A DNA stretch of 64,000 nt from Gammaproteobacteria bacterium (GTDB taxonomy: Bacteria; Pseudomonadota; Gammaproteobacteria; Pseudomonadales; Pseudohongiellaceae): NCBI GenBank assembly GCA_030831165.1, contig JAURLP010000012.1, forward strand, positions 62,001-126,000. Reading direction: 5' to 3'. Made by a program: the position numbers and the translations under genes. The notes beneath the pieces were generated by a model. That model made no database searches, was not told the DNA's origin, and saw only the letters and a list, made by a program, of their open reading frames with translations. Shown piece after piece: positions 1-64,000 of this stretch; position 1 is the stretch's first letter; every line of letters begins with the position of its first letter.

Positions 1-416
1 TTATTGTGTTTATGGTTGCCGGCATGGCTGAGTCTCATCGCTGGCCATTTGATTTACCTGAAGGCGAGGCCGAGATTATTTCCGGTTATAACACTGAATA
101 TTCCGGGATGAAATTTGGTTTGTTCATGATTGGCGAATACATTGGCATGGTAGTGATGTCTGCGCTTATTCCAGTATTGTTTTTTGGCGGCTGGTTAGCA
201 CCGTTTGGACTGGAATTTGGTAATGAAATCTTTTCCGGTCTATTTTGGATGGGCGCAAAGACGACCTTTTTTCTATTATTTTTTGTGCTGGTCAGGGCTG
301 CTCTAGTTAGGCCTCGTTATGACCAGTTGATGAGTTACGGTTGGTTGGTGATGCTGCCATTATCACTAGTAAACTTGTTAATTACCGGTGCAGTGGTTTT
401 ATATCAGGCGGGTTAA
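1..416 (+). CDS. nuoH: NADH:quinone oxidoreductase subunit H (C-terminal part)
   Basis: The window opens inside this gene; about the last 138 codons are present and the frame is open to base 1. NuoH is the membrane subunit of respiratory complex I that contacts the peripheral arm and helps form the quinone-binding chamber. The visible stretch [17 protein letters not shown] is the family hallmark loop lining the quinone site, followed by several hydrophobic helices and the C-terminal arginine-rich loop (RPRYDQLM) before the last helix. nuoI follows after 49 bases, which fits the usual nuoH-nuoI order. Identification is secure; the start lies outside the window. Confidence 0.96.
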
Positions 417-465
417 AATTTTCACATGCCAAAAAGCATGTTGGGATATTGGAGATTTAAGATAA

Positions 466-1014
466 ATGTTTAAGGCGATCGGCAAACAGATACATATTAT
501 TTGGTCACAAATAGTTACTCTGTGGTTGGTATTTCTGCATTTGTTCAAGAAAGCCGATACGGTCGAGTATCCAGATGTTAAGCCTTATATGTTTCCACGT
601 TGGCGTGGACGCATCATCCTGACTCGTGACCCTGATGGTGAAGAACGTTGTGTTGCTTGTAATCTTTGTGCCGTTGCTTGTCCGGTTGACTGTATTTCCT
701 TACAAAAAACCGAAGATGAAAATGGTCGCTGGTATCCGGAATTTTTCCGCATCAACTTTTCTCGTTGCATTATGTGCGGTTTTTGCGAAGAGGCTTGTCC
801 AACCCACGCTATTCAATTAACGCCTGATTTTGAAATGGCCGAATATGTCAGACAAGACATGGTTTGGGAAAAAGAACATATGCTGATTCAAGGGACCGGC
901 AAATATCACGACTACAACTTCTACAAAGTCGCTGGGAAAGCTATTGGTGGTAAAGGCAAGGGTGAAGCGCAAAATGAATTGCCTCCAACTGATAGAAGGA
1001 GCCTGTTGCCATGA
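466..1014 (+). CDS. nuoI: NADH:quinone oxidoreductase subunit I (2x[4Fe-4S] ferredoxin-like)
   Basis: A 182-residue complex I subunit that carries clusters N6a and N6b and passes electrons toward the quinone site. Two ferredoxin motifs are visible, [12 protein letters not shown] (about residues 63-74) and [12 protein letters not shown] (about 102-113), each with a complete CxxCxxCxxxCP set. A short amphipathic/hydrophobic N terminus sits against the membrane arm, as usual. The C-terminal tail (after about 160) is variable and Lys/Gly-rich. The stop overlaps the nuoJ start (ATGA), indicating translational coupling. No anomaly seen. Confidence 0.97.
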
Positions 1015-1493
1015 GTATTTTGTTTTATGCCTCAGCGCTGGTTGCTGTGTTGTCGACCATCATGGTGATCACGCGAGTTAATGTCGTCCATGCATTACTT
1101 TACTTCATTGTATCCTTACTCGCTGTCGCTGTGATTTTTTATACCTTAGGAGCCCCAATGGCAGCAGCATTGGAGGTTATTGTTTATGCAGGCGCCATTA
1201 TGGTGATGTTTTTGTTTGTCATGATGATGCTTAATCTGGGCCAGCGAACTATTGACCAGGAGAGAGTATGGCTTTCGCCAAACATCTGGATTGGCCCTAG
1301 TATTTTAGCGGCTATTCTGCTGGTTGAATTATTGCTTGGTTTAATCACAACTGATGCCACTATCGCTCATACAATGGTCGAGGCCAAAGAAATAGGTATC
1401 GCACTTTTTGGTCCTTATGTGTTGGCTGTTGAGTTGGCTTCCATGTTGTTGTTGGCTGGTTTGGTGGGCGCATTCCACCTGGCAAGGAAATAA
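1011..1493 (+). CDS. nuoJ: NADH:quinone oxidoreductase subunit J
   Basis: A 160-residue integral membrane subunit of complex I with five predicted helices. The conserved segment [23 protein letters not shown] (written here as a motif at about residues 54-76) includes the pi-bulge helix known to participate in coupling in this family. The start overlaps the nuoI stop by four bases. nuoK follows after four bases. Length and order match typical gammaproteobacterial operons. Confidence 0.95.
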
Positions 1494-1497
1494 CTTT

Positions 1498-1818
1498 ATG
1501 ACGGTCATGATGCAAGCTATACCTCTGGAACATGGTCTCATATTGGCCACCATATTGTTTTTGCTTGGTTTGGTTGGGGTTCTAACAAGACGTAATCTAA
1601 TATTTGTATTGATGTCTTTGGAAATAATGCTGAACGCTGCTGGCCTGGCTTTTGTCGTTGGCGCATCTCGCTGGGGTGAAGCTGATGGGCAAGTAATGTT
1701 TTTAATGATTTTAAGTTTGGCAGCTGCAGAGGTTGCTATTGGTTTAGGGCTGGTGTTGCAGCTTTTTAACAAGCATAAAACTCTGGATTTAGACACTTTG
1801 AATAAGATGAGAGGGTAG
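1498..1818 (+). CDS. nuoK: NADH:quinone oxidoreductase subunit K
   Basis: A 106-residue, three-helix membrane subunit of complex I (MrpC-like). The start at 1498 is preceded by AAGGAA at 1484-1489; ATG codons at 1507 and 1510 are alternatives and would give the 100-103 residues more usual for the family. The same frame is open further upstream, inside nuoJ, but that part has no NuoK similarity. The key membrane acidic residues are visible: the Glu of MSLEIMLNA in helix 2 and the Glu of AAAEVAIGL in helix 3. The C terminus ends in the family-typical KMRG. Confidence 0.95.
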
Positions 1819-1829
1819 GAAAGGGCCGC

Positions 1830-3677
1830 ATGATTGATTTACTTTGGTTAGTCCCGACCATTCCTGTAATCGGATTTTTAATCCTGACGTTTAGTTGTGG
1901 AAAACTGCCTGAAATTCCAGCTGGTATAATCGGGGCCGGTTCTATTGGCTTGTCATTCCTGTTTGCTATTCTGGCTGGAGTGGATTTCATGTCCATGTCT
2001 GAAGCAGGAATTCATTCTTATTCTCAAACTTTATGGACCTGGATTTCTGTTGGTTCATTTGAAGCAGGGTTTACGCTCTATCTTGACGGCGTATCGCTGG
2101 TCATGATGTTCATTATTACTGGTATTGGTTTCCTGATTCACGTGTATGCAACGGGTTATATGCATGATGACCCCAGCTTTGCACGCTTCTTTGCCTACAT
2201 GAATTTGTTTGTTGCAGCGATGTTGATTCTGGTGCTGGCTGACAATCTTTTATTATTGTTTATGGGTTGGGAAGGTGTTGGTTTATGTTCTTACCTTTTG
2301 ATCGGTTTCTGGTTTAAAGATCCATACAATGGCTACTGTGCACGTAAAGCATTTGTTGTGACACGTGTTGGTGATGCTTCAATGGCATTAGGCTTATTCT
2401 TGCTGTTTGCCAGTCTTGGCACTTTGAATATCCAAGAACTCATGGTGCTGGCTGAAGAAGAGTGGGTGGTTGGCAGTGGTATAGCAATAGCAGTCACTTT
2501 ATTACTGCTCGGAGGCGCTGTCGGTAAATCAGCACAATTACCCCTTCAAACATGGTTGCCTGATGCGATGGCTGGACCTACACCGATTTCAGCCTTGATC
2601 CATGCTGCAACAATGGTAACAGCTGGCGTATATTTAATTGCTCGCACCCATGTGCTTTATGAGTTGGCACCAAGTGTGCAATATCTGGTTGGCGTGATCG
2701 GCATGATTACTTTAATCATGGCCGGCTTTACTGCACTAGTCCAGAACGACATCAAAAAAGTATTGGCATTTTCTACAGTTAGTCAGATCGGTTATATGTT
2801 CCTTGCCTTAGGGGTAGGGGCATACAGTTCAGCGATCTTTCATTTAATGACGCATGCTTTCTTTAAAGCCTTACTGTTTCTAACAGCCGGCTCAATTATT
2901 CTGGCTATGCATCATGAGCAGGATATCTTCAAAATGGGAGGCTTGCGTAAAGACCTGCCCTGGAGTCATGCCTTATTCCTGATCGGAACTATAGCACTGG
3001 TAGCAATATTCCCAACCGCTGGATACTGGAGTAAAGAAGAAATACTCGCTTCTGCATTAACTAACGAGCATGGAGGCTATCTTCTTTGGCTCGGCGGTGT
3101 AGCTGGCGCTTTCATGACTGGGCTTTACAGTTTTCGTTTATATTTTCTAGTGTTCTTTGGTAAGAAAACTCATGACGGCCATGAAGTTATGGGACTGCAT
3201 CTGCAAGGCCCTTTGGTTGCGTTAGCCATTCTTTCTTTAATTGGTGGTTTTATTCATATCCCAGTTGAAGAAGTGTTTCATGCGCATGCAGAAGAGCATC
3301 ACGTTTCATTGTTTTATCAGGCGATTATGATTGGCCTGCCTTTATTAGGCGTACTTTGTGCGTACCTGATTTTTATAAAACAAAAACTGGATGTGGAAAA
3401 ACTGGCGGGCTCAGGTTTTGGTGCCAAGATGCATCGCTTTTTCTTTACCCAATGGGGGATGGACTGGTTGTATGACCGCGTTTTCGTGTTCCCATATGTT
3501 GGGTTGGCTAAGCTCAACAAGAAAGATTTTATCGACAGTATATATAACGGAACAGCCAGTTTTACTCGTTATCTCCACAGCGTCGTCATTGAAACCCAGA
3601 CTGGTCAAATTCGTTGGTATACCATGACTATGGCATTAGGTGTTCTCCTGGTAATCAGTATAGGAGTATTCGCATGA
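1830..3677 (+). CDS. nuoL: NADH:quinone oxidoreductase subunit L (antiporter-like)
   Basis: A 615-residue, distal antiporter-like subunit of the complex I membrane arm, homologous to MrpA/D. It shows the Proton_antipo_N stretch (YMHDDPSFARFFAYMNLF), the coupling Glu in LLFMGWEGVGLCSYLL, and the Lys/His-rich channel core (VGKSAQLPLQTWLPDAMAGP; ISALIHAATMVTAG). The C-terminal long lateral helix and anchor lie after about residue 480. Length is normal. The stop overlaps the nuoM start. Confidence 0.97.
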   Translation: MIDLLWLVPTIPVIGFLILTFSCGKLPEIPAGIIGAGSIGLSFLFAILAGVDFMSMSEAGIHSYSQTLWTWISVGSFEAGFTLYLDGVSLVMMFIITGIGFLIHVYATGYMHDDPSFARFFAYMNLFVAAMLILVLADNLLLLFMGWEGVGLCSYLLIGFWFKDPYNGYCARKAFVVTRVGDASMALGLFLLFASLGTLNIQELMVLAEEEWVVGSGIAIAVTLLLLGGAVGKSAQLPLQTWLPDAMAGPTPISALIHAATMVTAGVYLIARTHVLYELAPSVQYLVGVIGMITLIMAGFTALVQNDIKKVLAFSTVSQIGYMFLALGVGAYSSAIFHLMTHAFFKALLFLTAGSIILAMHHEQDIFKMGGLRKDLPWSHALFLIGTIALVAIFPTAGYWSKEEILASALTNEHGGYLLWLGGVAGAFMTGLYSFRLYFLVFFGKKTHDGHEVMGLHLQGPLVALAILSLIGGFIHIPVEEVFHAHAEEHHVSLFYQAIMIGLPLLGVLCAYLIFIKQKLDVEKLAGSGFGAKMHRFFFTQWGMDWLYDRVFVFPYVGLAKLNKKDFIDSIYNGTASFTRYLHSVVIETQTGQIRWYTMTMALGVLLVISIGVFA

Positions 3678-5161
3678 TACTAGTCTGGTTAATGTTGATA
3701 CTTTTTGCAGGTGGAATAGGCGCCTGGCTTTCAGAAAGTCGCGGCGTGGGGGTTCCAAGAGTTATCGCTTTAGTGGCTGTTCTGCTTGATCTAGCTTTGG
3801 TTATCTTTATGCTGCTGGCTCCAGAATCGATTGGACTCACTCCGGTGGCCAGTGAACAGGGCGAATGGCTGGTATTATTCCAGGCTGATTGGATTCCCCG
3901 CTTCGGTATTAGTTTTATTTTTGGGGCCGATGGCTTCTCATTATTACTGATTGCTTTGACCGTATTCCTTGGCCTTATTTCGCTTGGTTCTGCTTGGCAT
4001 GAAATAAAAGAACGTTCTGGTTTTTTCTATTTTAATTTATTGTGGACCCTGGCGGGTGTTATCGGCGTGTTTACCGCGTTGGATTTATTCCTGTTCTTCT
4101 TCTTCTGGGAAGTTATGTTAATTCCCATGTATTTCATCATCGCAATCTGGGGGCATGAAAATAAAGAATATGCGGCCATGAAATTTTTTATCTTCACTCA
4201 GGTTAGCGGGCTCTTGATGCTATTGTCGATACTGATGCTGGTATTCCTCAATTATGAAGCGACAGAAGTCATTACCTTTAGTTACTTTGACTTGCTTGAT
4301 AACAACTTATCTGGCGTGCTTGGCATGTTACTGATGTTAGGGTTCTTTATTGCCTTTGCGACCAAATTACCTGTTGTTCCGATACATAACTGGCTGCCTG
4401 ATGCTCACTCACAAGCTCCAACCGCGGGTTCAGTCATCCTTGCCGGTATTTTGTTGAAGACCGGCGCCTATGGATTGATACGCTTTACTGTGCCCTTATT
4501 TCCGGAACCTTCCATGGCTTTTGCTCCAATTGCAATGACACTTGGTGTCGTCAGTATTCTCTATACAGCCAAAGTGGCTTTTGCGCAAAATGACTTGAAA
4601 CGTTTGATAGCCTATACCTCCGTTAGTCATATGGGTTTTGTCGTGCTAGGGGTATACGCATGGAATGCACAAGCTCTGCAGGGTGCCGTGATGACCATGC
4701 TAGCTCATGGGTTCAGTGCTGCTGCACTATTTATGCTGGCTGGAGGTTTGCAACATCGTATTCATACCAGAGACATGGATAAGATGGGTGGCTTTTGGGG
4801 TGTGGCGCCCAAGATGTCCTTTATGGCTTTGTTCTTTACGGTTGCAGCCGTAGGTATGCCGGGACTTGGTAATTTCGTCGGTGAATTTTTAGTTCTGCTT
4901 GGTAGTTTTCAAGTAAGTATTACAACAACCGCTTTCGCAGCCCTCGGGTTGGTTGTGGCGGCTGTATATTCTTTAATTGTTATACAAAAAGTATTTCATG
5001 GAGAGAATAAAAATAACTACCAATTTGACGATTTGACCTTTATAGAAATGGCATGTTTTGCCTTAATGATGGTTGGTTTGTTATGGATGGGCTTGTATCC
5101 GCAAAGTATGCTGGATATGGCTGAGCCGACGCTGAGAAGCCTTGGTGTGGCTTTCCCATAA
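3674..5161 (+). CDS. nuoM: NADH:quinone oxidoreductase subunit M (antiporter-like)
   Basis: A 495-residue antiporter-like proton-pumping subunit of complex I. ATG 3674 is chosen because it overlaps the nuoL stop (ATGA) and follows TAGGAG at 3661-3666; the frame is open further upstream but only inside nuoL. Family hallmarks are FFFFWEVMLIPMYF (coupling Glu), FATKLPVVPIHNWLPDAH, AGILLKTGAYG and FAQNDLKRLIAYTSVSHMG. No frameshift or missing key residue was seen. Confidence 0.97.
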   Translation: MILVWLMLILFAGGIGAWLSESRGVGVPRVIALVAVLLDLALVIFMLLAPESIGLTPVASEQGEWLVLFQADWIPRFGISFIFGADGFSLLLIALTVFLGLISLGSAWHEIKERSGFFYFNLLWTLAGVIGVFTALDLFLFFFFWEVMLIPMYFIIAIWGHENKEYAAMKFFIFTQVSGLLMLLSILMLVFLNYEATEVITFSYFDLLDNNLSGVLGMLLMLGFFIAFATKLPVVPIHNWLPDAHSQAPTAGSVILAGILLKTGAYGLIRFTVPLFPEPSMAFAPIAMTLGVVSILYTAKVAFAQNDLKRLIAYTSVSHMGFVVLGVYAWNAQALQGAVMTMLAHGFSAAALFMLAGGLQHRIHTRDMDKMGGFWGVAPKMSFMALFFTVAAVGMPGLGNFVGEFLVLLGSFQVSITTTAFAALGLVVAAVYSLIVIQKVFHGENKNNYQFDDLTFIEMACFALMMVGLLWMGLYPQSMLDMAEPTLRSLGVAFP

Positions 5162-5210
5162 ATGATAGAACAGCTGAAATAGTGCAACTTAAGATGGTGC
5201 AACAGATTAA

Positions 5211-6677
5211 ATGAGTACTGATGTTCTTATAGATTTACTGCAAATTATCATGCTAACCCTGACTACAGTGGTTGTCATGCTAGTTGCTGGTTTTAAACGC
5301 GAGCATGGTTTAGTCAATGTTCTGACCACTGCTGGTTTAGCTGCATCCTTACTGGTTTTTGTGTTTGTAGACCCCGTTCTGCCTTTACAAGCTACTGAGC
5401 TTTTATATTTTGATGAATACAGTTTGTTTTTCTCTGCTCTCATTACTTTAGGTGCTTTATCAGTCAGCATACTGGCTTATCCATATTTTGAATCCCATAA
5501 CAGTCATAATGAAGAATTTTACATTCTCTTAATGACCGCAACCCTGGGTGCCGTTGTCCTCGCGTGTAGCACACACTTTGTCAGCTTCTTTATTGGTATG
5601 GAAATGCTGGGTGTCAGCCTTTATGCCATGATTGCTTATCCGGTGCATGCTGAAAAAAGTGCAAAATTTCCATTAGAGGCTGCGCTCAAATATTTGATTA
5701 TGTCAGGCCTGACCTCTGGTCTGATGCTTTTTGGTATCGCGCTTATTTATGCCTTAACTGGCACTATGTTCTTCAATGAAATATCTCCAGCTATTGAGGC
5801 TCAGGATCTTGCATCTAGCCCTGTAATTATTGCTGCATGGCTGATGATAATTTCTGCAGTTGCCTTCAAGCTATCTTTAGTGCCATTTCATATCTGGACG
5901 CCAGACGTGTATGAGGGCGCGCCAGTTCCGGTAACAGCTTATTTAGCAACGGTGTCAAAAGCTGCCATGTTAGCTGTAACCTTGCGCTTACTCTTGATTT
6001 CAGATGCCTTCCAGTATGAAGCCTTGATGTTGGTGCTTACCGTTATGGCCGCTGCTTCAATGTTGCTTGGTAATTTATTAGCGCTACTGCAAAGCAATGT
6101 TAAAAGGTTAATGGCTTATTCATCCATTGCTCACTTGGGTTATTTACTAATCGTTATTATTGCGGCGGCAAGTATTCCTGGGATTTTGAGCGTGGAGAGC
6201 ATGGGTTTTTATGTTGCGGCTTATTTCATTATGTCTCTGGGTGGCTTTGCTGTTATCAGTGCCATATCTAACTCAGGTAAAGAACTCGATATGATTAGTG
6301 ACTATCAAGGTTTGTTTTGGCGCAACCCATGGTTAGCATCTGTCATGATTACCGTTTTATTTTCACTGGCAGGTATTCCGCTTACTGCTGGCTTTATGGG
6401 TAAATTCTATGTATTTACCAATGGGCTGCAGGGTTCGCTCTGGTTCCTGCTTACTATGCTGATTATCGGCTCTGCTATTGGTCTTTATTACTACCTGAGA
6501 ATTATTTATGCCATCTTGCAACAACCTGGCAAAATTTCTAAGCAAGATCCTGCCATGCAGGCTATTCCTTTTGGTACTCATGCCGTTCTAGGGAGCATGA
6601 CGGCTATCATTATTTATTTGGGTGTTTATCCAATGCCTATGATAAATATCCTGCAGTCACTAGCCGCTGCGTTTTAG
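5211..6677 (+). CDS. nuoN: NADH:quinone oxidoreductase subunit N (antiporter-like)
   Basis: A 488-residue final subunit of the nuo operon and third antiporter-like membrane protein. Conserved pieces are FFIGMEMLGVSLYAM (coupling Glu), AFKLSLVPFHIWTPDVYEGAP, TVSKAAMLAV and NVKRLMAYSSIAHLGY. It starts 49 bases after nuoM. The next gene, a recombinase, is unrelated and lies 251 bases away, so the operon ends here. Confidence 0.97.
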   Translation: MSTDVLIDLLQIIMLTLTTVVVMLVAGFKREHGLVNVLTTAGLAASLLVFVFVDPVLPLQATELLYFDEYSLFFSALITLGALSVSILAYPYFESHNSHNEEFYILLMTATLGAVVLACSTHFVSFFIGMEMLGVSLYAMIAYPVHAEKSAKFPLEAALKYLIMSGLTSGLMLFGIALIYALTGTMFFNEISPAIEAQDLASSPVIIAAWLMIISAVAFKLSLVPFHIWTPDVYEGAPVPVTAYLATVSKAAMLAVTLRLLLISDAFQYEALMLVLTVMAAASMLLGNLLALLQSNVKRLMAYSSIAHLGYLLIVIIAAASIPGILSVESMGFYVAAYFIMSLGGFAVISAISNSGKELDMISDYQGLFWRNPWLASVMITVLFSLAGIPLTAGFMGKFYVFTNGLQGSLWFLLTMLIIGSAIGLYYYLRIIYAILQQPGKISKQDPAMQAIPFGTHAVLGSMTAIIIYLGVYPMPMINILQSLAAAF

Positions 6678-6807
6678 GGCTCTTATTATCTGTCAACTGT
6701 GCTCTAAGCTTTATCTAGCTTGAAACAGCGACTATTCATCGATATTCAAGCCTAAAATTGGCGTAATTATCCTATTTTTCTGATATTTATCTTGCAAAGC
6801 TAAACTC

Positions 6808-6828
6808 AGAGTGATAAAAAAGCACTCT
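6808..6828 (+). terminator. Weak hairpin downstream of nuoN
   Basis: AGAGTG and CACTCT form a 6-bp stem around an A-rich 9-base loop, about 130 bases after nuoN. There is no T-tract, so it is a poor intrinsic terminator. It is the only obvious inverted repeat in the 251-base gap, and the gap otherwise shows no gene. Confidence 0.25.
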
Positions 6829-6928
6829 ATTGCCCGTACAGAGACACAACAAATCGTTATAAAACAACAAGTTGAATAGCTTTATTAATTAAAAGCTCAA
6901 GAGAAAGCTCTACTATCAGGGAAAAACC

Positions 6929-7666
6929 ATGTCTGTATATAGCTATAGCCGAACATCTACCGTAGAAGAACAAGAAGAAAAGGATCTGGAAAGTCTGCTT
7001 GAGCAGGAAAATCTCCGTTTGCAAACTTATGCCCTGGCTCATGGCATGCATATTAATAAAAGCTTTCTGGATAGCAATCTCAAGTGGTCTGTAGAGTTTG
7101 CCAAGCGCTCAAAAGTTAAACAAATGCTTGAAATACTGAAACCAGGTGATGTGGTGCTCACCTGCTCAGTAGAACGAATTTTTAGTAGTTGTGACGACAT
7201 GCTGGCGGCTCTTAAGCTGTTAAAACAAAAGAGAGTCCGTTTATTCATTCTTGAACTTAGTGGGGAAGTGACCGCCGCAGAATTTAATCCATCTTTTAAT
7301 CGTTTGCTCGATGTTTTTCATAGTCTGGAAAAACGCAGATCAACTGAGCGTATCAAAACAGTCAAACAAAACCAGCGTAATAAAGGTCGCTTCCTGGGTG
7401 GTAGTCGGCCCTTCGGCTACATGATTCATTCCAATGGGCGTTTGATTGAAAACCCAATGGAACAAAGAGTGCTTAAAAAAATTATCAAAATGAAGAAAGA
7501 AGGTAAATCCTTGCGGGCAATTTCCTCAGAAGTCAGCACCCCGATGGTCCCTGTCTCCTTTAAAACAGTGCAACGCCTGCTAAAAAAACATGAAGCAGCA
7601 TATGAATCAACTCCCGATTCTGGCAATAATTCAGATAAAGAACCCACACGTCCCGATAATCAGTAA
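6929..7666 (+). CDS. Serine recombinase (resolvase/invertase family) with altered active site
   Basis: A 245-residue protein with an N-terminal resolvase fold (about 1-135), a conserved linker and Recombinase-domain start (GRFLGGSRPFGYMI, about 153-166), and a C-terminal helix-turn-helix-like part (SLRAISSEV...FKTVQRLLKK). The nucleophile region YSRTS gives Arg8 and Ser10, exactly the gamma-delta resolvase positions, and Arg60 matches Arg45. The D-R-x-x-R motif is changed: it reads E82-R83-I-F-S86, so the last catalytic Arg is Ser. The tail after 220 is hydrophilic. No inverted-repeat ends or cargo were found nearby, so it may be a domesticated recombinase or a DNA-binding derivative. Confidence 0.82.
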   Translation: MSVYSYSRTSTVEEQEEKDLESLLEQENLRLQTYALAHGMHINKSFLDSNLKWSVEFAKRSKVKQMLEILKPGDVVLTCSVERIFSSCDDMLAALKLLKQKRVRLFILELSGEVTAAEFNPSFNRLLDVFHSLEKRRSTERIKTVKQNQRNKGRFLGGSRPFGYMIHSNGRLIENPMEQRVLKKIIKMKKEGKSLRAISSEVSTPMVPVSFKTVQRLLKKHEAAYESTPDSGNNSDKEPTRPDNQ

Positions 7667-7674
7667 GCCTGAGC

Positions 7675-7985
7675 TTAGCCTGGCTGGGTTATTGCTTCTT
7701 GCCTGAGTTGCTTTTGGTAAGACAAGATTTTCAGTTCTTCACGAAAAGGCAGTGTTTTTGCATCTGAATGAAATTCCTCTTCCAGTGCGTCTGGCAATAC
7801 AGACTAAACAAAACTTGTGCACATAAAAATAGTTCAAGGCTATCTCCATCGGTATAACCAGATAAGATATAAGACTCGACATTCACGCCTCTGCTAGTTG
7901 CTGCTTCACAAACAGGCTTAAGCGCTAATTCCCGAAATTCCAGCTGCGAGTGTTGTGGGAAATCATCAAGCTTTTTGTTGCTGAC
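7675..7985 (-). pseudogene. Decayed hypothetical gene upstream of lolC
   Basis: On the minus strand, one frame reads about 60 protein-like codons (…LDDFPQHSQLEFREL…, …SYILSGYTDGDSLELF…), then the protein-like signal moves to another frame (VLPDALEEEFHSDAK… to a stop at 7675-7677). Neither part has a convincing start, and the first frame has a TAA shortly upstream. The most likely reading is a small cytoplasmic protein gene broken by a frameshift near 7800. I do not recognise the family. The remaining bases up to lolC hold no other gene. Confidence 0.45.
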
Positions 7986-8128
7986 TCTTTGTTATGAAAT
8001 ATGTCTCTCTTCAGTATAGTAAAAGCCTCAATTTTCACCTTTTGTTCTAATGACTAAAGCTTCCTTGACCTGCCAGCATCATGCCTGCAAAATTGCTGCT
8101 TGCTTTCAACCAGGCGCTATTACCAAGA

Positions 8129-9379
8129 ATGCTGAAAAACACGTCGTTATTTATAGGTCTGCGTTACATACTTTCGAAGAAAGATAATCGGGTCATCTCA
8201 TTCACTTCTCTGGTGTCTATGGCTGGATTAACTCTAGGTGTGCTGGTCATTATTCTTGTGCTGGCTGTATTTAACGGCGCCCAAGGCGAGCAAAGAGAGC
8301 GGACGCTCATAACAGTACCTCACGCAGACATCTATGCCGACAACAATTTTACACGATGGCAAGAAGCCGCCAATTTATTGTCACAGCAAAATGGTATCGA
8401 GAGTGTTTCCGCCTATATTAGTCTTGAGGCCATGCTCAGCAAGAATGGTATTCACCAGGTCACCGAGGTGAAGGGCATCATTCCAGAAGCTGAAGCGCTA
8501 ACTTCAGATATTGAAGCCAGCATGTTGCAAGGCAGTTTAAGTGCATTACGTGCCGGCGAACGCGGGATCATCATGGGACGCAGACTGGCTAGCGCCTTAC
8601 GCTTGCTTCCCGGAGATGCTGTAAACCTTATTGTTCCTGAATTAAACAGTAATTCTTCTCGCCTGAAAATGAATATGCATACCTTTACAGTAGTTGGGGT
8701 TTTCGATGTCCAGTTCAGCATTGGATCTGAACTTGCTCTTATTCATCTAGATGACAGCGTCGAATTACTTAATCTCGGCAGCATTGCTGAAGCTGTGCAT
8801 TTACGCTTGAAGCTTGATGATATTTTCAATGCTGCCAATATTGTTGGCTCAAGCCTCGACCTCCTGGCAAATGCATTCCCCGGGCTTGAGTATCAAGGTG
8901 AAGACTGGAGTGTCAGTGAAGCAAGCCTGTTTAACGCACTCAAGATGGAAAAAATCATGACTTGGTTCATGCTGATGATGATAGTGGCCATTGGTGCCTT
9001 TAATATCATTTCCACCCTGGTGATGGTTGTTTCAGAAAAAAAAGCTGACATTGCAATTCTCCGCACCATGGGCGCGGGGGGGAGAACCATTATGGCTATT
9101 TTTATGGTACAGGGATTGTTTGTGGGTATTAGCGGGACTATCTTAGGGGCAGTTCTGGGCCTTTTGATCGCAGCAAATTTCGACAGTATCGGGCAAATAA
9201 TTGAAATGCTGTTTATCCCTGACGGCATGTTCATGCTAAGTATTATTGAGACGGACATTCAAAGTATGGATGTTGTAATTACTTGCCTGTTTGCCTTACT
9301 GATCTCATTTTTAGCCACGCTCTATCCGGCATGGAAAGCGTCGCGTATCCAGCCAGCGGAAGTTTTACGTTATGAGTAA
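8129..9379 (+). CDS. lolC: Lipoprotein-releasing ABC transporter permease LolC
   Basis: An inner-membrane permease of the LolCDE complex that extracts outer-membrane lipoproteins and hands them to LolA. ATG 8129 (MLKNTSLFIGLRY) matches the family N terminus. An upstream ATG at 8081 in the same frame would add 16 atypical residues, and neither start has a strong ribosome-binding site. The topology is one helix (about residues 25-50), a large periplasmic MacB-like domain, then three helices (FtsX domain) ending in [19 protein letters not shown]. It overlaps lolD by eight bases. Confidence 0.93.
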   Translation: MLKNTSLFIGLRYILSKKDNRVISFTSLVSMAGLTLGVLVIILVLAVFNGAQGEQRERTLITVPHADIYADNNFTRWQEAANLLSQQNGIESVSAYISLEAMLSKNGIHQVTEVKGIIPEAEALTSDIEASMLQGSLSALRAGERGIIMGRRLASALRLLPGDAVNLIVPELNSNSSRLKMNMHTFTVVGVFDVQFSIGSELALIHLDDSVELLNLGSIAEAVHLRLKLDDIFNAANIVGSSLDLLANAFPGLEYQGEDWSVSEASLFNALKMEKIMTWFMLMMIVAIGAFNIISTLVMVVSEKKADIAILRTMGAGGRTIMAIFMVQGLFVGISGTILGAVLGLLIAANFDSIGQIIEMLFIPDGMFMLSIIETDIQSMDVVITCLFALLISFLATLYPAWKASRIQPAEVLRYE

Positions 9380-10061
9380 ATTAATCCTGCAATGCCTCAA
9401 ACTTAGCAAATCATTTCAGCAAGGCGGGCATGAACTGAAAGTTCTCAGTGATCTTGATTTTAATCTGCAGGAGGGTGAAAGCGTTGCCATAATCGGGGCA
9501 TCTGGTTCAGGTAAAACGACCTTGCTTAATTTACTGGGTGGACTGGATACACCGACTTCCGGCAAAGTACTCATCAATGGGCAAGATGTCCATCAATTGG
9601 ATGCCAAGACACAGGACCAATTACGTAATCGCACCCTTGGCTTTGTTTACCAGTTTCATCATTTGCTTGGCGAGTTCAGTGCTCAGGAAAATGTTGCTAT
9701 GCCATTAATTATAGCAAAGCAAGCTTTTAATAAAGCGATGGATCAAGCTGCCAATATCCTTGGCCAAGTTGGTCTGGCAGAGCGTTTAAACCATAAGCCA
9801 TCCCAGCTCTCTGGAGGCGAACGACAACGTGTGGCTATCGCCAGAGCTCTGGTACACAGTCCTGCATGTATTCTGATGGATGAACCGACAGGCAACCTTG
9901 ATAGGCAAACTGCAAAAAGTGTGCAGCAGCTTATGATGAAGTTAAAACAAAGCCTTACCTGCAGTTTCATTATTGTCACTCATGATCAAGAGCTTGCTAA
10001 TCAAATGGATCGTAGACTGGTGTTGCTTGATGGCCAGCTCGTTAATCAGGAAGGGGCTTAG
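9372..10061 (+). CDS. lolD: Lipoprotein-releasing ABC transporter ATPase LolD
   Basis: A 229-residue ATPase that powers lipoprotein release from the inner membrane. It shows Walker [11 protein letters not shown]-loop ([14 protein letters not shown], including the LolD-type segment that contacts LolC/E), signature [15 protein letters not shown], Walker [13 protein letters not shown] and the switch His in VTHDQ. It lies between the two permease genes, and its TAG stop abuts the GTG start of lolE with no gap. Confidence 0.96.
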
Positions 10062-11318
10062 GTGTTCAGCAGGCAGGCATTTTTTATAGGCAGGCGTTAC
10101 GCCTCTATTGCTTCTGATAATTTGTTAGTTGGTTTTATTTCGCGCTTATCCGTTATCGGTTTGAGTCTTAGCGTTGCAGTATTAATTATAGTTTTTTCTG
10201 TTATGAACGGTTTTGACCGAGAGCTGAAAGAGCGCATTCTTGCACTGGTGCCTCATGTCACGATGACGACAATGCGTAATGAAGCTTTAATGAATCTGGA
10301 GCAATGGCAAGTTATTCAAGCCAGCGTGAATGAGAATCCCCAAGTAGCTGCCTTTGCACCTTTAATACAATTACAGGGCATGCTGCTGGCCAATGGCCAA
10401 TCGCGTGGCATTATTTTAAATGGCGTAGATCCCATTGCCGAAGCAAAGGTGTCTATCCTCCAGGATTTTATGGATGAAGGGACATTGGGTTCACTGCAGC
10501 CAGGCGATTTTTCTATTTTAATTGGTTCTGGAATTGCAGAGCACTTGAATGTTGTTGTTGGCGACGAACTCACCTTGGTATCCAGTTATTTAAATATTAC
10601 GCCATTGGGGGAATTCCCGAGACAACGACTTGTCACTGTAAGCGGGATATTCACTATTGGCTCTCAATTGGATAGTAATCTGGCCTTGGTGCACATGAAT
10701 GATGCTCAATTACTTTATCGGCTGGGCGATAATATTCATGGCTTAAGAATTCAATTACAGGATTTGTTTAGCAGCTCCTTGGTTATTCGAGATCTTCAAA
10801 ATCGCATAGCGGGAGATTATTCCTTTAGTAACTGGACGCTGGATTACGGCAATATCTATAACAATATTCAACTCTCAAAATCAATGGTTGGGCTTTTGCT
10901 GTTCTTGTTAATCGCGGTTGCTGCATTTAATGTAGTGGTCAGTTTGTTTATGGTGGTCAGGGATAAGCAGGGAGACATAGCGATACTCAGAACCATGGGG
11001 GCATCGTTAAGCAATATTCGAAAAATTTTTTTAGTGCAGGGTTTTATTATTGCTCTGGTTGGAACTTTTCTCGGTCTGATACTTGGAATCCTGGGTTCTA
11101 TCTATGTTAGTGATTTGGTTAATTGGTTTGAAAATGCCTCAGGCATGGAGCTTCTTAGTGCGGATGTTTATCCTATCAATTATTTGCCTTCGCAATTACT
11201 AGTCAGTGATCTGGTTCTGGTATGCAGTATCTCTATTATTTTAAGTTTGCTGGCCACACTTTATCCGGCTTATTCAGCTGCTCGGGTAGATCCTGCCCAG
11301 ACGCTACGCTATGAATAA
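10062..11318 (+). CDS. lolE: Lipoprotein-releasing ABC transporter permease LolE
   Basis: A 418-residue partner permease of LolC. It begins with GTG immediately after the lolD stop (MFSRQAFFIGRRYA), where the family signature starts; a coupled start explains the missing separate ribosome-binding site. It has the same architecture as LolC: N-terminal helix, periplasmic MacB-like domain, three C-terminal helices and the LYPAYSAARVDPAQTLRYE ending. Two distinct permeases mean a heteromeric LolCDE rather than a LolFD2 type. Confidence 0.94.
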   Translation: MFSRQAFFIGRRYASIASDNLLVGFISRLSVIGLSLSVAVLIIVFSVMNGFDRELKERILALVPHVTMTTMRNEALMNLEQWQVIQASVNENPQVAAFAPLIQLQGMLLANGQSRGIILNGVDPIAEAKVSILQDFMDEGTLGSLQPGDFSILIGSGIAEHLNVVVGDELTLVSSYLNITPLGEFPRQRLVTVSGIFTIGSQLDSNLALVHMNDAQLLYRLGDNIHGLRIQLQDLFSSSLVIRDLQNRIAGDYSFSNWTLDYGNIYNNIQLSKSMVGLLLFLLIAVAAFNVVVSLFMVVRDKQGDIAILRTMGASLSNIRKIFLVQGFIIALVGTFLGLILGILGSIYVSDLVNWFENASGMELLSADVYPINYLPSQLLVSDLVLVCSISIILSLLATLYPAYSAARVDPAQTLRYE

Positions 11319-11327
11319 GATGAAAAT

Positions 11328-11930
11328 ATGATCTTTGATATTTCCATATTAGAAAACCGTGAAAAATATCGTCTCCTCAATGGCGGCATTACTCCCAGAC
11401 CTATCGCGTGGATCAGTACACGTTCCAGTGGTGGAGTGGATAATCTGGCCCCTTTTTCATTTTTTACAGTAGCAAGCTGTGTGCCGCCTGTTCTTCTTTA
11501 TACACAAGTGACACAACGCAGCAGGCTGGATAAGGATACCTTACAGAATTTAATTGCCACTGGAGAATGTGTGGTCAATATTGTTAATACGCCTTTGTTA
11601 GAAAAGATGAATATGACCAGTGCCAGTATTGAAACTAGCAAGAGCGAGTTTGAATATGCCAATATCGATACTAGCGCCAGTTATAAAGTAAGCCCCTTAT
11701 CCGTAAAGGCGTCGCCTGTTCGTTATGAGTGCACATTACGAGAAGTCGTTCGCATCAGTGATGAACCTTCCGGCGGAACGCTGGTGTTGTTGGATGTTCA
11801 ATGTATTTATGTTCGAGATGACCTTTATACCGACGGGTACATTAATCAGCAGGGGATAGATACGGTGGGTAAAATGGGCAGTGATGCTTATGTCCATGGT
11901 GGTTGTTACCTAGAGCTTGTTCGCCCCTGA
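11328..11930 (+). CDS. Flavin reductase-like protein (DIM6/NTAB family)
   Basis: A 200-residue cytoplasmic FMN-binding split-barrel protein. Typical features are the start LLNGGITPRPIAWISTRSxxGxDNLAPFSFF (positions about 15-45, paraphrased), NIVNTPLLEKMN and the C-terminal MGSDAYVHGG. Family members bind FMN and reduce flavins or act as small oxidoreductases; the substrate is unknown. It starts nine bases after lolE, so it is probably the last gene of the lol transcription unit. Confidence 0.85.
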   Translation: MIFDISILENREKYRLLNGGITPRPIAWISTRSSGGVDNLAPFSFFTVASCVPPVLLYTQVTQRSRLDKDTLQNLIATGECVVNIVNTPLLEKMNMTSASIETSKSEFEYANIDTSASYKVSPLSVKASPVRYECTLREVVRISDEPSGGTLVLLDVQCIYVRDDLYTDGYINQQGIDTVGKMGSDAYVHGGCYLELVRP

Positions 11931-12018
11931 GCAAGGCATAAATACTTGATATGAAAACTGGCGAATTCAAAGTAAGCATCTAAACTAAAAGTATCTTCCT
12001 TTTACTTTTAGGTAGGCT

Positions 12019-14363
12019 ATGCGTTCGTTAATGATCGCTTTTAGTCTGGGTGTGTTATTGGGCGGAATCATTCCTGGTCTGCCTGAATCGAAGTACTTAG
12101 CGCTACTGGTGATACCTTTAATACTTAGTTTTCGTTTCCCTCTTTGTCGTTTACTAGCCGCATACTGTCTTGGATTATTCTGGGTGCTTAACTGGACGCT
12201 TAATAGTTTAGCGCAGCTTCTACCAGCAGAGCTTGAAAGAAAGGACTTTTGGGTAAGAGGCAATGTAGTTAGCCTGCCTGAAGTAAATGACACTGGCAGT
12301 CAATTTTTCTTTAAAGTAGAAAAAAGTTGCCTGAAACCCCTGGCAAGTTGTGAATTTTCCAATGAATTATTACAGAATCAATTAATTCAATTAAGCACTT
12401 ATGAAAAGCTTGAAGTCAGTCCGGGCCAGCACTGGAAATTTAAAGTTAGACTGAAACGCCCGCATGGCTTCGCTAATCCGGGTGGCTTTGATTATGAAGC
12501 ATGGTTATGGCAAAAAAAGATTCGTGCCAGTGGCTATGTTCGTTCCGACGAGGCTAACTTCTTATATAAAACTGAACCAGACCCTGTTTTTACCATCCTG
12601 CGAAACCATTTTCGGCAAAAACTGAGTTGGCTTTTTCCAGATTGGGGGTTAAAGCATTTAAATTTAATACAAGCTTTAAGCATTGGTGACAGACAAGGCA
12701 TAAGCAACGAGGAATGGGATCTATTCAGCGCTACTGGCACCAACCACCTAATGGTTATTTCCGGCATGCACGTCGGTTTTGTTGCATTAATTTTCTACCA
12801 CTTGTGCCAGTTAGGTTTGAAACGAATAGGTTCGCTTGCTTTACATGTCCCTAGCACCAGAATAGCAGCGCTGATGGCGATCATTGCTGCTTTTTTTTAT
12901 GCAGGAATGGCTGGTTTTGCTTTGCCAGCACAACGTGCATTGATCATGGTCGCTGCCTTTATGCTGGCTCAGTGTTGTTGCCGGCATAGTTCTGTAATTA
13001 ACAGTTACTGTCTGGCTTTAGTGCTGGTGCTCATATTTAATCCCTTGGCGCCTGTCAGTAGCGGTTTCTGGTTGTCTTTTATTGCAGTGGCCGTGTTGGT
13101 CTTTGTTGTAAATCACCCAGACAGGCAGCGATCAGCAGGCTTAATCAAATTAACCCTGATGTTTAGAACCCAAGTCTTTATATTCCTGGGCTTATTGCCG
13201 TTCATGCTGCTGTTTTTTCAACAGACAAGTATCAGTGCGCCTTTGGTCAATCTGATCGCCATTCCTTATGTCACCTTTTTTGTTGTGCCACTATGCTTGT
13301 TGATTCTAGTAATGAGTTATTTTTCTACCGAGTTAATGGTTTATTTATGTTTTTTCGCTGAGCGCTTACTCGAAATCTTTGTCTCAATGCTTGAGCTAAT
13401 AAGTCAATATTGGCCGCAAGCACTCGTTGAGTTGCCAGCATTAACTCTCTGGCAATGGATGATTCTGCTCATGCTCATCGCCATGGTGTTATGGGTTCCA
13501 ACCAGAGCCAGAGGCTTTTGGCCGGCAATAGTTTTGTTGTTATTTTGTGTGCCTCCCGTATTTGTCAGAGGAGATAAGCTTAGTGACAGTGAATTTCAGT
13601 TAGATGTGCTCGACGTCGGTCAAGGTCCGGCGCTTGTTATCAGGACTCGCCAGCATGTCATGCTCTATGACCTGGGTCCCGCTTATAGTAATAGTTTTGA
13701 TGCTGGAGGGGGTATTGTTTTACCCTTTCTCCGCTCACAAAACATTAAACATGTCGACAGGGTTATTGTGAGTCATGGTGATAATGATCATAGCGGGGGC
13801 TTAAGATCAATTCTTTTAGCACACCCGGCTACAGAGTATTTCTCCAGTGATTTATCAATATTTTCCAGTATGCACCACGTTGGCGAATGTCGAAAAAGAC
13901 AATCTTGGCGCTGGGATGGTGTGGAATTCGAAATCCTGCATCCAGATAAAGCTGGTTATAGCAGCAACAATTCTTCTTGTGTGTTGCGTATAAGCAATGC
14001 GAAGCACTCAGTATTGCTCACAGATGATATTGAAGAGCAAGTTGAACGATATTTAATAGAAACAGAATCCAATTTAGATGCCGATATCTTGATTGCAGCT
14101 CATCACGGCTCAAAGACTTCATCATATAGGCCGTTTCGCCTGATTATGTGGTTTTTTCAAGTGGTTATTTGAATCAATTTAATCATCCGCACTCGGATAT
14201 AGTGAATCTCTATACAAACAGTGGCACAATTAGCCTAAATACAGCTGAAAATGGCACAATCAGTTGGTTAATTGGGTTGGATAATGACTTGCCTGAAACG
14301 CAACTCTATCGGCAAGCTAATAAACGCTTTTGGCGAGTTTTACCCGGACAAGCAAGTCAATAG
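12019..14363 (+). pseudogene. comEC: ComEC/Rec2 DNA-uptake channel protein, frameshifted near the 3' end
   Basis: The first frame (12019 to 14172) carries the ComEC N-terminal DUF4131 region, the competence helices (NHLMVISGMHVGFVA; AGFALPAQRALIMV; SGFWLSFIAVAVLV) and a C-terminal MBL domain (LDVLDVGQGPALVI, VSHGDNDHSGG, AAHHGSKTSS). After TSS the family continues roughly as …FLxAVxPDYVVFSSGYLN. Here AVSPDYVVFSSGYLN is encoded in another frame from 14130 to the stop at 14363, with only five bases between the two matching blocks. That fits a small deletion of 3n+1 bases (about 10-13) near 14124-14130. The first frame ends in about 15 unrelated residues. DNA-uptake function is therefore doubtful. 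Confidence 0.85.
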
Positions 14364-14487
14364 ACAAGTGATGAATGCTATTTTAATCACTGAGGTTTGG
14401 GATTCAGATATGCTAATATCTGGCCTTTGCGGGTTGCAGAACGAGCTTTTTAAGCTGACCGACTTTTAAGTAAGGGGATGAGTCCTA

Positions 14488-15153
14488 GTGTTTGAAATAG
14501 TCCAGGCTGGCGGCATATTGATGCTGCCAATTATTCTTTGTTCAGTTTTAGCTATTGCGATTATTATCGAGCGATTTTGGACACTCAATCCATCACGTAT
14601 TGCACCCAAGAATATGCTGCCTGAAGTTTGGAACAAAATAAAACAAAATCAATTGGATGCAGCAGAGCTAAGAGAGCTCCGAAACTCATCAGCATTAGGC
14701 CAAATACTGGCATCCGGCTTGGTCAGTGCCAAGTCTGGCCGCACTATCATGGTTGAAAGCATTGAGCAGGCCGCCGGTCATGTGATCCACGATATGTCAC
14801 GTTATCTAAACCTGCTGGGGACAATTGCGCAGATTACACCCTTACTAGGACTTTTAGGGACCGTGCTTGGCATGATTCGGGTCTTTACCGAGATTATGGC
14901 TCAGGGAACTGGTAATGCTAATGTGCTTGCTGGTGGAATTTCTGAAGCCCTGATAACGACGGCCGCAGGCTTGACAGTGGCAATTCCGACCCTGCTTTTT
15001 TATCGCTTTTTCCAGCGTCGCATTGATACCTTGGTAGTTGAGTTAGAGCGCGAGTCAATCAAGTTAGTTGATGCCCTGCATTCATCGCGCACTGTAGATT
15101 ACAGAGACGAAAACAATAACAATAACGATAATAATGAAGAACAGTCTGCATGA
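14488..15153 (+). CDS. exbB: MotA/TolQ/ExbB proton-channel family protein
   Basis: A 221-residue inner-membrane protein that with ExbD forms a proton-motive-force motor. Start GTG 14488 follows TAAGGGGA at 14471-14477. The three helices and the conserved LGLLGTVLGMIRVF and ITTAAGLTVAIPTLLFYR segments are visible. The C terminus is a low-complexity Asn/Asp/Glu stretch. It sits between comEC and the lipid A genes, as in pseudomonads, and no tonB is present, so the energised partner is not known. Confidence 0.9.
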   Translation: MFEIVQAGGILMLPIILCSVLAIAIIIERFWTLNPSRIAPKNMLPEVWNKIKQNQLDAAELRELRNSSALGQILASGLVSAKSGRTIMVESIEQAAGHVIHDMSRYLNLLGTIAQITPLLGLLGTVLGMIRVFTEIMAQGTGNANVLAGGISEALITTAAGLTVAIPTLLFYRFFQRRIDTLVVELERESIKLVDALHSSRTVDYRDENNNNNDNNEEQSA

Positions 15154-15572
15154 AATTTGAACGTCAATTAAATGAAGAGGTCAGTGTCAATTTAACACCT
15201 CTTATTGATGTGGTTTTTTTGTTGCTGATTTTTTTCATGGTGACAACTACCTTTACCCGTGACACCAATTTACTGATTAATCTACCTGAAGCCTCAGGTG
15301 AATTAATGGATGTCTCACCTGAACAGATCGAAGTCATGGTGGCACAAAATGGCTCTTATGCAGTTAATGGCAGGGGTCTGGTTAACACCCAATTATCGAC
15401 ATTAATGGATGCCATTGAAGCAATGTCTGGTGGTGATCGCAGTTTGCCGGTCATTATTACAGCTGATGCGAATACTTCTTATCAATCTGTCGTAACCGTA
15501 ATGGATGCCATCGCACAGCTGGGTTTTAGTCAATTAAATATAGCAACCAGTCAGGAAAGCGAAGAACAATGA
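15150..15572 (+). CDS. exbD: ExbD/TolR family proton-motor subunit
   Basis: A 140-residue protein with a single N-terminal helix (VNLTPLIDVVFLLLIFFMVTT) containing the essential proton-binding Asp of the family, followed by a periplasmic ExbD/TolR domain. It overlaps exbB and msbA by four bases each (ATGA), so the three are translationally coupled. This fits a motor that serves an envelope process together with lipid A export, although that link is inferred from context. Confidence 0.92.
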   Translation: MKFERQLNEEVSVNLTPLIDVVFLLLIFFMVTTTFTRDTNLLINLPEASGELMDVSPEQIEVMVAQNGSYAVNGRGLVNTQLSTLMDAIEAMSGGDRSLPVIITADANTSYQSVVTVMDAIAQLGFSQLNIATSQESEEQ

Positions 15573-17338
15573 GTCAAGCAAGGGCAAAACTTTCCAAAGA
15601 AGATAGTCTGGCCATCTACCGTCGTTTACTGACCTATTTAAGACCTTTATGGCCTGTTGCCATTATCAGCATTGTTGGTTTTGCCATGTTCGCCAGCACT
15701 AATTTCTGGTTTGTGGACCTAACAGGGCAGCTGGTAGATACCATCGAAGTAGCCAGAGAAATTGATTTTAGTGAAAGAATACGCATTCCCCTATTGCTGG
15801 TCCTTTTGGCTGCCACACGAGGGATTGGTGGTTATCTGGGCGGCTATTCCATGGCTTATATCGCCAATACAGTTGTTCATCAAATTCGTTCTCAATTGCT
15901 TGCTCGTTTTTTACAGTTGCCCCTCAAATTTTATGATCGCAGTGAAATCGGCAAACTGATGTCGACGGTTACTTACAATGTCATTCAGATTGCCTCTGCA
16001 GTAAGCGATTCATTAAAAGTTCTACTTCAACAAGGTTTAACGGTTATCGGATTGCTGGGTTACATGTTCTATCAGAGTTGGCAATTAACCTTAATTTTTA
16101 TCGCTGTCATGCCCCTGATAGCCGGATTAATAAATTATGCGTCGAGGCTTTTTCGTAAATACAGTCATCGAATCCAGTCATCAATTGGTGATGTCACACA
16201 TATATTGTCTGAAACGATTAAAGGTATGCGGGTTATTCGCAGCTTTGGTGCTGAGAAGCAGGCGCTAGACAATTTCACAGAAGCCAGTGCGCGAAACCGT
16301 CAGCAAAGCCTGAAATTGGAATCCGTGTCTAATATCAGCACCCCGTTAATTCAGGTGGTTGTGACAATTTCTCTAGCAATCATGGTCTGGCTGGTCTTAT
16401 CGCCACAAATGATTGGCAATCTGAGTACCGGCGATTTAGCATCATTTATCATCGCTGCCGGTATGCTTTCTACACCTATCAGACAACTTACCCAGGTTAA
16501 TTCGGCTATTCAGCGTGGCTTGGCTGCGGCAAGTTCCATCTTTGAATTACTGGACGAAGACATTGAAGCTAATGATGGGACTTATGAGTCAAAACGGGTT
16601 ACGGGCAAGGTTGTATTTAGGGATCTGAGTTTTAGCTATCAGGAAGATAGTAGAGATGTTTTAAGCGGTATAAATTTTGAAGCCAGTCCTGGTCAGGTAA
16701 CTGCTATTGTCGGCAAGTCTGGCAGCGGGAAATCAACCCTTGTCAATCTGATTCCGCGTTTTTACGAAGTGTCGCACGGCCAGATTTTAATTGACGACGT
16801 TGCCAATACTGATTTCACTCTGGATAACCTTAGGCAGCAGATTGCCCTGGTAAGCCAGCAGGTCATTCTTTTTAATTCTTCTATTCGCCAAAATGTCGCA
16901 TATGGTGAACTCGCTGATAAAAGTGAAGAAGAGATAATGGAGGCACTGAAAAGTGCACATGCGCTGGAATTTATCGAGCAGTTACCTCAAGGATTAGACA
17001 CTATAGTAGGGGATGACGCTACCATGCTTTCAGGTGGCCAAAGGCAACGGCTTGCTATCGCACGGGCCTTATTAAAAGATGCGCCCATTCTTATTCTTGA
17101 TGAGGCAACTTCAGCACTGGATAGTGAATCCGAGCAACATATCCAGGCTGCTCTGGAAACACTTATGCAAGGCAGAACCACGTTTGTTATCGCTCATCGT
17201 TTATCTACCATTGAAAAAGCTGATCAAATTCTTGTGATGCAGGAAGGTGAGATAATCGAAAGTGGCAAGCACAATGAACTTATGGCACTTGATCAATACT
17301 ATGCCAAACTACATAAGAAGCAATTTGTCCCATCATGA
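15569..17338 (+). CDS. msbA: Lipid A export ATP-binding/permease protein MsbA
   Basis: A 589-residue homodimeric ABC exporter that flips lipid A-core across the inner membrane. It has six N-terminal helices (to about residue 320) and an ATPase domain with Walker A GKSGSGKST, Q-loop (VSQQVILFN), signature LSGGQRQRLAIARALL, Walker B PILILDEATSALD and switch His in IAHRL. It overlaps exbD and lpxK. Assignment as MsbA rather than another exporter rests on its position beside lpxK and kdsB. Confidence 0.93.
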   Translation: MSQARAKLSKEDSLAIYRRLLTYLRPLWPVAIISIVGFAMFASTNFWFVDLTGQLVDTIEVAREIDFSERIRIPLLLVLLAATRGIGGYLGGYSMAYIANTVVHQIRSQLLARFLQLPLKFYDRSEIGKLMSTVTYNVIQIASAVSDSLKVLLQQGLTVIGLLGYMFYQSWQLTLIFIAVMPLIAGLINYASRLFRKYSHRIQSSIGDVTHILSETIKGMRVIRSFGAEKQALDNFTEASARNRQQSLKLESVSNISTPLIQVVVTISLAIMVWLVLSPQMIGNLSTGDLASFIIAAGMLSTPIRQLTQVNSAIQRGLAAASSIFELLDEDIEANDGTYESKRVTGKVVFRDLSFSYQEDSRDVLSGINFEASPGQVTAIVGKSGSGKSTLVNLIPRFYEVSHGQILIDDVANTDFTLDNLRQQIALVSQQVILFNSSIRQNVAYGELADKSEEEIMEALKSAHALEFIEQLPQGLDTIVGDDATMLSGGQRQRLAIARALLKDAPILILDEATSALDSESEQHIQAALETLMQGRTTFVIAHRLSTIEKADQILVMQEGEIIESGKHNELMALDQYYAKLHKKQFVPS

Positions 17339-18393
17339 AGAAAATTGTTGATACCTGGTACGGTGAAACTGCCATATCCTGGTTGAAACCTTTTAGCTAT
17401 CTATTTTCACTAATAAGCACAACTCGTCGTAAACTTTACGCGAGTGGCAGAAAGAAAGTTTATCGTGCCAGCGTACCTCTAATTGTTATCGGCAATATCA
17501 GTGTTGGTGGCACAGGTAAAACACCTCTTATCATTTATCTGGCTCGAAAATTAATCAGCGCCGGTTATCGACCGGGTATTGTCAGTCGAGGCTACGGTTC
17601 AAAAGCACCTGAATATCCTTTTCATGTTAAAGCTGATTCGCCGGTAATTTATAGTGGCGATGAAGCTTTGCTTATAGCCCGCAATACTGATTGTCCAGTT
17701 GTAATAGATGCGGACAGGTCGGAAGCCGTCAGAAGCCTTGAACAACATTATGACTGCAATGTGATTCTTAGTGATGATGGTCTCCAGCACTATGCTATGG
17801 CGCGAGATATTGAGATTGCTGTTGTCGACGGGCGCAGAGGTTTTGGCAATGGTTATTTAATACCAGCCGGCCCTCTGAGGGAGAAACCGGAACGGTTGGA
17901 TGAAGTTGATTTAATTATTTGTAATGGCACTAGCCAATTAAATTTCAATACGCCGGTTTATTCGATGACACTAGAGCCCAGACATTTGTGCCACCTACAA
18001 TCCGGTCAAATATTTGCCATTGCTGACATCGTTCAGGAAATGGCAAACTCCAGAGTAGCCAGCAATATTGACAACGCCAACACAGAGTCTAAAGCAGCCA
18101 AACACAAAGTGCATGCCATTGCAGGGATTGGCAATCCTGAACGCTTTTTTAGCTCTCTTTGTGATTGTGGTTTTGATATTATAAGCCACGTTTTTGATGA
18201 TCATCACGTCTACACTCTGGAAGATATTAGTTTCGACGATGATTATGAAGTGATCATGACCGAAAAAGATGCTGTTAAGTGTATGGCATTTGCTAGAAAC
18301 ACTGACTGGTATTTACGTGTAGACGCCGTTATCGATGATGCATTTATCAATATTCTGTTATCTAAATTACATACATTTAGCATTGAAATTTAA
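17335..18393 (+). CDS. lpxK: Tetraacyldisaccharide 4'-kinase LpxK
   Basis: A 352-residue inner-membrane-associated kinase that phosphorylates the disaccharide precursor to give lipid IVA. It shows the N-terminal membrane helix, P-loop-like VIGNISVGGTGKTP, DDGLQHYAMARDIEI and GIGNPERFF. A hydrophilic insertion of about 25 residues (around 235-260) precedes GIGNPERFF and makes it slightly longer than usual. The start overlaps the msbA stop. Confidence 0.95.
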   Translation: MKKIVDTWYGETAISWLKPFSYLFSLISTTRRKLYASGRKKVYRASVPLIVIGNISVGGTGKTPLIIYLARKLISAGYRPGIVSRGYGSKAPEYPFHVKADSPVIYSGDEALLIARNTDCPVVIDADRSEAVRSLEQHYDCNVILSDDGLQHYAMARDIEIAVVDGRRGFGNGYLIPAGPLREKPERLDEVDLIICNGTSQLNFNTPVYSMTLEPRHLCHLQSGQIFAIADIVQEMANSRVASNIDNANTESKAAKHKVHAIAGIGNPERFFSSLCDCGFDIISHVFDDHHVYTLEDISFDDDYEVIMTEKDAVKCMAFARNTDWYLRVDAVIDDAFINILLSKLHTFSIEI

Positions 18394-18408
18394 GTGGTAT
18401 GAATCGTT

Positions 18409-18600
18409 ATGGATAAAAAATTACTCGCCATTCTTGCTTGCCCAATTTGCAAGGGAAAAATACATTTTAATCAGGAATCACAAGAACTGGTTTGTTATGC
18501 AGATGCATTAGCCTTTCCTATTCGTGATGAAATTCCGGTTATGCTGGAAAATGACGCCCGTCCTCTTACTGCTGAAGAGAAAGAAAACAGGCCACGTTGA
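18409..18600 (+). CDS. ycaR: Trm112/YcaR family small zinc-binding protein
   Basis: A 63-residue protein with the family signature [14 protein letters not shown] and [20 protein letters not shown]. In eukaryotes Trm112 activates methyltransferases; the bacterial role is unclear. Only three Cys are present (CPIC and one later Cys), which is common in this branch. It lies between lpxK and kdsB as in many gammaproteobacteria, and its TGA shares one base with the kdsB ATG. Confidence 0.93.
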
Positions 18601-19334
18601 TGTCGTTTATTGTAGTCATTCCTGCACGTTTTCAATCAACTCGTTTGCCTGGAAAACCTTTATTGGATATTGCAGGAAAACCTATGATTCAGCATGTTTA
18701 TGAACGAGCCAAGCAAAGTGCTGCTAGCCAAGTTTATATCGCAACAGACAACAGCGAAATAAAAAAGGTCTGCAAGCAATTTGGCGCTGACGTTTGCATG
18801 ACTGACGCTGGTCACGTTTCGGGCAGTGATCGTATAGAGGAGGTGACCCGTATTTTAAAATTATCAGATGACGATATCGTGGTTAACGTACAAGGAGATG
18901 AGCCAATGATTCCTCCAGCGGTCATTGATCAGGTTGCAACTAATTTGCAAGCCAATTCTTTAGCGGGCTTGTGTTCTCTGTTTGAAGTTATTGACCAGCA
19001 AACTGAAATTAATGATGCGAATGCCGTAAAAGTGGTAACGGACAATCAGGACATGGCTTTGTACTTTTCCCGATCTGTCATTCCCTTTGACAGGGATAAT
19101 TCGAAACAATCAGTCTATAAAAGGCATATTGGCCTTTACGCCTATAGAGTGAAAATACTTCACGATTTTGTTGACTGGTCTCAAGGAGAACTTGAGCAAT
19201 TGGAAAATCTTGAGCAATTACGTTTTATGGAAAATGGAATAAAAATACATATGGCACAAGCAATGGCAAAGATTCCGCCCGGAGTAGATACCGAATCAGA
19301 TCTAGCCAAGATAAAAACCCTGCTGGAAAAATAG
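18600..19334 (+). CDS. kdsB: 3-deoxy-manno-octulosonate cytidylyltransferase (CMP-KDO synthetase)
   Basis: A 244-residue cytoplasmic enzyme that activates KDO with CTP for lipopolysaccharide inner-core synthesis. Motifs are VIPARFQSTRLPGKPL (nucleotide binding), VNVQGDEPMIPP (metal/CTP binding) and KRHIGLYAYR. ATG 18600 overlaps the ycaR stop (TGATG); a TTG three bases earlier in frame is a less likely start. Length is normal for the family. Confidence 0.96.
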   Translation: MSFIVVIPARFQSTRLPGKPLLDIAGKPMIQHVYERAKQSAASQVYIATDNSEIKKVCKQFGADVCMTDAGHVSGSDRIEEVTRILKLSDDDIVVNVQGDEPMIPPAVIDQVATNLQANSLAGLCSLFEVIDQQTEINDANAVKVVTDNQDMALYFSRSVIPFDRDNSKQSVYKRHIGLYAYRVKILHDFVDWSQGELEQLENLEQLRFMENGIKIHMAQAMAKIPPGVDTESDLAKIKTLLEK

Positions 19335-19356
19335 TTAGCTTAAAAGTTGGAAAATA

Positions 19357-19860
19357 ATGCCTTCAGAAAAAGTCAAAATATTAATGGTTTGTTTAGGTAA
19401 CATTTGTCGTTCTCCAACGGCAGAAGTTGCTTTTAGACATGAAGTCGCCAAGCGAAAACTCGAGCATCTATTTGATATTGATTCTGCGGGTACTGGCACA
19501 TGGCATATCGGCGAGAAGCCGGATAGTAGAGCTAGAGCTGCTGCAGCAAAGAGAGATATGGATTTGGAATCATTGCAAGCGCGCACGGTAACGCCTGAAG
19601 ACTTCCATCATTTTGATTACATATTTGCTATGGATGCTCAAAACCTTAGTGACTTAAAAACAATGCAGCCGACTTCTTCGAAGTCGAATATACAACTCTT
19701 CCTGACCTGGCCAGACAAGGAAGGCGGACAGAATGGCTACCAAGAGGTGCCCGATCCTTTTTATTCAAATGAAGATGAATTTGAACTGGTTCTGGATTTG
19801 GTGGTCGCAGCAAGTGCAGATATCCTTGATCATATTGTCGATACCCATCAGCTTGCTTGA
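19357..19860 (+). CDS. Low-molecular-weight protein-tyrosine phosphatase
   Basis: A 167-residue cytoplasmic phosphatase. The P-loop VCLGNICRSPTAE holds the catalytic CX5R motif, and the general-acid Asp is in VPDPFYSNEDEFELVLDLV. The same gene sits between kdsB and murB in pseudomonads. No tyrosine kinase is nearby, so the target is unknown. Confidence 0.93.
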   Translation: MPSEKVKILMVCLGNICRSPTAEVAFRHEVAKRKLEHLFDIDSAGTGTWHIGEKPDSRARAAAAKRDMDLESLQARTVTPEDFHHFDYIFAMDAQNLSDLKTMQPTSSKSNIQLFLTWPDKEGGQNGYQEVPDPFYSNEDEFELVLDLVVAASADILDHIVDTHQLA

Positions 19861-19890
19861 TCACTTTGATTTTTTATTTGGATTTATTGC

Positions 19891-20904
19891 ATGCTCATCC
19901 AAGAAAACGTTAATCTAAAAAAATTTAATACATTTCATATTTCCACGCTTGCTAAATATTTCTGTGAAGTATTGAGTGTTGAAGATTTATTAGAAGCCTT
20001 AGCCTTTTGTCAGGAAAAAAATCTGCCTTTTATATTGATAGGTCAAGGTAGTAATCTGTTATTCAGGCAAAACTACACTGGCCTGATCATTGAGTTAAAT
20101 ATAAAAGGTATTGAATTAGTTAAAACAACGACAGAACATTTTTATGTAAAAGCCCAGTGTGGAGAAAACTGGCATTCATTTGTTCAGTATTGCCTGGGGC
20201 ATGGTTATTACGGTCTGGAGAACTTAAGTTTAATACCGGGCACTGTCGGTGCAGCACCGGTTCAGAATATTGGAGCTTATGGGGTAGAAATTTCTGAGTT
20301 TCTACATGAGCTTGAAGCACTGGAGATTTCTTCTGGCAAATTGCTTACCTTTAGCAAAGATGAATGTCAGCTGAGTTATAGGCATTCCATTTTTAAAGCA
20401 GATTGGAAAGACCGTTTTGTAATAACGAATGTCACTTTTAAACTATTAAAAACCGCCCAGCCCAACCTCAGTTATCCGGCTTTACGCGATGCCTTAAAAG
20501 ATCTTGCAGAGGATAAGGTTGATCCCCAAACCATCAGTAATGCTGTTTGTAATATTCGAATGTCTAAATTACCTGATCCTGCCTCGCTTGGTAATGCAGG
20601 AAGTTTTTTTTGGAACCCCATAATTCCGGCAGAAAAATTTTTAAGTCTTCAGCAGATCTATCCCGATATTGTGGCCTATCCACATGAGGAGGGGTATAAA
20701 CTGGCTGCAGCCTGGCTCATAGATAAAGCCGGTTGGAAGGGCTACAGGGAAGGCGATGTCGGCGTTCATAAAGAGCATGCTCTGGTGCTTGTGAATTTCG
20801 GAGAAGCTACCGGGAAAGAACTATACGATTTATCAGTTCGCATCCAGCAATCAGTACTGGAAATATTTGGAATCAAGCTGCATCCAGAAGTAAGAATTAT
20901 TTAA
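19891..20904 (+). CDS. murB: UDP-N-acetylenolpyruvoylglucosamine reductase MurB
   Basis: A 337-residue FAD enzyme that reduces UDP-GlcNAc-enolpyruvate to UDP-MurNAc in peptidoglycan synthesis. FAD-binding segments LIGQGSNLLF and LIPGTVGAAPVQNIGAYGVE are present, as is the catalytic Ser in LGNAGSFFWNP and the C-terminal type-I domain (AAWLIDKAGWKGYREGDVGVH…HPEVRII). It starts 30 bases after the phosphatase and closes the envelope gene block. Confidence 0.95.
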   Translation: MLIQENVNLKKFNTFHISTLAKYFCEVLSVEDLLEALAFCQEKNLPFILIGQGSNLLFRQNYTGLIIELNIKGIELVKTTTEHFYVKAQCGENWHSFVQYCLGHGYYGLENLSLIPGTVGAAPVQNIGAYGVEISEFLHELEALEISSGKLLTFSKDECQLSYRHSIFKADWKDRFVITNVTFKLLKTAQPNLSYPALRDALKDLAEDKVDPQTISNAVCNIRMSKLPDPASLGNAGSFFWNPIIPAEKFLSLQQIYPDIVAYPHEEGYKLAAAWLIDKAGWKGYREGDVGVHKEHALVLVNFGEATGKELYDLSVRIQQSVLEIFGIKLHPEVRII

Positions 20905-20940
20905 CTCTCCCAGATCCTTTTCATCAGTTAGAATAAGTTC

Positions 20941-22770
20941 ATGGAGTCTTCAGTTTTTGATAGTGATAATTTTCTCAAGCATGCGAGCACACGTCCTGGT
21001 GTGTATCGAATGTATGATGAAGCAGGTAAAATACTTTATGTTGGCAAGGCCAAGAACCTAAAAAATCGAATCACATCATATTTTCGCGCTTCAGGTTTAG
21101 ATAGTAAAACCATATTACTGGTATCAAAAATTCAGAGTATTGAAACGACTATAACCAATACTGAAACTGAAGCCCTTATTCTTGAACAAACGCTGATTAA
21201 GGAACGAAAACCTCCTTATAATATTTTGATGCGGGATGATAAATCCTATCCTTATATTTTCTTATCCACTAAAGATAAATACCCGCGCTTAGCTATCCAT
21301 CGTGGTTCAAAGAAAAAGCAGGGGCGATACTTTGGGCCATTTCCCGGGGCGGGCGCAGTCAGAGAAAGTTTAAACCTGCTGGAAAAAGTATTTCATGTTC
21401 GCCAGTGTGAAGATTCTTTTTTTCGTAATAGGAGCCGTGCCTGTTTGCAATATCAAATCAAACGGTGTTCTGGTCCATGTGTTGATCTGGTTAGTGAAGA
21501 AGATTATGCCGAAGATGTTCGTCATTCTGTGATGTTTCTTGAAGGCAAAAGTAATCAGATTTCTGACGAATTGAAAGAAAAAATGCAAAGGCTGGCTGAT
21601 GCAAAAGAGTTTGAAAAAGCTGCCAGGGTTCGTGACCAAATACGAGACTTAAGGACGATACAGGAACGTCAATATGTTTCTGGTGGTAAAGGCGATGTTG
21701 ATGTTATAGCTATGTGCAGTGATGCCGGCATTGTTTCCATACAGGTGGTTTTTATTCGCGACGGTCGTGTTCTCGGGAATAAAAACTATTACCCAAAATT
21801 TGTTATTGAAAACACTGCGGCAAGCATACTGCATGCTTTTATTGCTCAATTCTACCTTCAGGAACTGGGTTTAAATAGTATTCCTCAGGAAATAATTGTC
21901 AGTGATGCGCCGGAAGACGTCAGAGGCCTGGTTGCTGCACTGGAATACTGCGCCAAGCATAAAGTCGACATCAAGCATCGAGTCAGGCAGCACAGACAGC
22001 AATGGCTGCAGTTGGCGCAAACCAATGCCCAACATGGTTTGATGAGCAAACTGAACAGTAAACAAAGCATGCAGACGCGTTTCATTGCCCTGCAGGAAGC
22101 CTTACACAGAGATCATTTACCCACACGACTTGAGTGTTTTGATATTAGTCATAGTTCAGGCGAAGCAACAGTTGCATCCTGTGTGGTGTTTGACCAGAAC
22201 GGCCCTTTAAAGAGTGATTACAGACGTTTCAATATTGAAGATATCACTCCTGGTGATGACTATGCAGCAATGGACCAGGCGCTTAAGCGCAGGTATACCC
22301 GATTAAAAAAAGGTGAAGCACGTTTACCGGATATACTATTGATTGATGGTGGCAAAGGCCAATTAACCCAGGCCGAAAAGGTGCTGGAAGAGTTGAAGAT
22401 ACCAGACGTACTTTTAATTGGTATCGCCAAGGGGGTCAGCCGAAAGGCAGGGCAGGAGACCTTGATTTTTGGTGATACACGTAAAGAGCTTGTACTAGAG
22501 CCTGAATCGCCAGCACTGCATTTACTTCAACATATTCGGGATGAGGCGCATCGATTTGCTATTACGGCTCATCGTCAACGTCGCGGTAAAAAACGCACAG
22601 AATCCTTTTTGGACAGCATCCCGGGTATTGGACCCAAAAAACGTAAGGAACTGATAACGCATTTCGGTGGCCAGCAGGAAATCAAGCGAGCCAGTATTGA
22701 AGATTTGCAGAAAGTCCCTGGCATCAGCCATGCTTTGGCGGAATCACTTTATGACATTATTCATAACTAG
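20941..22770 (+). CDS. uvrC: Excinuclease ABC subunit C
   Basis: A 609-residue nuclease that makes both incisions in nucleotide excision repair. Domains in order are GIY-YIG nuclease (RPGVYRMYDEAGKILYVGKAK, about 18-38), UVR motif (about 200-235), the RNase H-like C-terminal nuclease (ECFDISHSSGEATVASCVVF, LLIDGGKGQL) and tandem helix-hairpin-helix (SIPGIGPKKRKELI, VPGISHALAESLY). pgsA follows after 26 bases, the classical uvrC-pgsA pairing. Confidence 0.97.
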   Translation: MESSVFDSDNFLKHASTRPGVYRMYDEAGKILYVGKAKNLKNRITSYFRASGLDSKTILLVSKIQSIETTITNTETEALILEQTLIKERKPPYNILMRDDKSYPYIFLSTKDKYPRLAIHRGSKKKQGRYFGPFPGAGAVRESLNLLEKVFHVRQCEDSFFRNRSRACLQYQIKRCSGPCVDLVSEEDYAEDVRHSVMFLEGKSNQISDELKEKMQRLADAKEFEKAARVRDQIRDLRTIQERQYVSGGKGDVDVIAMCSDAGIVSIQVVFIRDGRVLGNKNYYPKFVIENTAASILHAFIAQFYLQELGLNSIPQEIIVSDAPEDVRGLVAALEYCAKHKVDIKHRVRQHRQQWLQLAQTNAQHGLMSKLNSKQSMQTRFIALQEALHRDHLPTRLECFDISHSSGEATVASCVVFDQNGPLKSDYRRFNIEDITPGDDYAAMDQALKRRYTRLKKGEARLPDILLIDGGKGQLTQAEKVLEELKIPDVLLIGIAKGVSRKAGQETLIFGDTRKELVLEPESPALHLLQHIRDEAHRFAITAHRQRRGKKRTESFLDSIPGIGPKKRKELITHFGGQQEIKRASIEDLQKVPGISHALAESLYDIIHN

Positions 22771-22796
22771 TTATCCAGTTGGTGTAGAATGAGCTC

Positions 22797-23366
22797 ATGA
22801 ATACCGCGACATTTTTTACTGTTTTACGCGTACTGGCAATTCCAGTATTTATCACTATCTATTACTCGAATATTTCCGGCAACAATTTCATTGCAGCGTT
22901 TATTTTTACTTTAGCCAGTATCACTGACTGGCTGGATGGTTATCTGGCACGCAAGCTCAATCAATGTTCTGGATTTGGCGCATTTTTAGATCCAGTTGCT
23001 GACAAACTTCTGGTCACAGTCACCCTGGTTTTGCTGGCAGCAAACTATTCAAGTCCTTGGTTTGTTATCCCTGCAGCCATTATGGTAGCCAGAGAAGTGC
23101 TGGTTTCTGCGTTACGTGAATGGATGAGCAGTAATAATCAACGTGATGCAGTTGCCGTTGGCTATATAGGTAAAGTAAAAACAACAACCCAGATGCTGGC
23201 AATTATTGCCTTATTAGCTGCTCACCCTGACACGGTTGATGTGTTGCTGGTTGCCGGCTATGTGCTGATTTACCTTTCGGCAATATTGACTTTATGGTCA
23301 ATGTTTATCTATCTGAAAAGCGCCTGGCCAATGTTGAGTCGCGATCTCAAACAAAAATCTTCATGA
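22797..23366 (+). CDS. pgsA: CDP-diacylglycerol-glycerol-3-phosphate 3-phosphatidyltransferase
   Basis: A 189-residue integral membrane enzyme that makes phosphatidylglycerol phosphate. The CDP-alcohol phosphotransferase motif is complete: DWLDGYLARKLNQCSGFGAFLDPVADK, written here as DG…AR…G…D…D at about residues 42-65. Several helices follow. It lies between uvrC and the tRNA cluster, matching the enteric uvrC-pgsA-glyW-cysT-leuZ order. Confidence 0.95.
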   Translation: MNTATFFTVLRVLAIPVFITIYYSNISGNNFIAAFIFTLASITDWLDGYLARKLNQCSGFGAFLDPVADKLLVTVTLVLLAANYSSPWFVIPAAIMVAREVLVSALREWMSSNNQRDAVAVGYIGKVKTTTQMLAIIALLAAHPDTVDVLLVAGYVLIYLSAILTLWSMFIYLKSAWPMLSRDLKQKSS

Positions 23367-23388
23367 TGTGCTGAAATCCACTCTTTAC

Positions 23389-23416
23389 TTGACTTCACAG
23401 GTGATCTGATTAGAAT
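23389..23416 (+). promoter_or_regulatory. Sigma-70-type promoter for the tRNA Gly-Cys-Leu cluster
   Basis: TTGACT (23389-23394) and TAGAAT (23411-23416) are separated by 16 bases, close to the vegetative consensus. Transcription would start near 23423, about 120 bases before tRNA-Gly. Confidence 0.7.
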
Positions 23417-23422
23417 AGCGTC

Positions 23423-23467
23423 CTCTTTGAAGCCATGCTTCTGTAGCAGGCTCACAAAGCCAAAGAG
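23423..23467 (+). other. Leader hairpin ahead of the tRNA cluster
   Basis: CTCTTTG (23423-23429) pairs with CAAAGAG (23461-23467), with a possible inner pairing AAGCC/GGCT. A second short stem, GGGGA with TCCCC, lies near 23491-23510. They may be processing signals for the tRNA precursor; no known RNA family was recognised. Confidence 0.35.
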
Positions 23468-23543
23468 CCTGAAATAATGGAACTCTGGCTGGGGAAGAAA
23501 TAGGGTCCCCAAGCAAAGATAAAGTGTCACTTACGGTACAAGT

Positions 23544-23619
<76 letters not shown>

Positions 23620-23658
23620 TTTTAGGCCTTTATCCATAGTAGCCAAAGTCCCTTACAA

Positions 23659-23732
23659 GGCTGGATGGCAGAGTGGTTATGTAGCGGACTGCAACTCCGT
23701 TCACACCGGTTCGATTCCGGTTCCAGCCTCCA
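23659..23732 (+). tRNA. tRNA-Cys (anticodon GCA)
   Basis: A 74-base cloverleaf: acceptor GGCTGGA pairs with TCCAGCC, anticodon loop CTGCAAC gives GCA, T-loop GTTCGATTC, and CCA is encoded. Second gene of the cluster. Confidence 0.97.
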
Positions 23733-23763
23733 ACTTTAAGGACCTGACTGCTGACTACCCATT

Positions 23764-23850
23764 GCCTGGGTGGCGAAATTGGTAGACGCAAGGGACTTAA
23801 AATCCCTCGGTAGAAATACCGTGCCGGTTCGATTCCGGCCCCAGGCACCA
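23764..23850 (+). tRNA. tRNA-Leu (anticodon TAA)
   Basis: An 87-base class II tRNA: acceptor GCCTGGG pairs with CCCAGGC, anticodon loop CTTAAAA gives TAA, a long variable arm (CTCGGTAGAAATACCG) follows, discriminator A, CCA encoded. Third gene of the cluster. Confidence 0.97.
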
Positions 23851-23997
23851 TATAAATCAATTAGATTCTTCTTAAAAATCAGCTTTCGACTGTTCCTGTT
23901 CAAACAATTAAATCTAGACTCTCTATCCAAACTATGGATTGGCTCTTCTTGCGCTTTTTCAGCATTTTTCAGTTAGAATCTATTCATATAAAGAGTA

Positions 23998-24019
23998 AGG
24001 TTTTTGGTTAAGAAAACCT
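23998..24019 (+). other. Hairpin upstream of tctC
   Basis: AGGTTTT and AAAACCT form a perfect 7-bp stem with an 8-base loop, 30 bases before the tctC start. There is no T-run after it. It could act in the 5' leader of the transporter mRNA or end the tRNA transcript; the sequence does not decide. Confidence 0.3.
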
Positions 24020-24048
24020 AGGCTACAAGATCTAGAGAGATAACTAGC

Positions 24049-25023
24049 GTGAGAATAAAGCCCGAGATTATGATTTTCACAAAACAAAAAGCCGCAATTT
24101 TTCTTGTATTAATTCTCAATCTTAGTTTTTCCATCTATGCCCAAGACTATCCCGTTGATACCATAACCATTCTGACACACTCAAGACCTGGCGGCGGAAG
24201 CGATGTATTTCTTCGTGAATTATCACGCTATCTGGGGCCTGAATTGGGCGCAAATATTATTGTTAAAAATGTCACAGGTGGGTCCGGTGCCAGCGCAATT
24301 GCTGAATTGGCCAGAGCGAAGCCTGATGGTTCAAAATTCTACGCAACGACACCAACGTTTATCTATACCTCCTTACTTTCTCAACCGGCCTATACCTATC
24401 AGGATGTTGATCCATTGGTTAATCTGTTTTTTGATCCTGAATTGATTTACACCGCAGCTAACAGTCCATTTCAAACTCTGGAAGATGTACTCAACAAAGC
24501 TAGAAGCTCTCGAGGTCTCTGGGGTGCAGCGAATCCTGGCTCTATGGAAAGACAATCATTAGAGCAATTGAAACTGGCTACCGGTCTGAATGCCGCAGTC
24601 ATAAGTCATGAAGGTGGAGGGGATTTAATAATCAATGTCCTCAATGGCACTTTGGATATCGGTGTTGGTGAAGCTCAGGAATTGCAATCTCAAATAGAAG
24701 CAGGAAGCTTGCGTATTCTGGCTACATTAAGTGATACGCGTTTGGCTCAGTTTCCTGAAATTCCAACGGTGCAGGAATTGGGCTATGAAGTGGTCGTTCG
24801 CAAGTTCAGGGGCATTGCAGCCCCGAAAGGTTTAGCACCTGAATTAATTCTTCGATGGGAGCAAGCTATCCAAAGCGTTCTAGAAAATCCTGACTATCAG
24901 GCGTCTTACCTTGCTGACAATTTAAGACTAAATTACATCAATCATGCTGATTACCAGGGATTCATTGATGATTTTGCACTAGAAACACAAAGCTACCTGA
25001 GAAGAGTCGGTATTATTGAATAA
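24049..25023 (+). CDS. Tripartite tricarboxylate transporter substrate-binding protein (TctC-like)
   Basis: A 324-residue periplasmic solute-binding protein of the Bug/TctC family. A signal peptide is visible (hydrophobic AAIFLVLILNLSFSIYA, then QDYP). Family signatures are THSRPGGGSDVFLREL, GGSGASAIAELARAKPDG and FRGIAAPKGL. GTG 24049 follows GAGAGATAA; ATG 24070 is an alternative start that leaves the signal peptide intact. These proteins bind carboxylates such as citrate or dicarboxylates; the actual ligand is unknown. It is followed by the two membrane subunits. Confidence 0.9.
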   Translation: MRIKPEIMIFTKQKAAIFLVLILNLSFSIYAQDYPVDTITILTHSRPGGGSDVFLRELSRYLGPELGANIIVKNVTGGSGASAIAELARAKPDGSKFYATTPTFIYTSLLSQPAYTYQDVDPLVNLFFDPELIYTAANSPFQTLEDVLNKARSSRGLWGAANPGSMERQSLEQLKLATGLNAAVISHEGGGDLIINVLNGTLDIGVGEAQELQSQIEAGSLRILATLSDTRLAQFPEIPTVQELGYEVVVRKFRGIAAPKGLAPELILRWEQAIQSVLENPDYQASYLADNLRLNYINHADYQGFIDDFALETQSYLRRVGIIE

Positions 25024-25096
25024 GTTAAACATTTCATTAGCACAGAGCTTTTGATGCTGCATAGTTTGTGCTTGTTGATTGGAAAAGAGGGCTGAT

Positions 25097-25570
25097 ATGT
25101 TGTCCAGAGATTTTGTTGGTGGATTAGTTGCTATAGCCTTGGGCAGTCTGTATCTGATTTTTTCATTCAGACAGAGGGTAAGTGCTCTGGCGGACACTAT
25201 CGGTCCGGCAGGCATACCTAAAGTGCTGGGTATTCTGATGTTGTCTTTAGGCATCATACTTTGCGCTCAGGCTATCTTTCAAACCCGTAAATCCGTTGTG
25301 CCAGCAGCAACAGAATGGGATGGCGAAGCCAGAAAAATCTTTCGCGCATTCGGTCTGGTTGTTATTGGTGTGATATATATCTTCATGCTGACATTTCTCG
25401 GTTATGTGTTATCGATCGCGCTTTTACTTGTAGCCGTTGCCTTTTATTTAGGCGCAGCCTTTAACTTGCGAATGATACTTATTGCAGCAGCAGGCGCCGT
25501 ATTACTCTGGACGATATTTGTGATCTTACTGGGAGTGCCTATGCCTGCTGGAATTTTTTCTCAGGGCTAA
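25097..25570 (+). CDS. Tripartite tricarboxylate transporter small membrane subunit (TctB-like)
   Basis: A 157-residue protein with four hydrophobic helices and the family opening RDFVGGLVAIALGSLYL. ATG 25097 is preferred because AAGAGG lies 10 bases before it; an in-frame TTG at 25079 would add six residues. The stop is one base before tctA. TctB associates with TctA in the membrane. Confidence 0.85.
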   Translation: MLSRDFVGGLVAIALGSLYLIFSFRQRVSALADTIGPAGIPKVLGILMLSLGIILCAQAIFQTRKSVVPAATEWDGEARKIFRAFGLVVIGVIYIFMLTFLGYVLSIALLLVAVAFYLGAAFNLRMILIAAAGAVLLWTIFVILLGVPMPAGIFSQG

Positions 25571-25571
25571 T

Positions 25572-27080
25572 ATGGACGCGATACTCACTTCACTGGCTAA
25601 TCTGGAATTTTATTTAGTATTAGCTGCAGTGCTGGGTGTTGCCTGGGGCATAGTTGGAGGGGCTCTGCCTGGCATATCTCCTTCAATTACTATGGCTTTG
25701 TTGCTACCTTTCACCTACGCCCTGGAGCCATCCATAGCCATTGTCTTATTGGCCTCCACTTATGTGGGTGCAGAATATGGAGGATCGATACCCGCCATTC
25801 TTATCCGCACACCAGGTACCAATGCTGCCGCAGCCTCGGTTATTGATGGTTATGAAATGAACAAACAGGGCAAGGCTGGTCTTGCTCTGGGCATATCATT
25901 GTATTCGGGTGTGATTGGGAGCCTGGTAGGCTTGTCAGCTCTGGTCTTATTCAGTGAGCCACTGGCTAGGCTTGCGCTGGCATTCACTCCCCCAGCTTAT
26001 TTTGCCTTAGGCATACTCGGCCTGAGCGTTATTGTCAGTTTATCTGGGGAGTCACTGGTAAAAGGGCTCATTGCAGCTTTACTTGGGCTGATGATTTCCA
26101 CCATAGGGACGGATCCTGTTTCTGGCATAAGCCGTTTTACTTTTGGGGTTTCCGACCTCTTATCAGGCATTCAGCCCATCCTGATCATGGTGGGTTTATT
26201 TGCCATGAGTGAATTATTGAAACAGGCTTCGGCACAATATGAAATAAGACTAAAGACTATTCCTAGAATCCAGTTTCCTGATAATAAACTTAAAAAAAGA
26301 TTGATTCTGCCGCAGTGTATAGGTGCTTTATTTGGCGGATTTGAAGGTCTTATGCCCGGTGCTGGTGGAACAATTGCTTCCTTTATGTCATACAACGAAG
26401 CCAAAAGGTGGTCTAAGTCAAAGCATGAGTTTGGCAAGGGTTCACCGGAAGGGATCGCTGCGCCGGAAACGGCCAATAATACTGTCGCAGAAACATCGCT
26501 TATTCCAATGTTGAGTTTTGGAATCCCCGGGTCTAATTCCACGGCAATTTTGTTAGGTGGGTTTCTGATTCACGGACTGATCCCAGGACCTATGTTATTT
26601 GCTCGTTCAGGCGATATTGTAGGGGATTTATATGTCGGTCTGTTTTTTGCCGCGATTGCTTTACTTTTTATTGGCATTGCAATTATGCCGGCGTGTATCT
26701 GGTTAGTGAATCAGCCGAGACCTTATCTTAATGCCTTTATTATGGTCTTAATTATGTCGGGTATTTATTCGATTAATAACAGTCTGTTTGAGCTTTCAGT
26801 TGTATTGGTAGCAGGCATAATTGGTTATTTTATGAGATTACTAAGATTTCCATTTCTACCCACCGTTCTGGGCCTGGTGCTTGGCTTCATGATTGAAAGT
26901 AACTTTCGCAGATCATTATTGTTGTCCGGAGATGAGTTAAGCATATTTTTCAATGACAGAATTTCCCTGGTGCTTTTATCTGTTGCAGTATTATTTATTA
27001 TTGGCTCGCTAGCCAAGCGTTTCATAGGTTTTCTGTTTACTAAGCTAAAAAGTAAATTTGCTGAAAATACCGGTCGTTAA
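25572..27080 (+). CDS. Tripartite tricarboxylate transporter large permease (TctA-like)
   Basis: A 502-residue permease with about 12 helices that carries the solute across the inner membrane using an ion gradient. Hallmarks are GGALPGISPSITMALLLPFTY, YVGAEYGGSIPAILIRTPGT and GLMPGAGGTIASFMSYNEAKR plus GKGSPEGIAAPETANN. It completes a TctCBA set together with the two genes upstream, and metabolic genes follow after 11 bases, suggesting one transport-and-catabolism operon. Confidence 0.93.
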   Translation: MDAILTSLANLEFYLVLAAVLGVAWGIVGGALPGISPSITMALLLPFTYALEPSIAIVLLASTYVGAEYGGSIPAILIRTPGTNAAAASVIDGYEMNKQGKAGLALGISLYSGVIGSLVGLSALVLFSEPLARLALAFTPPAYFALGILGLSVIVSLSGESLVKGLIAALLGLMISTIGTDPVSGISRFTFGVSDLLSGIQPILIMVGLFAMSELLKQASAQYEIRLKTIPRIQFPDNKLKKRLILPQCIGALFGGFEGLMPGAGGTIASFMSYNEAKRWSKSKHEFGKGSPEGIAAPETANNTVAETSLIPMLSFGIPGSNSTAILLGGFLIHGLIPGPMLFARSGDIVGDLYVGLFFAAIALLFIGIAIMPACIWLVNQPRPYLNAFIMVLIMSGIYSINNSLFELSVVLVAGIIGYFMRLLRFPFLPTVLGLVLGFMIESNFRRSLLLSGDELSIFFNDRISLVLLSVAVLFIIGSLAKRFIGFLFTKLKSKFAENTGR

Positions 27081-27091
27081 AAGGAGACTTC

Positions 27092-28459
27092 ATGATTGAA
27101 GAAAGTATTGCCCAGAGGCTTGGTAATTGGGGTGAGAAGCTAGAGCCTGCAAGTTTGCCCAAAACAACTCTGGAAAAAAATGGGGATATCTTGCTTGATA
27201 TCGTTGGCTTGTGCATAGCCTCACGCAATAAAGACTACGTTCAGGCAGTGATTGAGGCTTCGGAGCCAGGAGAGCACACTCTCATCGGCCATAGCCTGAG
27301 AACATCAGCCGCTAGTGCTGCAATCATTAATGGTACTGCAGCTCATGGTGAAGATTTTGATGATACTTTTGAAGGTGGACCTGTCCATTCCGGCGTAGTC
27401 ATGGTGCCCGCCATGCTTGCAGCAGCTGAACGCTATCAGTTGAGTTCGGCAGATACCATGTTAGGACTTGCTGCTGGCAATGAAATTCTTTGTCGTCTTG
27501 CTCTAACCTTGCCTAAAGCTATCCATAAGTCAGGATTTCATCCTACCGCAGTACTGGGGTCTTTCGCGGCGGCCTTCGGAATAGCCGTGGCCTGTAAAGC
27601 AGACAGCAGGATCATTGCCAACGCCCTAGGGATTGCCGGCAGCATGGCTTCAGGGATAATAGAATATTTGGGCGATGGCAGCTGGACCAAGCGCATGCAT
27701 CCCGGTTGGGCCGCTCAATCCGGTTTGCGGGCATTTGCCATGGCCAAGGCCGGATTCAAGGGGCCTAAATTTGTCTTTGAAGGGGAGCATGGGGCTTTCA
27801 AGGTCTTTGCTTCATCGGTGGATCCCAAACTGGACTGTCTGTTTGACAAGCTCGGACAGCAATATGTCAGTGATGCAATTTCATTCAAGCCTTATCCCTG
27901 CGGCACCATGATCCAGCCCTACATCGATTGTGCCCGACATCTCAGGGAACAAGGAATTAATGTCAGTAATATTGAATCAATTCTTTGTGAAACCGCAGAA
28001 GGTTATGTGCACAGACTGTGGGAGCCAAAGGCAATAAAGAGCGCGCCACCCAGCTCATATGCAGCCAAATTCAGCGTGCCTTTCGGGGTTGCTCTGGGTC
28101 TATTGCGAGGGCATGCCAATCTTGGTGACTATAATGAAGAATCTATTACTGAACCTGATTTGTTGAACATTGCTGCGAAGGTCAATTACGAAATTGATTT
28201 GAACAATCCTTATCCGGCAGCCTTTACCGGGCACGTCAGGTTATTGTTCAAAGACGGCTCTCATAAAGAAGTTAGGCAGGGATTTATGCGTGGCGGACGA
28301 GATTCGCCGCTTAGCCAGAATGAAATAAACGAAAAATTTTACGCTAATTCCCAATATGGCGGACATTCTGATCCGGATAAATTACTGGCCATTTGCAGGG
28401 CCATTGCCACGATGCAATCAGACTATCAATTAATCCGAGAAATGGGGGAGACTGAATGA
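27092..28459 (+). CDS. MmgE/PrpD family protein
   Basis: A 455-residue cytoplasmic protein of the MmgE/PrpD fold. Typical segments are NGTAAHGEDFDDTFEGGPVHSG, SGFHPTAVLGSFAAA, KRMHPGWAAQSG and SFKPYPCGTMIQPYIDC. Members include 2-methylcitrate dehydratase, cis-aconitate decarboxylase and iminodisuccinate epimerase; which reaction occurs here cannot be told. Start ATG 27092 follows AAAGGAGA at 27079-27086. Its last four bases overlap the SDR start. The neighbouring TctCBA transporter suggests a tricarboxylate-like substrate. Confidence 0.86.
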   Translation: MIEESIAQRLGNWGEKLEPASLPKTTLEKNGDILLDIVGLCIASRNKDYVQAVIEASEPGEHTLIGHSLRTSAASAAIINGTAAHGEDFDDTFEGGPVHSGVVMVPAMLAAAERYQLSSADTMLGLAAGNEILCRLALTLPKAIHKSGFHPTAVLGSFAAAFGIAVACKADSRIIANALGIAGSMASGIIEYLGDGSWTKRMHPGWAAQSGLRAFAMAKAGFKGPKFVFEGEHGAFKVFASSVDPKLDCLFDKLGQQYVSDAISFKPYPCGTMIQPYIDCARHLREQGINVSNIESILCETAEGYVHRLWEPKAIKSAPPSSYAAKFSVPFGVALGLLRGHANLGDYNEESITEPDLLNIAAKVNYEIDLNNPYPAAFTGHVRLLFKDGSHKEVRQGFMRGGRDSPLSQNEINEKFYANSQYGGHSDPDKLLAICRAIATMQSDYQLIREMGETE

Positions 28460-29202
28460 CAGCAGCAAATTCAGATCGAGTAGCCCTGGTTACTGGCTCA
28501 TCAAAAAATATCGGCAGAGCCATAGCTTTAGCCTTAGCTAAAAACGGCACCAATGTGGTTGTGCATGCTGCTCAAGATCAGGCACAAGCTGAACAGACCT
28601 TAAAGCAGCTTGAGTCTTATGGAGTGAAAGGCATGGTCACACTTGGCGATCTATCCAATCCTGACACAGCGACTCAAATTATTACTGAAGTCATCGCTGA
28701 GTTCGGTCGACTCGATATCCTGGTCAATAATGCAGCGATTCGCCCCGAAACACCCATTGCCGACATAAGCTATGCAGAATGGCGCAAGGTCATGGGAGTG
28801 TGCCTGGACGCTGTATTTTTAATCTCACAAGCTGCGCTGCAGCCACTTCGTCAAAGTGATCAAGGGACTATCATAAATATTGGTGGATTGACGGCACATA
28901 CGGGCGCTGCAAATCGGGCTCACGTAATCTCAGCTAAGGCAGGATTAGTGGGCTTTACTAAGGCACTGGCATGTGAATTGTCACCAGAAAACATTACCGT
29001 TAATTGCATAGCGCCAGGTCTCATCGATACTGTCAGAGATCGAGGAAATAAGCCTCATCATCATGCCACGCGGACAAATTTGTTAGGGCGTCGTGGCCTG
29101 CCAGAAGAAGTAGCTGAGGCAGCGGTCTTTTTGGCAGGCTCTTCAGCTCGATATATCACAGGCCAGACAATTCATGTCAATGGCGGTGCGTATCTTCCAT
29201 AA
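28456..29202 (+). CDS. Short-chain dehydrogenase/reductase family protein lacking catalytic Ser and Tyr
   Basis: A 248-residue Rossmann-fold protein. The cofactor motif TGSSKNIG (about 13-20) and NNAA (91-94) are intact. At the active site the usual Ser is Gly144 (INIGGLTAHTG) and the usual Tyr of YxxxK is Val157, while Lys161 remains. Classical SDR oxidoreduction is therefore unlikely, unless another group takes over. It is translationally coupled to the MmgE/PrpD gene, so it probably acts on the same pathway. Confidence 0.85.
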   Translation: MTAANSDRVALVTGSSKNIGRAIALALAKNGTNVVVHAAQDQAQAEQTLKQLESYGVKGMVTLGDLSNPDTATQIITEVIAEFGRLDILVNNAAIRPETPIADISYAEWRKVMGVCLDAVFLISQAALQPLRQSDQGTIINIGGLTAHTGAANRAHVISAKAGLVGFTKALACELSPENITVNCIAPGLIDTVRDRGNKPHHHATRTNLLGRRGLPEEVAEAAVFLAGSSARYITGQTIHVNGGAYLP

Positions 29203-29298
29203 ATAGCTAAAGGAAAGAAGCAAATATCTAGAGAAGTAGAACAGGGCTTTATTTTATTATTTAATCTAAAAATCAAAGCTTCACTGAGGAACACTCAT

Positions 29299-30258
29299 AT
29301 GAAATATGTCTTAGCGGCATTGCTTATTTTCTTAATTTCCATGCCTTGTTTTGCACAACGACCTGACAGACCTTTTGTTCCGCTCAATGCCTATTCTCTT
29401 GAAGGTTACACGCCGATCCCAGTTAGGGAGGCTTTTAATCTGCCGAACGGAATTGAGTTTTCCTCGGTGAGTTCATTAGAGATAACAAGCGAAGGTCATT
29501 TAATTGTCTTGCATCGTGCTGCAATTCCTTTTTTGGAATTTGATGGTGATGGCAATTTTATTCGCGCGTTTGGCAGTGAAGATCTCTTTGCGCGCGCCCA
29601 CGGACTAACGCTGGATGATGATGACAACATGTGGGTAACTGACGTCATCAACCACGTGGTGATGAAGCTTGATAAAGACGCCAACATTTTAATGAGTCTG
29701 GGCAGTAAAGGAGAAGCAGGCGATTGGGATGAAAGTATTGGTTCACATAAATTTTATGAACCTACCGATGTGGCTTTTGATAGTCAGGGAAATATTTATG
29801 TGGGGCAGGGACATACCAGAGCCGAGCCCAGGGTATTAAAATTTAATGCTAACGGTGAATTTCTCACGCAATGGGGGAGCTTTGGAACAGGCCCTGGAGA
29901 GTTTGCTGTCGCACATTCTCTGGAAATAGATGCAAGTGACAACATCTATGTGGCGGACCGCGAAAACTTCAGGGTTCAAATTTTTAATGTTGATGGCCTT
30001 TATCTGTCTGAATGGAACTTTGATGCAATGGCCTGCGCAATCTATCTTCATGATGATGGTTTTATGTACATGACGACAGGTTTTGATGGAGAAGTTGCCA
30101 AAGTCGATTTAGCAGGCAATGTTATTGGCTCTTTAGGCAGACCTGGTGATGAGAACGGACAATTTGGTGAGGGGCACTTCCTGGCAGTGGATGGTAACGA
30201 CAATATTTTTATTGCAGATGTCGTCAATCAGCGCGTACAGCTTTATAGAAAAGAGTAG
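29299..30258 (+). CDS. Exported NHL-repeat beta-propeller protein
   Basis: A 319-residue protein with a signal peptide (MKYVLAALLIFLISMPCFAQ) and five or six NHL-type repeats, recognisable by GN(I/F)YVxxxxxxxVxxF patterns such as DNMWVTDVINHVVMKLDKD, DNIYVADRENFRVQIFNVDG and DNIFIADVVNQRVQLYRKE. It resembles the peptidylglycine lyase-type NHL propellers but no catalytic role can be asserted. Start ATG 29299 follows GAGGAA. It is 96 bases after the SDR gene and may be a separate unit. Confidence 0.82.
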   Translation: MKYVLAALLIFLISMPCFAQRPDRPFVPLNAYSLEGYTPIPVREAFNLPNGIEFSSVSSLEITSEGHLIVLHRAAIPFLEFDGDGNFIRAFGSEDLFARAHGLTLDDDDNMWVTDVINHVVMKLDKDANILMSLGSKGEAGDWDESIGSHKFYEPTDVAFDSQGNIYVGQGHTRAEPRVLKFNANGEFLTQWGSFGTGPGEFAVAHSLEIDASDNIYVADRENFRVQIFNVDGLYLSEWNFDAMACAIYLHDDGFMYMTTGFDGEVAKVDLAGNVIGSLGRPGDENGQFGEGHFLAVDGNDNIFIADVVNQRVQLYRKE

Positions 30259-30327
30259 TCTTAAATAATCGTGCTAAATGTATTTCCGCGAGCCAAATTT
30301 ATTCCCATGAAAAGCATAAAGACAACT

Positions 30328-30345
30328 TTGGTTTAAGGAAACCAA
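30328..30345. other. Perfect hairpin between convergent genes
   Basis: TTGGTTT and AAACCAA form a 7-bp stem with loop AAGG. It lies between the NHL gene (+) and the cyclase pseudogene (-), where a shared terminator would be expected, but no T-run follows on either strand. Confidence 0.35.
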
Positions 30346-30384
30346 TCATGCATGAGCCAAACTGAGAATAGACGAGCACCTACA

Positions 30385-31323
30385 CTAAATTGAACTATCA
30401 ATAAACGACTTCATTGAGATCAGCGCTGCATCATCAATCACAGTAAATTCCAAACCGGAAATATAGTAGCTATCTTCAAAATTTGAGTGTTTAACTTTTG
30501 CATAAACACTGCTTTTGTCCGCGCCGAAAATTGAAGATGTCACTTCTATAATTATCTCGGTTAATAGTTCAATCTTATTGGCCGTTTTAATTTTCAAGCC
30601 GTTATAACTAATATCGAGCGCTTGTCCTTCATAAACCTCAGAAAATATTTTTGATTTATCGACGATACGGTAATTAACCAGCATGTTGACGTTAATACGT
30701 GGCACACTCCTGTCATTTTCTATATTGAGCGCAAGTCTCTGTGGCTTTTTGATCTCCAGCAATTCATAGATAGTCAAAGGTCTTATCTTTCCCTTAGGGT
30801 GCACATCGTAGCTGCTACCAATTTTGATATTGTATTTGCAAAGATTATAGGAATTGTCGCTTAATAAAACCTGGCCACCCATACTATAGGCTTCAACTCT
30901 GGCGGCCAGATTTACTTCGTTGCCAATGACAGTAAAATCATGATGCGAGATATTTCCTAAATAACCTACAGCGACATCACCGGTATTGATGCCAATTCCC
31001 ATGTGAATGCTTGGCATGTCCATCTCTATATTTTTGCTATTTATTTGCTGCATCGCATTTTGCATTTCAATGGCGCAAGTTAATATATCGTTGATGTCAT
31101 CATCCTTGTATTAGAAGATGGCCAATATTGAATCACCTATAAGCTTGTCTACCACACCACCATTTTTGTCTATGATAGGAATCATAATATTGAAAAAACG
31201 ATTGAGTAAATCTGCTACTTCTAGTGAAGGATATCTTTCAGAAAAATAAGTGAAGCCTCTTAAATCTGAAATTAGTATACTGGCTTTTTCAATTTTAAAA
31301 CCGCCAAAAACTTTATCGCTCAT
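30385..31323 (-). pseudogene. Class III adenylate/guanylate cyclase fused to a PilZ domain, interrupted by one TAA
   Basis: Reading down from 31323, the frame encodes MSDKVFGGFKIEKASILISD and continues to AIF, then TAA at 31113-31111, then YKDDDINDILTCAIEMQ and on to 30385 in the same frame (311 residues if read through). The cyclase domain has both metal Asp sites (ISDLRGFTYFSE; DKLIGDSILAIF), the GINTGDVAVGYLG segment and NEVNLAARVE. The C-terminal 100 residues look like a PilZ domain (ALDISYNGLKI), although the N-terminal RxxxR of c-di-GMP binders is not clear. The TAA falls at a variable position of the fold. Either a recent nonsense mutation, stop readthrough, or a sequence error. Confidence 0.8.
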
Positions 31324-31663
31324 TAGTTATAGGATTCCTTAAAACTGCTCTTATTACATTTAAAAGGGCTTGACTAAAGGGTTAGTTTACTATGTTTTTT
31401 TATTTAAACCTTGTTTCATTTCAAACAATAGCATTAATTTAATTTTCCACCATACAGCATATTATAGTCAGACTGAGATGTTGCTAAAGACAGTTTTATT
31501 TGAATAATTAAATAGCCGGGATGTCAGAATTTAACCTTACTCAACCAAAGTTTAGTTTGGTCTCCTGTTATTTCGCCAATTCCCCAATTAGGTTTTTAAT
31601 TCGCACCCATATACTGCATAATCAGCCTCGCTTTTTATCAACCAAGAACAGGCTCTTATTTAA
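31324..31663. other. Intergenic region between the cyclase pseudogene and rdgC
   Basis: This 340-base AT-rich stretch lies between divergent genes, so it should hold both promoters. Short frames on either strand lack protein-like character. I see no strong -35/-10 pair, repeat or RNA structure in it. Confidence 0.5.
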
Positions 31664-32644
31664 ATGTGGTTCAAGAATCTCCGTGTATTTTGCCTTACCC
31701 AACCCTTCGATTTATCGTTTGAAGACCTAGAATCCCAACTTGCCGACAATGCTTTTATTCCCTGCGCGAATTATGAAAAATCACGAATAGGCTGGGTGAG
31801 TCCGCTGGGAGATGCCACTCCGGAACTAGGTGAAGATCAAGAGCCTATGCTGACGCATATAGTGGGCGATTACATTATGTTGTGTGCCCAAAAGCAGGAG
31901 AGGTTGCTGCCAGCATCCGTTGTTCGCGAAGCCACTGCAGAGAAAGTTGCCGAGATAGAAGGGCGACAAGCTCGCAAGGTCTACCGTAAAGAAAAGCGGG
32001 AGATTCAGGACAATATGTATGCCTCCTTGTTACCAAGAGCCTTTACTCGATCAACACGGACCTACGCTTATATTTCAAGAGCCGATAATCTGTTGGTTGT
32101 TGATGCCATTAGTGCTCCCAAAGCTGAAGAGTTTATCAATTTATTAAGAGATAGCCTGGGCTCATTTCCTGTCGCCTTACCCGACAGCAAGCGTGCACCC
32201 AGTGATGTCATGACCCGCTGGTTGGTCGACCAAAAAGCCACAGACAAATTTGAACTTCATAATGAGTGTGAACTCTTTAATCCCCTGGATGGCAGTAATC
32301 TTGTTCGCCTTAAAGGCCAAGATCTTGAGAGTGATGAGATCAAGACTCACCTTGAAGCGGGTAAAAGAGCTAAACAACTTAGCGTTATGTGGGGCAATGT
32401 ACTCAGTTGCAGCATCATGGAAGACTTAAGTATTAAACGTTTAAGATTCGATGACATAAAAGAAGAATCAGCCAGCTTTGAAGAAGAAAGCCCGGCACAA
32501 AAGTTTGATCAGGAATTTGTCTTAATGACACTAGAGTTAAGTGGATTCTTTAAGTCTTTATTCAATGCTTTTGGTGGTCTCGAAGACCCCAAAAACAAAA
32601 TATTGCCGGATAACCGAAATAAAGAATCAGACAGGGCATCTTAA
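31664..32644 (+). CDS. rdgC: Recombination-associated protein RdgC
   Basis: A 326-residue nucleoid-associated DNA-binding protein that forms a ring around duplex DNA and limits RecA activity. The N terminus MWFKNLRVFCLTQPFDLS and FIPCANYEKSRIGWVSPLG, plus LPASVVREATAEKV and MTRWLVDQ, are family hallmarks. The C terminus extends as a hydrophilic tail (KNKILPDNRNKESDRAS). It is transcribed alone; a possible terminator follows 23 bases later. Confidence 0.95.
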   Translation: MWFKNLRVFCLTQPFDLSFEDLESQLADNAFIPCANYEKSRIGWVSPLGDATPELGEDQEPMLTHIVGDYIMLCAQKQERLLPASVVREATAEKVAEIEGRQARKVYRKEKREIQDNMYASLLPRAFTRSTRTYAYISRADNLLVVDAISAPKAEEFINLLRDSLGSFPVALPDSKRAPSDVMTRWLVDQKATDKFELHNECELFNPLDGSNLVRLKGQDLESDEIKTHLEAGKRAKQLSVMWGNVLSCSIMEDLSIKRLRFDDIKEESASFEEESPAQKFDQEFVLMTLELSGFFKSLFNAFGGLEDPKNKILPDNRNKESDRAS

Positions 32645-32666
32645 ATGCTTCGATCTTCCGTAAAAA

Positions 32667-32698
32667 CGCCTCTGACTTGAGCACTTAGGGCGCTTTTT
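32667..32698 (+). terminator. Possible terminator after rdgC
   Basis: CGCCT and GGGCG form a short stem with a long loop, followed by CTTTTTAG. The stem is weak but the position just after rdgC and the T-run fit. Confidence 0.4.
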
Positions 32699-32786
32699 AG
32701 CTAAACTTTTGGTTATGGATTATCTATTTTCCGTTATGTTAAAGTTATCCCAGATTTTAATTATGTAATACATTGAGAGGAATAAT

Positions 32787-33059
32787 ATGGCAACTTTACC
32801 CCCTGGTGTAGATTCCCGTTCATTCGAATCAGCCCTCACAGAATTTCGACAAGCCATCGGCTCAGAATGGGTTTTTAGTTCTGATGAAGATGTGGCTCTA
32901 TATCGTGACGCCTATTCGCCCATGTGGAATGAAGGTAATGAGCTAGTCGCATCCGCAGCTGTAGCGCCTGAAACCACCGAAGAGGTGCAGGCTATAGTTA
33001 GAATAGCGAATCGTTATGGCATTCCTTTCTTGGAAAGCCCTTTTATACATAGAACTTAA
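32787..33059 (+). pseudogene. Truncated FAD-linked oxidase (N-terminal stub)
   Basis: About 82 codons resemble the N terminus of vanillyl-alcohol oxidase / 4-cresol dehydrogenase-type flavoproteins: FRQAIGSEWVFSSDEDVALY, then a stretch ending VAPETTEEVQAIVRIANRYGIP. In full-length relatives this leads into the FAD-binding PxSxGxNxGYGG segment and about 430 more residues. Here the frame instead ends in an unrelated tail (FLESPFIHRT), and no further fragment of the oxidase is seen before the next gene. AGAGGAA precedes the ATG, so the stub could still be translated. Confidence 0.7.
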
Positions 33060-33112
33060 CCTTGATGCTTGCATCAGATATAGCTTGCAACTCAACTTAA
33101 TTGGGGACCCCA

Positions 33113-33649
33113 ATGCTTCAAAAAATAGGTGTATTTATGCTGCTGTTCGCAGCTTTTGATGTCTATGCTGTTAATGGCTTAGATGAACATAAATATTTAC
33201 ATTGTGGTGAAAGAGATGAACTCGCATTTGGCTCTTTATTTTACCTAAATGCGGATACTGGAAGGGCTTTCCAGCATCATTTATGGCTTGACCCGGTTTC
33301 CTTAGGCGGGCTTGAAGCCTTGTTCGGTCAGGATTATGACAGTTTCGAAGAATTTTTCAGCTATCTTACTAGCAGTGCACTCAACTACAGTTTCTTGGCC
33401 TCCCCGGAAAACATTAATATTGGTTACGCAGCTGACTCTGAGGATGAATTTAACAACCCCTTGAAAGTAAATTATCAAATTAATCGTTCGAGCGGAGAAT
33501 ATCTGTGGACATCCAATGACGCTGCCTTCATTGGAGAGGAGGATAGGGGAACTTGTCGAAGCGTTTCAGCCGACTATTATCTTAATTTATTAAACGACTG
33601 GTATGAACTTGCTCATGAAGGAGAACCAGCAAAGTTATTCCAGCTTTAA
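33113..33649 (+). CDS. Hypothetical exported protein
   Basis: A 178-residue protein I do not recognise. ATG 33113 follows GGGGA and gives a signal peptide (MLQKIGVFMLLFAAFDVYA). The mature part is acidic and rich in aromatic residues, with only two Cys (LHCGERD and GTCRS), which could form a disulfide. No repeats or metal motif are visible. It lies between a truncated oxidase and a glutathione transferase; this context says little. Confidence 0.65.
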   Translation: MLQKIGVFMLLFAAFDVYAVNGLDEHKYLHCGERDELAFGSLFYLNADTGRAFQHHLWLDPVSLGGLEALFGQDYDSFEEFFSYLTSSALNYSFLASPENINIGYAADSEDEFNNPLKVNYQINRSSGEYLWTSNDAAFIGEEDRGTCRSVSADYYLNLLNDWYELAHEGEPAKLFQL

Positions 33650-33780
33650 GCATTACTGAAGCCTATCTGAGACTGCATAGGCTTAATCTAAAAAGGCAAT
33701 ATCCTATATCCCTAACGAAATAAAATTTATATTAAACATATAAATCAAAAAGTTAAATTCATATTCTAAAGAGATATATC

Positions 33781-34671
33781 ATGACTGTAGAGAGCTCATA
33801 CACCCCCCCCAAAGTTTGGAAATGGGAAACAGATGGTGAAAACGGCGGAAGATTCGCCAGTATTAATCGCCCTATATCCGGCGCTACCCATGACAAGATG
33901 CTTCCGCGTGGGAAGCACCCCTTACAGCTCTATTCACTGGCAACACCTAATGGCGTAAAAGTCACCATAATGCTGGAAGAATTGCTGGCACTTGGTCACA
34001 GCGGTGCCGAGTATGATGCTTACCTGATCGACATTATGAAAGGAGATCAGTTTGGTAGTGATTTTGTTGCTATTAACCCTAACTCCAAAATACCCGCCTT
34101 GATTGATACCACAACACCTGAACCAACCCGTGTCTTTGAGTCAGGTTCAATACTCCTATATCTGGCAGAAAAATTTAACACCTTCATTCCAAAAGATCCT
34201 GCTCGCAAGGTTGAATGCATGAACTGGTTATTCTGGCAAATGGGTGCGGCTCCCTATCTTGGAGGAGGCTTTGGACATTTCTATGCCTATGCTCCTGTAA
34301 AAATCAAATACTGTATTGATCGATTCACCATGGAAGTAAAACGACAGCTGGATCTACTGGATAAGCATCTTGCTTACAAGCAGTATATGTGTGGTGATGA
34401 ATATACTATTGCGGATATAGCGATCTGGCCATGGTACAGCGTTGTATTGAGTAATGAGGCCTACGAAGCAGCAGAGTTTCTGGATGCAAAATCTTACAAG
34501 CATCTCCAAAGGTGGGCTAATGAAATCGGGCAAAGGCAAGCAGTAGTCCGGGGTCGTAAAGTCAATCGCCCCTTCGGACCGGCTGAAGACCAACTACATG
34601 AAAGACATGATGCCAGTGATTTTGATACTAAAACCCAGGACAAGCTGGATCCGGAAACCAAAGATAAATAG
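33781..34671 (+). CDS. yghU: Glutathione S-transferase family, YghU-type disulfide-bond oxidoreductase
   Basis: A 296-residue protein that matches the nu-class GST YghU along its length: TPPKVWKWE, INRPISGATHDKMLPRGKHPLQLYSLATPNGVK, NPNSKIPALID, ESGSILLYLAEKF and GDEYTIADIAIWPWY. YghU reduces disulfides using two glutathiones and has high organic-peroxide activity. The C-terminal tail (HERHDASDFDTKTQDK) is also conserved. It is probably a single-gene unit. In-frame codons continue for 62 triplets after its TAG (see findings). Confidence 0.92.
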   Translation: MTVESSYTPPKVWKWETDGENGGRFASINRPISGATHDKMLPRGKHPLQLYSLATPNGVKVTIMLEELLALGHSGAEYDAYLIDIMKGDQFGSDFVAINPNSKIPALIDTTTPEPTRVFESGSILLYLAEKFNTFIPKDPARKVECMNWLFWQMGAAPYLGGGFGHFYAYAPVKIKYCIDRFTMEVKRQLDLLDKHLAYKQYMCGDEYTIADIAIWPWYSVVLSNEAYEAAEFLDAKSYKHLQRWANEIGQRQAVVRGRKVNRPFGPAEDQLHERHDASDFDTKTQDKLDPETKDK

Positions 34672-35088
34672 TCCAAACTTATCAGGCGAATTTATAGCCG
34701 GGATAATTCACTAAGTTCAGACTGGGCCCGAGATCTGGATAAATGCCGATTTCAAAAAGGCTCTCGCGATGAATGCAATCAGTCTTGCGGCGCCATAAAA
34801 TGTCAATCTGGCCATGTAGATTTCCTTTATACCAAAGCACAACAAGTTTATAGTGCTTAACCAATAATAAAAACCTGATTTTATTTACTGACCCAAGTAG
34901 CTCAGAAGTAATAACAAGCCTACTAGTTGCATATCGTATTGGCGACCCACAGACAGAAACTGGAGAAGGGCGTGTTTCTAAAGGTTGTCATCATGCTTCC
35001 CCCTTTATATGAATCTTGTTTATATCGGAACAATAGATAATAATCATTCGCTTATTGATGATTGTTTAACTCAACAGGGGATCAAAAA
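34672..35088. other. Intergenic region between yghU and the LPMO-like gene
   Basis: These 417 bases hold no gene with a start codon. A start-less frame continuing from yghU runs to TAA 34858-34860 and contains a Cys cluster. Further on, 35035-35055 is AT-rich with a weak resemblance to a Fur box (about 12 of 19 positions), which I do not regard as convincing. Confidence 0.4.
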
Positions 35089-35688
35089 GTGAAAAATAGC
35101 TTACTCAAAAAAATCAGCCTAGCTGCAGCTATCGGCCTGGTAGCGACAACGGCACATGCACATTTCAAACTGAACTCTCCAGATTCCTGGATAGAAGAAA
35201 ATGAAAGAGGTGATCCTCAGAAAATAGCGCCCTGTGGTGGCACCTTGGCTGATGGTGGTACCAGAACAGGTGCTGTGACCGCTATTAGTGGCGGACAAAT
35301 GCTGACGATTGAGCTTGAGGAAACCATTTATCATCCAGGGCATTACCGCGTTGCTTTGGCAAGAACCATAAACATGCTGCCAGCTGACGCTATGCCCCTG
35401 GTGATGGTTGATACTGAACGTGGACCACGTTCGGGTCGTTTCCCGATTACAGAGAATCCTGTGGCGCCTATACTAGCCGATGGCTTACTGGAGAATTATG
35501 AACGTCGAACCGGACCAATAAGCACAGAAGTTAGGATTCCTAATATCGATTGTGAAAACTGTGTCTTACAAATAGTCCAGTTCATGTCTGAGCACCCCGG
35601 GCATGGTGAAGGGGGTTTTACTTACCACCATTGTGCCATACTAAATATTAGCGCTGACACCGATATGCCGATAAATACAAACTGGTAA
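35089..35688 (+). CDS. Exported LPMO-like protein with N-terminal copper-site histidine
   Basis: A 199-residue protein. GTG 35089 is chosen because AGGGGA lies seven bases upstream and a signal peptide follows directly (LAAAIGLVATTAHA). Predicted cleavage leaves His25 as residue 1 (HFKLNSPDSW), the defining feature of lytic polysaccharide monooxygenases and the copper-binding X325/BIM1-like proteins. His82 and His85 (YHPGHYRVAL) could supply the second copper ligand. Four or more Cys (PCGG, DCENC, HHC) suggest disulfides. It looks like the SCE4755-type polysaccharide monooxygenase-like proteins; whether it oxidises sugars or only binds copper is open. Confidence 0.7.
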   Translation: MKNSLLKKISLAAAIGLVATTAHAHFKLNSPDSWIEENERGDPQKIAPCGGTLADGGTRTGAVTAISGGQMLTIELEETIYHPGHYRVALARTINMLPADAMPLVMVDTERGPRSGRFPITENPVAPILADGLLENYERRTGPISTEVRIPNIDCENCVLQIVQFMSEHPGHGEGGFTYHHCAILNISADTDMPINTNW

Positions 35689-35751
35689 GTTACGAGCTGG
35701 GACTTTCTCTTGAGCAAATACCAAACACCATTTATGTAATGGAGTGGATTA

Positions 35752-36585
35752 ATGACTATAAATAACAGTAGTAAAACCGGCTTAATCCTGTTGTTAGCGA
35801 CTATGGTGCTGGTCATTCCGGCACAGGCTCAAATCGATTTATCAGGCGAATGGGCTGCTGTTTTCCATGAAGACTTTGATGAACGCAGGCCCGGTCCCGA
35901 AATGGTGGAATATCAGGGTATTCCCATTAATGAGGCTGCCCGGCGCCGGGCATTGAGCTGGAGCCCCTCATTACTCACTTTACCCGAGCATCAGTGCAAA
36001 CCGCACCCTTCTGACTACGGTAGCCGTGGGCCAAGCAATATGCGCATATGGAAGGAAATTGATTCTGAATCCCAGCAGTTAATCGCTTACCATACCCGTA
36101 TTCGCTGGCAAGCGCCTGAAAGAACCATCTGGATGGATGGGCGTGAACACCCGCCAGAACATGCTGCTCATACCTGGCAAGGTTTTTCTACAGGACACTG
36201 GGAAGGTAATGTTCTTGTTGTGAGGACGACCCATTTAAAACAAGGCTGGGCGCGTCGTAATGGTGTCGCTCGAAGTGATCTTGCCGAATTCACTGAGCAT
36301 TTTTTCAGACATGGGGATTACATGACCCAGGTCGTTATTGTGAATGACCCGGTTTATCTGACAGAGCCATTTATTCGAACCAACAACTGGAAAATAGACC
36401 TTTTTCAGCAGATCCCACCTTATTTGTGTGAAACCGTGACCGAAATAGATCGGCCACAGGGAGAAGTTCCCCATTATTTACCTGGTCAAAACCCGTTTAT
36501 GGGTGAGCATGCAGAACGCTACAACCTTCCTATTGAAGGTGTTTTGGGTGGTGCGCAGACCATGTACCCATCATTTATTGAATAA
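35752..36585 (+). CDS. Exported protein of unrecognised family (paralogue of 37663-38355)
   Basis: A 277-residue protein with a signal peptide (LILLLATMVLVIPAQA) and start ATG 35752 after GGAG. The mature part opens with IDLSGEWAAVFHEDF. The core motifs are HTWQGFSTGHWEGNVLVV, TTHLKQGWARRNGV and EHFFRHGDYMTQVVIVNDP followed by YLTEPF. The downstream protein at 37663 has the same motifs in the same order, so this is a family, though I know no function for it. Many aromatic residues and a likely beta-rich fold suggest a binding protein. An MBL hydrolase gene follows 50 bases later. Confidence 0.75.
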   Translation: MTINNSSKTGLILLLATMVLVIPAQAQIDLSGEWAAVFHEDFDERRPGPEMVEYQGIPINEAARRRALSWSPSLLTLPEHQCKPHPSDYGSRGPSNMRIWKEIDSESQQLIAYHTRIRWQAPERTIWMDGREHPPEHAAHTWQGFSTGHWEGNVLVVRTTHLKQGWARRNGVARSDLAEFTEHFFRHGDYMTQVVIVNDPVYLTEPFIRTNNWKIDLFQQIPPYLCETVTEIDRPQGEVPHYLPGQNPFMGEHAERYNLPIEGVLGGAQTMYPSFIE

Positions 36586-36635
36586 TTATTGGTGATCTGA
36601 CTTTAAAAAAGTTATGACTATTGTAGGAGTTAGAT

Positions 36636-37613
36636 ATGTCCATCCAATTGGATAGATTCATAAAAAGGGTAAGCACAAGCTTGTCTTTTTGTTTGCTACT
36701 GTTTCCCACCATCAGTGTCGCTCAGCAAAATTTTGATGATGTTGAAATACAGGCGCTTCATGTCCAGGGCAATATTTATATGCTGGTTGGCGCCGGCGGG
36801 AATATTACCCTGCAGGCTGGAGAGCAGGGGGTGTTGATTGTCGATACGATGTTTGCCCCTCTGAGTGATAAAATTTTCGCCGCTATTCGTAGTATCAGTG
36901 AAAAGCCTATTACCTATATTATTAATACTCATGCTCATTCCGACCACATTGGCGGCAATGCTAATCTGGCCTTGATGGGTAGTAATATTGCAGGTGGCAA
37001 CACTATTGATCTTTTTGCAGGGACTGGCAATCAGGCAAAAGTAGTGGCTCATGAAAACGTGATGGCCAACATTCTGGTACAGGATAATCCAATTGCAATT
37101 GAAGGCTGGCCAACTGACACCTATTACACCCCCAAAAAGGATTTATTTTTCAACGGTGAAGCTATTATGATCACCCACCAACCGAATGCTCATACCGATG
37201 GCGACAGTCTGATCTTCTTTAGACGATCAGATGTAATCAGTGCTGGAGATATTTTTAATACCACCGGTTACCCTTATATTGATGTCGCCAACGGCGGTAC
37301 TTTACAGGGTGTTCTTGACGGTCTAAACAACATCTTAGATATGGCGGTTCCAGCAGACAGGCAGGAAGGTGGCACCATGATTATTCCGGGCCATGGTCGT
37401 TTATCCGATGAAGCAGATGTTCTGGATTACCGGGACATGTTAACTATTATTAGAGATCGAATTGCCTATCGCATAGATCAGGGAGACAGTTTGGTTCAAG
37501 TCTTGGCTTCGGAACCAACATACGATTACGATGTTAGATATGGTGCTGACTCTGGCTTCTGGACAACCAGGCAGTTTGTAGAAACTGTCTATAACGAACT
37601 AAGCGCCCAATAA
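36636..37613 (+). CDS. Exported metallo-beta-lactamase-fold hydrolase (copy A)
   Basis: A 325-residue protein with a signal peptide (SLSFCLLLFPTISVAQ). The zinc site is complete: HAHSDH at residues 99-104, a further His in QPNAHTDGDS, Asp in SAGDIFNT and His in IIPGHGRL. The start of the fold reads VYMLVGAGGN-like (NIYMLVGAGGNITL). It is closest in the window to the MBL protein at 38387. The substrate is unknown; such exported members hydrolyse esters, lactones, sulfates or beta-lactams. It forms a pair with the unrecognised protein upstream. Confidence 0.86.
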   Translation: MSIQLDRFIKRVSTSLSFCLLLFPTISVAQQNFDDVEIQALHVQGNIYMLVGAGGNITLQAGEQGVLIVDTMFAPLSDKIFAAIRSISEKPITYIINTHAHSDHIGGNANLALMGSNIAGGNTIDLFAGTGNQAKVVAHENVMANILVQDNPIAIEGWPTDTYYTPKKDLFFNGEAIMITHQPNAHTDGDSLIFFRRSDVISAGDIFNTTGYPYIDVANGGTLQGVLDGLNNILDMAVPADRQEGGTMIIPGHGRLSDEADVLDYRDMLTIIRDRIAYRIDQGDSLVQVLASEPTYDYDVRYGADSGFWTTRQFVETVYNELSAQ

Positions 37614-37662
37614 AACGCAAGATTATAGCTAAGAAACCATGATCAACTGAAATGAGAACTCT

Positions 37663-38355
37663 ATGAACTTGAGAAAAATATATCTTCCTTTAGCCGCAGC
37701 AGGTGTAGTTTTTAGCTCTTTTAGCTTCGCTCAAGAGGAGAGGGTATCTCCTAGAGGTGTGGCACCAATAGAGCTAAGTGGTAATTGGACTACAGTGATT
37801 ACTGAAGACTGGCGCTGGCGTATGGTTACTCCACCAAAAGGCGATTATGTGAGCCTTCCCTTGAATGAGGAAGGGATCCGAGTGGCAAACATGTGGAACC
37901 CGACTGACAACGGTGATAGCTGCAAAGCTTATGGCGCTGGCAATATTATGCGCATGCCTATACGGCTTAATATAAGCTGGGAAGATGAAGATACCCTGTT
38001 GCTGGAAACTGATCACGGCATGCAAACCCGACGATTTCATTTTAATGCTCAAGATGAAATGTCGGGCGAGCCAAGTCTGCAGGGTGATTCCTTTGCACAA
38101 TGGGAAGGTGCTAGTCTAAAAGTCGTGACACGCAACCTGACAGCTGGTTACATTCGTCGAAATGGTGTTCCCTATAGTGAAAATGCGGTAGTAACTGAAT
38201 ATTTTGACCGACACGATGTTTATGGCGATCAGTGGTTTACTGTCTCCGTTATTGTCGAGGACCCTCAGTATCTGACGGAACCCTATTATACGAGTTCCAG
38301 TTTTAAACGCCTGCCTGATGACAGTAAATGGAATCCTGTAAGCTGCGAGGATTGA
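37663..38355 (+). CDS. Exported protein of unrecognised family (paralogue of 35752-36585)
   Basis: A 230-residue protein with a signal peptide ending FSFAQ. It shares with the 35752 protein the opening IELSGNWTTVITEDW, the core QWEGASLKVVTRNLTAGYIRRNGV (given here as two adjoining motifs, QWEGASLKVV and TAGYIRRNGV), and a C-terminal EYFDRHDVYG…VIVEDPQYLTEPYY. It lacks the C-terminal 45 residues of the longer copy. It is followed by a second MBL gene, so the pair is duplicated in tandem. Function unknown. Confidence 0.74.
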   Translation: MNLRKIYLPLAAAGVVFSSFSFAQEERVSPRGVAPIELSGNWTTVITEDWRWRMVTPPKGDYVSLPLNEEGIRVANMWNPTDNGDSCKAYGAGNIMRMPIRLNISWEDEDTLLLETDHGMQTRRFHFNAQDEMSGEPSLQGDSFAQWEGASLKVVTRNLTAGYIRRNGVPYSENAVVTEYFDRHDVYGDQWFTVSVIVEDPQYLTEPYYTSSSFKRLPDDSKWNPVSCED

Positions 38356-38386
38356 TATCCGTAATTTTGCAAAACGAGATTGGCTT

Positions 38387-39289
38387 ATGATTAAACAAAT
38401 AATATTCATTTTCCTGTTGGGTTTTAGCCTACCTCTGTATGCACAGGATTTTTCCGGAGTTCAGATAGAAAGTGTTCGTATCGATGATAACTTTTATGTG
38501 CTTTATGGATCTGGTGGAAATATTGGGGTATTTACAGGTGAAGATGGCCTGATAATGATCGATACTCAATATGCACCATTATCTGGGCGTATTGCTGATG
38601 CTATCGCCCGTATTAGTGGAGATAACATTAAATTCGTTATAAACACCCATTGGCATGGTGACCATACTGGCGGCAATGAAAACTTTAATGCTGATGGCGC
38701 CGTCATTGTTGCACATGAATATGTGAAGCGCCGTATGAGCATGGAAGTATTCTTGCCACTTTATAACAGTCGTGTCATGCCATCACCAATTGGCGCTCTA
38801 CCGACAGTGACCTTTATGGAAAATATTAGCTTTCACTCGGGTAATGAAAGCTTGAAGGTCATTCATGCGCCCAATGCTCATACTGATACCGATGCTTTCG
38901 TGCATTTTGAACAGGCCAATATCATACATATGGGCGACCTGCTTTGGACTGGCAGCTATCCGCGTATAGATGTACAACATGGCGGTGGATCAGTTCAGGG
39001 CGTTATCAGTGCAGTGGAGCAAGCCCTGGCTCTGGCTGATGGTGATACACAATTTATTTCCGGTCATGGAGTAATCCCGGAGAAAGGCACGGCTTATGTT
39101 GAAAGCTATTTGGCTATGCTCCATGCTGTGAGTAATCGTGTTGCTGGAATGATTGAGCAAGGAATGTCTCAGCAGCAAATAATAGCGGCGCGACCAACAG
39201 CCGAATTTGATGCTGAGTTTCTAGGTGATAATGCCTATATCGATGCTGATATGTTTAGCAGAATTGTTTATATCAGCTTGTCAAAATAA
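38387..39289 (+). CDS. Exported metallo-beta-lactamase-fold hydrolase (copy B)
   Basis: A 300-residue protein with a signal peptide (IIFIFLLGFSLPLYAQ). Zinc ligands are HWHGDH at residues 88-93, His in APNAHTDTDA, Asp in HMGDLLW and His in FISGHGVI. NFYVLYGSGGNIGVF and ITYIINTH-like strands align with copy A, so the two arose by duplication. Copy B keeps Trp in the HxHxDH motif where copy A has Ala, hinting at different substrates. Twenty bases separate it from the NTF2-like gene. Confidence 0.86.
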   Translation: MIKQIIFIFLLGFSLPLYAQDFSGVQIESVRIDDNFYVLYGSGGNIGVFTGEDGLIMIDTQYAPLSGRIADAIARISGDNIKFVINTHWHGDHTGGNENFNADGAVIVAHEYVKRRMSMEVFLPLYNSRVMPSPIGALPTVTFMENISFHSGNESLKVIHAPNAHTDTDAFVHFEQANIIHMGDLLWTGSYPRIDVQHGGGSVQGVISAVEQALALADGDTQFISGHGVIPEKGTAYVESYLAMLHAVSNRVAGMIEQGMSQQQIIAARPTAEFDAEFLGDNAYIDADMFSRIVYISLSK

Positions 39290-39309
39290 AAATAAAACTG
39301 GTGATCCTT

Positions 39310-39831
39310 ATGAAAAACATGGCACTGAGAATCAGCAATATTCCGGTAGCAATCCTGCTGGTATTGATTTCATTATTTACTTACCAAAATCTGAGTGCAC
39401 AGGACCAATCAGAGCAAGCAATTAACAAACAGTTACTGCTGGATTTTTTTGCGTTTCAGGGCACAGATATAGAACGTATGGAGCAATATATGGCTGAAGA
39501 TTATGTTCAGCATAATCCCAGGTTTCTGGCGATGGATAAATTCACAGGCGCTAGTGGTAATCGTGCCTGGGTCGAAGCCCGGATAGAGGCTCGTGAAAGA
39601 GGCGGCATTCCACTGGTAGATCTTGGTGGTATAAGACTTTCAAACCCTATTATCGTGATGGCAGAAGATGATTTGGTCACCGCTATTTATAAAGGCGATT
39701 TGCCTGACCCTGATAATCCGGGGGAAACCTATGAAGCCTTTGCCTTTGAAACTTTTCGCGTCAATAATGGAAAGTTTACGGAGCATTGGGATCAGGTGAC
39801 TCTGAAAGAAGGCTGGATGGATGTAGAGTAA
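39310..39831 (+). CDS. Exported NTF2/SnoaL-like protein
   Basis: A 173-residue protein with a signal peptide (IPVAILLVLISLFTYQNLSA) and a SnoaL-like alpha+beta fold: LLLDFFAFQGTDIERMEQYMAEDYVQHNP, shown as positions about 40-68, then YEAFAFETFRVNNGKFTEHWD. Relatives are cyclases, isomerases or ligand-binding proteins with a deep pocket. ATG 39310 is preferred over an in-frame GTG at 39301 because GGTGAT lies just upstream. It is in the middle of the MBL cluster, probably co-transcribed. Confidence 0.78.
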   Translation: MKNMALRISNIPVAILLVLISLFTYQNLSAQDQSEQAINKQLLLDFFAFQGTDIERMEQYMAEDYVQHNPRFLAMDKFTGASGNRAWVEARIEARERGGIPLVDLGGIRLSNPIIVMAEDDLVTAIYKGDLPDPDNPGETYEAFAFETFRVNNGKFTEHWDQVTLKEGWMDVE

Positions 39832-39874
39832 AAATTTAATCGTTACAAAAATAGAAACTCTCGAGGACGAGACA

Positions 39875-41365
39875 ATGACTTTTCGAAAAATTATAAAACT
39901 TGTAAGTGTGTGCTATATCGTAATAAGCGCTTTGCCTGTGTCAGCTCAGATGATGTCTGCACAATCTGTGTTGGAGGATGCTGCTGAAGCAATGGGCGGA
40001 TTGGATCGTATTCGCGGTGTCGATAGCTTATTGATGACAGGCTTCAGCCAAACACTCAATCAGGATGGAGGCTCCTCGTCTTCATCACATCCAAAGGCGC
40101 CCAAAAAATGGGCAGCTCAAAATGATGTTGAACGCTATTTCGATCTTGATGACTTAAGTGCCTACCAAACCCATCGACAAGGTTTTTTATTTCCTTTTGC
40201 CTTGGCTTTTGGCCATTCTTGGGCACCAAGCAGTCAGCTGCAAGAGGGTGCAAACGCTCTGAACCACCCTTTAATGGCGTTGAGAGCAGCTTTAGCAAGT
40301 AGTACTGAGTTGGGTGCTGTCAGTATTGAAGACGATAATATCGTGGTTGAATTCACACTGGCCGACGATACTGTGTTATGGCTAGGCATCAACCAACTCA
40401 ATAAATTGCCTGCATGGGTTCGCTGGATGGGGGCGCATGCCAATCTTGGTCAGGTTACTTATACAACCTGGTTTACGGGTTATGTCCCCTTTGATGGTGT
40501 CAGACTGCCAAACGGTTTTACCACCGAGATTGACTGGCGTGAGAATGTTGTCAGTGTATTTCATGTTGACTCCTATGAGCTGGATGTTGAATTGCCTGAG
40601 TTTGTAGCGGGTGGGGGTGGCTTTGGCGGGGGAGGCAGTCCCGATGTTGTTGTGACCGAAGTCGCAGATGGGGTCTGGGATTTAAGAGTCGGTAGCAATG
40701 GTGGAGCAGTTGTTGAATTTGAAGACCACTTATTAATGTTTGAAGTCTATGGCAATGAAGCGAATTCTCTGGCGCGAATTGATGTGGCTAACACCCTCGT
40801 GCCAGGCAAAGAAGTGACCCAGGTTATATTGTCGCATCACCATTTTGATCACTCTGGGGGGATTCGAGCTGCTGTTTCCAGAGGACTAACTATTATCTCC
40901 AAGCGTGAAAACGAAGGCATTTTAAGAGAAATGGTCTCACGCCCAGCTCCTAATTTCCCCGACGCACTGGCTCGTAATCCACAACCGCTGCATTTTATCC
41001 CGGTTGATGAGCATTTGGTTTTAGAAGATGCCATGAGACGAGTCGATGTCTATGAAGTAATAGGTCATATGCATATGACAGATGCTGTTTTTGCCTATAT
41101 CCCAGAAGAAAGAATATTAATGCAGGGTGATATGTTCGATATTGGCTGGGATTGGCATTGGTGGGGTGGAAACTATATGGATAGCGTTGAGCATTTCAAC
41201 CTTGATCCTATCACTGATATTCCTGTCCATGGCCGGGTCAGCACTCTGGAGGAAGTCATCACCAATATTGGAAGTCAGGTGAGTGCGGCCAGAGAATTTT
41301 GCGCCAGAGACCTGGCTATTGGTGTTTATATGGCAGGCTGCCCGGTCAAGTATAGCCGAGATTAA
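39875..41365 (+). CDS. Exported two-domain protein: N-terminal unknown domain + MBL-fold domain (copy C)
   Basis: A 496-residue protein. After a signal peptide (ending PVSAQ), residues 30-240 form a domain opening SVLEDAAEAMGGLDRIRGVD, seen again in the 48618 protein. A Gly-rich linker (246-255) follows, then an MBL domain with HHHFDH at 321-326, His in IGHMHMTD, Asp in LMQGDMFD and His in IPVHGRVS. The N domain resembles outer-membrane lipoprotein-carrier-like sheets in feel, but I cannot prove that. It starts 43 bases after the NTF2-like gene. Confidence 0.84.
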   Translation: MTFRKIIKLVSVCYIVISALPVSAQMMSAQSVLEDAAEAMGGLDRIRGVDSLLMTGFSQTLNQDGGSSSSSHPKAPKKWAAQNDVERYFDLDDLSAYQTHRQGFLFPFALAFGHSWAPSSQLQEGANALNHPLMALRAALASSTELGAVSIEDDNIVVEFTLADDTVLWLGINQLNKLPAWVRWMGAHANLGQVTYTTWFTGYVPFDGVRLPNGFTTEIDWRENVVSVFHVDSYELDVELPEFVAGGGGFGGGGSPDVVVTEVADGVWDLRVGSNGGAVVEFEDHLLMFEVYGNEANSLARIDVANTLVPGKEVTQVILSHHHFDHSGGIRAAVSRGLTIISKRENEGILREMVSRPAPNFPDALARNPQPLHFIPVDEHLVLEDAMRRVDVYEVIGHMHMTDAVFAYIPEERILMQGDMFDIGWDWHWWGGNYMDSVEHFNLDPITDIPVHGRVSTLEEVITNIGSQVSAAREFCARDLAIGVYMAGCPVKYSRD

Positions 41366-41399
41366 TTAGAAACAAGCAATTACAGATAAAGAGGTCTAC

Positions 41400-42815
41400 A
41401 TGTTAAGAAAAAGTCTGATTTTACTGAGTTCTACACTGGCAATGGTGTTAATTACAGCGACATCATATGCGCAGCTGTCAAATAACCCTTTTTCTGTTCC
41501 GATAGAAGCCGAGGAGGGGATCATAACGGTCAATGCTGTTGAGTTTGCTACTTTGCCTGATATCGACGGTGTTGCCGCTCGCATGATGCAGCTGATAGAT
41601 GAACCGGGCACTGGACGACTATTTGTGAATGATATGACTGGGCCAATTTACAGTGTCAGCTATGACGGACGGACTGTCATTGAGTACATTAACATCGATG
41701 ACTGGGGTGTTGATGTGTGGGCCAATGAATTTAGAGAAGGCGGGATGCAAAGTTTTGTATTTCATCCGCAATTTGGCCTTGCTGGCACAGCAGGCTATGG
41801 CAAATTCTATACCTGGACCGACAGTTCCAATAGAAGACCTCGACCAGATTTTATGCCCTCTGGCGATCTTGATGATCATGATCTCGTATTACATGAATGG
41901 ACCGCTAGCAACCCCATGAATGCCACCTATGATGGCGGCGCACCACGTGAAGTCATGCGTTTACAGCAACCCTATAGAAACCATAATGGCGGCCAAATAG
42001 GTTTTAACAGTCTGGCTTCACAAGGTGATGAGGATTATGGGCTATTATATGTTTCAGTAGGTGATGGCGGTTCCGGGGGCGATCCCTTGAGCATGGCGCA
42101 AAACTTGAACTCTATATTTGGTAAATTATTACGTATTGATCCATTGGGTAATAACAGTCTAAATGGTCAATATGGCATTCCTGCAAGCAACCCATTCGCC
42201 AATGATGGAGATAACAATACTCTGGGGGAAATCTATGCATATGGCATACGTAATGCCCAGCATTTCATCTGGGATTCTGCTAACGGCAATATGTTTATCT
42301 CTGATATTGGTCAGAATATTGTAGAGAAGATAAGTCTGATCAGCATTGGCGCAAATCTGGGTTGGAATACATGGGAAGCCAGCTATCGTTTTAGCGATGG
42401 TGTCGTCGATGTAGACAACCCACGCAGTGCGACTGGTATTACTTATCCCCTGGTGGAATGGGATCATAATGACCCTATACTTCAGGCTCGCTCAGCCGCC
42501 TCAGGTTTAGCAGTGTATCGTGACGATGAAATAAACCAACTGCAGGGCAAGCTCTTATTTGCCGATCTTCTAAGTGGCGAGATTTTCTATGTGGATGCAG
42601 ACAACTTGCCCGATGGTGGGCAGGACCCTATCCGTCGAGTGTTGTTGGATAATGGCACTGGGGCAAAAACACTGTTGCAACTCATTCAAGCAAAGAACCG
42701 AATGCAAGGGAAGGATCCTGCTCCTCGAGCAGATACACGGATTGATGAAGGTCATGACGGACAGCTATTCATTTTAAATAAGGGTGATGGCGTCATAAGA
42801 AAACTGGCTCCCTGA
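41400..42815 (+). CDS. Exported PQQ-dependent sugar dehydrogenase-like beta-propeller
   Basis: A 471-residue protein with a signal peptide (ILLSSTLAMVLITATSYAQ) and the glucose/sorbosone dehydrogenase fold. Recognisable pieces are HPQFGLAGTAGYGKFYTW, YRNHNGGQIGFNS, YVSVGDGGSGGDPLSMAQ, GKLLRIDPLG and YGIRNAQHFIWD. Soluble PQQ enzymes of this fold oxidise sugars in the periplasm. No PQQ synthesis genes are in the window. RBS AGAGG at 41389-41393. It ends the run of exported proteins starting at 35089. Confidence 0.86.
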   Translation: MLRKSLILLSSTLAMVLITATSYAQLSNNPFSVPIEAEEGIITVNAVEFATLPDIDGVAARMMQLIDEPGTGRLFVNDMTGPIYSVSYDGRTVIEYINIDDWGVDVWANEFREGGMQSFVFHPQFGLAGTAGYGKFYTWTDSSNRRPRPDFMPSGDLDDHDLVLHEWTASNPMNATYDGGAPREVMRLQQPYRNHNGGQIGFNSLASQGDEDYGLLYVSVGDGGSGGDPLSMAQNLNSIFGKLLRIDPLGNNSLNGQYGIPASNPFANDGDNNTLGEIYAYGIRNAQHFIWDSANGNMFISDIGQNIVEKISLISIGANLGWNTWEASYRFSDGVVDVDNPRSATGITYPLVEWDHNDPILQARSAASGLAVYRDDEINQLQGKLLFADLLSGEIFYVDADNLPDGGQDPIRRVLLDNGTGAKTLLQLIQAKNRMQGKDPAPRADTRIDEGHDGQLFILNKGDGVIRKLAP

Positions 42816-42861
42816 GAATGCTAGCAATAAAGAATAATTCTACAAGTGGCAAATTTTAATA

Positions 42862-43206
42862 ATGTTAGCTGTTATTTTTGAAGTATCGCTTGCTGAAGGA
42901 AAGCAGAAAAACTATCTCGAGATAGCCGCAGAGCTAAGGCAATATTTAAAACATGTTGAAGGTTTTATATCTATCGAGAGGTTTGAAAGCCTAAGTGAGA
43001 AAGGGAAAATACTGTCTCTTTCATATTGGCGCGATGAAGCCAGCATATAAAACTGGCGCAATCTGGAGGCGCATAGATCAGCACAGAAAAAAGGCCGCTC
43101 AGATATATTCTCGGACTATCGTTTAAGAGTATGTGAAGTACTCAGAGATTACAGCATGACAAATCGCAAGGACGCACCTGCAGATAGTAAAGAAGTTCAT
43201 GCTTGA
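42862..43206 (+). pseudogene. Antibiotic biosynthesis monooxygenase (ABM) domain protein, interrupted by one TAA
   Basis: The first 62 codons (MLAVIFEVSLAEGKQKNYLE … LSLSYWRDEASI) are a typical ABM ferredoxin-like fold. TAA at 43048-43050 interrupts it, and the same frame continues with NWRNLEAHRSAQKKGRSDIF and DYRLRVCEVLRDY to a TGA at 43204-43206, which is exactly the expected C-terminal half. Full length would be 114 residues. A single substitution would explain it. The small heme- or cofactor-free monooxygenase is probably inactive unless the stop is read through. Confidence 0.82.
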
Positions 43207-43216
43207 GATTTAAGAT

Positions 43217-44017
43217 ATGAACGAATATACATTCCCTAAAGAGGAATACCTGGCACATATAAAGCATTCCGAAACAGTCAATACAACAATTGAATCTTTA
43301 GCTTCTATTCAGAATGCTCAATTGATGACTATTCCTTTTGAAAATTTTGACATTTGCCTGAATAAAAAAATCAGTATTGAACCGGAATCCATCATAGCGA
43401 AGCTGCTCAGAAACAAAAGAGGCGGGTATTGCTTTGAATTAAATGCCTTGCTGCTAATGGCACTTCGATCTTTTGGTTTTTCTGCTAGGACTTTGTTAGC
43501 CCGAGTACATCTGTCTGGCAAGCCCGGTGGAAGAAGTCATCAAATCACACTTGTAGAAATGAATGGAGAGCAATGGCTAGTCGATGCCGGATTTGGAGCA
43601 CTTACACCAGCACGACCGATTCCTCTAATTTATAAGCAACCAATAATAAGCAATCAACAAACTTATCGACTCATTGAAGATGCACTGTTTGGCTATATGC
43701 TGCAGAGCAGACATGAAGACAATTGGAGTAATCTATATAGTTTCGATCTGGGCCATGTTTGCGCAAGCGATATCGAATTTGGAAATCATTTTACATCAAC
43801 GCATGACTCATCGAGATTTGTTCATTCAAGAGTGGCATCACTCAAATTAGAAAATGGTTTGATAACGCTGCTAAACCATACCTTGAAAAAACGGCAGGGA
43901 AATGACGAAGATTTGATAGAACTAGAAGAGAATGAGTCATACCTAGACGCGCTAGCTCTGCATTTCGGCATTGAGCTAAACACGAACTATGCCGCACTGA
44001 AACCATTAATTGCCTAG
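43217..44017 (+). CDS. Arylamine N-acetyltransferase
   Basis: A 266-residue cytoplasmic enzyme that transfers acetyl from acetyl-CoA to arylamines or hydrazines. The catalytic triad is complete: Cys72 in RGGYCFELN, His108 in GRSHQI and Asp123 in LVDAGFG. IPFENFDI near residue 40 is also conserved. It lies 10 bases after the broken ABM gene and may have been in one detoxification unit with it. Confidence 0.93.
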   Translation: MNEYTFPKEEYLAHIKHSETVNTTIESLASIQNAQLMTIPFENFDICLNKKISIEPESIIAKLLRNKRGGYCFELNALLLMALRSFGFSARTLLARVHLSGKPGGRSHQITLVEMNGEQWLVDAGFGALTPARPIPLIYKQPIISNQQTYRLIEDALFGYMLQSRHEDNWSNLYSFDLGHVCASDIEFGNHFTSTHDSSRFVHSRVASLKLENGLITLLNHTLKKRQGNDEDLIELEENESYLDALALHFGIELNTNYAALKPLIA

Positions 44018-44112
44018 TGCCGCACAATTCATTCAGTTTGGAATATCACAATCTTATGCATTTAAGCTCAAAGTCGAGTCGACGCTATAAGCACTGAACG
44101 TTTTATACTCAA

Positions 44113-44709
44113 CTAGTCTTCGAGAGACACGCGAATGCGCTGATCACCACTACCATTTGGTCCCGGAATAATAAGAAGAGTGGTGCCGGCTAGCAGGCTT
44201 TCGATTTCGACATCAAAAGGTATTTCAGGCAACCGGTTTACCCTTGTCGCATTCGATTGAACGTAAACTCGCCCATCTGAAGTGATAAAACGAGATGTGC
44301 GCAAGTTAGGTTGTTCTACCTCGATAATTCGTGCTACTGATCCAGCCCGATCTCGCTCAGGTTCTATTGCAACGCGACGGCGTTCAGCCTCAAGCTGTTG
44401 CCGTTCGGCTTCTAGTTGCTGCCGCTCAGCCTGGATCTGACGTTGTTGCTCACTCAAATCACCGCTCACCACACGTTCTTGCCGTACTGGCATTGATTCA
44501 GTGCTCTCTGTTGTCTCAGAAGGTGGCGGGAATGCACGATCGTAGCAGGCCAGTCGGAATGACAGGTCGGCTACGCGCTGACAGATATTAACGGACTCTC
44601 GCATTTCAGCATCCGATTGTGCATTAGCTAATGGTTGCAAGAACCATGCAAGGGAGACTAACACCAGCCCTAATTTTATTGTCTTCTTATTAATGTAATG
44701 TTCCTGCAT
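44113..44709 (-). CDS. Exported hypothetical protein with a Glu/Gln-rich coiled coil
   Basis: A 198-residue protein. It has a signal peptide (LGLVLVSLAWFLQPLANAQ), a short Cys motif VNICQRVADLSFRLACYDRAF (CxxxxxxxxxRLxCYDxxF, seen in several envelope proteins), then a central coiled coil with repeats of RQQLEAE at about residues 95-115. The C-terminal 80 residues are predicted beta-rich (RFITSDGRVYVQSN … GDQRIRVSLED). Function unknown. It is separated from its convergent neighbour by 95 bases. Confidence 0.7.
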   Translation of the reverse strand: MQEHYINKKTIKLGLVLVSLAWFLQPLANAQSDAEMRESVNICQRVADLSFRLACYDRAFPPPSETTESTESMPVRQERVVSGDLSEQQRQIQAERQQLEAERQQLEAERRRVAIEPERDRAGSVARIIEVEQPNLRTSRFITSDGRVYVQSNATRVNRLPEIPFDVEIESLLAGTTLLIIPGPNGSGDQRIRVSLED

Positions 44710-44763
44710 TAGTTCAATAACTCCAGCATTATTTTTAATATGAAAAAGTATAAAAGTCTTTTC

Positions 44764-44794
44764 CCAAGTAAGCTAGTTTGATTTTATTACTTGG
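44764..44794 (-). other. Inverted repeat downstream of umuC
   Basis: CCAAGTAA and TTACTTGG form an 8-bp stem with a 15-base loop, 47 bases past the umuC stop. Read on the minus strand it is followed by an A/T-rich run that is not a clean T-tract, so it is only a possible umuC terminator. Confidence 0.3.
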
Positions 44795-44840
44795 AACAGG
44801 GATTGTTAATTTTTGCGATTATATACTTCATATCTCACTG

Positions 44841-46091
44841 TCATGAGCATCTAACCTGCGGAATATCCTGCCAGCGGGTCGTATAGCGTGGCGACATATA
44901 ATCACGCTTCATCATCCATTTTTTCTGTATACCGCTATTTAATAATTTAATCGTGTGCTTACCATAACGCTGGTTGGCCTTGTCCATTATCTGCATTAAC
45001 TTGTGAGCTTTTTCCGTCTGCTGAGGGTTAAAAAAATCTTTTTGTTCGTACTTGCGGGTGCGCACATCGAGCAAACCGACACCGCATTTTTTGTAGCGAA
45101 GCCCAGGGCGATAAATTTGTGCTAATGCATCAGCGGCAGCTCGAGCAATTTGCCGTGTATCGTTAGTCAGAAAGGGCAGTTTAATAATACGTTGCGGACG
45201 AAAATAACTAACCTTTTTATCAAAGCTTTCTAAATAAACCCAGAGTGTTGCGCTTAAACCATTTTGCCTGCGTAATTTTTCACAGGCACGATCTGCATAA
45301 AGACTCACTGCTTGTTGCAATTCGTGTAATTCAGTAATTTTGTAAGAAAAACTGCGCGTACAAATAATTTCCTTGCGCGGAGAAGGTTCCAATTCCAGAT
45401 CTAGACAAGCTTCTCCATTCAGCTCACGTATGGTGCGTTCCAGCACCACACTAAAGTGACGACGCATATATTTTGGGTTTGCCTGTGCCAGTTGCAGGGC
45501 ATTATGTATACCTAAATGATGCAGGCGTTGACAGATGCGCTTGCCGACTCCCCATATTTTATCCGTTGTTATACGCGCCAGAAGCCATTCCCATTTATGC
45601 TTTTCATCCAGCACGCAAACCCCGTTTAGCCTTTGCATTTTTTTTGCTGCATGATTCGCCAGTTTTGCCAGCGTTTTACTTGGCGCAATACCCACACAAA
45701 CAGGCATGCGTATTTGCTGCCATAATAGTTTTTTTATCTTTGCGCCATGGTCTTGATAGTCACAAACAGGTAAGTGCAGGAAGGCCTCATCAATAGAATA
45801 AACTTCCATGGCTGTACCAAAGGGCTCCATCAGCCGCATTACCTTGGCAGAAATATCCCCATACAACTCATAGTTGCTGGAAAAGACATGCACATTATTT
45901 TTTCTGACTAAGCTTTCCACCTGAAAGAATGGAACCATGTCAGGAATATTTAAGGCTTTGGCTTTAGCATTGCGAGCGATAATACAGCCATCGTTGTTAG
46001 AAAGTACGACAACTGGCGCTTTACGAATAGCAGGGTTGAAAACAGCTTCACAACTGGCATAAAAAGTATTGCAGTCGACCAGGGCATACAT
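44841..46091 (-). CDS. umuC: Y-family DNA polymerase V catalytic subunit UmuC
   Basis: A 416-residue translesion polymerase. The start at 46091 (MYALVDCNTFYASCEAVF) gives the canonical N terminus with the first catalytic Asp and lies four bases after the umuD stop; the frame extends upstream but only inside umuD. YSIDEAFL carries the catalytic Asp-Glu pair, and CVGIAPSKTLAKLANHAAKK is the fingers/thumb signature. A C-terminal DUF4113 region is present (RYGKHTIKLL). It requires cleaved UmuD' and RecA. Confidence 0.95.
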   Translation of the reverse strand: MYALVDCNTFYASCEAVFNPAIRKAPVVVLSNNDGCIIARNAKAKALNIPDMVPFFQVESLVRKNNVHVFSSNYELYGDISAKVMRLMEPFGTAMEVYSIDEAFLHLPVCDYQDHGAKIKKLLWQQIRMPVCVGIAPSKTLAKLANHAAKKMQRLNGVCVLDEKHKWEWLLARITTDKIWGVGKRICQRLHHLGIHNALQLAQANPKYMRRHFSVVLERTIRELNGEACLDLELEPSPRKEIICTRSFSYKITELHELQQAVSLYADRACEKLRRQNGLSATLWVYLESFDKKVSYFRPQRIIKLPFLTNDTRQIARAAADALAQIYRPGLRYKKCGVGLLDVRTRKYEQKDFFNPQQTEKAHKLMQIMDKANQRYGKHTIKLLNSGIQKKWMMKRDYMSPRYTTRWQDIPQVRCS

Positions 46092-46095
46092 GTTA

Positions 46096-46524
46096 TCAGT
46101 AGGGGGACAGTGTGTTGATGACATGAATAACAACGCCCTCAATCAACAGATCGCTATCTTCAGTAATCGAAACAGGGGCATAAGCAGGGCTGGCTGCTAG
46201 CAGTTTTTTATTTTGAATATCAAGAATCTTGCAGGTCAGCTCGCCATTGACAACGGCAATCACGACTTGGCCCTGACGTGGCTCCACAGCACGGTCAACA
46301 ATCAATAGCGCTTTATCCATAATTCCTCGTTCAACCATAGAGTCGCCAGTGGCGCGAGCAAAATAGGTGGAAGAGGGGTGCCTAATCAAGTATTCGTTAA
46401 GATCAAGACTGCCTTCAATATAGTCATCCGCAGGTGAAGGAAAGCCCGCGGGAACGCTGCTGGCAAAAAATGGCAGAGGCAAAAAACTTGCTGCCTCTCG
46501 TTTTTCAACGTGGGTAATCTTCAT
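46096..46524 (-). CDS. umuD: UmuD-like S24 peptidase, DNA polymerase V accessory subunit
   Basis: A 142-residue self-cleaving SOS protein. The cleavage site is visible as Ala-Gly in SVPAGFPSPADD (Escherichia has Cys-Gly here). The catalytic Ser is in ATGDSMVERG and the Lys in NGELTCKILD. It is four bases upstream of umuC. Only 21 bases separate it from the SRAP gene upstream, and no LexA-type CTGT-N8-ACAG box was found there. Confidence 0.94.
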   Translation of the reverse strand: MKITHVEKREAASFLPLPFFASSVPAGFPSPADDYIEGSLDLNEYLIRHPSSTYFARATGDSMVERGIMDKALLIVDRAVEPRQGQVVIAVVNGELTCKILDIQNKKLLAASPAYAPVSITEDSDLLIEGVVIHVINTLSPY

Positions 46525-46545
46525 TATTGTTAGTTCGTTTATTTG

Positions 46546-47205
46546 CTAGCTTAACAAGAAGCTTTTACCAACAGGCTGCCAGCGACTGGGTCTGTCGATG
46601 GGCGTGACACGCTGCGTTTGGTTTATATCCGGCTGTAAAATTTCTCTAAAATCTTCAATCTTACTAAAGGCAGGGTCGAGCCACTTATTGGTCAATACCT
46701 TGTTTTCATAGTCCAACATCAAGGGAATGGACTTGGGATGTATATTCGCCCATTTTGGCACAGGCGGCAAGGTGATAATCGATGCAGAATAGATTATTTC
46801 TCCAGTCTTGCTGTCCAGATATTCTTTGTATAAACCACCGAAGGTAATTGCCTTATCTGGCAATTCAATTTTATAGTAAGTTTTCTTATCGCCCAGACCT
46901 TCGATAAAGGCGGAAGCTGGGATAAGACAGCGAGATTCACGAAAGGGCTTATAAGCAATAGCACGTAGCTGATTAAGTTTATCGGCACGCGAGTTGAATG
47001 AGGCGTATTTATAGTTAGGTTTGTGGCTTTCCTGATCTAATAACAACCACCAGGTTGCTGTTTTGATGACAGCTTCTTTTACAATAATGGATATTTGCGC
47101 GCCCGGAGCAATATCGTCGGCATAGTGTAAAACCCCGCTTGCGTGCAAAGTCTCAACTAGAGCCTTGGTTTTACTATCGTCTTTTAACTGGAAACGACCA
47201 CACAT
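46546..47205 (-). CDS. SRAP (HMCES/YedK) family DNA-protein crosslinking protein
   Basis: A 219-residue protein that caps abasic sites in single-stranded DNA through a thiazolidine link. The nucleophile Cys2 (MCGRFQL) is encoded directly after the start. The conserved NSRAD, CLIPASAFIEG (active-site Glu) and His in WANIHPKSIPLML are present, although the last segment departs from the usual HxRMP. SRAP proteins often sit with SOS genes; here the gene directly precedes umuDC on the same strand. Confidence 0.92.
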   Translation of the reverse strand: MCGRFQLKDDSKTKALVETLHASGVLHYADDIAPGAQISIIVKEAVIKTATWWLLLDQESHKPNYKYASFNSRADKLNQLRAIAYKPFRESRCLIPASAFIEGLGDKKTYYKIELPDKAITFGGLYKEYLDSKTGEIIYSASIITLPPVPKWANIHPKSIPLMLDYENKVLTNKWLDPAFSKIEDFREILQPDINQTQRVTPIDRPSRWQPVGKSFLLS

Positions 47206-47217
47206 ATTAGTAAGTTG

Positions 47218-47574
47218 TTATTGAATTAAGTCATCAGCATGACTTTCAAACCATTCCCCGAAAGTTGTCAGTATTGGCCCCATATCAGCCGCGGCTTTCG
47301 TTAAACTATATTCAACTTTAGGCGGCACTTCTGTATACACCTTACGAATAACCAGGCCGTCTCTTTCAAGCTCTCGTAATTGCAAAATAAGAATGCGCTG
47401 AGTAATACCCGTTATAGCGCGTTCCAATTCACCGAAACGATGGGTCCCCTTGCTGAGCTGAAACAGTATGACCGGCTTCCATTTACCGCTAATGAGTTTT
47501 AACGCATTTTCTACCGGGCAAACACCAAAAACTGGTGTGGTTGCCTGTTTAATAGATTTTGCTGTTGTAGCCAT
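47218..47574 (-). CDS. HxlR family transcriptional regulator
   Basis: A 118-residue winged-helix regulator (CPVENALKLISGKWKPVILFQL written as positions about 19-40, then GITQRILILQLRELERDGL and VEYSLT). ATG 47574 is preferred since GGAG lies eight bases upstream; an in-frame ATG at 47616 would add 14 residues. The single Cys19 just before the HTH is the redox/quinone-sensing position in relatives such as HypR and YodB. It is 12 bases upstream of the SRAP gene and divergent from a decayed oxidoreductase. Confidence 0.92.
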   Translation of the reverse strand: MATTAKSIKQATTPVFGVCPVENALKLISGKWKPVILFQLSKGTHRFGELERAITGITQRILILQLRELERDGLVIRKVYTEVPPKVEYSLTKAAADMGPILTTFGEWFESHADDLIQ

Positions 47575-47661
47575 AGCTTGTTCTCCATTTTTTAGCTGAC
47601 TTAGCATGCTCTCCAAAGCGCCTCTGTATACTTTGGCTAGTCTCTAGCCATCATTTTTACT

Positions 47662-47685
47662 AATACTTACATTAATGTAGGTATT
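47662..47685. promoter_or_regulatory. Likely HxlR operator palindrome
   Basis: Two 12-base halves, AATACTTACATT and AATGTAGGTATT, match as inverted repeats at 11 of 12 positions. The site is in the middle of the gap between the divergent HxlR and NAD(P)-binding genes, the expected place for autoregulation plus control of the neighbour. Confidence 0.65.
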
Positions 47686-47788
47686 ATACAAATTTGTCGG
47701 TTTTAGTGATTTTGTATGTAAAGCATAAAATATGGCGTGAATGGGGTCTACCCATTTTTTACTTTACCCACAAAAAAAGGAAAAACAC

Positions 47789-48413
47789 ATGAAGATACTT
47801 GTAGTAGGAGGTTCCGGCATGATTGGTTCACGTATCGTGGCCGAAGCTGCCGCACGTGGGCACCAAGTCGTTGCTGGCGCTCGTCATCCCGAAAAAATTG
47901 CAATAAGTGAGAATGTCAGTGCTGTAGCCATTGATGCCACAAACGCTGATTCCATCTCTCAGGCCGCTGCGATGTTGATGTAATCGTTATGACGGTAAGC
48001 CCCCGTAATGGTGGTGATCCTGTTCTGGAAGCCAATATTGTTGTGATGCAGCAATGACTGCTGCAAAAAACACGGGTAAGCGTCTGGTTTATGTTGGTGA
48101 CGCAGGCAGCTTATTATTGCCAGACGGCTCTCCTGTTGCTGAGACATTGCCAGAAGAGCATAGAGGGGAAGCTCTGGGCATGCGTGATGTGCGCGACAAA
48201 TTACGTGACAGCGACCTTGATTGGACGGTGATTTGCCCCCCGGCCTTGATCCAACCTGGCGAGAAGAAAGACAATTACCGCCTTGGCACAACTGCCTTAA
48301 TGTTTGATGGTAACGGGGAAAGCGCTATCAGCGCTGAGGATTATGCTGATGCTCTGGTTAATGAGCTTGAAACACCTGCCCATTCGCGTGCGCAGTTTAC
48401 TCTTGCTTATTAA
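47789..48413 (+). pseudogene. NAD(P)-binding (NmrA/SDR-like) oxidoreductase with two frameshifts
   Basis: ATG 47789 after AAAAAAAGGA starts [20 protein letters not shown], an NAD(P)-binding Rossmann fold. Near 47970 the protein-like signal moves to another frame ([21 protein letters not shown]) and near 48050 to a third (AAMTAAKNTGKRLVYVGDAGS), ending at 48413. Relatives read these three blocks as one protein of about 210 residues. Two independent shifts imply a true pseudogene. Such reductases are common targets of HxlR regulators. Confidence 0.85.
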
Positions 48414-48447
48414 GAGAAGCCTTACCCAAACATCCCTTACAAAAAAT

Positions 48448-48471
48448 GCTCTGCAAATGCAGGGCTTTTTT
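48448..48471 (+). terminator. Rho-independent terminator
   Basis: GCTCTGC (48448-48454) pairs with GCAGGGC (48459-48465) around AAAT, followed by TTTTTT. An A-run before the stem makes it partly bidirectional. It ends the decayed oxidoreductase transcript. Confidence 0.8.
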
Positions 48472-48617
48472 ATTTAGTCTTTATGCTCGCCATTCAATTC
48501 CAGTAATACTTGAATTTAGTTCACTTAACCCTATACTCAAATACCTGAAACCGATTATCTGCTTTTATCGGCCTTAATTTCACGACGACAACAAAGATAT
48601 CGATGGAGGTATCACTC

Positions 48618-50120
48618 ATGCGTAATGCTTTTATTATTTTATTTTCTGCACTGGCATTAGCAGCCTGTGCCGGAGAAGAGGAGATGGCAAGCTCCGTTCC
48701 CATGCCCGTCACCCCTGCAAGTGCTGATGAGGTTCTGGCTGACGTTCAAGCGGCCATGGGTACTGGCAATCTTTCTTCCATTTCTGTTTCAGGCGAAGCC
48801 TGGGCTATCAGAAATGGATTTCGTCAAACCCGTAAAGCCAGCCCTCCCTGGATATACCGTAACGAAGTTATGGACTATACCCGAACTATCGATCTTGATA
48901 ATTCCGCTTCTTTAGCAACAGGAGAGATATTTGCTCACAATCTTTTTTATGATCCGCCAACCTGGAGCAACTATTTGCAAAATATTCCAGCAACTCAGAG
49001 CGCCTGGGATCAGCAGCTGCAAATATGGCTGACTCCCTGGGGTTTTCTGCAAGGGGCCGAAGATAACGGCGTCTCAGTATCGATGAGTAATGGTCAAACG
49101 GTATTAAGCTGGATGTCGCCGGTTGATCAGACTTCCCCATCAGGCATGCGTTATACAGTAAATGCCTATATCAACGAAGACAATCTGATAGAGAAGACTG
49201 AAACCTGGGTTGAGGATGAATTTATGGGAGACATGCATGTGTCTGCCGTTTACCGTGACTATACAGAGATGGATGGAGTCATGGTGCCCGCCACTTCAGA
49301 GATATGGCAGGGTGGTGGCGCCATATTCGGTGTTGCAATTCGTGAAGCTGATGCTAATCCAGCTAATCTGGCAGAGCTGATTACACCTCCTCCTGCTGGT
49401 TCTGGTCGAGGTGGTCCCGGAGGCCCTCCAGGTGGCGGGGCGGCACCTAATCCGGCTGATATGATTAAAGAAGTTGCTCCTGGCGTGTATCACATCTCAA
49501 CAAATTACAACTCTTTGGCGGTTGAATTTGAGGATGGTTTCATTGTCTTTGAAAGTGGAGGTTTTCCTCCTCGCGCCAATGCCGGCATTATTATAGAAGC
49601 GATCGCCAGCGTTTCTGAAAAACCAATTAATGCTGTTATCAACTCCCACCCACACTCAGATCATACGCCCAGCCTGATCCCAATGGTGAATGCAGGTATT
49701 CCCTTGATTGTTAGTGAAAACAGTGTGGACTTTCTGCGCATGGCGTTGAGTACTCCAAGAACCCTCCTGGGTGAGGACACACTAAGCCCCGAATTTCAAA
49801 CAGTGCCCAATGAGGGCGTGATGGTCATAGAGGACTCCTTGAACCGTCTGGAAATTCATCATATCCCAAGCTTACACAGTGATTCGTTGCTGTTTGCTTA
49901 TTTACCCAATCATCGTCTGGCAATGCAGGCTGACTTTACCATAAGAGGCGATGCTGATGGGGGCACTCTGCCATATGAAAACCAAACACCACTAGGGCAA
50001 GAGTTTGCAGAGTATATTCGGGATAATGGCCTAGAATTCGATAACATGCTCGGGGTTCATAGCCCTGGATATACACAAAGTACTGAGGACGTATTTATGG
50101 CTCTTCCTCCAGGTAATTGA
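48618..50120 (+). CDS. MBL-fold lipoprotein with N-terminal unknown domain (copy D)
   Basis: A 500-residue protein. ATG 48618 follows GGAGGT and gives a lipoprotein signal with lipobox LAAC (Cys17), so it is probably membrane-anchored. Residues 35-255 match in layout the N-terminal domain of the 39875 protein (SADEVLADVQAAMGTGNLSS). A Gly/Pro-rich linker (260-275) leads to an MBL domain with HPHSDH (344-349), His in PSLHSDS, Asp in AMQADFT and His in GVHSPGYT. The usual GG after HxHxDH is TPS here, so substrate handling may differ. The function is unknown. Confidence 0.84.
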   Translation: MRNAFIILFSALALAACAGEEEMASSVPMPVTPASADEVLADVQAAMGTGNLSSISVSGEAWAIRNGFRQTRKASPPWIYRNEVMDYTRTIDLDNSASLATGEIFAHNLFYDPPTWSNYLQNIPATQSAWDQQLQIWLTPWGFLQGAEDNGVSVSMSNGQTVLSWMSPVDQTSPSGMRYTVNAYINEDNLIEKTETWVEDEFMGDMHVSAVYRDYTEMDGVMVPATSEIWQGGGAIFGVAIREADANPANLAELITPPPAGSGRGGPGGPPGGGAAPNPADMIKEVAPGVYHISTNYNSLAVEFEDGFIVFESGGFPPRANAGIIIEAIASVSEKPINAVINSHPHSDHTPSLIPMVNAGIPLIVSENSVDFLRMALSTPRTLLGEDTLSPEFQTVPNEGVMVIEDSLNRLEIHHIPSLHSDSLLFAYLPNHRLAMQADFTIRGDADGGTLPYENQTPLGQEFAEYIRDNGLEFDNMLGVHSPGYTQSTEDVFMALPPGN

Positions 50121-50190
50121 GAGATGTAATTAAATGAGGTAAACGAGAAATGAAAAAGACATCATTCTCGTCATTCCAACTAAGCAAGAT

Positions 50191-50217
50191 AAAAAAGCCG
50201 GTTATCCCGGCTTTTTT
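50191..50217. terminator. Bidirectional rho-independent terminator
   Basis: GCCGG and CCGGC flank a TTATC loop, with AAAAAA before and TTTTTT after. It lies 70 bases past the MBL lipoprotein gene. Confidence 0.85.
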
Positions 50218-50251
50218 ATAGGTTTCAAAACAACCCTAATAATGAGCTTAT

Positions 50252-50384
50252 TCACTACAATTAAAGGAATCAATAATCAAGAGTAGCTCAACTGCTGGTC
50301 CTCGTTTATGATACTGATCCCTTTTATGCAATCTCAAATTCGCTTTTTATCGTAAACTTTGTTTAAACATACTCACTACAATTA
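50252..50384. repeat. 12-base direct repeat upstream of pdxJ
   Basis: TCACTACAATTA occurs at 50252-50263 and 50373-50384, 121 bases apart, the second copy 30 bases before the pdxJ start. It could be a regulator site but may be chance in AT-rich DNA. Confidence 0.35.
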
Positions 50385-50413
50385 GAAGCTTTTTGTTGAA
50401 CCAATGTAATAAT

Positions 50414-51154
50414 ATGACAGCACTTAGCGTTAACCTTAATAAACTCGCTTTATTGCGAAACTCTCGTGGTCATAATCAGCCTGACATCTTGCATTATGCT
50501 CAGCGTTTTATCGAATTGGGAGTGCAGGGCATTACGATTCATCCGAGACCCGATGAGCGGCATATCAAACAACAAGACGCTTATGATCTTGCAAAGCTCC
50601 TTAAACAATATCCACAGATTGAATTCAATATTGAAGGTTATCCCTCAGAAGCATTCCTGCACTTAGTCGAGACCTGCATGCCAACACAGTGCACATTGGT
50701 TCCAGATGCAGAAGATCAATTAACATCCGATCATGGTTGGGACTTTACTCAGCAGCTAGACATATTGCGCCCGATCATCGCGCGTTTAAAAAATAGCGGA
50801 ATTCGAGTAGCCGTGTTTCTTGATCCTGACCCCAGACAAGTTCAACTCGCAGCTCAATCCGGAGCAGATCGAATTGAGCTATACACAGAAGAATTTGCCA
50901 GAATTTTTTCAGCAGAAAGTTCAGGAGATGGCACGGGAGAAATCCTCAGAAAATATAAACGTGCAGCAGTTTTAGCACAGGAACTTGGGCTTGGTGTGAA
51001 TGCAGGACATGACCTGAATCTTCAAAATTTGCCGAGTTTTTTAAGTATTCCTGCTATTCTAGAAGTCTCTATAGGCCACGCACTGATAATAGAATGTATA
51101 GATCGCGGCATTGAAAAAGTTATTGCGGATTACTTAAGAATCTGCAAGCCCTAA
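50414..51154 (+). CDS. pdxJ: Pyridoxine 5'-phosphate synthase
   Basis: A 246-residue TIM-barrel enzyme that condenses 1-deoxy-xylulose phosphate with 3-amino-1-hydroxyacetone phosphate in vitamin B6 synthesis. Family segments are [13 protein letters not shown] (catalytic/phosphate-binding start), [42 protein letters not shown] and [15 protein letters not shown] 50414 is chosen because the family starts here; an in-frame TTG at 50393 is possible. It is not next to recO or acpS, its more usual location. Confidence 0.95.
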
Positions 51155-51189
51155 ATGTTTTAAAAATTTATAAAATACTGAAACTATTG

Positions 51190-51831
51190 ATGTTAAACCT
51201 ATTTGATAAACAGAGTTTAATAAGTGCTGATAATGCCCTGGCGGGACGCGCTGAAGAGATGCCTGTTGCTGAAAGTCATATTGTGCTGAATACTCCTTTA
51301 AAACTGTCAGCAGAGCAGCTTTTGGAGCAAGGGCTGGAACAAGCAGCGTTTGGTCTGGGCTGTTTTTGGGGCGCTGAAAAAAAATTCTGGTCTTTAGCTG
51401 GGGTCTATACGACTGCTGTTGGCTATGCTGGAGGCTTTACTGCCAACCCCACTTATCAGGAAGTATGCAGCGGAATGACCGGGCATGCTGAAGTCGTCTG
51501 GTTGGCTTTCGATCCAAGACAGTTAAGTTATGAACAATTACTCAAAGAGTTCTGGCAAGCTCACAATCCAACCCAAGGTATGCGTCAGGGCAATGACAAA
51601 GGGACTCAATATCGTTCAGCGATTTATACTTATTCCACAGCACAAAACCAGAGTGCGCAAAACACTAAAGCGCACTATCAAAGCATGCTGGAGGAAAAGG
51701 GCTATGCTGCAATAACAACCGAGATAAAGCCAGCTTCCAGGTTTTATTACGCTGAGGATTACCACCAGCAATACCTTGCAAAAAACCCCAATGGTTATTG
51801 CGGTCTTGGCGGCACAGGAGTTTGTTATTAA
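51190..51831 (+). CDS. msrA: Peptide methionine (S)-S-oxide reductase MsrA
   Basis: A 213-residue enzyme that repairs methionine sulfoxide. The catalytic Cys58 is in [13 protein letters not shown], and [15 protein letters not shown] plus TQYRSAIY and [15 protein letters not shown] are family hallmarks. The C-terminal GLGGTGVCY supplies the resolving Cys. The N-terminal 45 residues are the extension found in MsrA of enterics. There is no MsrB nearby. Confidence 0.95.
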
Positions 51832-51873
51832 TACCCCCTATAAAGTAATCATTAATAGGCGATTTAATCTGTC

Positions 51874-52779
51874 ATGAACCAGCAAACTGAAAAACTAACC
51901 GTTGCTATTTCATCAAGAGCCTTATTCAACCTGAATGAAAGTCATAAGGTTTATGAACATCAGGGAGTTGAAGCTTATCGTCAATATCAAATTGAACGTG
52001 AAGATGAGCCTTTGCAGCCCGGAGATGCCTTTAATCTGGTAAAGAAACTGCTTCATATAAATTCCTTGCTGGATCGAGAACAGGTTGAAGTTATTCTGCT
52101 TTCCCGAAATACCGCCGATACCGGGCTCCGAATTTTTAACTCAATAGAGCATCATAAACTGGCAATAAGTAAAGCTGCGTTTTGTGGTGGATCCAGCCCT
52201 TATCGATATATAAGCGCTTTTAATAGCCACTTATTTTTATCAACTGACGGTGGTGATGTCCGCCAGGCCCTGGAAAATGGTATCGCCGCTGCGACCATTA
52301 TGCCCTCAAGTATCGCCAATACTGACGATTTCAAATTGCGTTTTGCCTTTGACGGGGACGCTGTGTTGTTTTCAGATGAGGCTGAGCGCATTTACAAAGC
52401 CAGCGGCCTGGCGGAATTTACACGCAGTGAGCGAGAAGCGGCTCATGAACCCTTGTCAGGTGGCCCATTCAAACCCTTTCTAAAAGCACTTCAACAACTT
52501 CAAAGTAAATTTGATGTCGATAATTGCCCCATAAGAACCTGCCTGGTTACAGCCCGAGCAGCACCAGCACATGAAAGGGTCGTGAGAACTTTACGGGCCT
52601 GGGATATCAAAATTGACGAATCTTTATTTCTTGGTGGGTCTGACAAGGGTAAGTTTTTACAAGCTTACAATGCCGATGTGTTTTTTGATGACCAGGAAGG
52701 CCATTGTGAATCCACGCGGGAACATGTTGCTACCGGGCATGTGCCTCACGGCGTCGCTAATGTAATTGAGCAAGACTGA
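51874..52779 (+). CDS. 5'-nucleotidase (cytosolic IA-like family)
   Basis: A 301-residue cytoplasmic protein related to the cytosolic 5'-nucleotidase I family. It shows LTVAISSRALFNLNESHKVYE (first motif), LLSRNTADTGLRIFNSIEHH, FCGGSSPYRYISAFNSHLFLS and the Asp-rich RFAFDGDAVLFSDEAE and VFFDDQEGHCE metal motifs of the HAD fold. It dephosphorylates nucleoside monophosphates in relatives. Its 3' end overlaps the convergent TauE/SafE gene by 23 bases. Confidence 0.88.
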   Translation: MNQQTEKLTVAISSRALFNLNESHKVYEHQGVEAYRQYQIEREDEPLQPGDAFNLVKKLLHINSLLDREQVEVILLSRNTADTGLRIFNSIEHHKLAISKAAFCGGSSPYRYISAFNSHLFLSTDGGDVRQALENGIAAATIMPSSIANTDDFKLRFAFDGDAVLFSDEAERIYKASGLAEFTRSEREAAHEPLSGGPFKPFLKALQQLQSKFDVDNCPIRTCLVTARAAPAHERVVRTLRAWDIKIDESLFLGGSDKGKFLQAYNADVFFDDQEGHCESTREHVATGHVPHGVANVIEQD

Positions 52780-53563
52780 AATAGATTCCCAGCCATAGCA
52801 ATACGAATATCAATACAGTTCTTAAGAGTTTTTCAGGCAGCACAGATCCAAGTCTGGTTCCCACATATATCCCCGGTAGAGAGCCAACTACCAGCGCTAA
52901 TAAAAGAGAGAAATCAACCAGGCCATTCAGTAAATAACCTAGCCCAGCCACGGCAGTCAAGGGCACTGCATGCGCAATATCAGTGCCTACAACGTTTTTG
53001 GTAGGCCAACTGGGGAAAAGCATAAAAAGTATAGCTGCCCCGAACGCGCCTGCACCAACTGACGACAAGGTAACGCATATCCCCAAAATAATACCTAGTA
53101 AAAACACCAATTTTGAGCGGTGATTGCGCAGATATTTGTAATACTTCTTTTGAGTCTCATTTTCGTCTGTTTCCAGACGACGCTGGATCAACCGGTTAAA
53201 TACCATCACCAATGCAGTCAAAATCAACATGACACCGAGGAAACTACTGAGAAAAGCAGAAAAATCAGCATTATCTGTCAGCGCTTCATCAATAATAAAA
53301 ATATTAATTATCAGGGAGACCGGAATACTGCCTAAAGCTAACAGGCTCATGGTCTTCCAATCGACATGTCCGTGTCTGTGGTGAAAATACATGCCACTGG
53401 CTTTTGTTATAGCCGCATATAGCAAATCAGTACCAATAGCCACTGCTACCGGATAATTAAATAAAAGCAAAATAGGCGTCATTAGAGAACCGCCACCAAC
53501 GCCGGTGAGACCAATGGCAAAACCAACCAGGGCGCCAGAAAATATGAGCATGAGCAAATCCAT
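52757..53563 (-). CDS. TauE/SafE family sulfite/organosulfonate exporter-like membrane protein
   Basis: A 268-residue protein with about eight helices, opening GALVGFAIGLTGVGGGSLMTPILLL, the TauE/SafE signature, and repeating it as TLSSVGAGAFGAAILFML in the second half. ATG 53563 is chosen since the earlier GTG at 53584 adds non-conserved residues. It is divergent from cysB, consistent with transport of sulfite or sulfonates, though the substrate is inferred. Confidence 0.88.
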   Translation of the reverse strand: MDLLMLIFSGALVGFAIGLTGVGGGSLMTPILLLFNYPVAVAIGTDLLYAAITKASGMYFHHRHGHVDWKTMSLLALGSIPVSLIINIFIIDEALTDNADFSAFLSSFLGVMLILTALVMVFNRLIQRRLETDENETQKKYYKYLRNHRSKLVFLLGIILGICVTLSSVGAGAFGAAILFMLFPSWPTKNVVGTDIAHAVPLTAVAGLGYLLNGLVDFSLLLALVVGSLPGIYVGTRLGSVLPEKLLRTVLIFVLLWLGIYFSLAQLH

Positions 53564-53668
53564 AGACAGGCAATGTAAGGCCACTTTGATATATTTAAAA
53601 AGAATATTTATTTATTTAATTATTCTATTTAGTTATATTAGGCTTTTTAACAACAGCAAACACCCATA

Positions 53669-54658
53669 ATGAAGCTTCAGCAATTACGTTATATTTGGGA
53701 AGTCGCTCAAAATAAGCTAAATATTAGCCACACGGCAGACAGACTTTACACATCACAACCTGGCATTAGCAAACAAATTCGCCTATTGGAAGAAGAGTTG
53801 GGCGTCCAGATCTTCACCCGCAGCGGTAAGCAATTGCAGCAAATTACGCCAGCAGGTGAGAAGATTCTTATTCAAGCCGCTGAGATCCTCAAAAAAGTGA
53901 AAACCATTGGCCGAATTGCTGATGAGTATAAAGATGAAGAGCAGGGCAGTTTAAGCATTGCTACGACACACACCCAATCTCGCTATGTGCTTCCTAAGAT
54001 CATTCAATCATTTACGCAGCGTTACCCAAAAGTCTCATTGCACCTGCATCAGGGAACGCCTATGCAGATATCGCAAATGGCGGCTGATGGTACCGTAGAC
54101 TTTGCAATTGCCACAGAAGCCTTAGAGCTATTTGAAGGATTGGTTATGCTGCCTTGCTTTCACTGGAATCGATCCATTTTGGCGCCCATAGGCCATCCCT
54201 TAATTGCTGAAAAAACCTTGAGCCTGGAGACTATCAATCAATATCCGCTAATTACCTATCTCTTCGGCTTTACTGGCCGCTCCAAACTTGATGCTGCATT
54301 TGAAAAACAGGGTTTAACACCGAATGTGGTTGTTACAGCAGCAGATGCAGACGTCATTAAAACCTATGTCCGCTCAGGTTTGGGAGTTGGCATTATCGCA
54401 TCAATGGCCTGGGAGCCCGAACGCGACAAAGATTTGGTCGCACTGGATGCCAGCCATCTATTCGCCTACAGCACAACAAGCATTGCCTATCGTCGCAATA
54501 GTTACCTGCGTAAATATATGCTGGACTTTATTGAGATGTTTGCGCCACATTTAAGCAAAACACGCATTGACCAGGATATGGCCAGTGAAAATAACGAGGA
54601 GAAGAGAGAAGCTTTATTTAAAAAAGAAGTGCCAGTCTATTCCACAAGGGCTTTATAG
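53669..54658 (+). CDS. cysB: LysR-type regulator CysB
   Basis: A 329-residue transcription factor for cysteine biosynthesis. The N-terminal helix-turn-helix (MKLQQLRYIWEVAQNKLNIS, ADRLYTSQPGISKQIRLLEEEL) and the effector domain (IATTHTQSRYVLPKII, which binds acetylserine/sulfate; AADADVIKTYVRSGLGVGII) match CysB. Its gene is divergent from a TauE-like exporter and convergent with cysH, which fits direct local control. Confidence 0.94.
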   Translation: MKLQQLRYIWEVAQNKLNISHTADRLYTSQPGISKQIRLLEEELGVQIFTRSGKQLQQITPAGEKILIQAAEILKKVKTIGRIADEYKDEEQGSLSIATTHTQSRYVLPKIIQSFTQRYPKVSLHLHQGTPMQISQMAADGTVDFAIATEALELFEGLVMLPCFHWNRSILAPIGHPLIAEKTLSLETINQYPLITYLFGFTGRSKLDAAFEKQGLTPNVVVTAADADVIKTYVRSGLGVGIIASMAWEPERDKDLVALDASHLFAYSTTSIAYRRNSYLRKYMLDFIEMFAPHLSKTRIDQDMASENNEEKREALFKKEVPVYSTRAL

Positions 54659-54663
54659 CTAAA

Positions 54664-55395
54664 TTAATCTTTAGCGATAAGGTTGCCCTGATGTAATCCA
54701 CATTCTTTAGCGGTTTGTTCTTCCCACCACCAGCGTCCTTCACGCTCATGTTGGCCGGGATTAACCGCTTTGGTGCAGGGCTCACAACCGATACTGATAT
54801 AACCTCTATCATGCAAGCTGTTATAGGGCACATCAAACATGCGGATATATTCCCATACCTGAGCTGAAGACCAGTTTGCCAGAGGATTGAACTTTAGAAG
54901 CTTCTTGTCTGCACTAGAGAATGTGGAATCCAGTTCGACTACTGCGACCTTATTTCGGGTACTTGGACTTTGATCTTTGCGCTGACCGGTGATCCATCCA
55001 TCAAGATCTACCAATTTTCGCTTTAGAGGCTCAATTTTGCGGATGCCACAGCACTCGTGATGGTCTGTATTATAAAAATCATATAAGCCCTTGGCTTTAA
55101 CATAGGCTTCTAATTTAGCGGCATCCGGCGACATGACATCGATGGCGAGGGCATAATGCCTGCTTACCTTGTCAATAAAAAGGTAAGTTTCTGGATGCAA
55201 ACGACCCGTATCAAGCGTAAACACCTGTATATCCTTATTTAACTTAAGGGCCAGGTCAATGAGCACTACATCTTCAGCTCCGCTGAAAGATATGGCCAGT
55301 TCCTGAGTTGTATCCAGGGCTAGAGCAATAATCTCCTTTGGGTGCTTGTCAGCAAACTCTTCGGACAAGCGGTTTATTTCCTTACTATCTAACAC
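54664..55395 (-). CDS. cysH: Assimilatory adenylyl-sulfate (APS) reductase, Fe-S type
   Basis: A 243-residue cytoplasmic enzyme that reduces activated sulfate to sulfite. Cys115-Cys116 (HHECCGIRK) and Cys204/Cys207 (GCEPC) form the CC…CxxC set that binds a [4Fe-4S] cluster and marks APS- rather than PAPS-specific enzymes. The catalytic Cys is Cys232 in [16 protein letters not shown] is the nucleotide-binding PP-loop. Its stop is five bases from the cysB stop. Confidence 0.93.
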
Positions 55396-55516
55396 GCAAG
55401 CGACCTATTTCATAAACTATATTCATTAGCCGCTTATTGTACCTCTGATCACTTTTACTTGAAATCGCTATTTTTACAATGACTTAGCCCTTCAACTTAA
55501 AAGGCAGGTTACTTCA

Positions 55517-55532
55517 TGTTTCACGTGAAAAA
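55517..55532. promoter_or_regulatory. parS-like ParB binding site
   Basis: TGTTTCACGTGAAAAA differs from the chromosomal parS consensus TGTTTCACGTGAAACA at one of 16 positions and contains the full palindromic core TTTCACGTGAAA. No parAB or oriC genes are in the window. It lies in the 360-base gap between cysH and thrH, which holds no gene. Confidence 0.6.
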
Positions 55533-55665
55533 AACCTTATAAATTAGTTAGTTACATGGTTTTTTTCGTTAAATTTGGAATATATAGTGGGCTTTTAAGT
55601 TTATTGAACTATATCTAGTGGTTGAAAGAAGATTTTCATGTAACCAAGATACCCGAAGTCAAACA

Positions 55666-55740
55666 AGCTGGTTTGAAAGTAAAAAGGTGCGTTGCATGTA
55701 AACGGTGAAAGATAGAAAATGAGAGCTGGTTTACTTTTAA
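55666..55740 (+). other. Repeat-bearing leader upstream of thrH
   Basis: AGCTGGTTT occurs at 55666-55674 and 55724-55732, and AAAGTAAA (55676-55683) pairs with TTTACTTT (55730-55737). The arrangement could fold as a hairpin just before the ribosome-binding site GGAGA. It matches no riboswitch I know. Confidence 0.35.
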
Positions 55741-55755
55741 CTCTGGAGAAATATT

Positions 55756-56373
55756 TTGGAATTAGCTTGTCTTGATCTGGAAGGTGTTCTCATACCTGAA
55801 ATCTGGATCAATTTCGCTGAAAAAACAGGTATTGATGAACTCAAAGCAACTACCCGTGATATCCCCGACTATGATGTATTAATGGAACAGCGTTTGCGCA
55901 TACTTGATGAACATAAATTAGGCTATCAGGAGATCCAGGAGGTTATTGCAAGCTTAAGCCCACTGGAAGGGGCGGTAGAATTTGTCAATTGGTTACGCGA
56001 GCACTTCCAGGTCATTATATTATCTGACACTTTCTATGAGTTCTCGCAGCCTCTGATGCGACAGCTGGGTTTTCCGACCCTATTTTGTCATCGTCTGGAA
56101 ATCGATAAAAACGGCAGGGTAGTTGATTACAAATTACGTCAAAAAGACCCAAAGAGAGAATCTGTTAAAGCCTTCCATAGCCTTAATTACCGGGTTATTG
56201 CAGCCGGTGATTCGTATAATGATACCACTATGTTGAGTGAAGCTGATCAAGGCATTTTGTTTAAAGCACCACAAAACGTCATTAAGGAATTTCCCCAGTT
56301 CCCAGCGGTGTTTACCTATGATGAACTTAAGCAGGAGTTTATTAAGGCCAGTGATAGAGTTATCTCAGCCTGA
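55756..56373 (+). CDS. thrH: Bifunctional phosphoserine phosphatase / phosphoserine:homoserine phosphotransferase ThrH
   Basis: A 205-residue HAD-family enzyme. The first motif is atypical, LDLEGVL (Asp-Leu-Glu where most have DxD), which is characteristic of ThrH. ILSDTFYEF, the Lys region and AAGDSYNDTTML complete the HAD motifs. It starts with TTG at 55756, six bases after GGAGA; no ATG fits the family N terminus MELACLDLEG. It can dephosphorylate phosphoserine and phosphorylate homoserine. Overlaps the convergent Nudix gene by nine bases. Confidence 0.94.
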   Translation: MELACLDLEGVLIPEIWINFAEKTGIDELKATTRDIPDYDVLMEQRLRILDEHKLGYQEIQEVIASLSPLEGAVEFVNWLREHFQVIILSDTFYEFSQPLMRQLGFPTLFCHRLEIDKNGRVVDYKLRQKDPKRESVKAFHSLNYRVIAAGDSYNDTTMLSEADQGILFKAPQNVIKEFPQFPAVFTYDELKQEFIKASDRVISA

Positions 56374-56928
56374 TAATTTTAGTGCCAGGGAGCGCAGCAT
56401 GCCTGCTGTTGCTCCCCATATATAATATTCTTTAAATTCAAAGAAATAAAATCGTCTTTTAATCCCATTTCTAGATATAAAATCACTTTTATAAAGCTTG
56501 GTATCCAATAAAGCAGTAAGAGGGATGGAGAATATTTCCTCCACCTCTTCTGGAGCGGCAACAAAATCCTGTTTTTGATCAAGATGGCCAATAACCGGAA
56601 GCACCACAAAGCCTGTGGGCAAGGTATGCCAATCCAGTGTACCTAATATTTCAACGTTTTGGGGATTAAGGCCAATTTCCTCTTCAGATTCACGCAGAGC
56701 CGTATGTATAGGGTTTTTATCAGTTGTTTCCACGGTGCCACCTGGGAAACTAATTTGACCAGCATGACTAGCCAGTTCCTGACTTCGCTTGGTAAAAATC
56801 AATTCTGGGCCATCATCACCGGGTGTCAGTAAAATTAAGACTGCAGCCAATCTCTGCTCAGCTTCTAGCACTGGCAGGGCTAATGACGCATGATCTAACA
56901 GGTATGTTTTGAGAGATGCTGTATCCAT
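56365..56928 (-). CDS. Nudix hydrolase, CoA pyrophosphatase type (NudL-like)
   Basis: A 187-residue protein. GGTVETTDKNPIHTALRE followed by SEEEIGL is the Nudix box (GX5EX7REUXEEXGU), and the preceding TKRSQELASHAGQISFPGG is the UPF0035/CoA-pyrophosphatase signature. Relatives hydrolyse CoA or acyl-CoA to phosphopantetheine products. ATG 56928 is preferred over an in-frame TTG at 56940. Confidence 0.9.
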   Translation of the reverse strand: MDTASLKTYLLDHASLALPVLEAEQRLAAVLILLTPGDDGPELIFTKRSQELASHAGQISFPGGTVETTDKNPIHTALRESEEEIGLNPQNVEILGTLDWHTLPTGFVVLPVIGHLDQKQDFVAAPEEVEEIFSIPLTALLDTKLYKSDFISRNGIKRRFYFFEFKEYYIWGATAGMLRSLALKLSG

Positions 56929-56959
56929 ATTGCCTGACAAAAGTCGTTATCTGATGGCA

Positions 56960-57298
56960 TTACACACAATTTGTAGGTCGTGGCAATCCAGCTATTTTAC
57001 AAATTGTTTTAAGCGGAGTGCCCGGGAACAGGCTCATTAAATATACGCTTTTACCTTTATCTTCCCCCAACTCTTTAGCCATTAATTTAACCAAAACCCT
57101 CGTTGAAGGAATTAATCCGCTTTGTTGATGAAAATTCCTTAATAAATTAATTAACTCCCAATGCTTTTTATGCAGATTAAGACCTTCTTTATCAGCCAGC
57201 GCTTCTGCAACGACCTGATCCCAATCAGTCAGCTCTAGCAGATAACCATGCTTGTCCAGTTTTAGCTGTTTGCCCTTAATTTTTAGCGTATTAGCCAT
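56960..57298 (-). CDS. tusE: TusE/DsrC sulfur-relay protein
   Basis: A 112-residue small acceptor of persulfide from TusBCD that passes sulfur to MnmA for 2-thiouridine in tRNA wobble position. The family ending is GLPRPTNCV with the persulfide Cys111 at the penultimate position. GYLLELTDWDQVVAEALAD is the N-terminal hallmark. ATG 57298 gives the usual length; the frame is open seven codons further upstream. Confidence 0.94.
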   Translation of the reverse strand: MANTLKIKGKQLKLDKHGYLLELTDWDQVVAEALADKEGLNLHKKHWELINLLRNFHQQSGLIPSTRVLVKLMAKELGEDKGKSVYLMSLFPGTPLKTICKIAGLPRPTNCV

Positions 57299-57315
57299 GC
57301 CTATCCCTACTGAAT

Positions 57316-57633
57316 TCAAGACCAGCTTTGTACTTTGTTGTAGTCGATAGACAGTTGTACAAATCCTGCATAATCAACAATTGAAAAACTCTCGATGAGT
57401 CCAGCGTGTAATCCCCGCAAAAGCATGTCTTCTTTTAATACATAGCAAGGTATCGCCAGCGATTTAATTTTTTCTTGCAAATAAGCATAAGAAGAACGAT
57501 TTAAAGCAGCGTAAACAGCATCTTCAATTAATAAAATGGCGCTAGCGCTATTATTATCAAATTCCAATACTGATAAGCAGTCATTGAGCGCAGAAGATCT
57601 TGCGGGCGATTTATTGATTAGATGTAAGGTCAT
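57316..57633 (-). CDS. tusB: TusB/DsrH sulfur-relay subunit
   Basis: A 105-residue protein with the DsrH fold: MTLHLINKSP, LLIEDAVYAAL and CYVLKEDMLLRGL. It forms a heterohexamer with TusC and TusD. It lies between tusC and tusE on the same strand, 17 bases from each, as in other tus operons. Confidence 0.9.
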   Translation of the reverse strand: MTLHLINKSPARSSALNDCLSVLEFDNNSASAILLIEDAVYAALNRSSYAYLQEKIKSLAIPCYVLKEDMLLRGLHAGLIESFSIVDYAGFVQLSIDYNKVQSWS

Positions 57634-57650
57634 TGCTTTAAAGAAAGTAA

Positions 57651-58013
57651 TTAAAAATTAAATACTTGGTCTGCTTTTTCAATGGTTTCGGCTATTTGAG
57701 ACAAGGACAATGTATCTGGTCGCATAACTAAATTTTCGGTTTTAAGATTTCTTTCTTTTAATGCGTCTTTTTCCACAAACACTTGGTCAACCTCGTAAAG
57801 TTCAAGAGACGGTAATGCCTTACTGATATTTTTCAAACCGCTGGCTTTTGAATCTTGAGAACTCAATAAATGTAGAACACCTTCGCCCATAAATATTAGT
57901 GTAAGGGTCTGTTCAAAAGCGGCTGCCGTCAAAACAATATCTAACGTAGCTGCAGATAATATTGAAGAGTAGGGGGACTGTCTGACAATAACAAGAATAT
58001 TTTTGGGTGTCAT
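57651..58013 (-). CDS. tusC: TusC/DsrF sulfur-relay subunit
   Basis: A 120-residue protein of the DsrE/F fold (NILVIVRQSPYSSILSAATLDIVLTAAAF; FMGEGVLHLL). ATG 58013 is chosen over an in-frame TTG at 58022. It is 10 bases after tusD. Like most TusC it has no obvious catalytic Cys, consistent with a structural role. Confidence 0.92.
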   Translation of the reverse strand: MTPKNILVIVRQSPYSSILSAATLDIVLTAAAFEQTLTLIFMGEGVLHLLSSQDSKASGLKNISKALPSLELYEVDQVFVEKDALKERNLKTENLVMRPDTLSLSQIAETIEKADQVFNF

Positions 58014-58023
58014 AAAGAACAAC

Positions 58024-58416
58024 TCAAGGTAAAAAGTTTATAACTCGATCCGATTGAATTACTCCATCTATCAGCTGACCAAGGCCGCTAATTTCAAAGC
58101 CTTTCCTTAAATTACTTGCAGCCAGATCATAACGTTCTGCTTCAGCGTCATTAACAATGCCACGCTTTAAAGCAGAGGCCACACAGACAACAGCATCCAG
58201 ATCATATTCCTGTATCAGGGTTTGCCAACTAGCAGGCAAATTCTCTTCATCCTGGGGAGGGGTATTAAAACTGCATGCGTTAAATACACCATCTTGATAA
58301 AAGAATAAGCGATAAATCTGGTGGCCGGCTTTTAATAAAGCCTGAGCGAAGTTATAAGCGGTGCTTGCTGCCTGAGTATCAGGAGAGCCATAGACGACTA
58401 ACGTAAAACTTTGCAT
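58024..58416 (-). CDS. tusD: TusD/DsrE sulfurtransferase subunit
   Basis: A 130-residue first gene of the tusDCBE operon. The catalytic Cys is in VVCVASALKRGI, where it accepts sulfur from TusA; tusA itself is not in the window. FTLVVYGSPDTQAASTAYNFA is the family N terminus. Its upstream neighbour yccA is on the same strand but a strong terminator lies between. Confidence 0.94.
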   Translation of the reverse strand: MQSFTLVVYGSPDTQAASTAYNFAQALLKAGHQIYRLFFYQDGVFNACSFNTPPQDEENLPASWQTLIQEYDLDAVVCVASALKRGIVNDAEAERYDLAASNLRKGFEISGLGQLIDGVIQSDRVINFLP

Positions 58417-58433
58417 TTCCTTTAAGAGCCTCT

Positions 58434-58477
58434 GAAAGAAAAAAGCCCCGCGGGTATTGTGATACCAGCAGGGCTTT
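58434..58477 (-). terminator. Rho-independent terminator of yccA
   Basis: On the minus strand AAAGCCC (58477-58471) pairs with GGGCTTT (58448-58442), with an inner GGTAT/ATACC stem, then TTTTCTTTC. It lies 18 bases past the yccA stop and would leave tusDCBE needing its own promoter. Confidence 0.85.
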
Positions 58478-58494
58478 AATACCAGGAATGAATT

Positions 58495-59163
58495 TTAATT
58501 TCGTCCAGATAGGGCACTGATCAAGTGCAGTAAATGGATGAAAATATTGTAAATATTCAAGTATAACGAGACCGTTGCGCGAATATAGTTAGTTTCACCA
58601 CCATTAATAATGCGACTGGTATCAAACAAAATTAACCCGGACATGATCATTATGACTGCCGCTGAAATAACCAGGCTTAATATAGGAATGCCTAAAAACA
58701 AATTCAGAATCATTGCGACTATCGCGACAATTAATCCAGTAAAAAGGAATCCACGCAAAAAAGAAAAATCTTTGCGCGTGGTTAGCGCATAACCAGATAA
58801 GGCGAAAAATATAAGGCCTGTTCCACCTAAAGCCTGTAATACGATGCCTGGACCATTAGTCAAAGCGACATAATAGCTCAGCATTGGCCCTAGTGATGCG
58901 CCTAGACAACCAGTAAAGGCAAAAATCGCAATAATGCCCTGACTACTTTCGGCCGCTTTATGGACCCAAAACAGCAAGCCAAAACTTACCAGCATCAAAA
59001 TTAGTGCTAAACCTTGGCCAATGCCAACTACCATTGAAATAGCTGCTGTAAATGCGCTAAATATGAGCGTCATTGCTAACAACATATAAGTATTTTTCAA
59101 TACCTTGTTTGTGGCCAGCACCGACTCTTGACTGCGTTCTACACCGTAACCAAATTCATTCAT
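58495..59163 (-). CDS. yccA: Bax inhibitor-1 family membrane protein YccA
   Basis: A 222-residue inner-membrane protein with seven helices and the UPF0005 signature (GYALTTRKDFSFL; IYNIFIHLLHLIS). In Escherichia YccA binds FtsH and modulates its proteolysis. ATG 59163 follows GGAG with good spacing; codons further upstream are not conserved. The yccA-tus adjacency is also found in enterics. Confidence 0.93.
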   Translation of the reverse strand: MNEFGYGVERSQESVLATNKVLKNTYMLLAMTLIFSAFTAAISMVVGIGQGLALILMLVSFGLLFWVHKAAESSQGIIAIFAFTGCLGASLGPMLSYYVALTNGPGIVLQALGGTGLIFFALSGYALTTRKDFSFLRGFLFTGLIVAIVAMILNLFLGIPILSLVISAAVIMIMSGLILFDTSRIINGGETNYIRATVSLYLNIYNIFIHLLHLISALSGRN

Positions 59164-59357
59164 TTTTGAACTCCAATATGTCATTAAGAAAGAGATAGCC
59201 TCTGTATATAATATGGGCAAAACAGAGGATTTCAATGGGATACATCATACCCCGCCGTGCACTAAAAGCAAGACATTCAGGGCAGGGCAGAAACCCGGGA
59301 TCACAGTGATTCCTGGTTGACTGAAATTATAATTACTGTAAGATTCACACCCGGCGC

Positions 59358-59448
59358 GGAGGGGTGGCAGAGCGGTTGAATGCACCGGTCTTGAAAACCG
59401 GCATAGGTTAATAGCCTATCGAGAGTTCGAATCTCTCCTCCTCCGCCA
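59358..59448 (+). tRNA. tRNA-Ser (anticodon TGA)
   Basis: A 91-base class II tRNA: acceptor GGAGGGG pairs with CTCCTCC (one G-T), anticodon loop CTTGAAA gives TGA, a long variable arm (AGGTTAATAGCCT) follows, T-arm GAGAG/CTCTC, discriminator G and encoded CCA. Confidence 0.97.
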
Positions 59449-59504
59449 TTTTCAATCTTCAGTACATCCCAGGATTCAGGCTTTCAATGTGTTCACCAAA
59501 AAAA

Positions 59505-59531
59505 CGGCGCTTTTTTAGCGCCGATTTTTTT
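59505..59531. terminator. Bidirectional terminator between tRNA-Ser and prc
   Basis: CGGCGCT and AGCGCCG pair around TTTTT; TTTTTTT follows on the plus strand and an A-run precedes it, giving a T-run on the minus strand. It serves tRNA-Ser (+) and prc (-). Confidence 0.9.
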
Positions 59532-59574
59532 GTCCAGTTATTTCTTGTCTTTCTAATTTTGATAAATTCCCGTT

Positions 59575-61776
59575 CTAATTTCTCTGCTGAGCCATACTAA
59601 ACGCGCTGCTGCCTTGTAACTCGATGAGGTCAAGTAGTACATTAGCGCTTTCAAGTAGATAAGGATCGGTTTCTTCCTCATCTTCAATGGCTTCTTCCTC
59701 GTCTAAACCCGGCATATTGACAGCAACAATCTCTTCTTCATCTTCATCCGAATTTTCCATTGCCCCAATTGACTCATAGGGTTCTTCTCCTTTGGCAATA
59801 CGTCTGTTGTTTTCTATCAGCAGACGCCAAGCATCATTTTTTTCACGCTCTGCTAACAACGTTTCCATATTCAAACTCAAGGTATTATCTTCCTTGTTTT
59901 CAATGGCGCGAGCAATTTGCGCTTCAATATAGTTAAAATCTGGATCATTTTGTAAGCGTTCTACATGCCGACTTACCAGAGTCGAAAGCGCCGGTTTTAA
60001 ATTTGCGAAAGGGCGATAAAAACTGGTAGTTTCGATGGTGTCCCAGGGTAGAGCGCTATCCAGTGCAGCCTCGCCAATATCATCTGATACATCGTATAAA
60101 TCAGGAAAATTGATATCAGGTAAGACCCCTCTATGCTGAGTGCTTTCGCCTGAAATCCGATAGAATTTAGATCGAGTTATTTTCAGTTGGCCATCGCCTA
60201 ATGGGATTAACTCCTGAACAGTTCCCTTGCCAAAAGTCTGGCTGCCTAAAACCAGGCCTCTTTGATAATCCTGAATAGCTCCAGCAAAAATTTCAGACGC
60301 TGAAGCACTCAGTCTATTCACCAGCACAGCCATTGGGCCGTCATAAACCAACCCGGGATCCGAATCACCGTAAACATTATTGTTATTATCGGCATCCATG
60401 ACTTGAACAGTAGGGCCACGATCAATAAACAGGCCAACCAGTGAGTTAGCTTCACTTAATGAGCCGCCTCCATTATTTCTCAGGTCAACTACCACAGCAT
60501 CGACGTCTTGAGCCTTCAAATCTTCAAGTAATGCTCTAACATCGCGTGTAGTACTGCGATAATTTGGGTCACGATTTTGTAATGCCTGGAAATCAATATA
60601 AAAGGTGGGGAGGTCGATGACACCAATTTTATAGGTTTCACTACCACGTTCAATTTCCACAATCTCGCTTTTGGCGGATTCATCTTCCAGTTGTACTGTA
60701 TCACGAGTGATGCTGATGATTTCACGATCAAAATCATTATCAGCATTGCTTGGAATCACACTCAAGCGGACGACCGTGCCTTTTTCTCCACGAATAAGCT
60801 GCACTACATCATCAACACGCCAACCCACCACATCCACGAATTCTCCATCACCCTGGGCGATTGCCGTGATACGATCATTTGGCTGAAGCTGGCCAGCCAT
60901 ATCAGCCGGACCGCCTGCAACAATAGACACCACTTCAGTATAGTCATCTTCAGTGGTAAGCACTGCACCAATTCCTTGCAGTTGCAAACTCATATTCATA
61001 GTGAAGTTTTCAGCAGCTTGCGGCAGATAGTATTGCGTGTGAGGATCAACGCTCATGGTCATTGCATCCATATAATATTGGAAAGCCTCACGTTGATCAT
61101 TTTTTAAAACCTGACTCAATTGGGCACGATAACGCTCACTTAAACTTTCTTTTGCCTCCTCAAAAGTATCATCAGCGAGCAGGGCGCTAAGCACATTGCT
61201 TTTCACTCTTTTACGCCAAAGATCTTCCAGTTCTTCTTGCGAAGCCGGCCAAGGTTCTTCTGAGCGGTCAATAATAAGATATTCATCAAGTGTGAAATCA
61301 AAAGGGGAGCCGTCCTCTTCAAGACGCTTCAAGGAAAACACCAACCTTTCGATCACCCGTTTTTGGTAACGGTTATACATCAAAAAGCCTGCGTCAACAT
61401 CGCCGGCTCGTAATAAATCATCAAGTTCATAGCGATACTGTTCAAACTCAGCAATGTCGGCTTGAGTGAAATAGAGTCGTGAGGGGTCCAGCCCGTCAAT
61501 GATCCTGTCTAATAGGGTATTCGAAAAATCATCATTAACATTCACTTCAGAATAATGATTTCTTACCATCTGGCTAAGCACAGCCCGAGTGATCGTTGTG
61601 TATTCTTCGCTTGGGAGAATTTCCTGATAAATAGCGTCAACATCCAGGGGGATATCGCTAGCAGATAATGGCGCTTGTTGCGCATATAAGGGTAACAAGC
61701 CCAGAGCTGTTAGCCCAAGACCGATAACCACGGCTTCAAAAATTTTATTAACTGAAGTATGCAGAACTTTAATCAT
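59575..61776 (-). CDS. prc: Tail-specific carboxy-terminal protease Prc
   Basis: A 733-residue periplasmic S41 protease that trims penicillin-binding and other envelope proteins. ATG 61776 gives a signal peptide (AVVIGLGLTALGLLPLYAQ). Domains are an N-terminal helical part, PDZ (LQLQGIGAVLTTEDDY… GGPADMAGQLQPNDRITAI), then the protease with the catalytic Ser in LSASASEIFAGA and Lys in GSQTFGKGTVQ. The last 80 residues are strongly acidic (many Asp/Glu runs), which is not found in all relatives. Confidence 0.94.
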   Translation of the reverse strand: MIKVLHTSVNKIFEAVVIGLGLTALGLLPLYAQQAPLSASDIPLDVDAIYQEILPSEEYTTITRAVLSQMVRNHYSEVNVNDDFSNTLLDRIIDGLDPSRLYFTQADIAEFEQYRYELDDLLRAGDVDAGFLMYNRYQKRVIERLVFSLKRLEEDGSPFDFTLDEYLIIDRSEEPWPASQEELEDLWRKRVKSNVLSALLADDTFEEAKESLSERYRAQLSQVLKNDQREAFQYYMDAMTMSVDPHTQYYLPQAAENFTMNMSLQLQGIGAVLTTEDDYTEVVSIVAGGPADMAGQLQPNDRITAIAQGDGEFVDVVGWRVDDVVQLIRGEKGTVVRLSVIPSNADNDFDREIISITRDTVQLEDESAKSEIVEIERGSETYKIGVIDLPTFYIDFQALQNRDPNYRSTTRDVRALLEDLKAQDVDAVVVDLRNNGGGSLSEANSLVGLFIDRGPTVQVMDADNNNNVYGDSDPGLVYDGPMAVLVNRLSASASEIFAGAIQDYQRGLVLGSQTFGKGTVQELIPLGDGQLKITRSKFYRISGESTQHRGVLPDINFPDLYDVSDDIGEAALDSALPWDTIETTSFYRPFANLKPALSTLVSRHVERLQNDPDFNYIEAQIARAIENKEDNTLSLNMETLLAEREKNDAWRLLIENNRRIAKGEEPYESIGAMENSDEDEEEIVAVNMPGLDEEEAIEDEEETDPYLLESANVLLDLIELQGSSAFSMAQQRN

Positions 61777-61907
61777 TACTATTAATCCATTTACGCAGAC
61801 ACACTGATCAAACGAGAACAAACTTAACCTATTTATATGGAACTTTCATCGTTTTTCTATGTTGAACTTTGCAATTATTATGGATTGTTTATTCACCATT
61901 AAGAAAT

Positions 61908-63122
61908 CTACTCAGGTTTAATGCTTTTTTTCTTGGCAGAAGCGTGGCGTGCACTGAGCTCAACATCGATATATCGGTCTGTAATAGCGCTTGATCCATG
62001 GCCTGCATCATCTCGGACATGTTCACGCGGCCTGTGCTTTACATCTTCCGATATGCCGGTATGCCTTAACCAGTGAACGGTAGCAGCTGAGAGTTGAGAA
62101 GCTTCTTCGGAAAAGCCGTCATTTTTCATCCTGCTTTGTGCCGTATCGAAGCATTGTTGCACAATACCTCTAATCTGCCGAGTACTGGTGATGCCTCCCT
62201 GGCCTCGGGTTTTATGAATAAGCGGGGTAGATTCACCAGGGACAGGTAGGGGACTCAAGTTCCTTGATTCGCGAAATCGTTTTAAGGCCTTAAGCATGGC
62301 GTCACTTACCGAAATCTGGCGTTCCTTATTACCTTTTCCAACGGTTCTGAACCACCAGTTTCCTTGCAAATCACGTTCAAAATCACCCATAGTTGGGCTC
62401 CAACGCTCAGTTTCGACTAATTCCGATATTCTCAGATACATCGCAAATAGGGCCTGCATGATAAATAGCGTCCTTTCATGCTGTTTGGGATCCAAATCTG
62501 CCAATGTTTCTGCAGCATCCAACACATAAGACCATTGAAGTTCAGACAGGCGTCTGATTGGCTTTTGGCTTTGCGTTTTACGAAGAAACTTACTTTTTTG
62601 ACGGATTTGAGCCACAGGATTCATATCTATATATTCTTCCTGTATCAGATAGTTATAAAAACTACTTAATACACCAAATATAGCCTGCACAGCGCTCTGG
62701 GACATCGAATAAGCTTGGTTAGGCTTGCTGAGCACATAGGGCCTCCATTCTGGATTGAATTCCCGAGCACCCTGTTTTTCTATAAATCTCGCGACGTTTT
62801 TTTCTCCTATCCAGTTTTTTGGTGGTTTATGTGCAAATTCCACATAAGCTTCAATATCTTCTCGTCGGTTGTCCTTGAGAGAATTACCAGCTATTAACCA
62901 ACTCCAATGCATAAAATGTTCAATTTCACGTCTGTATGTAGAAAACGTATCCGGTGAACCACGATAGGAGTATAAAAATTCACTGGCATGCTGATAGTCA
63001 TCAATAGCATTCGGCGGCTCATCCTCAAGCAAATGTTTAACAGACTTAACTGGGTGCCTGTATGGGTTAGGCATTTCAGATAAGGTATCAAAAAAAGGAA
63101 CAGGGACTTTAATAAACGACAT
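61908..63122 (-). CDS. Tyrosine recombinase / phage-type integrase
   Basis: A 404-residue site-specific recombinase. The catalytic residues are all recognisable: Arg in MYLRISELVE, Lys in VGKGNKERQI, His-x-x-Arg in HWLRHTG, His in DAGHGSS and the nucleophile Tyr in ITDRYID. The N-terminal core-binding domain spans about residues 35-175. A 14-bp inverted repeat lies 80 bases upstream. It is a single gene with no cargo next to it, so it could be a relic of an integrated element or a chromosomal recombinase. Confidence 0.9.
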   Translation of the reverse strand: MSFIKVPVPFFDTLSEMPNPYRHPVKSVKHLLEDEPPNAIDDYQHASEFLYSYRGSPDTFSTYRREIEHFMHWSWLIAGNSLKDNRREDIEAYVEFAHKPPKNWIGEKNVARFIEKQGAREFNPEWRPYVLSKPNQAYSMSQSAVQAIFGVLSSFYNYLIQEEYIDMNPVAQIRQKSKFLRKTQSQKPIRRLSELQWSYVLDAAETLADLDPKQHERTLFIMQALFAMYLRISELVETERWSPTMGDFERDLQGNWWFRTVGKGNKERQISVSDAMLKALKRFRESRNLSPLPVPGESTPLIHKTRGQGGITSTRQIRGIVQQCFDTAQSRMKNDGFSEEASQLSAATVHWLRHTGISEDVKHRPREHVRDDAGHGSSAITDRYIDVELSARHASAKKKSIKPE

Positions 63123-63203
63123 CAATAAACTCTTTTAACATGCTGTAAATAAAGGATTAATATTAATATATTTAAGGCATACTGCATATAATCTAGCCTA
63201 TAG

Positions 63204-63235
63204 CTATTTCCGGTAATAAAGATTACCGGAAATAG
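63204..63235. repeat. Perfect 14-bp inverted repeat upstream of the integrase
   Basis: CTATTTCCGGTAAT and ATTACCGGAAATAG flank a 4-base AAAG loop. No T-tract follows on either strand. It could be an integrase-binding or att-type site, an operator, or a REP-like element. The rest of the 268-base gap shows no gene. Confidence 0.75.
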
Positions 63236-63393
63236 AGAATGATACAATAACAACCTCTTCTGGGCAAAATAATTAAAAGTTAAAAAAGTCTATTAGAACT
63301 ACCAAGCCAATACATTTTAAAGAAACATTCTAAGCCTCTTTCAGCTTCGTGAAGGATGATTATGAATGGGTTATTGTTATCAAAGCAAAAGTA

Positions 63394-64000
63394 TCAGCTA
63401 CGCTTGGTGCGCATGGTAACGAACTCTTCAGCGGCTGTTGGATGTATTCCGATAGTGCTATCAAGTTGCACTTTGGTGATGCCACACTTCATTGCTGCTG
63501 CAAAACCCTGGATGATCTCTCCGGCGTCAGCACCCATCATATGCATGCCAAGAACCCGGTTAGAACTCTTTTCAACGATTATTTTCATATAAGTGCGCTC
63601 TTCTCTGCCAGAAACAGTGTGTTTTAAGTGCTTAAAATCACTCTCATAGACATCAATCTGTATACCTTCATCTAAAGCAGCTTCTTCGGTTAAACCGACA
63701 GTCGCTAAATTAGGATGTGAAAACACAGCTGTTGCAATATTGCTGTAATCAACCCGTGCAGATTTTTCAGCGAAAAGATTTCTGGCTAAATTCATACCTT
63801 CCGCCAAAGCAACAGGTGTTAAAGCCACTCGTCCGATAACATCACCGAGAGCATAAATTGAAGGCTCTTTGGTTTGAAAATCTTCATTAATCTCAATAAA
63901 ACCGCGAGAATCCAGGGTAACGAGAGTGTTTTCAAGACCTAAATTATCCGTACGGGGTTTTCGTCCTGTCGCATAAAGTACACAATCATAATAAGCTTCA
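63394..64000 (-). CDS. gor: Glutathione reductase (C-terminal part, cut by the window end)
   Basis: The minus-strand frame is open from base 63999 to the stop at 63394 (about 201 codons). It shows the NAD-domain end [18 protein letters not shown], the FAD-binding [17 protein letters not shown] and the dimerisation domain with the catalytic His-Glu pair, [25 protein letters not shown] and [17 protein letters not shown] are typical. The N terminus with the redox Cys pair is outside the window, so assignment as glutathione reductase rather than another family member rests on this C-terminal part. Confidence 0.88.

Follow-up and report, generated by a model that had tools for sequence, protein, structure and literature searches.

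The U1-M-U2 triad recurs as a unit within a 2.3 Mb gammaproteobacterial genome and in genomes of two phyla. Its three genes encode exported proteins; U1 and U2 belong to one unclassified family, and M has the metallo-beta-lactamase (MBL) fold. The order of the genes, its conservation across phyla, the duplication of the unit, the loss of zinc ligands from M under purifying selection and the linkage to aromatic catabolism genes were directly observed. The triad is tentatively read as a repeatedly duplicated export cassette that would deal, outside the cytoplasm, with small aromatic (phenolic) molecules, and whose ancestral zinc hydrolase repeatedly became a pseudoenzyme. We give this reading somewhat less than an even chance.

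In the proposed mechanism, U1 and U2 would bind a phenolic molecule within their modeled calycin-like barrels, and the ancestral or intact M would hydrolyze an ester, lactone or similar bond. The product of M would then be handed on for uptake and subsequent ring cleavage in the cytoplasm. The zinc-less M may have no catalytic role and instead partner the barrels in binding or as a scaffold, and U1, M and U2 may form a physical complex. The phenolic nature of the substrate class is likewise putative.

The window operon and its predicted proteins

The window is the whole stretch of 64,000 nucleotides that was analyzed. Eight genes with small gaps are located on its + strand between positions 35062 and 42815, and signal-peptide-like N-termini were recognized by eye in all eight products. 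The four open reading frames described in the earlier note were found on this strand as U1 (35752-36585), M1 (36636-37613), U2 (37663-38355) and M2 (38387-39289), separated in turn by 50, 49 and 31 bases. U1 is preceded, across a 63-base gap, by the gene of a polysaccharide monooxygenase-like exported protein of the SCE4755 family (35062-35688; NF043005, 135.9 bits, cut-off 75), which is probably the first gene of the operon. M2 is followed in the same apparent operon by the genes of a SnoaL-like exported protein (39301-39831; PF12680 above cut-off), a third exported protein with an MBL domain and an extended N-terminus (39875-41365; PF00753), and, as the last gene, a glucose/sorbosone-dehydrogenase-like exported protein of the PQQ type (41400-42815; PF07995, 95.9 bits). 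The SCE4755-family, SnoaL-like and third MBL genes are kept in the loci L029-L031, and the dehydrogenase gene in L029 and L030. When this operon was scanned for promoters and terminators, the promoter-like count was lower than the shuffled mean.

The SCE4755-family protein is predicted to begin, once mature, with a His (AHA/HF), a trait of copper histidine-brace proteins. A fungal LPMO is driven by a PQQ-dependent pyranose dehydrogenase (PMC5960967). By analogy with this fungal precedent, and because they share one apparent operon, the SCE4755-family protein and the PQQ-type dehydrogenase of the window could be a redox couple. The third MBL protein (39875-41365) and another exported MBL protein at 48603-50120 share long N-terminal extensions and 25% mutual identity, and within the window they represent a second family of MBLs. 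The stretch 24049-28459 carries genes of a tripartite tricarboxylate transporter (TctC and TctA) and, after them, a gene of the MmgE/PrpD family (27092-28459).

The likeness between the two unknown proteins proposed in the earlier note was verified, as U1 and U2 are homologous with 35% identity (E 3e-23). Sequence searches of U1 and U2 against Pfam, NCBIfam, PHROGs and the PDB returned nothing convincing; neither protein had a Pfam or NCBIfam match over cut-off, and 100 relatives of U1 gave no convincing Pfam match. The AlphaFold models are confident, with a pLDDT of 91 for U1 and 88 for U2 (alignments of 100 and 63 sequences, respectively). The models were compared with the PDB via Foldseek. 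The top matches of U1 were almost all calycin barrels, including CRBP1, SAHS, FABP, UnaG and avidins, with a best E of 1.7e-3. The first match of U2 was a dinoflagellate luciferase domain (E 3.8e-3), followed by weak matches, mainly to avidins (from 1.3e-2) and lipocalins. The U1 model has helices between its first and second strands, and fatty-acid-binding proteins have helices at the same place. These comparisons weakly but consistently suggest that U1 and U2 are calycin ligand-binding barrels related to FABP, lipocalins and avidins; the assignment is suggestive because the Foldseek E values come only near 2e-3, with none at or below 1e-3. The predicted antiparallel barrel and, for U1, the FABP-like helix placement are shared with the calycin superfamily, but no sequence similarity to it was found. 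The suggestion that the unknown proteins are binding proteins thus fits the predicted barrels, which look like binders, and neither the searches nor the models pointed to a well-described family with an unrelated function.

M1 and M2 are homologous with 34% identity (E 3e-54). Their scores with PF00753 (Lactamase_B), 58 and 71 bits against a cut-off of 22.7, place both in the metallo-beta-lactamase superfamily. The full ligand set of HxHxDH, AHTD, GD and GHG is present in both, reading HHDHHDH over all seven positions (HAHSDH, AHTD, GDI and GHG in M1), in agreement with the zinc ligands noted earlier. The fold, the ligand motif and the extracytoplasmic location are like those of the SoxH-related or quinoprotein relay zinc metallohydrolases (TIGR04559) and the class B beta-lactamases, but M1 and M2 score 79 and 99 bits against the cut-off of 280 of TIGR04559 (quinoprotein relay zinc metallohydrolase 2), and the best lactamase models, those of the VarG family and of the class B core, gave 65 bits (cut-off 750) and 56 bits (cut-off 100). 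Unlike the members of these families, M is flanked by U1 and U2, and many M relatives are without zinc ligands.

Recurrence of the triad and loss of zinc ligands

Copies in the own genome were counted by searches with U1, M2 and U2 as queries, with the matches mapped on the retrieved stretches, and the loci were mapped by six-frame HMM maps. Ten complete triads, one of them ordered M-U2-U1, and one partial copy (M-U2, on a short contig) were found in the 2.3 Mb genome, together with two U1 genes that have no M and U2 (L010 and L013). Across the ten triads, U1, M and U2 give congruent distance matrices (Mantel r 0.89 for U1-M, 0.76 for U1-U2 and 0.64 for M-U2; permutation p 3e-4 or less). This congruence indicates that the triads were duplicated as whole units. 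The genome contains around 13 further U-family genes, mostly paired with DUF6152 (PF19649), which is also sometimes inserted into the cassette to give U1-M-DUF6152-U2. DUF6152 is a frequent fourth cassette member or a partner of other U-family genes.

The multiplication is shared by the sampled members of the genus, as each of the five species carries 9-12 copies of U1, in comparison with 0-3 per genome in two further genera of this family. When samples of the order and of the class were searched with an equally strict threshold, no U1 match was found beyond the own genome. On the genome contigs scanned, 526 relatives were found, the best of them in Gammaproteobacteria and Acidobacteriota. Outside the own genome, 63 U1 genes had 3 kb of downstream sequence. 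M follows within 400 bases in 41 of them and U2 lies within 3.5 kb in 40, often with DUF6152 in between; the full order U1-M-DUF6152-U2 is present in 13. The adjacency is therefore not unique to this genome; such uniqueness is what the earlier note had named as refuting its proposal. Its view that the two gene types belong together is supported by their adjacency across phyla and their congruent divergence among cassettes, and its view that the copies have diversified is supported as well.

Several further observations concern the surroundings of the cassettes. DUF6152 and a U-family domain are naturally fused at L019:7026-8117 and L028:5745-6833 in the own genome, and these two fusions support a physical link between both families. 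Homologous exported proteins of about 220 aa with an FFVTSxGxGxGGDLGG-like motif are encoded directly upstream of two cassettes (L018:10108-10758 and L017:6304-6984); the former has no Pfam or NCBIfam match. In Acidobacteriota, genes for DUF6644 membrane proteins are located directly downstream of U1-M-DUF6152-U2 (L072:6168-6674, and L062, L077, L080, L081 and L093).

The zinc motif is destroyed in eight of the 11 cassette MBLs of the own genome and intact in three (the window, L009 and L011). In place of THxHxDH, the eight broken proteins read THLDEAH, THLDPLH, TALDPLH, TSDDDQH, TSILPSH, TSIAAQH, TSVLPSH and TAVLPGH, and several have also lost a downstream His. Ligand loss is kept in the orthologous cassettes of sister species; for example, SAQHYDH or AAQHYDH is present in all five. 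On a tree of 103 MBLs built without the ligand columns, loss was found in 40 proteins and required at least ten state changes. The dN/dS of ligand-less M was around 0.06-0.10 (0.19 in one pair) and that of intact M was 0.05-0.09, with several of the dS values saturated; the cleanest pair, L012/L118, had a dS of 0.32 and a dN/dS of 0.10. Decay into pseudogenes was ruled out by the open frames, the sister-species conservation and the dN/dS. Judged by their sequences, the ligand-less cassette MBLs are conserved proteins in which the canonical two-zinc mechanism is impossible, and the zinc-less fold would instead serve binding, scaffolding or signaling. The hydrolase role proposed in the earlier note is weakened as a general role, as most cassette MBLs of the own genome are without catalytic metal ligands yet conserved.

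It is unlikely that all of these MBLs are still enzymes of a peripheral hydrolase system, with single-metal or other-metal sites and with the U proteins as enzyme subunits or chaperones. Five of the seven ligand positions are kept in the HDxHHDH and SDDHHDH groups, so that one metal could bind, and purifying selection is strong in all MBL groups. However, the first zinc site has disappeared entirely from the SLSHIDH and SAQHYDH groups, together with the Asp of the second site, a single ligand is left in the MBL of L016 (SLSHISR), and the U models resemble binding barrels.

Aromatic catabolism genes beside the cassettes

In the own genome, the cassette at L009 borders, in convergent orientation, a pnpDEF-pcaF hydroquinone cluster that encodes the hydroquinone dioxygenase PnpD (PF18191), an aldehyde dehydrogenase, an Fe-ADH, PcaF (above cut-off), a Rieske protein and Dabb. 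The Fe-ADH, for which there is no NCBIfam equivalog, is by our own reading of the maleylacetate-reductase type. In the pnp cluster of a sister species, PnpC-like, IclR-like and CoA-transferase (PcaIJ-like) genes were likewise assigned by our own reading of the translations, the PnpC-like and PcaIJ-like ones upstream. The linked genes are like those of the described pnpCDEFG or hydroquinone clusters, namely hydroquinone dioxygenase, semialdehyde dehydrogenase and maleylacetate reductase (PMC5603801, PMC3324391). The hydroquinone pathway itself is already known from these sources, and their abstracts do not name U and M among the described components.

U1 has PnpD as a neighbor in Acidobacteriota as well, and in a further three Gammaproteobacteria. 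The 31 carrier genomes contain ten PnpD genes, six of which lie inside the fetched U1 loci, a fraction of 0.44% of the sequence (binomial p 1.6e-12); two more also have U1 beside them, so that eight of the ten adjoin U1. At least eight of 36 HpaB-type monooxygenase genes are located in U1 loci (p 4e-12). Tannases and glyoxalase-fold (ring-cleaving) dioxygenase-like genes are each found near 12 of the 77 loci, which were chosen by likeness to the window U1, so that the neighbor counts in related Acidobacteriota are not independent. At L021:6036-14098 of the own genome, two DUF6152-U pairs lie immediately next to a cluster for homoprotocatechuate (hpaE, hpaF-like, hpaH and hpaI-like genes, with HpaE and HpaH above cut-off), and one cassette adjoins a 2-keto-4-pentenoate hydratase. 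In three cassettes adjacent to PnpD (L033, L034 and L066) the ligands of M are broken, which indicates that even these cassettes can do without canonical hydrolysis.

Within the own genome, a full ring-cleavage cluster adjoins one cassette only, in convergent orientation and not co-transcribed with it; most cassettes have unrelated neighbors. The window cassette has no aromatic gene beside it, and its operon joins the LPMO-like protein and the PQQ-type dehydrogenase with SnoaL and the third MBL. These features count against the phenolic reading. The unrelated neighbors and the pairing of the LPMO-like protein with the PQQ-type dehydrogenase would fit a module for polymer attack or detoxification unrelated to aromatic rings, with the aromatic linkage arising secondarily, from shared regulation or because entire clusters were transferred horizontally. 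This explanation is quite improbable, as such linkage is seen repeatedly in two phyla and with a variety of aromatic enzymes (PnpCD, glyoxalase-fold dioxygenase-like proteins and HpaB).

A divergent orientation toward PnpD or ring-cleavage genes is frequent among the cassettes, ten of the 77 far loci have AraC-type genes nearby, and the sister-species pnp cluster contains the IclR-like gene. This arrangement could be expected from a signaling module, in which the barrels and a ligand-less MBL sense a periplasmic aromatic and control the neighboring catabolic operon. Such a role is very unlikely, since the core triad consists of exported soluble proteins throughout, with no constant membrane kinase, anti-sigma factor or other transducer.

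Descent of the window genes and significance

In a tree of U proteins from the own and distant genomes, the U1-type and U2-type form two lineages, both of which are present in both phyla, and the types differ by a single change on the tree. The window U1 has 62-66% identity to the best acidobacterial U1 proteins, which is more than to its paralogues in the own genome (41-53%) or to U2. M1 clusters with the cassette MBLs of other genomes, and M2 and its orthologues stand outside all cassette MBLs on a long branch; the U and M trees were quick searches, and long branches are present in them. M2 is an added gene that is found in close relatives only. The tandem duplication of a two-gene module with divergence in substrate, as proposed in the earlier note, is hardly credible: the alternating order and the roughly 35% identity between copies would agree with it, but the AU tests rejected both U1 with U2 (p-AU 2e-56) and M1 with M2 (p-AU 1e-34) as sisters, and the recurring unit is the dispersed U1-M-U2 triad, not the pair.

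In the open-access literature, no paper was found for DUF6152 or SCE4755, and nothing relevant for operons of a lipocalin and an MBL. Neither the folds nor the idea that a catabolic cluster may include an accessory exported module is new. The open-access papers and family libraries searched do not describe the U1-M-U2 composition, its multiplication across a genome or the recurrent loss of the active site from the MBL. The family is named neither in Pfam, NCBIfam and the PDB nor in the open literature, in agreement with the earlier note, which knew of no described system with this composition.

This analysis characterizes a large unclassified protein family by its context, ties it to hydroquinone-type aromatic degradation in two phyla, and provides a lead on DUF6152, which often accompanies the cassette. 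The cassettes also supply a naturally graded set of MBL-fold proteins, some intact and some ligand-less, within operons that are otherwise alike, in which the loss of catalysis with retention of function is directly testable. With more reserve than for the export cassette itself, the triad may represent an exported three-component system shared across phyla, in which MBL-fold proteins repeatedly became non-catalytic partners of calycin-like barrels, and a 2.3 Mb genome may carry about eleven diversified units for the binding or sensing of aromatics.
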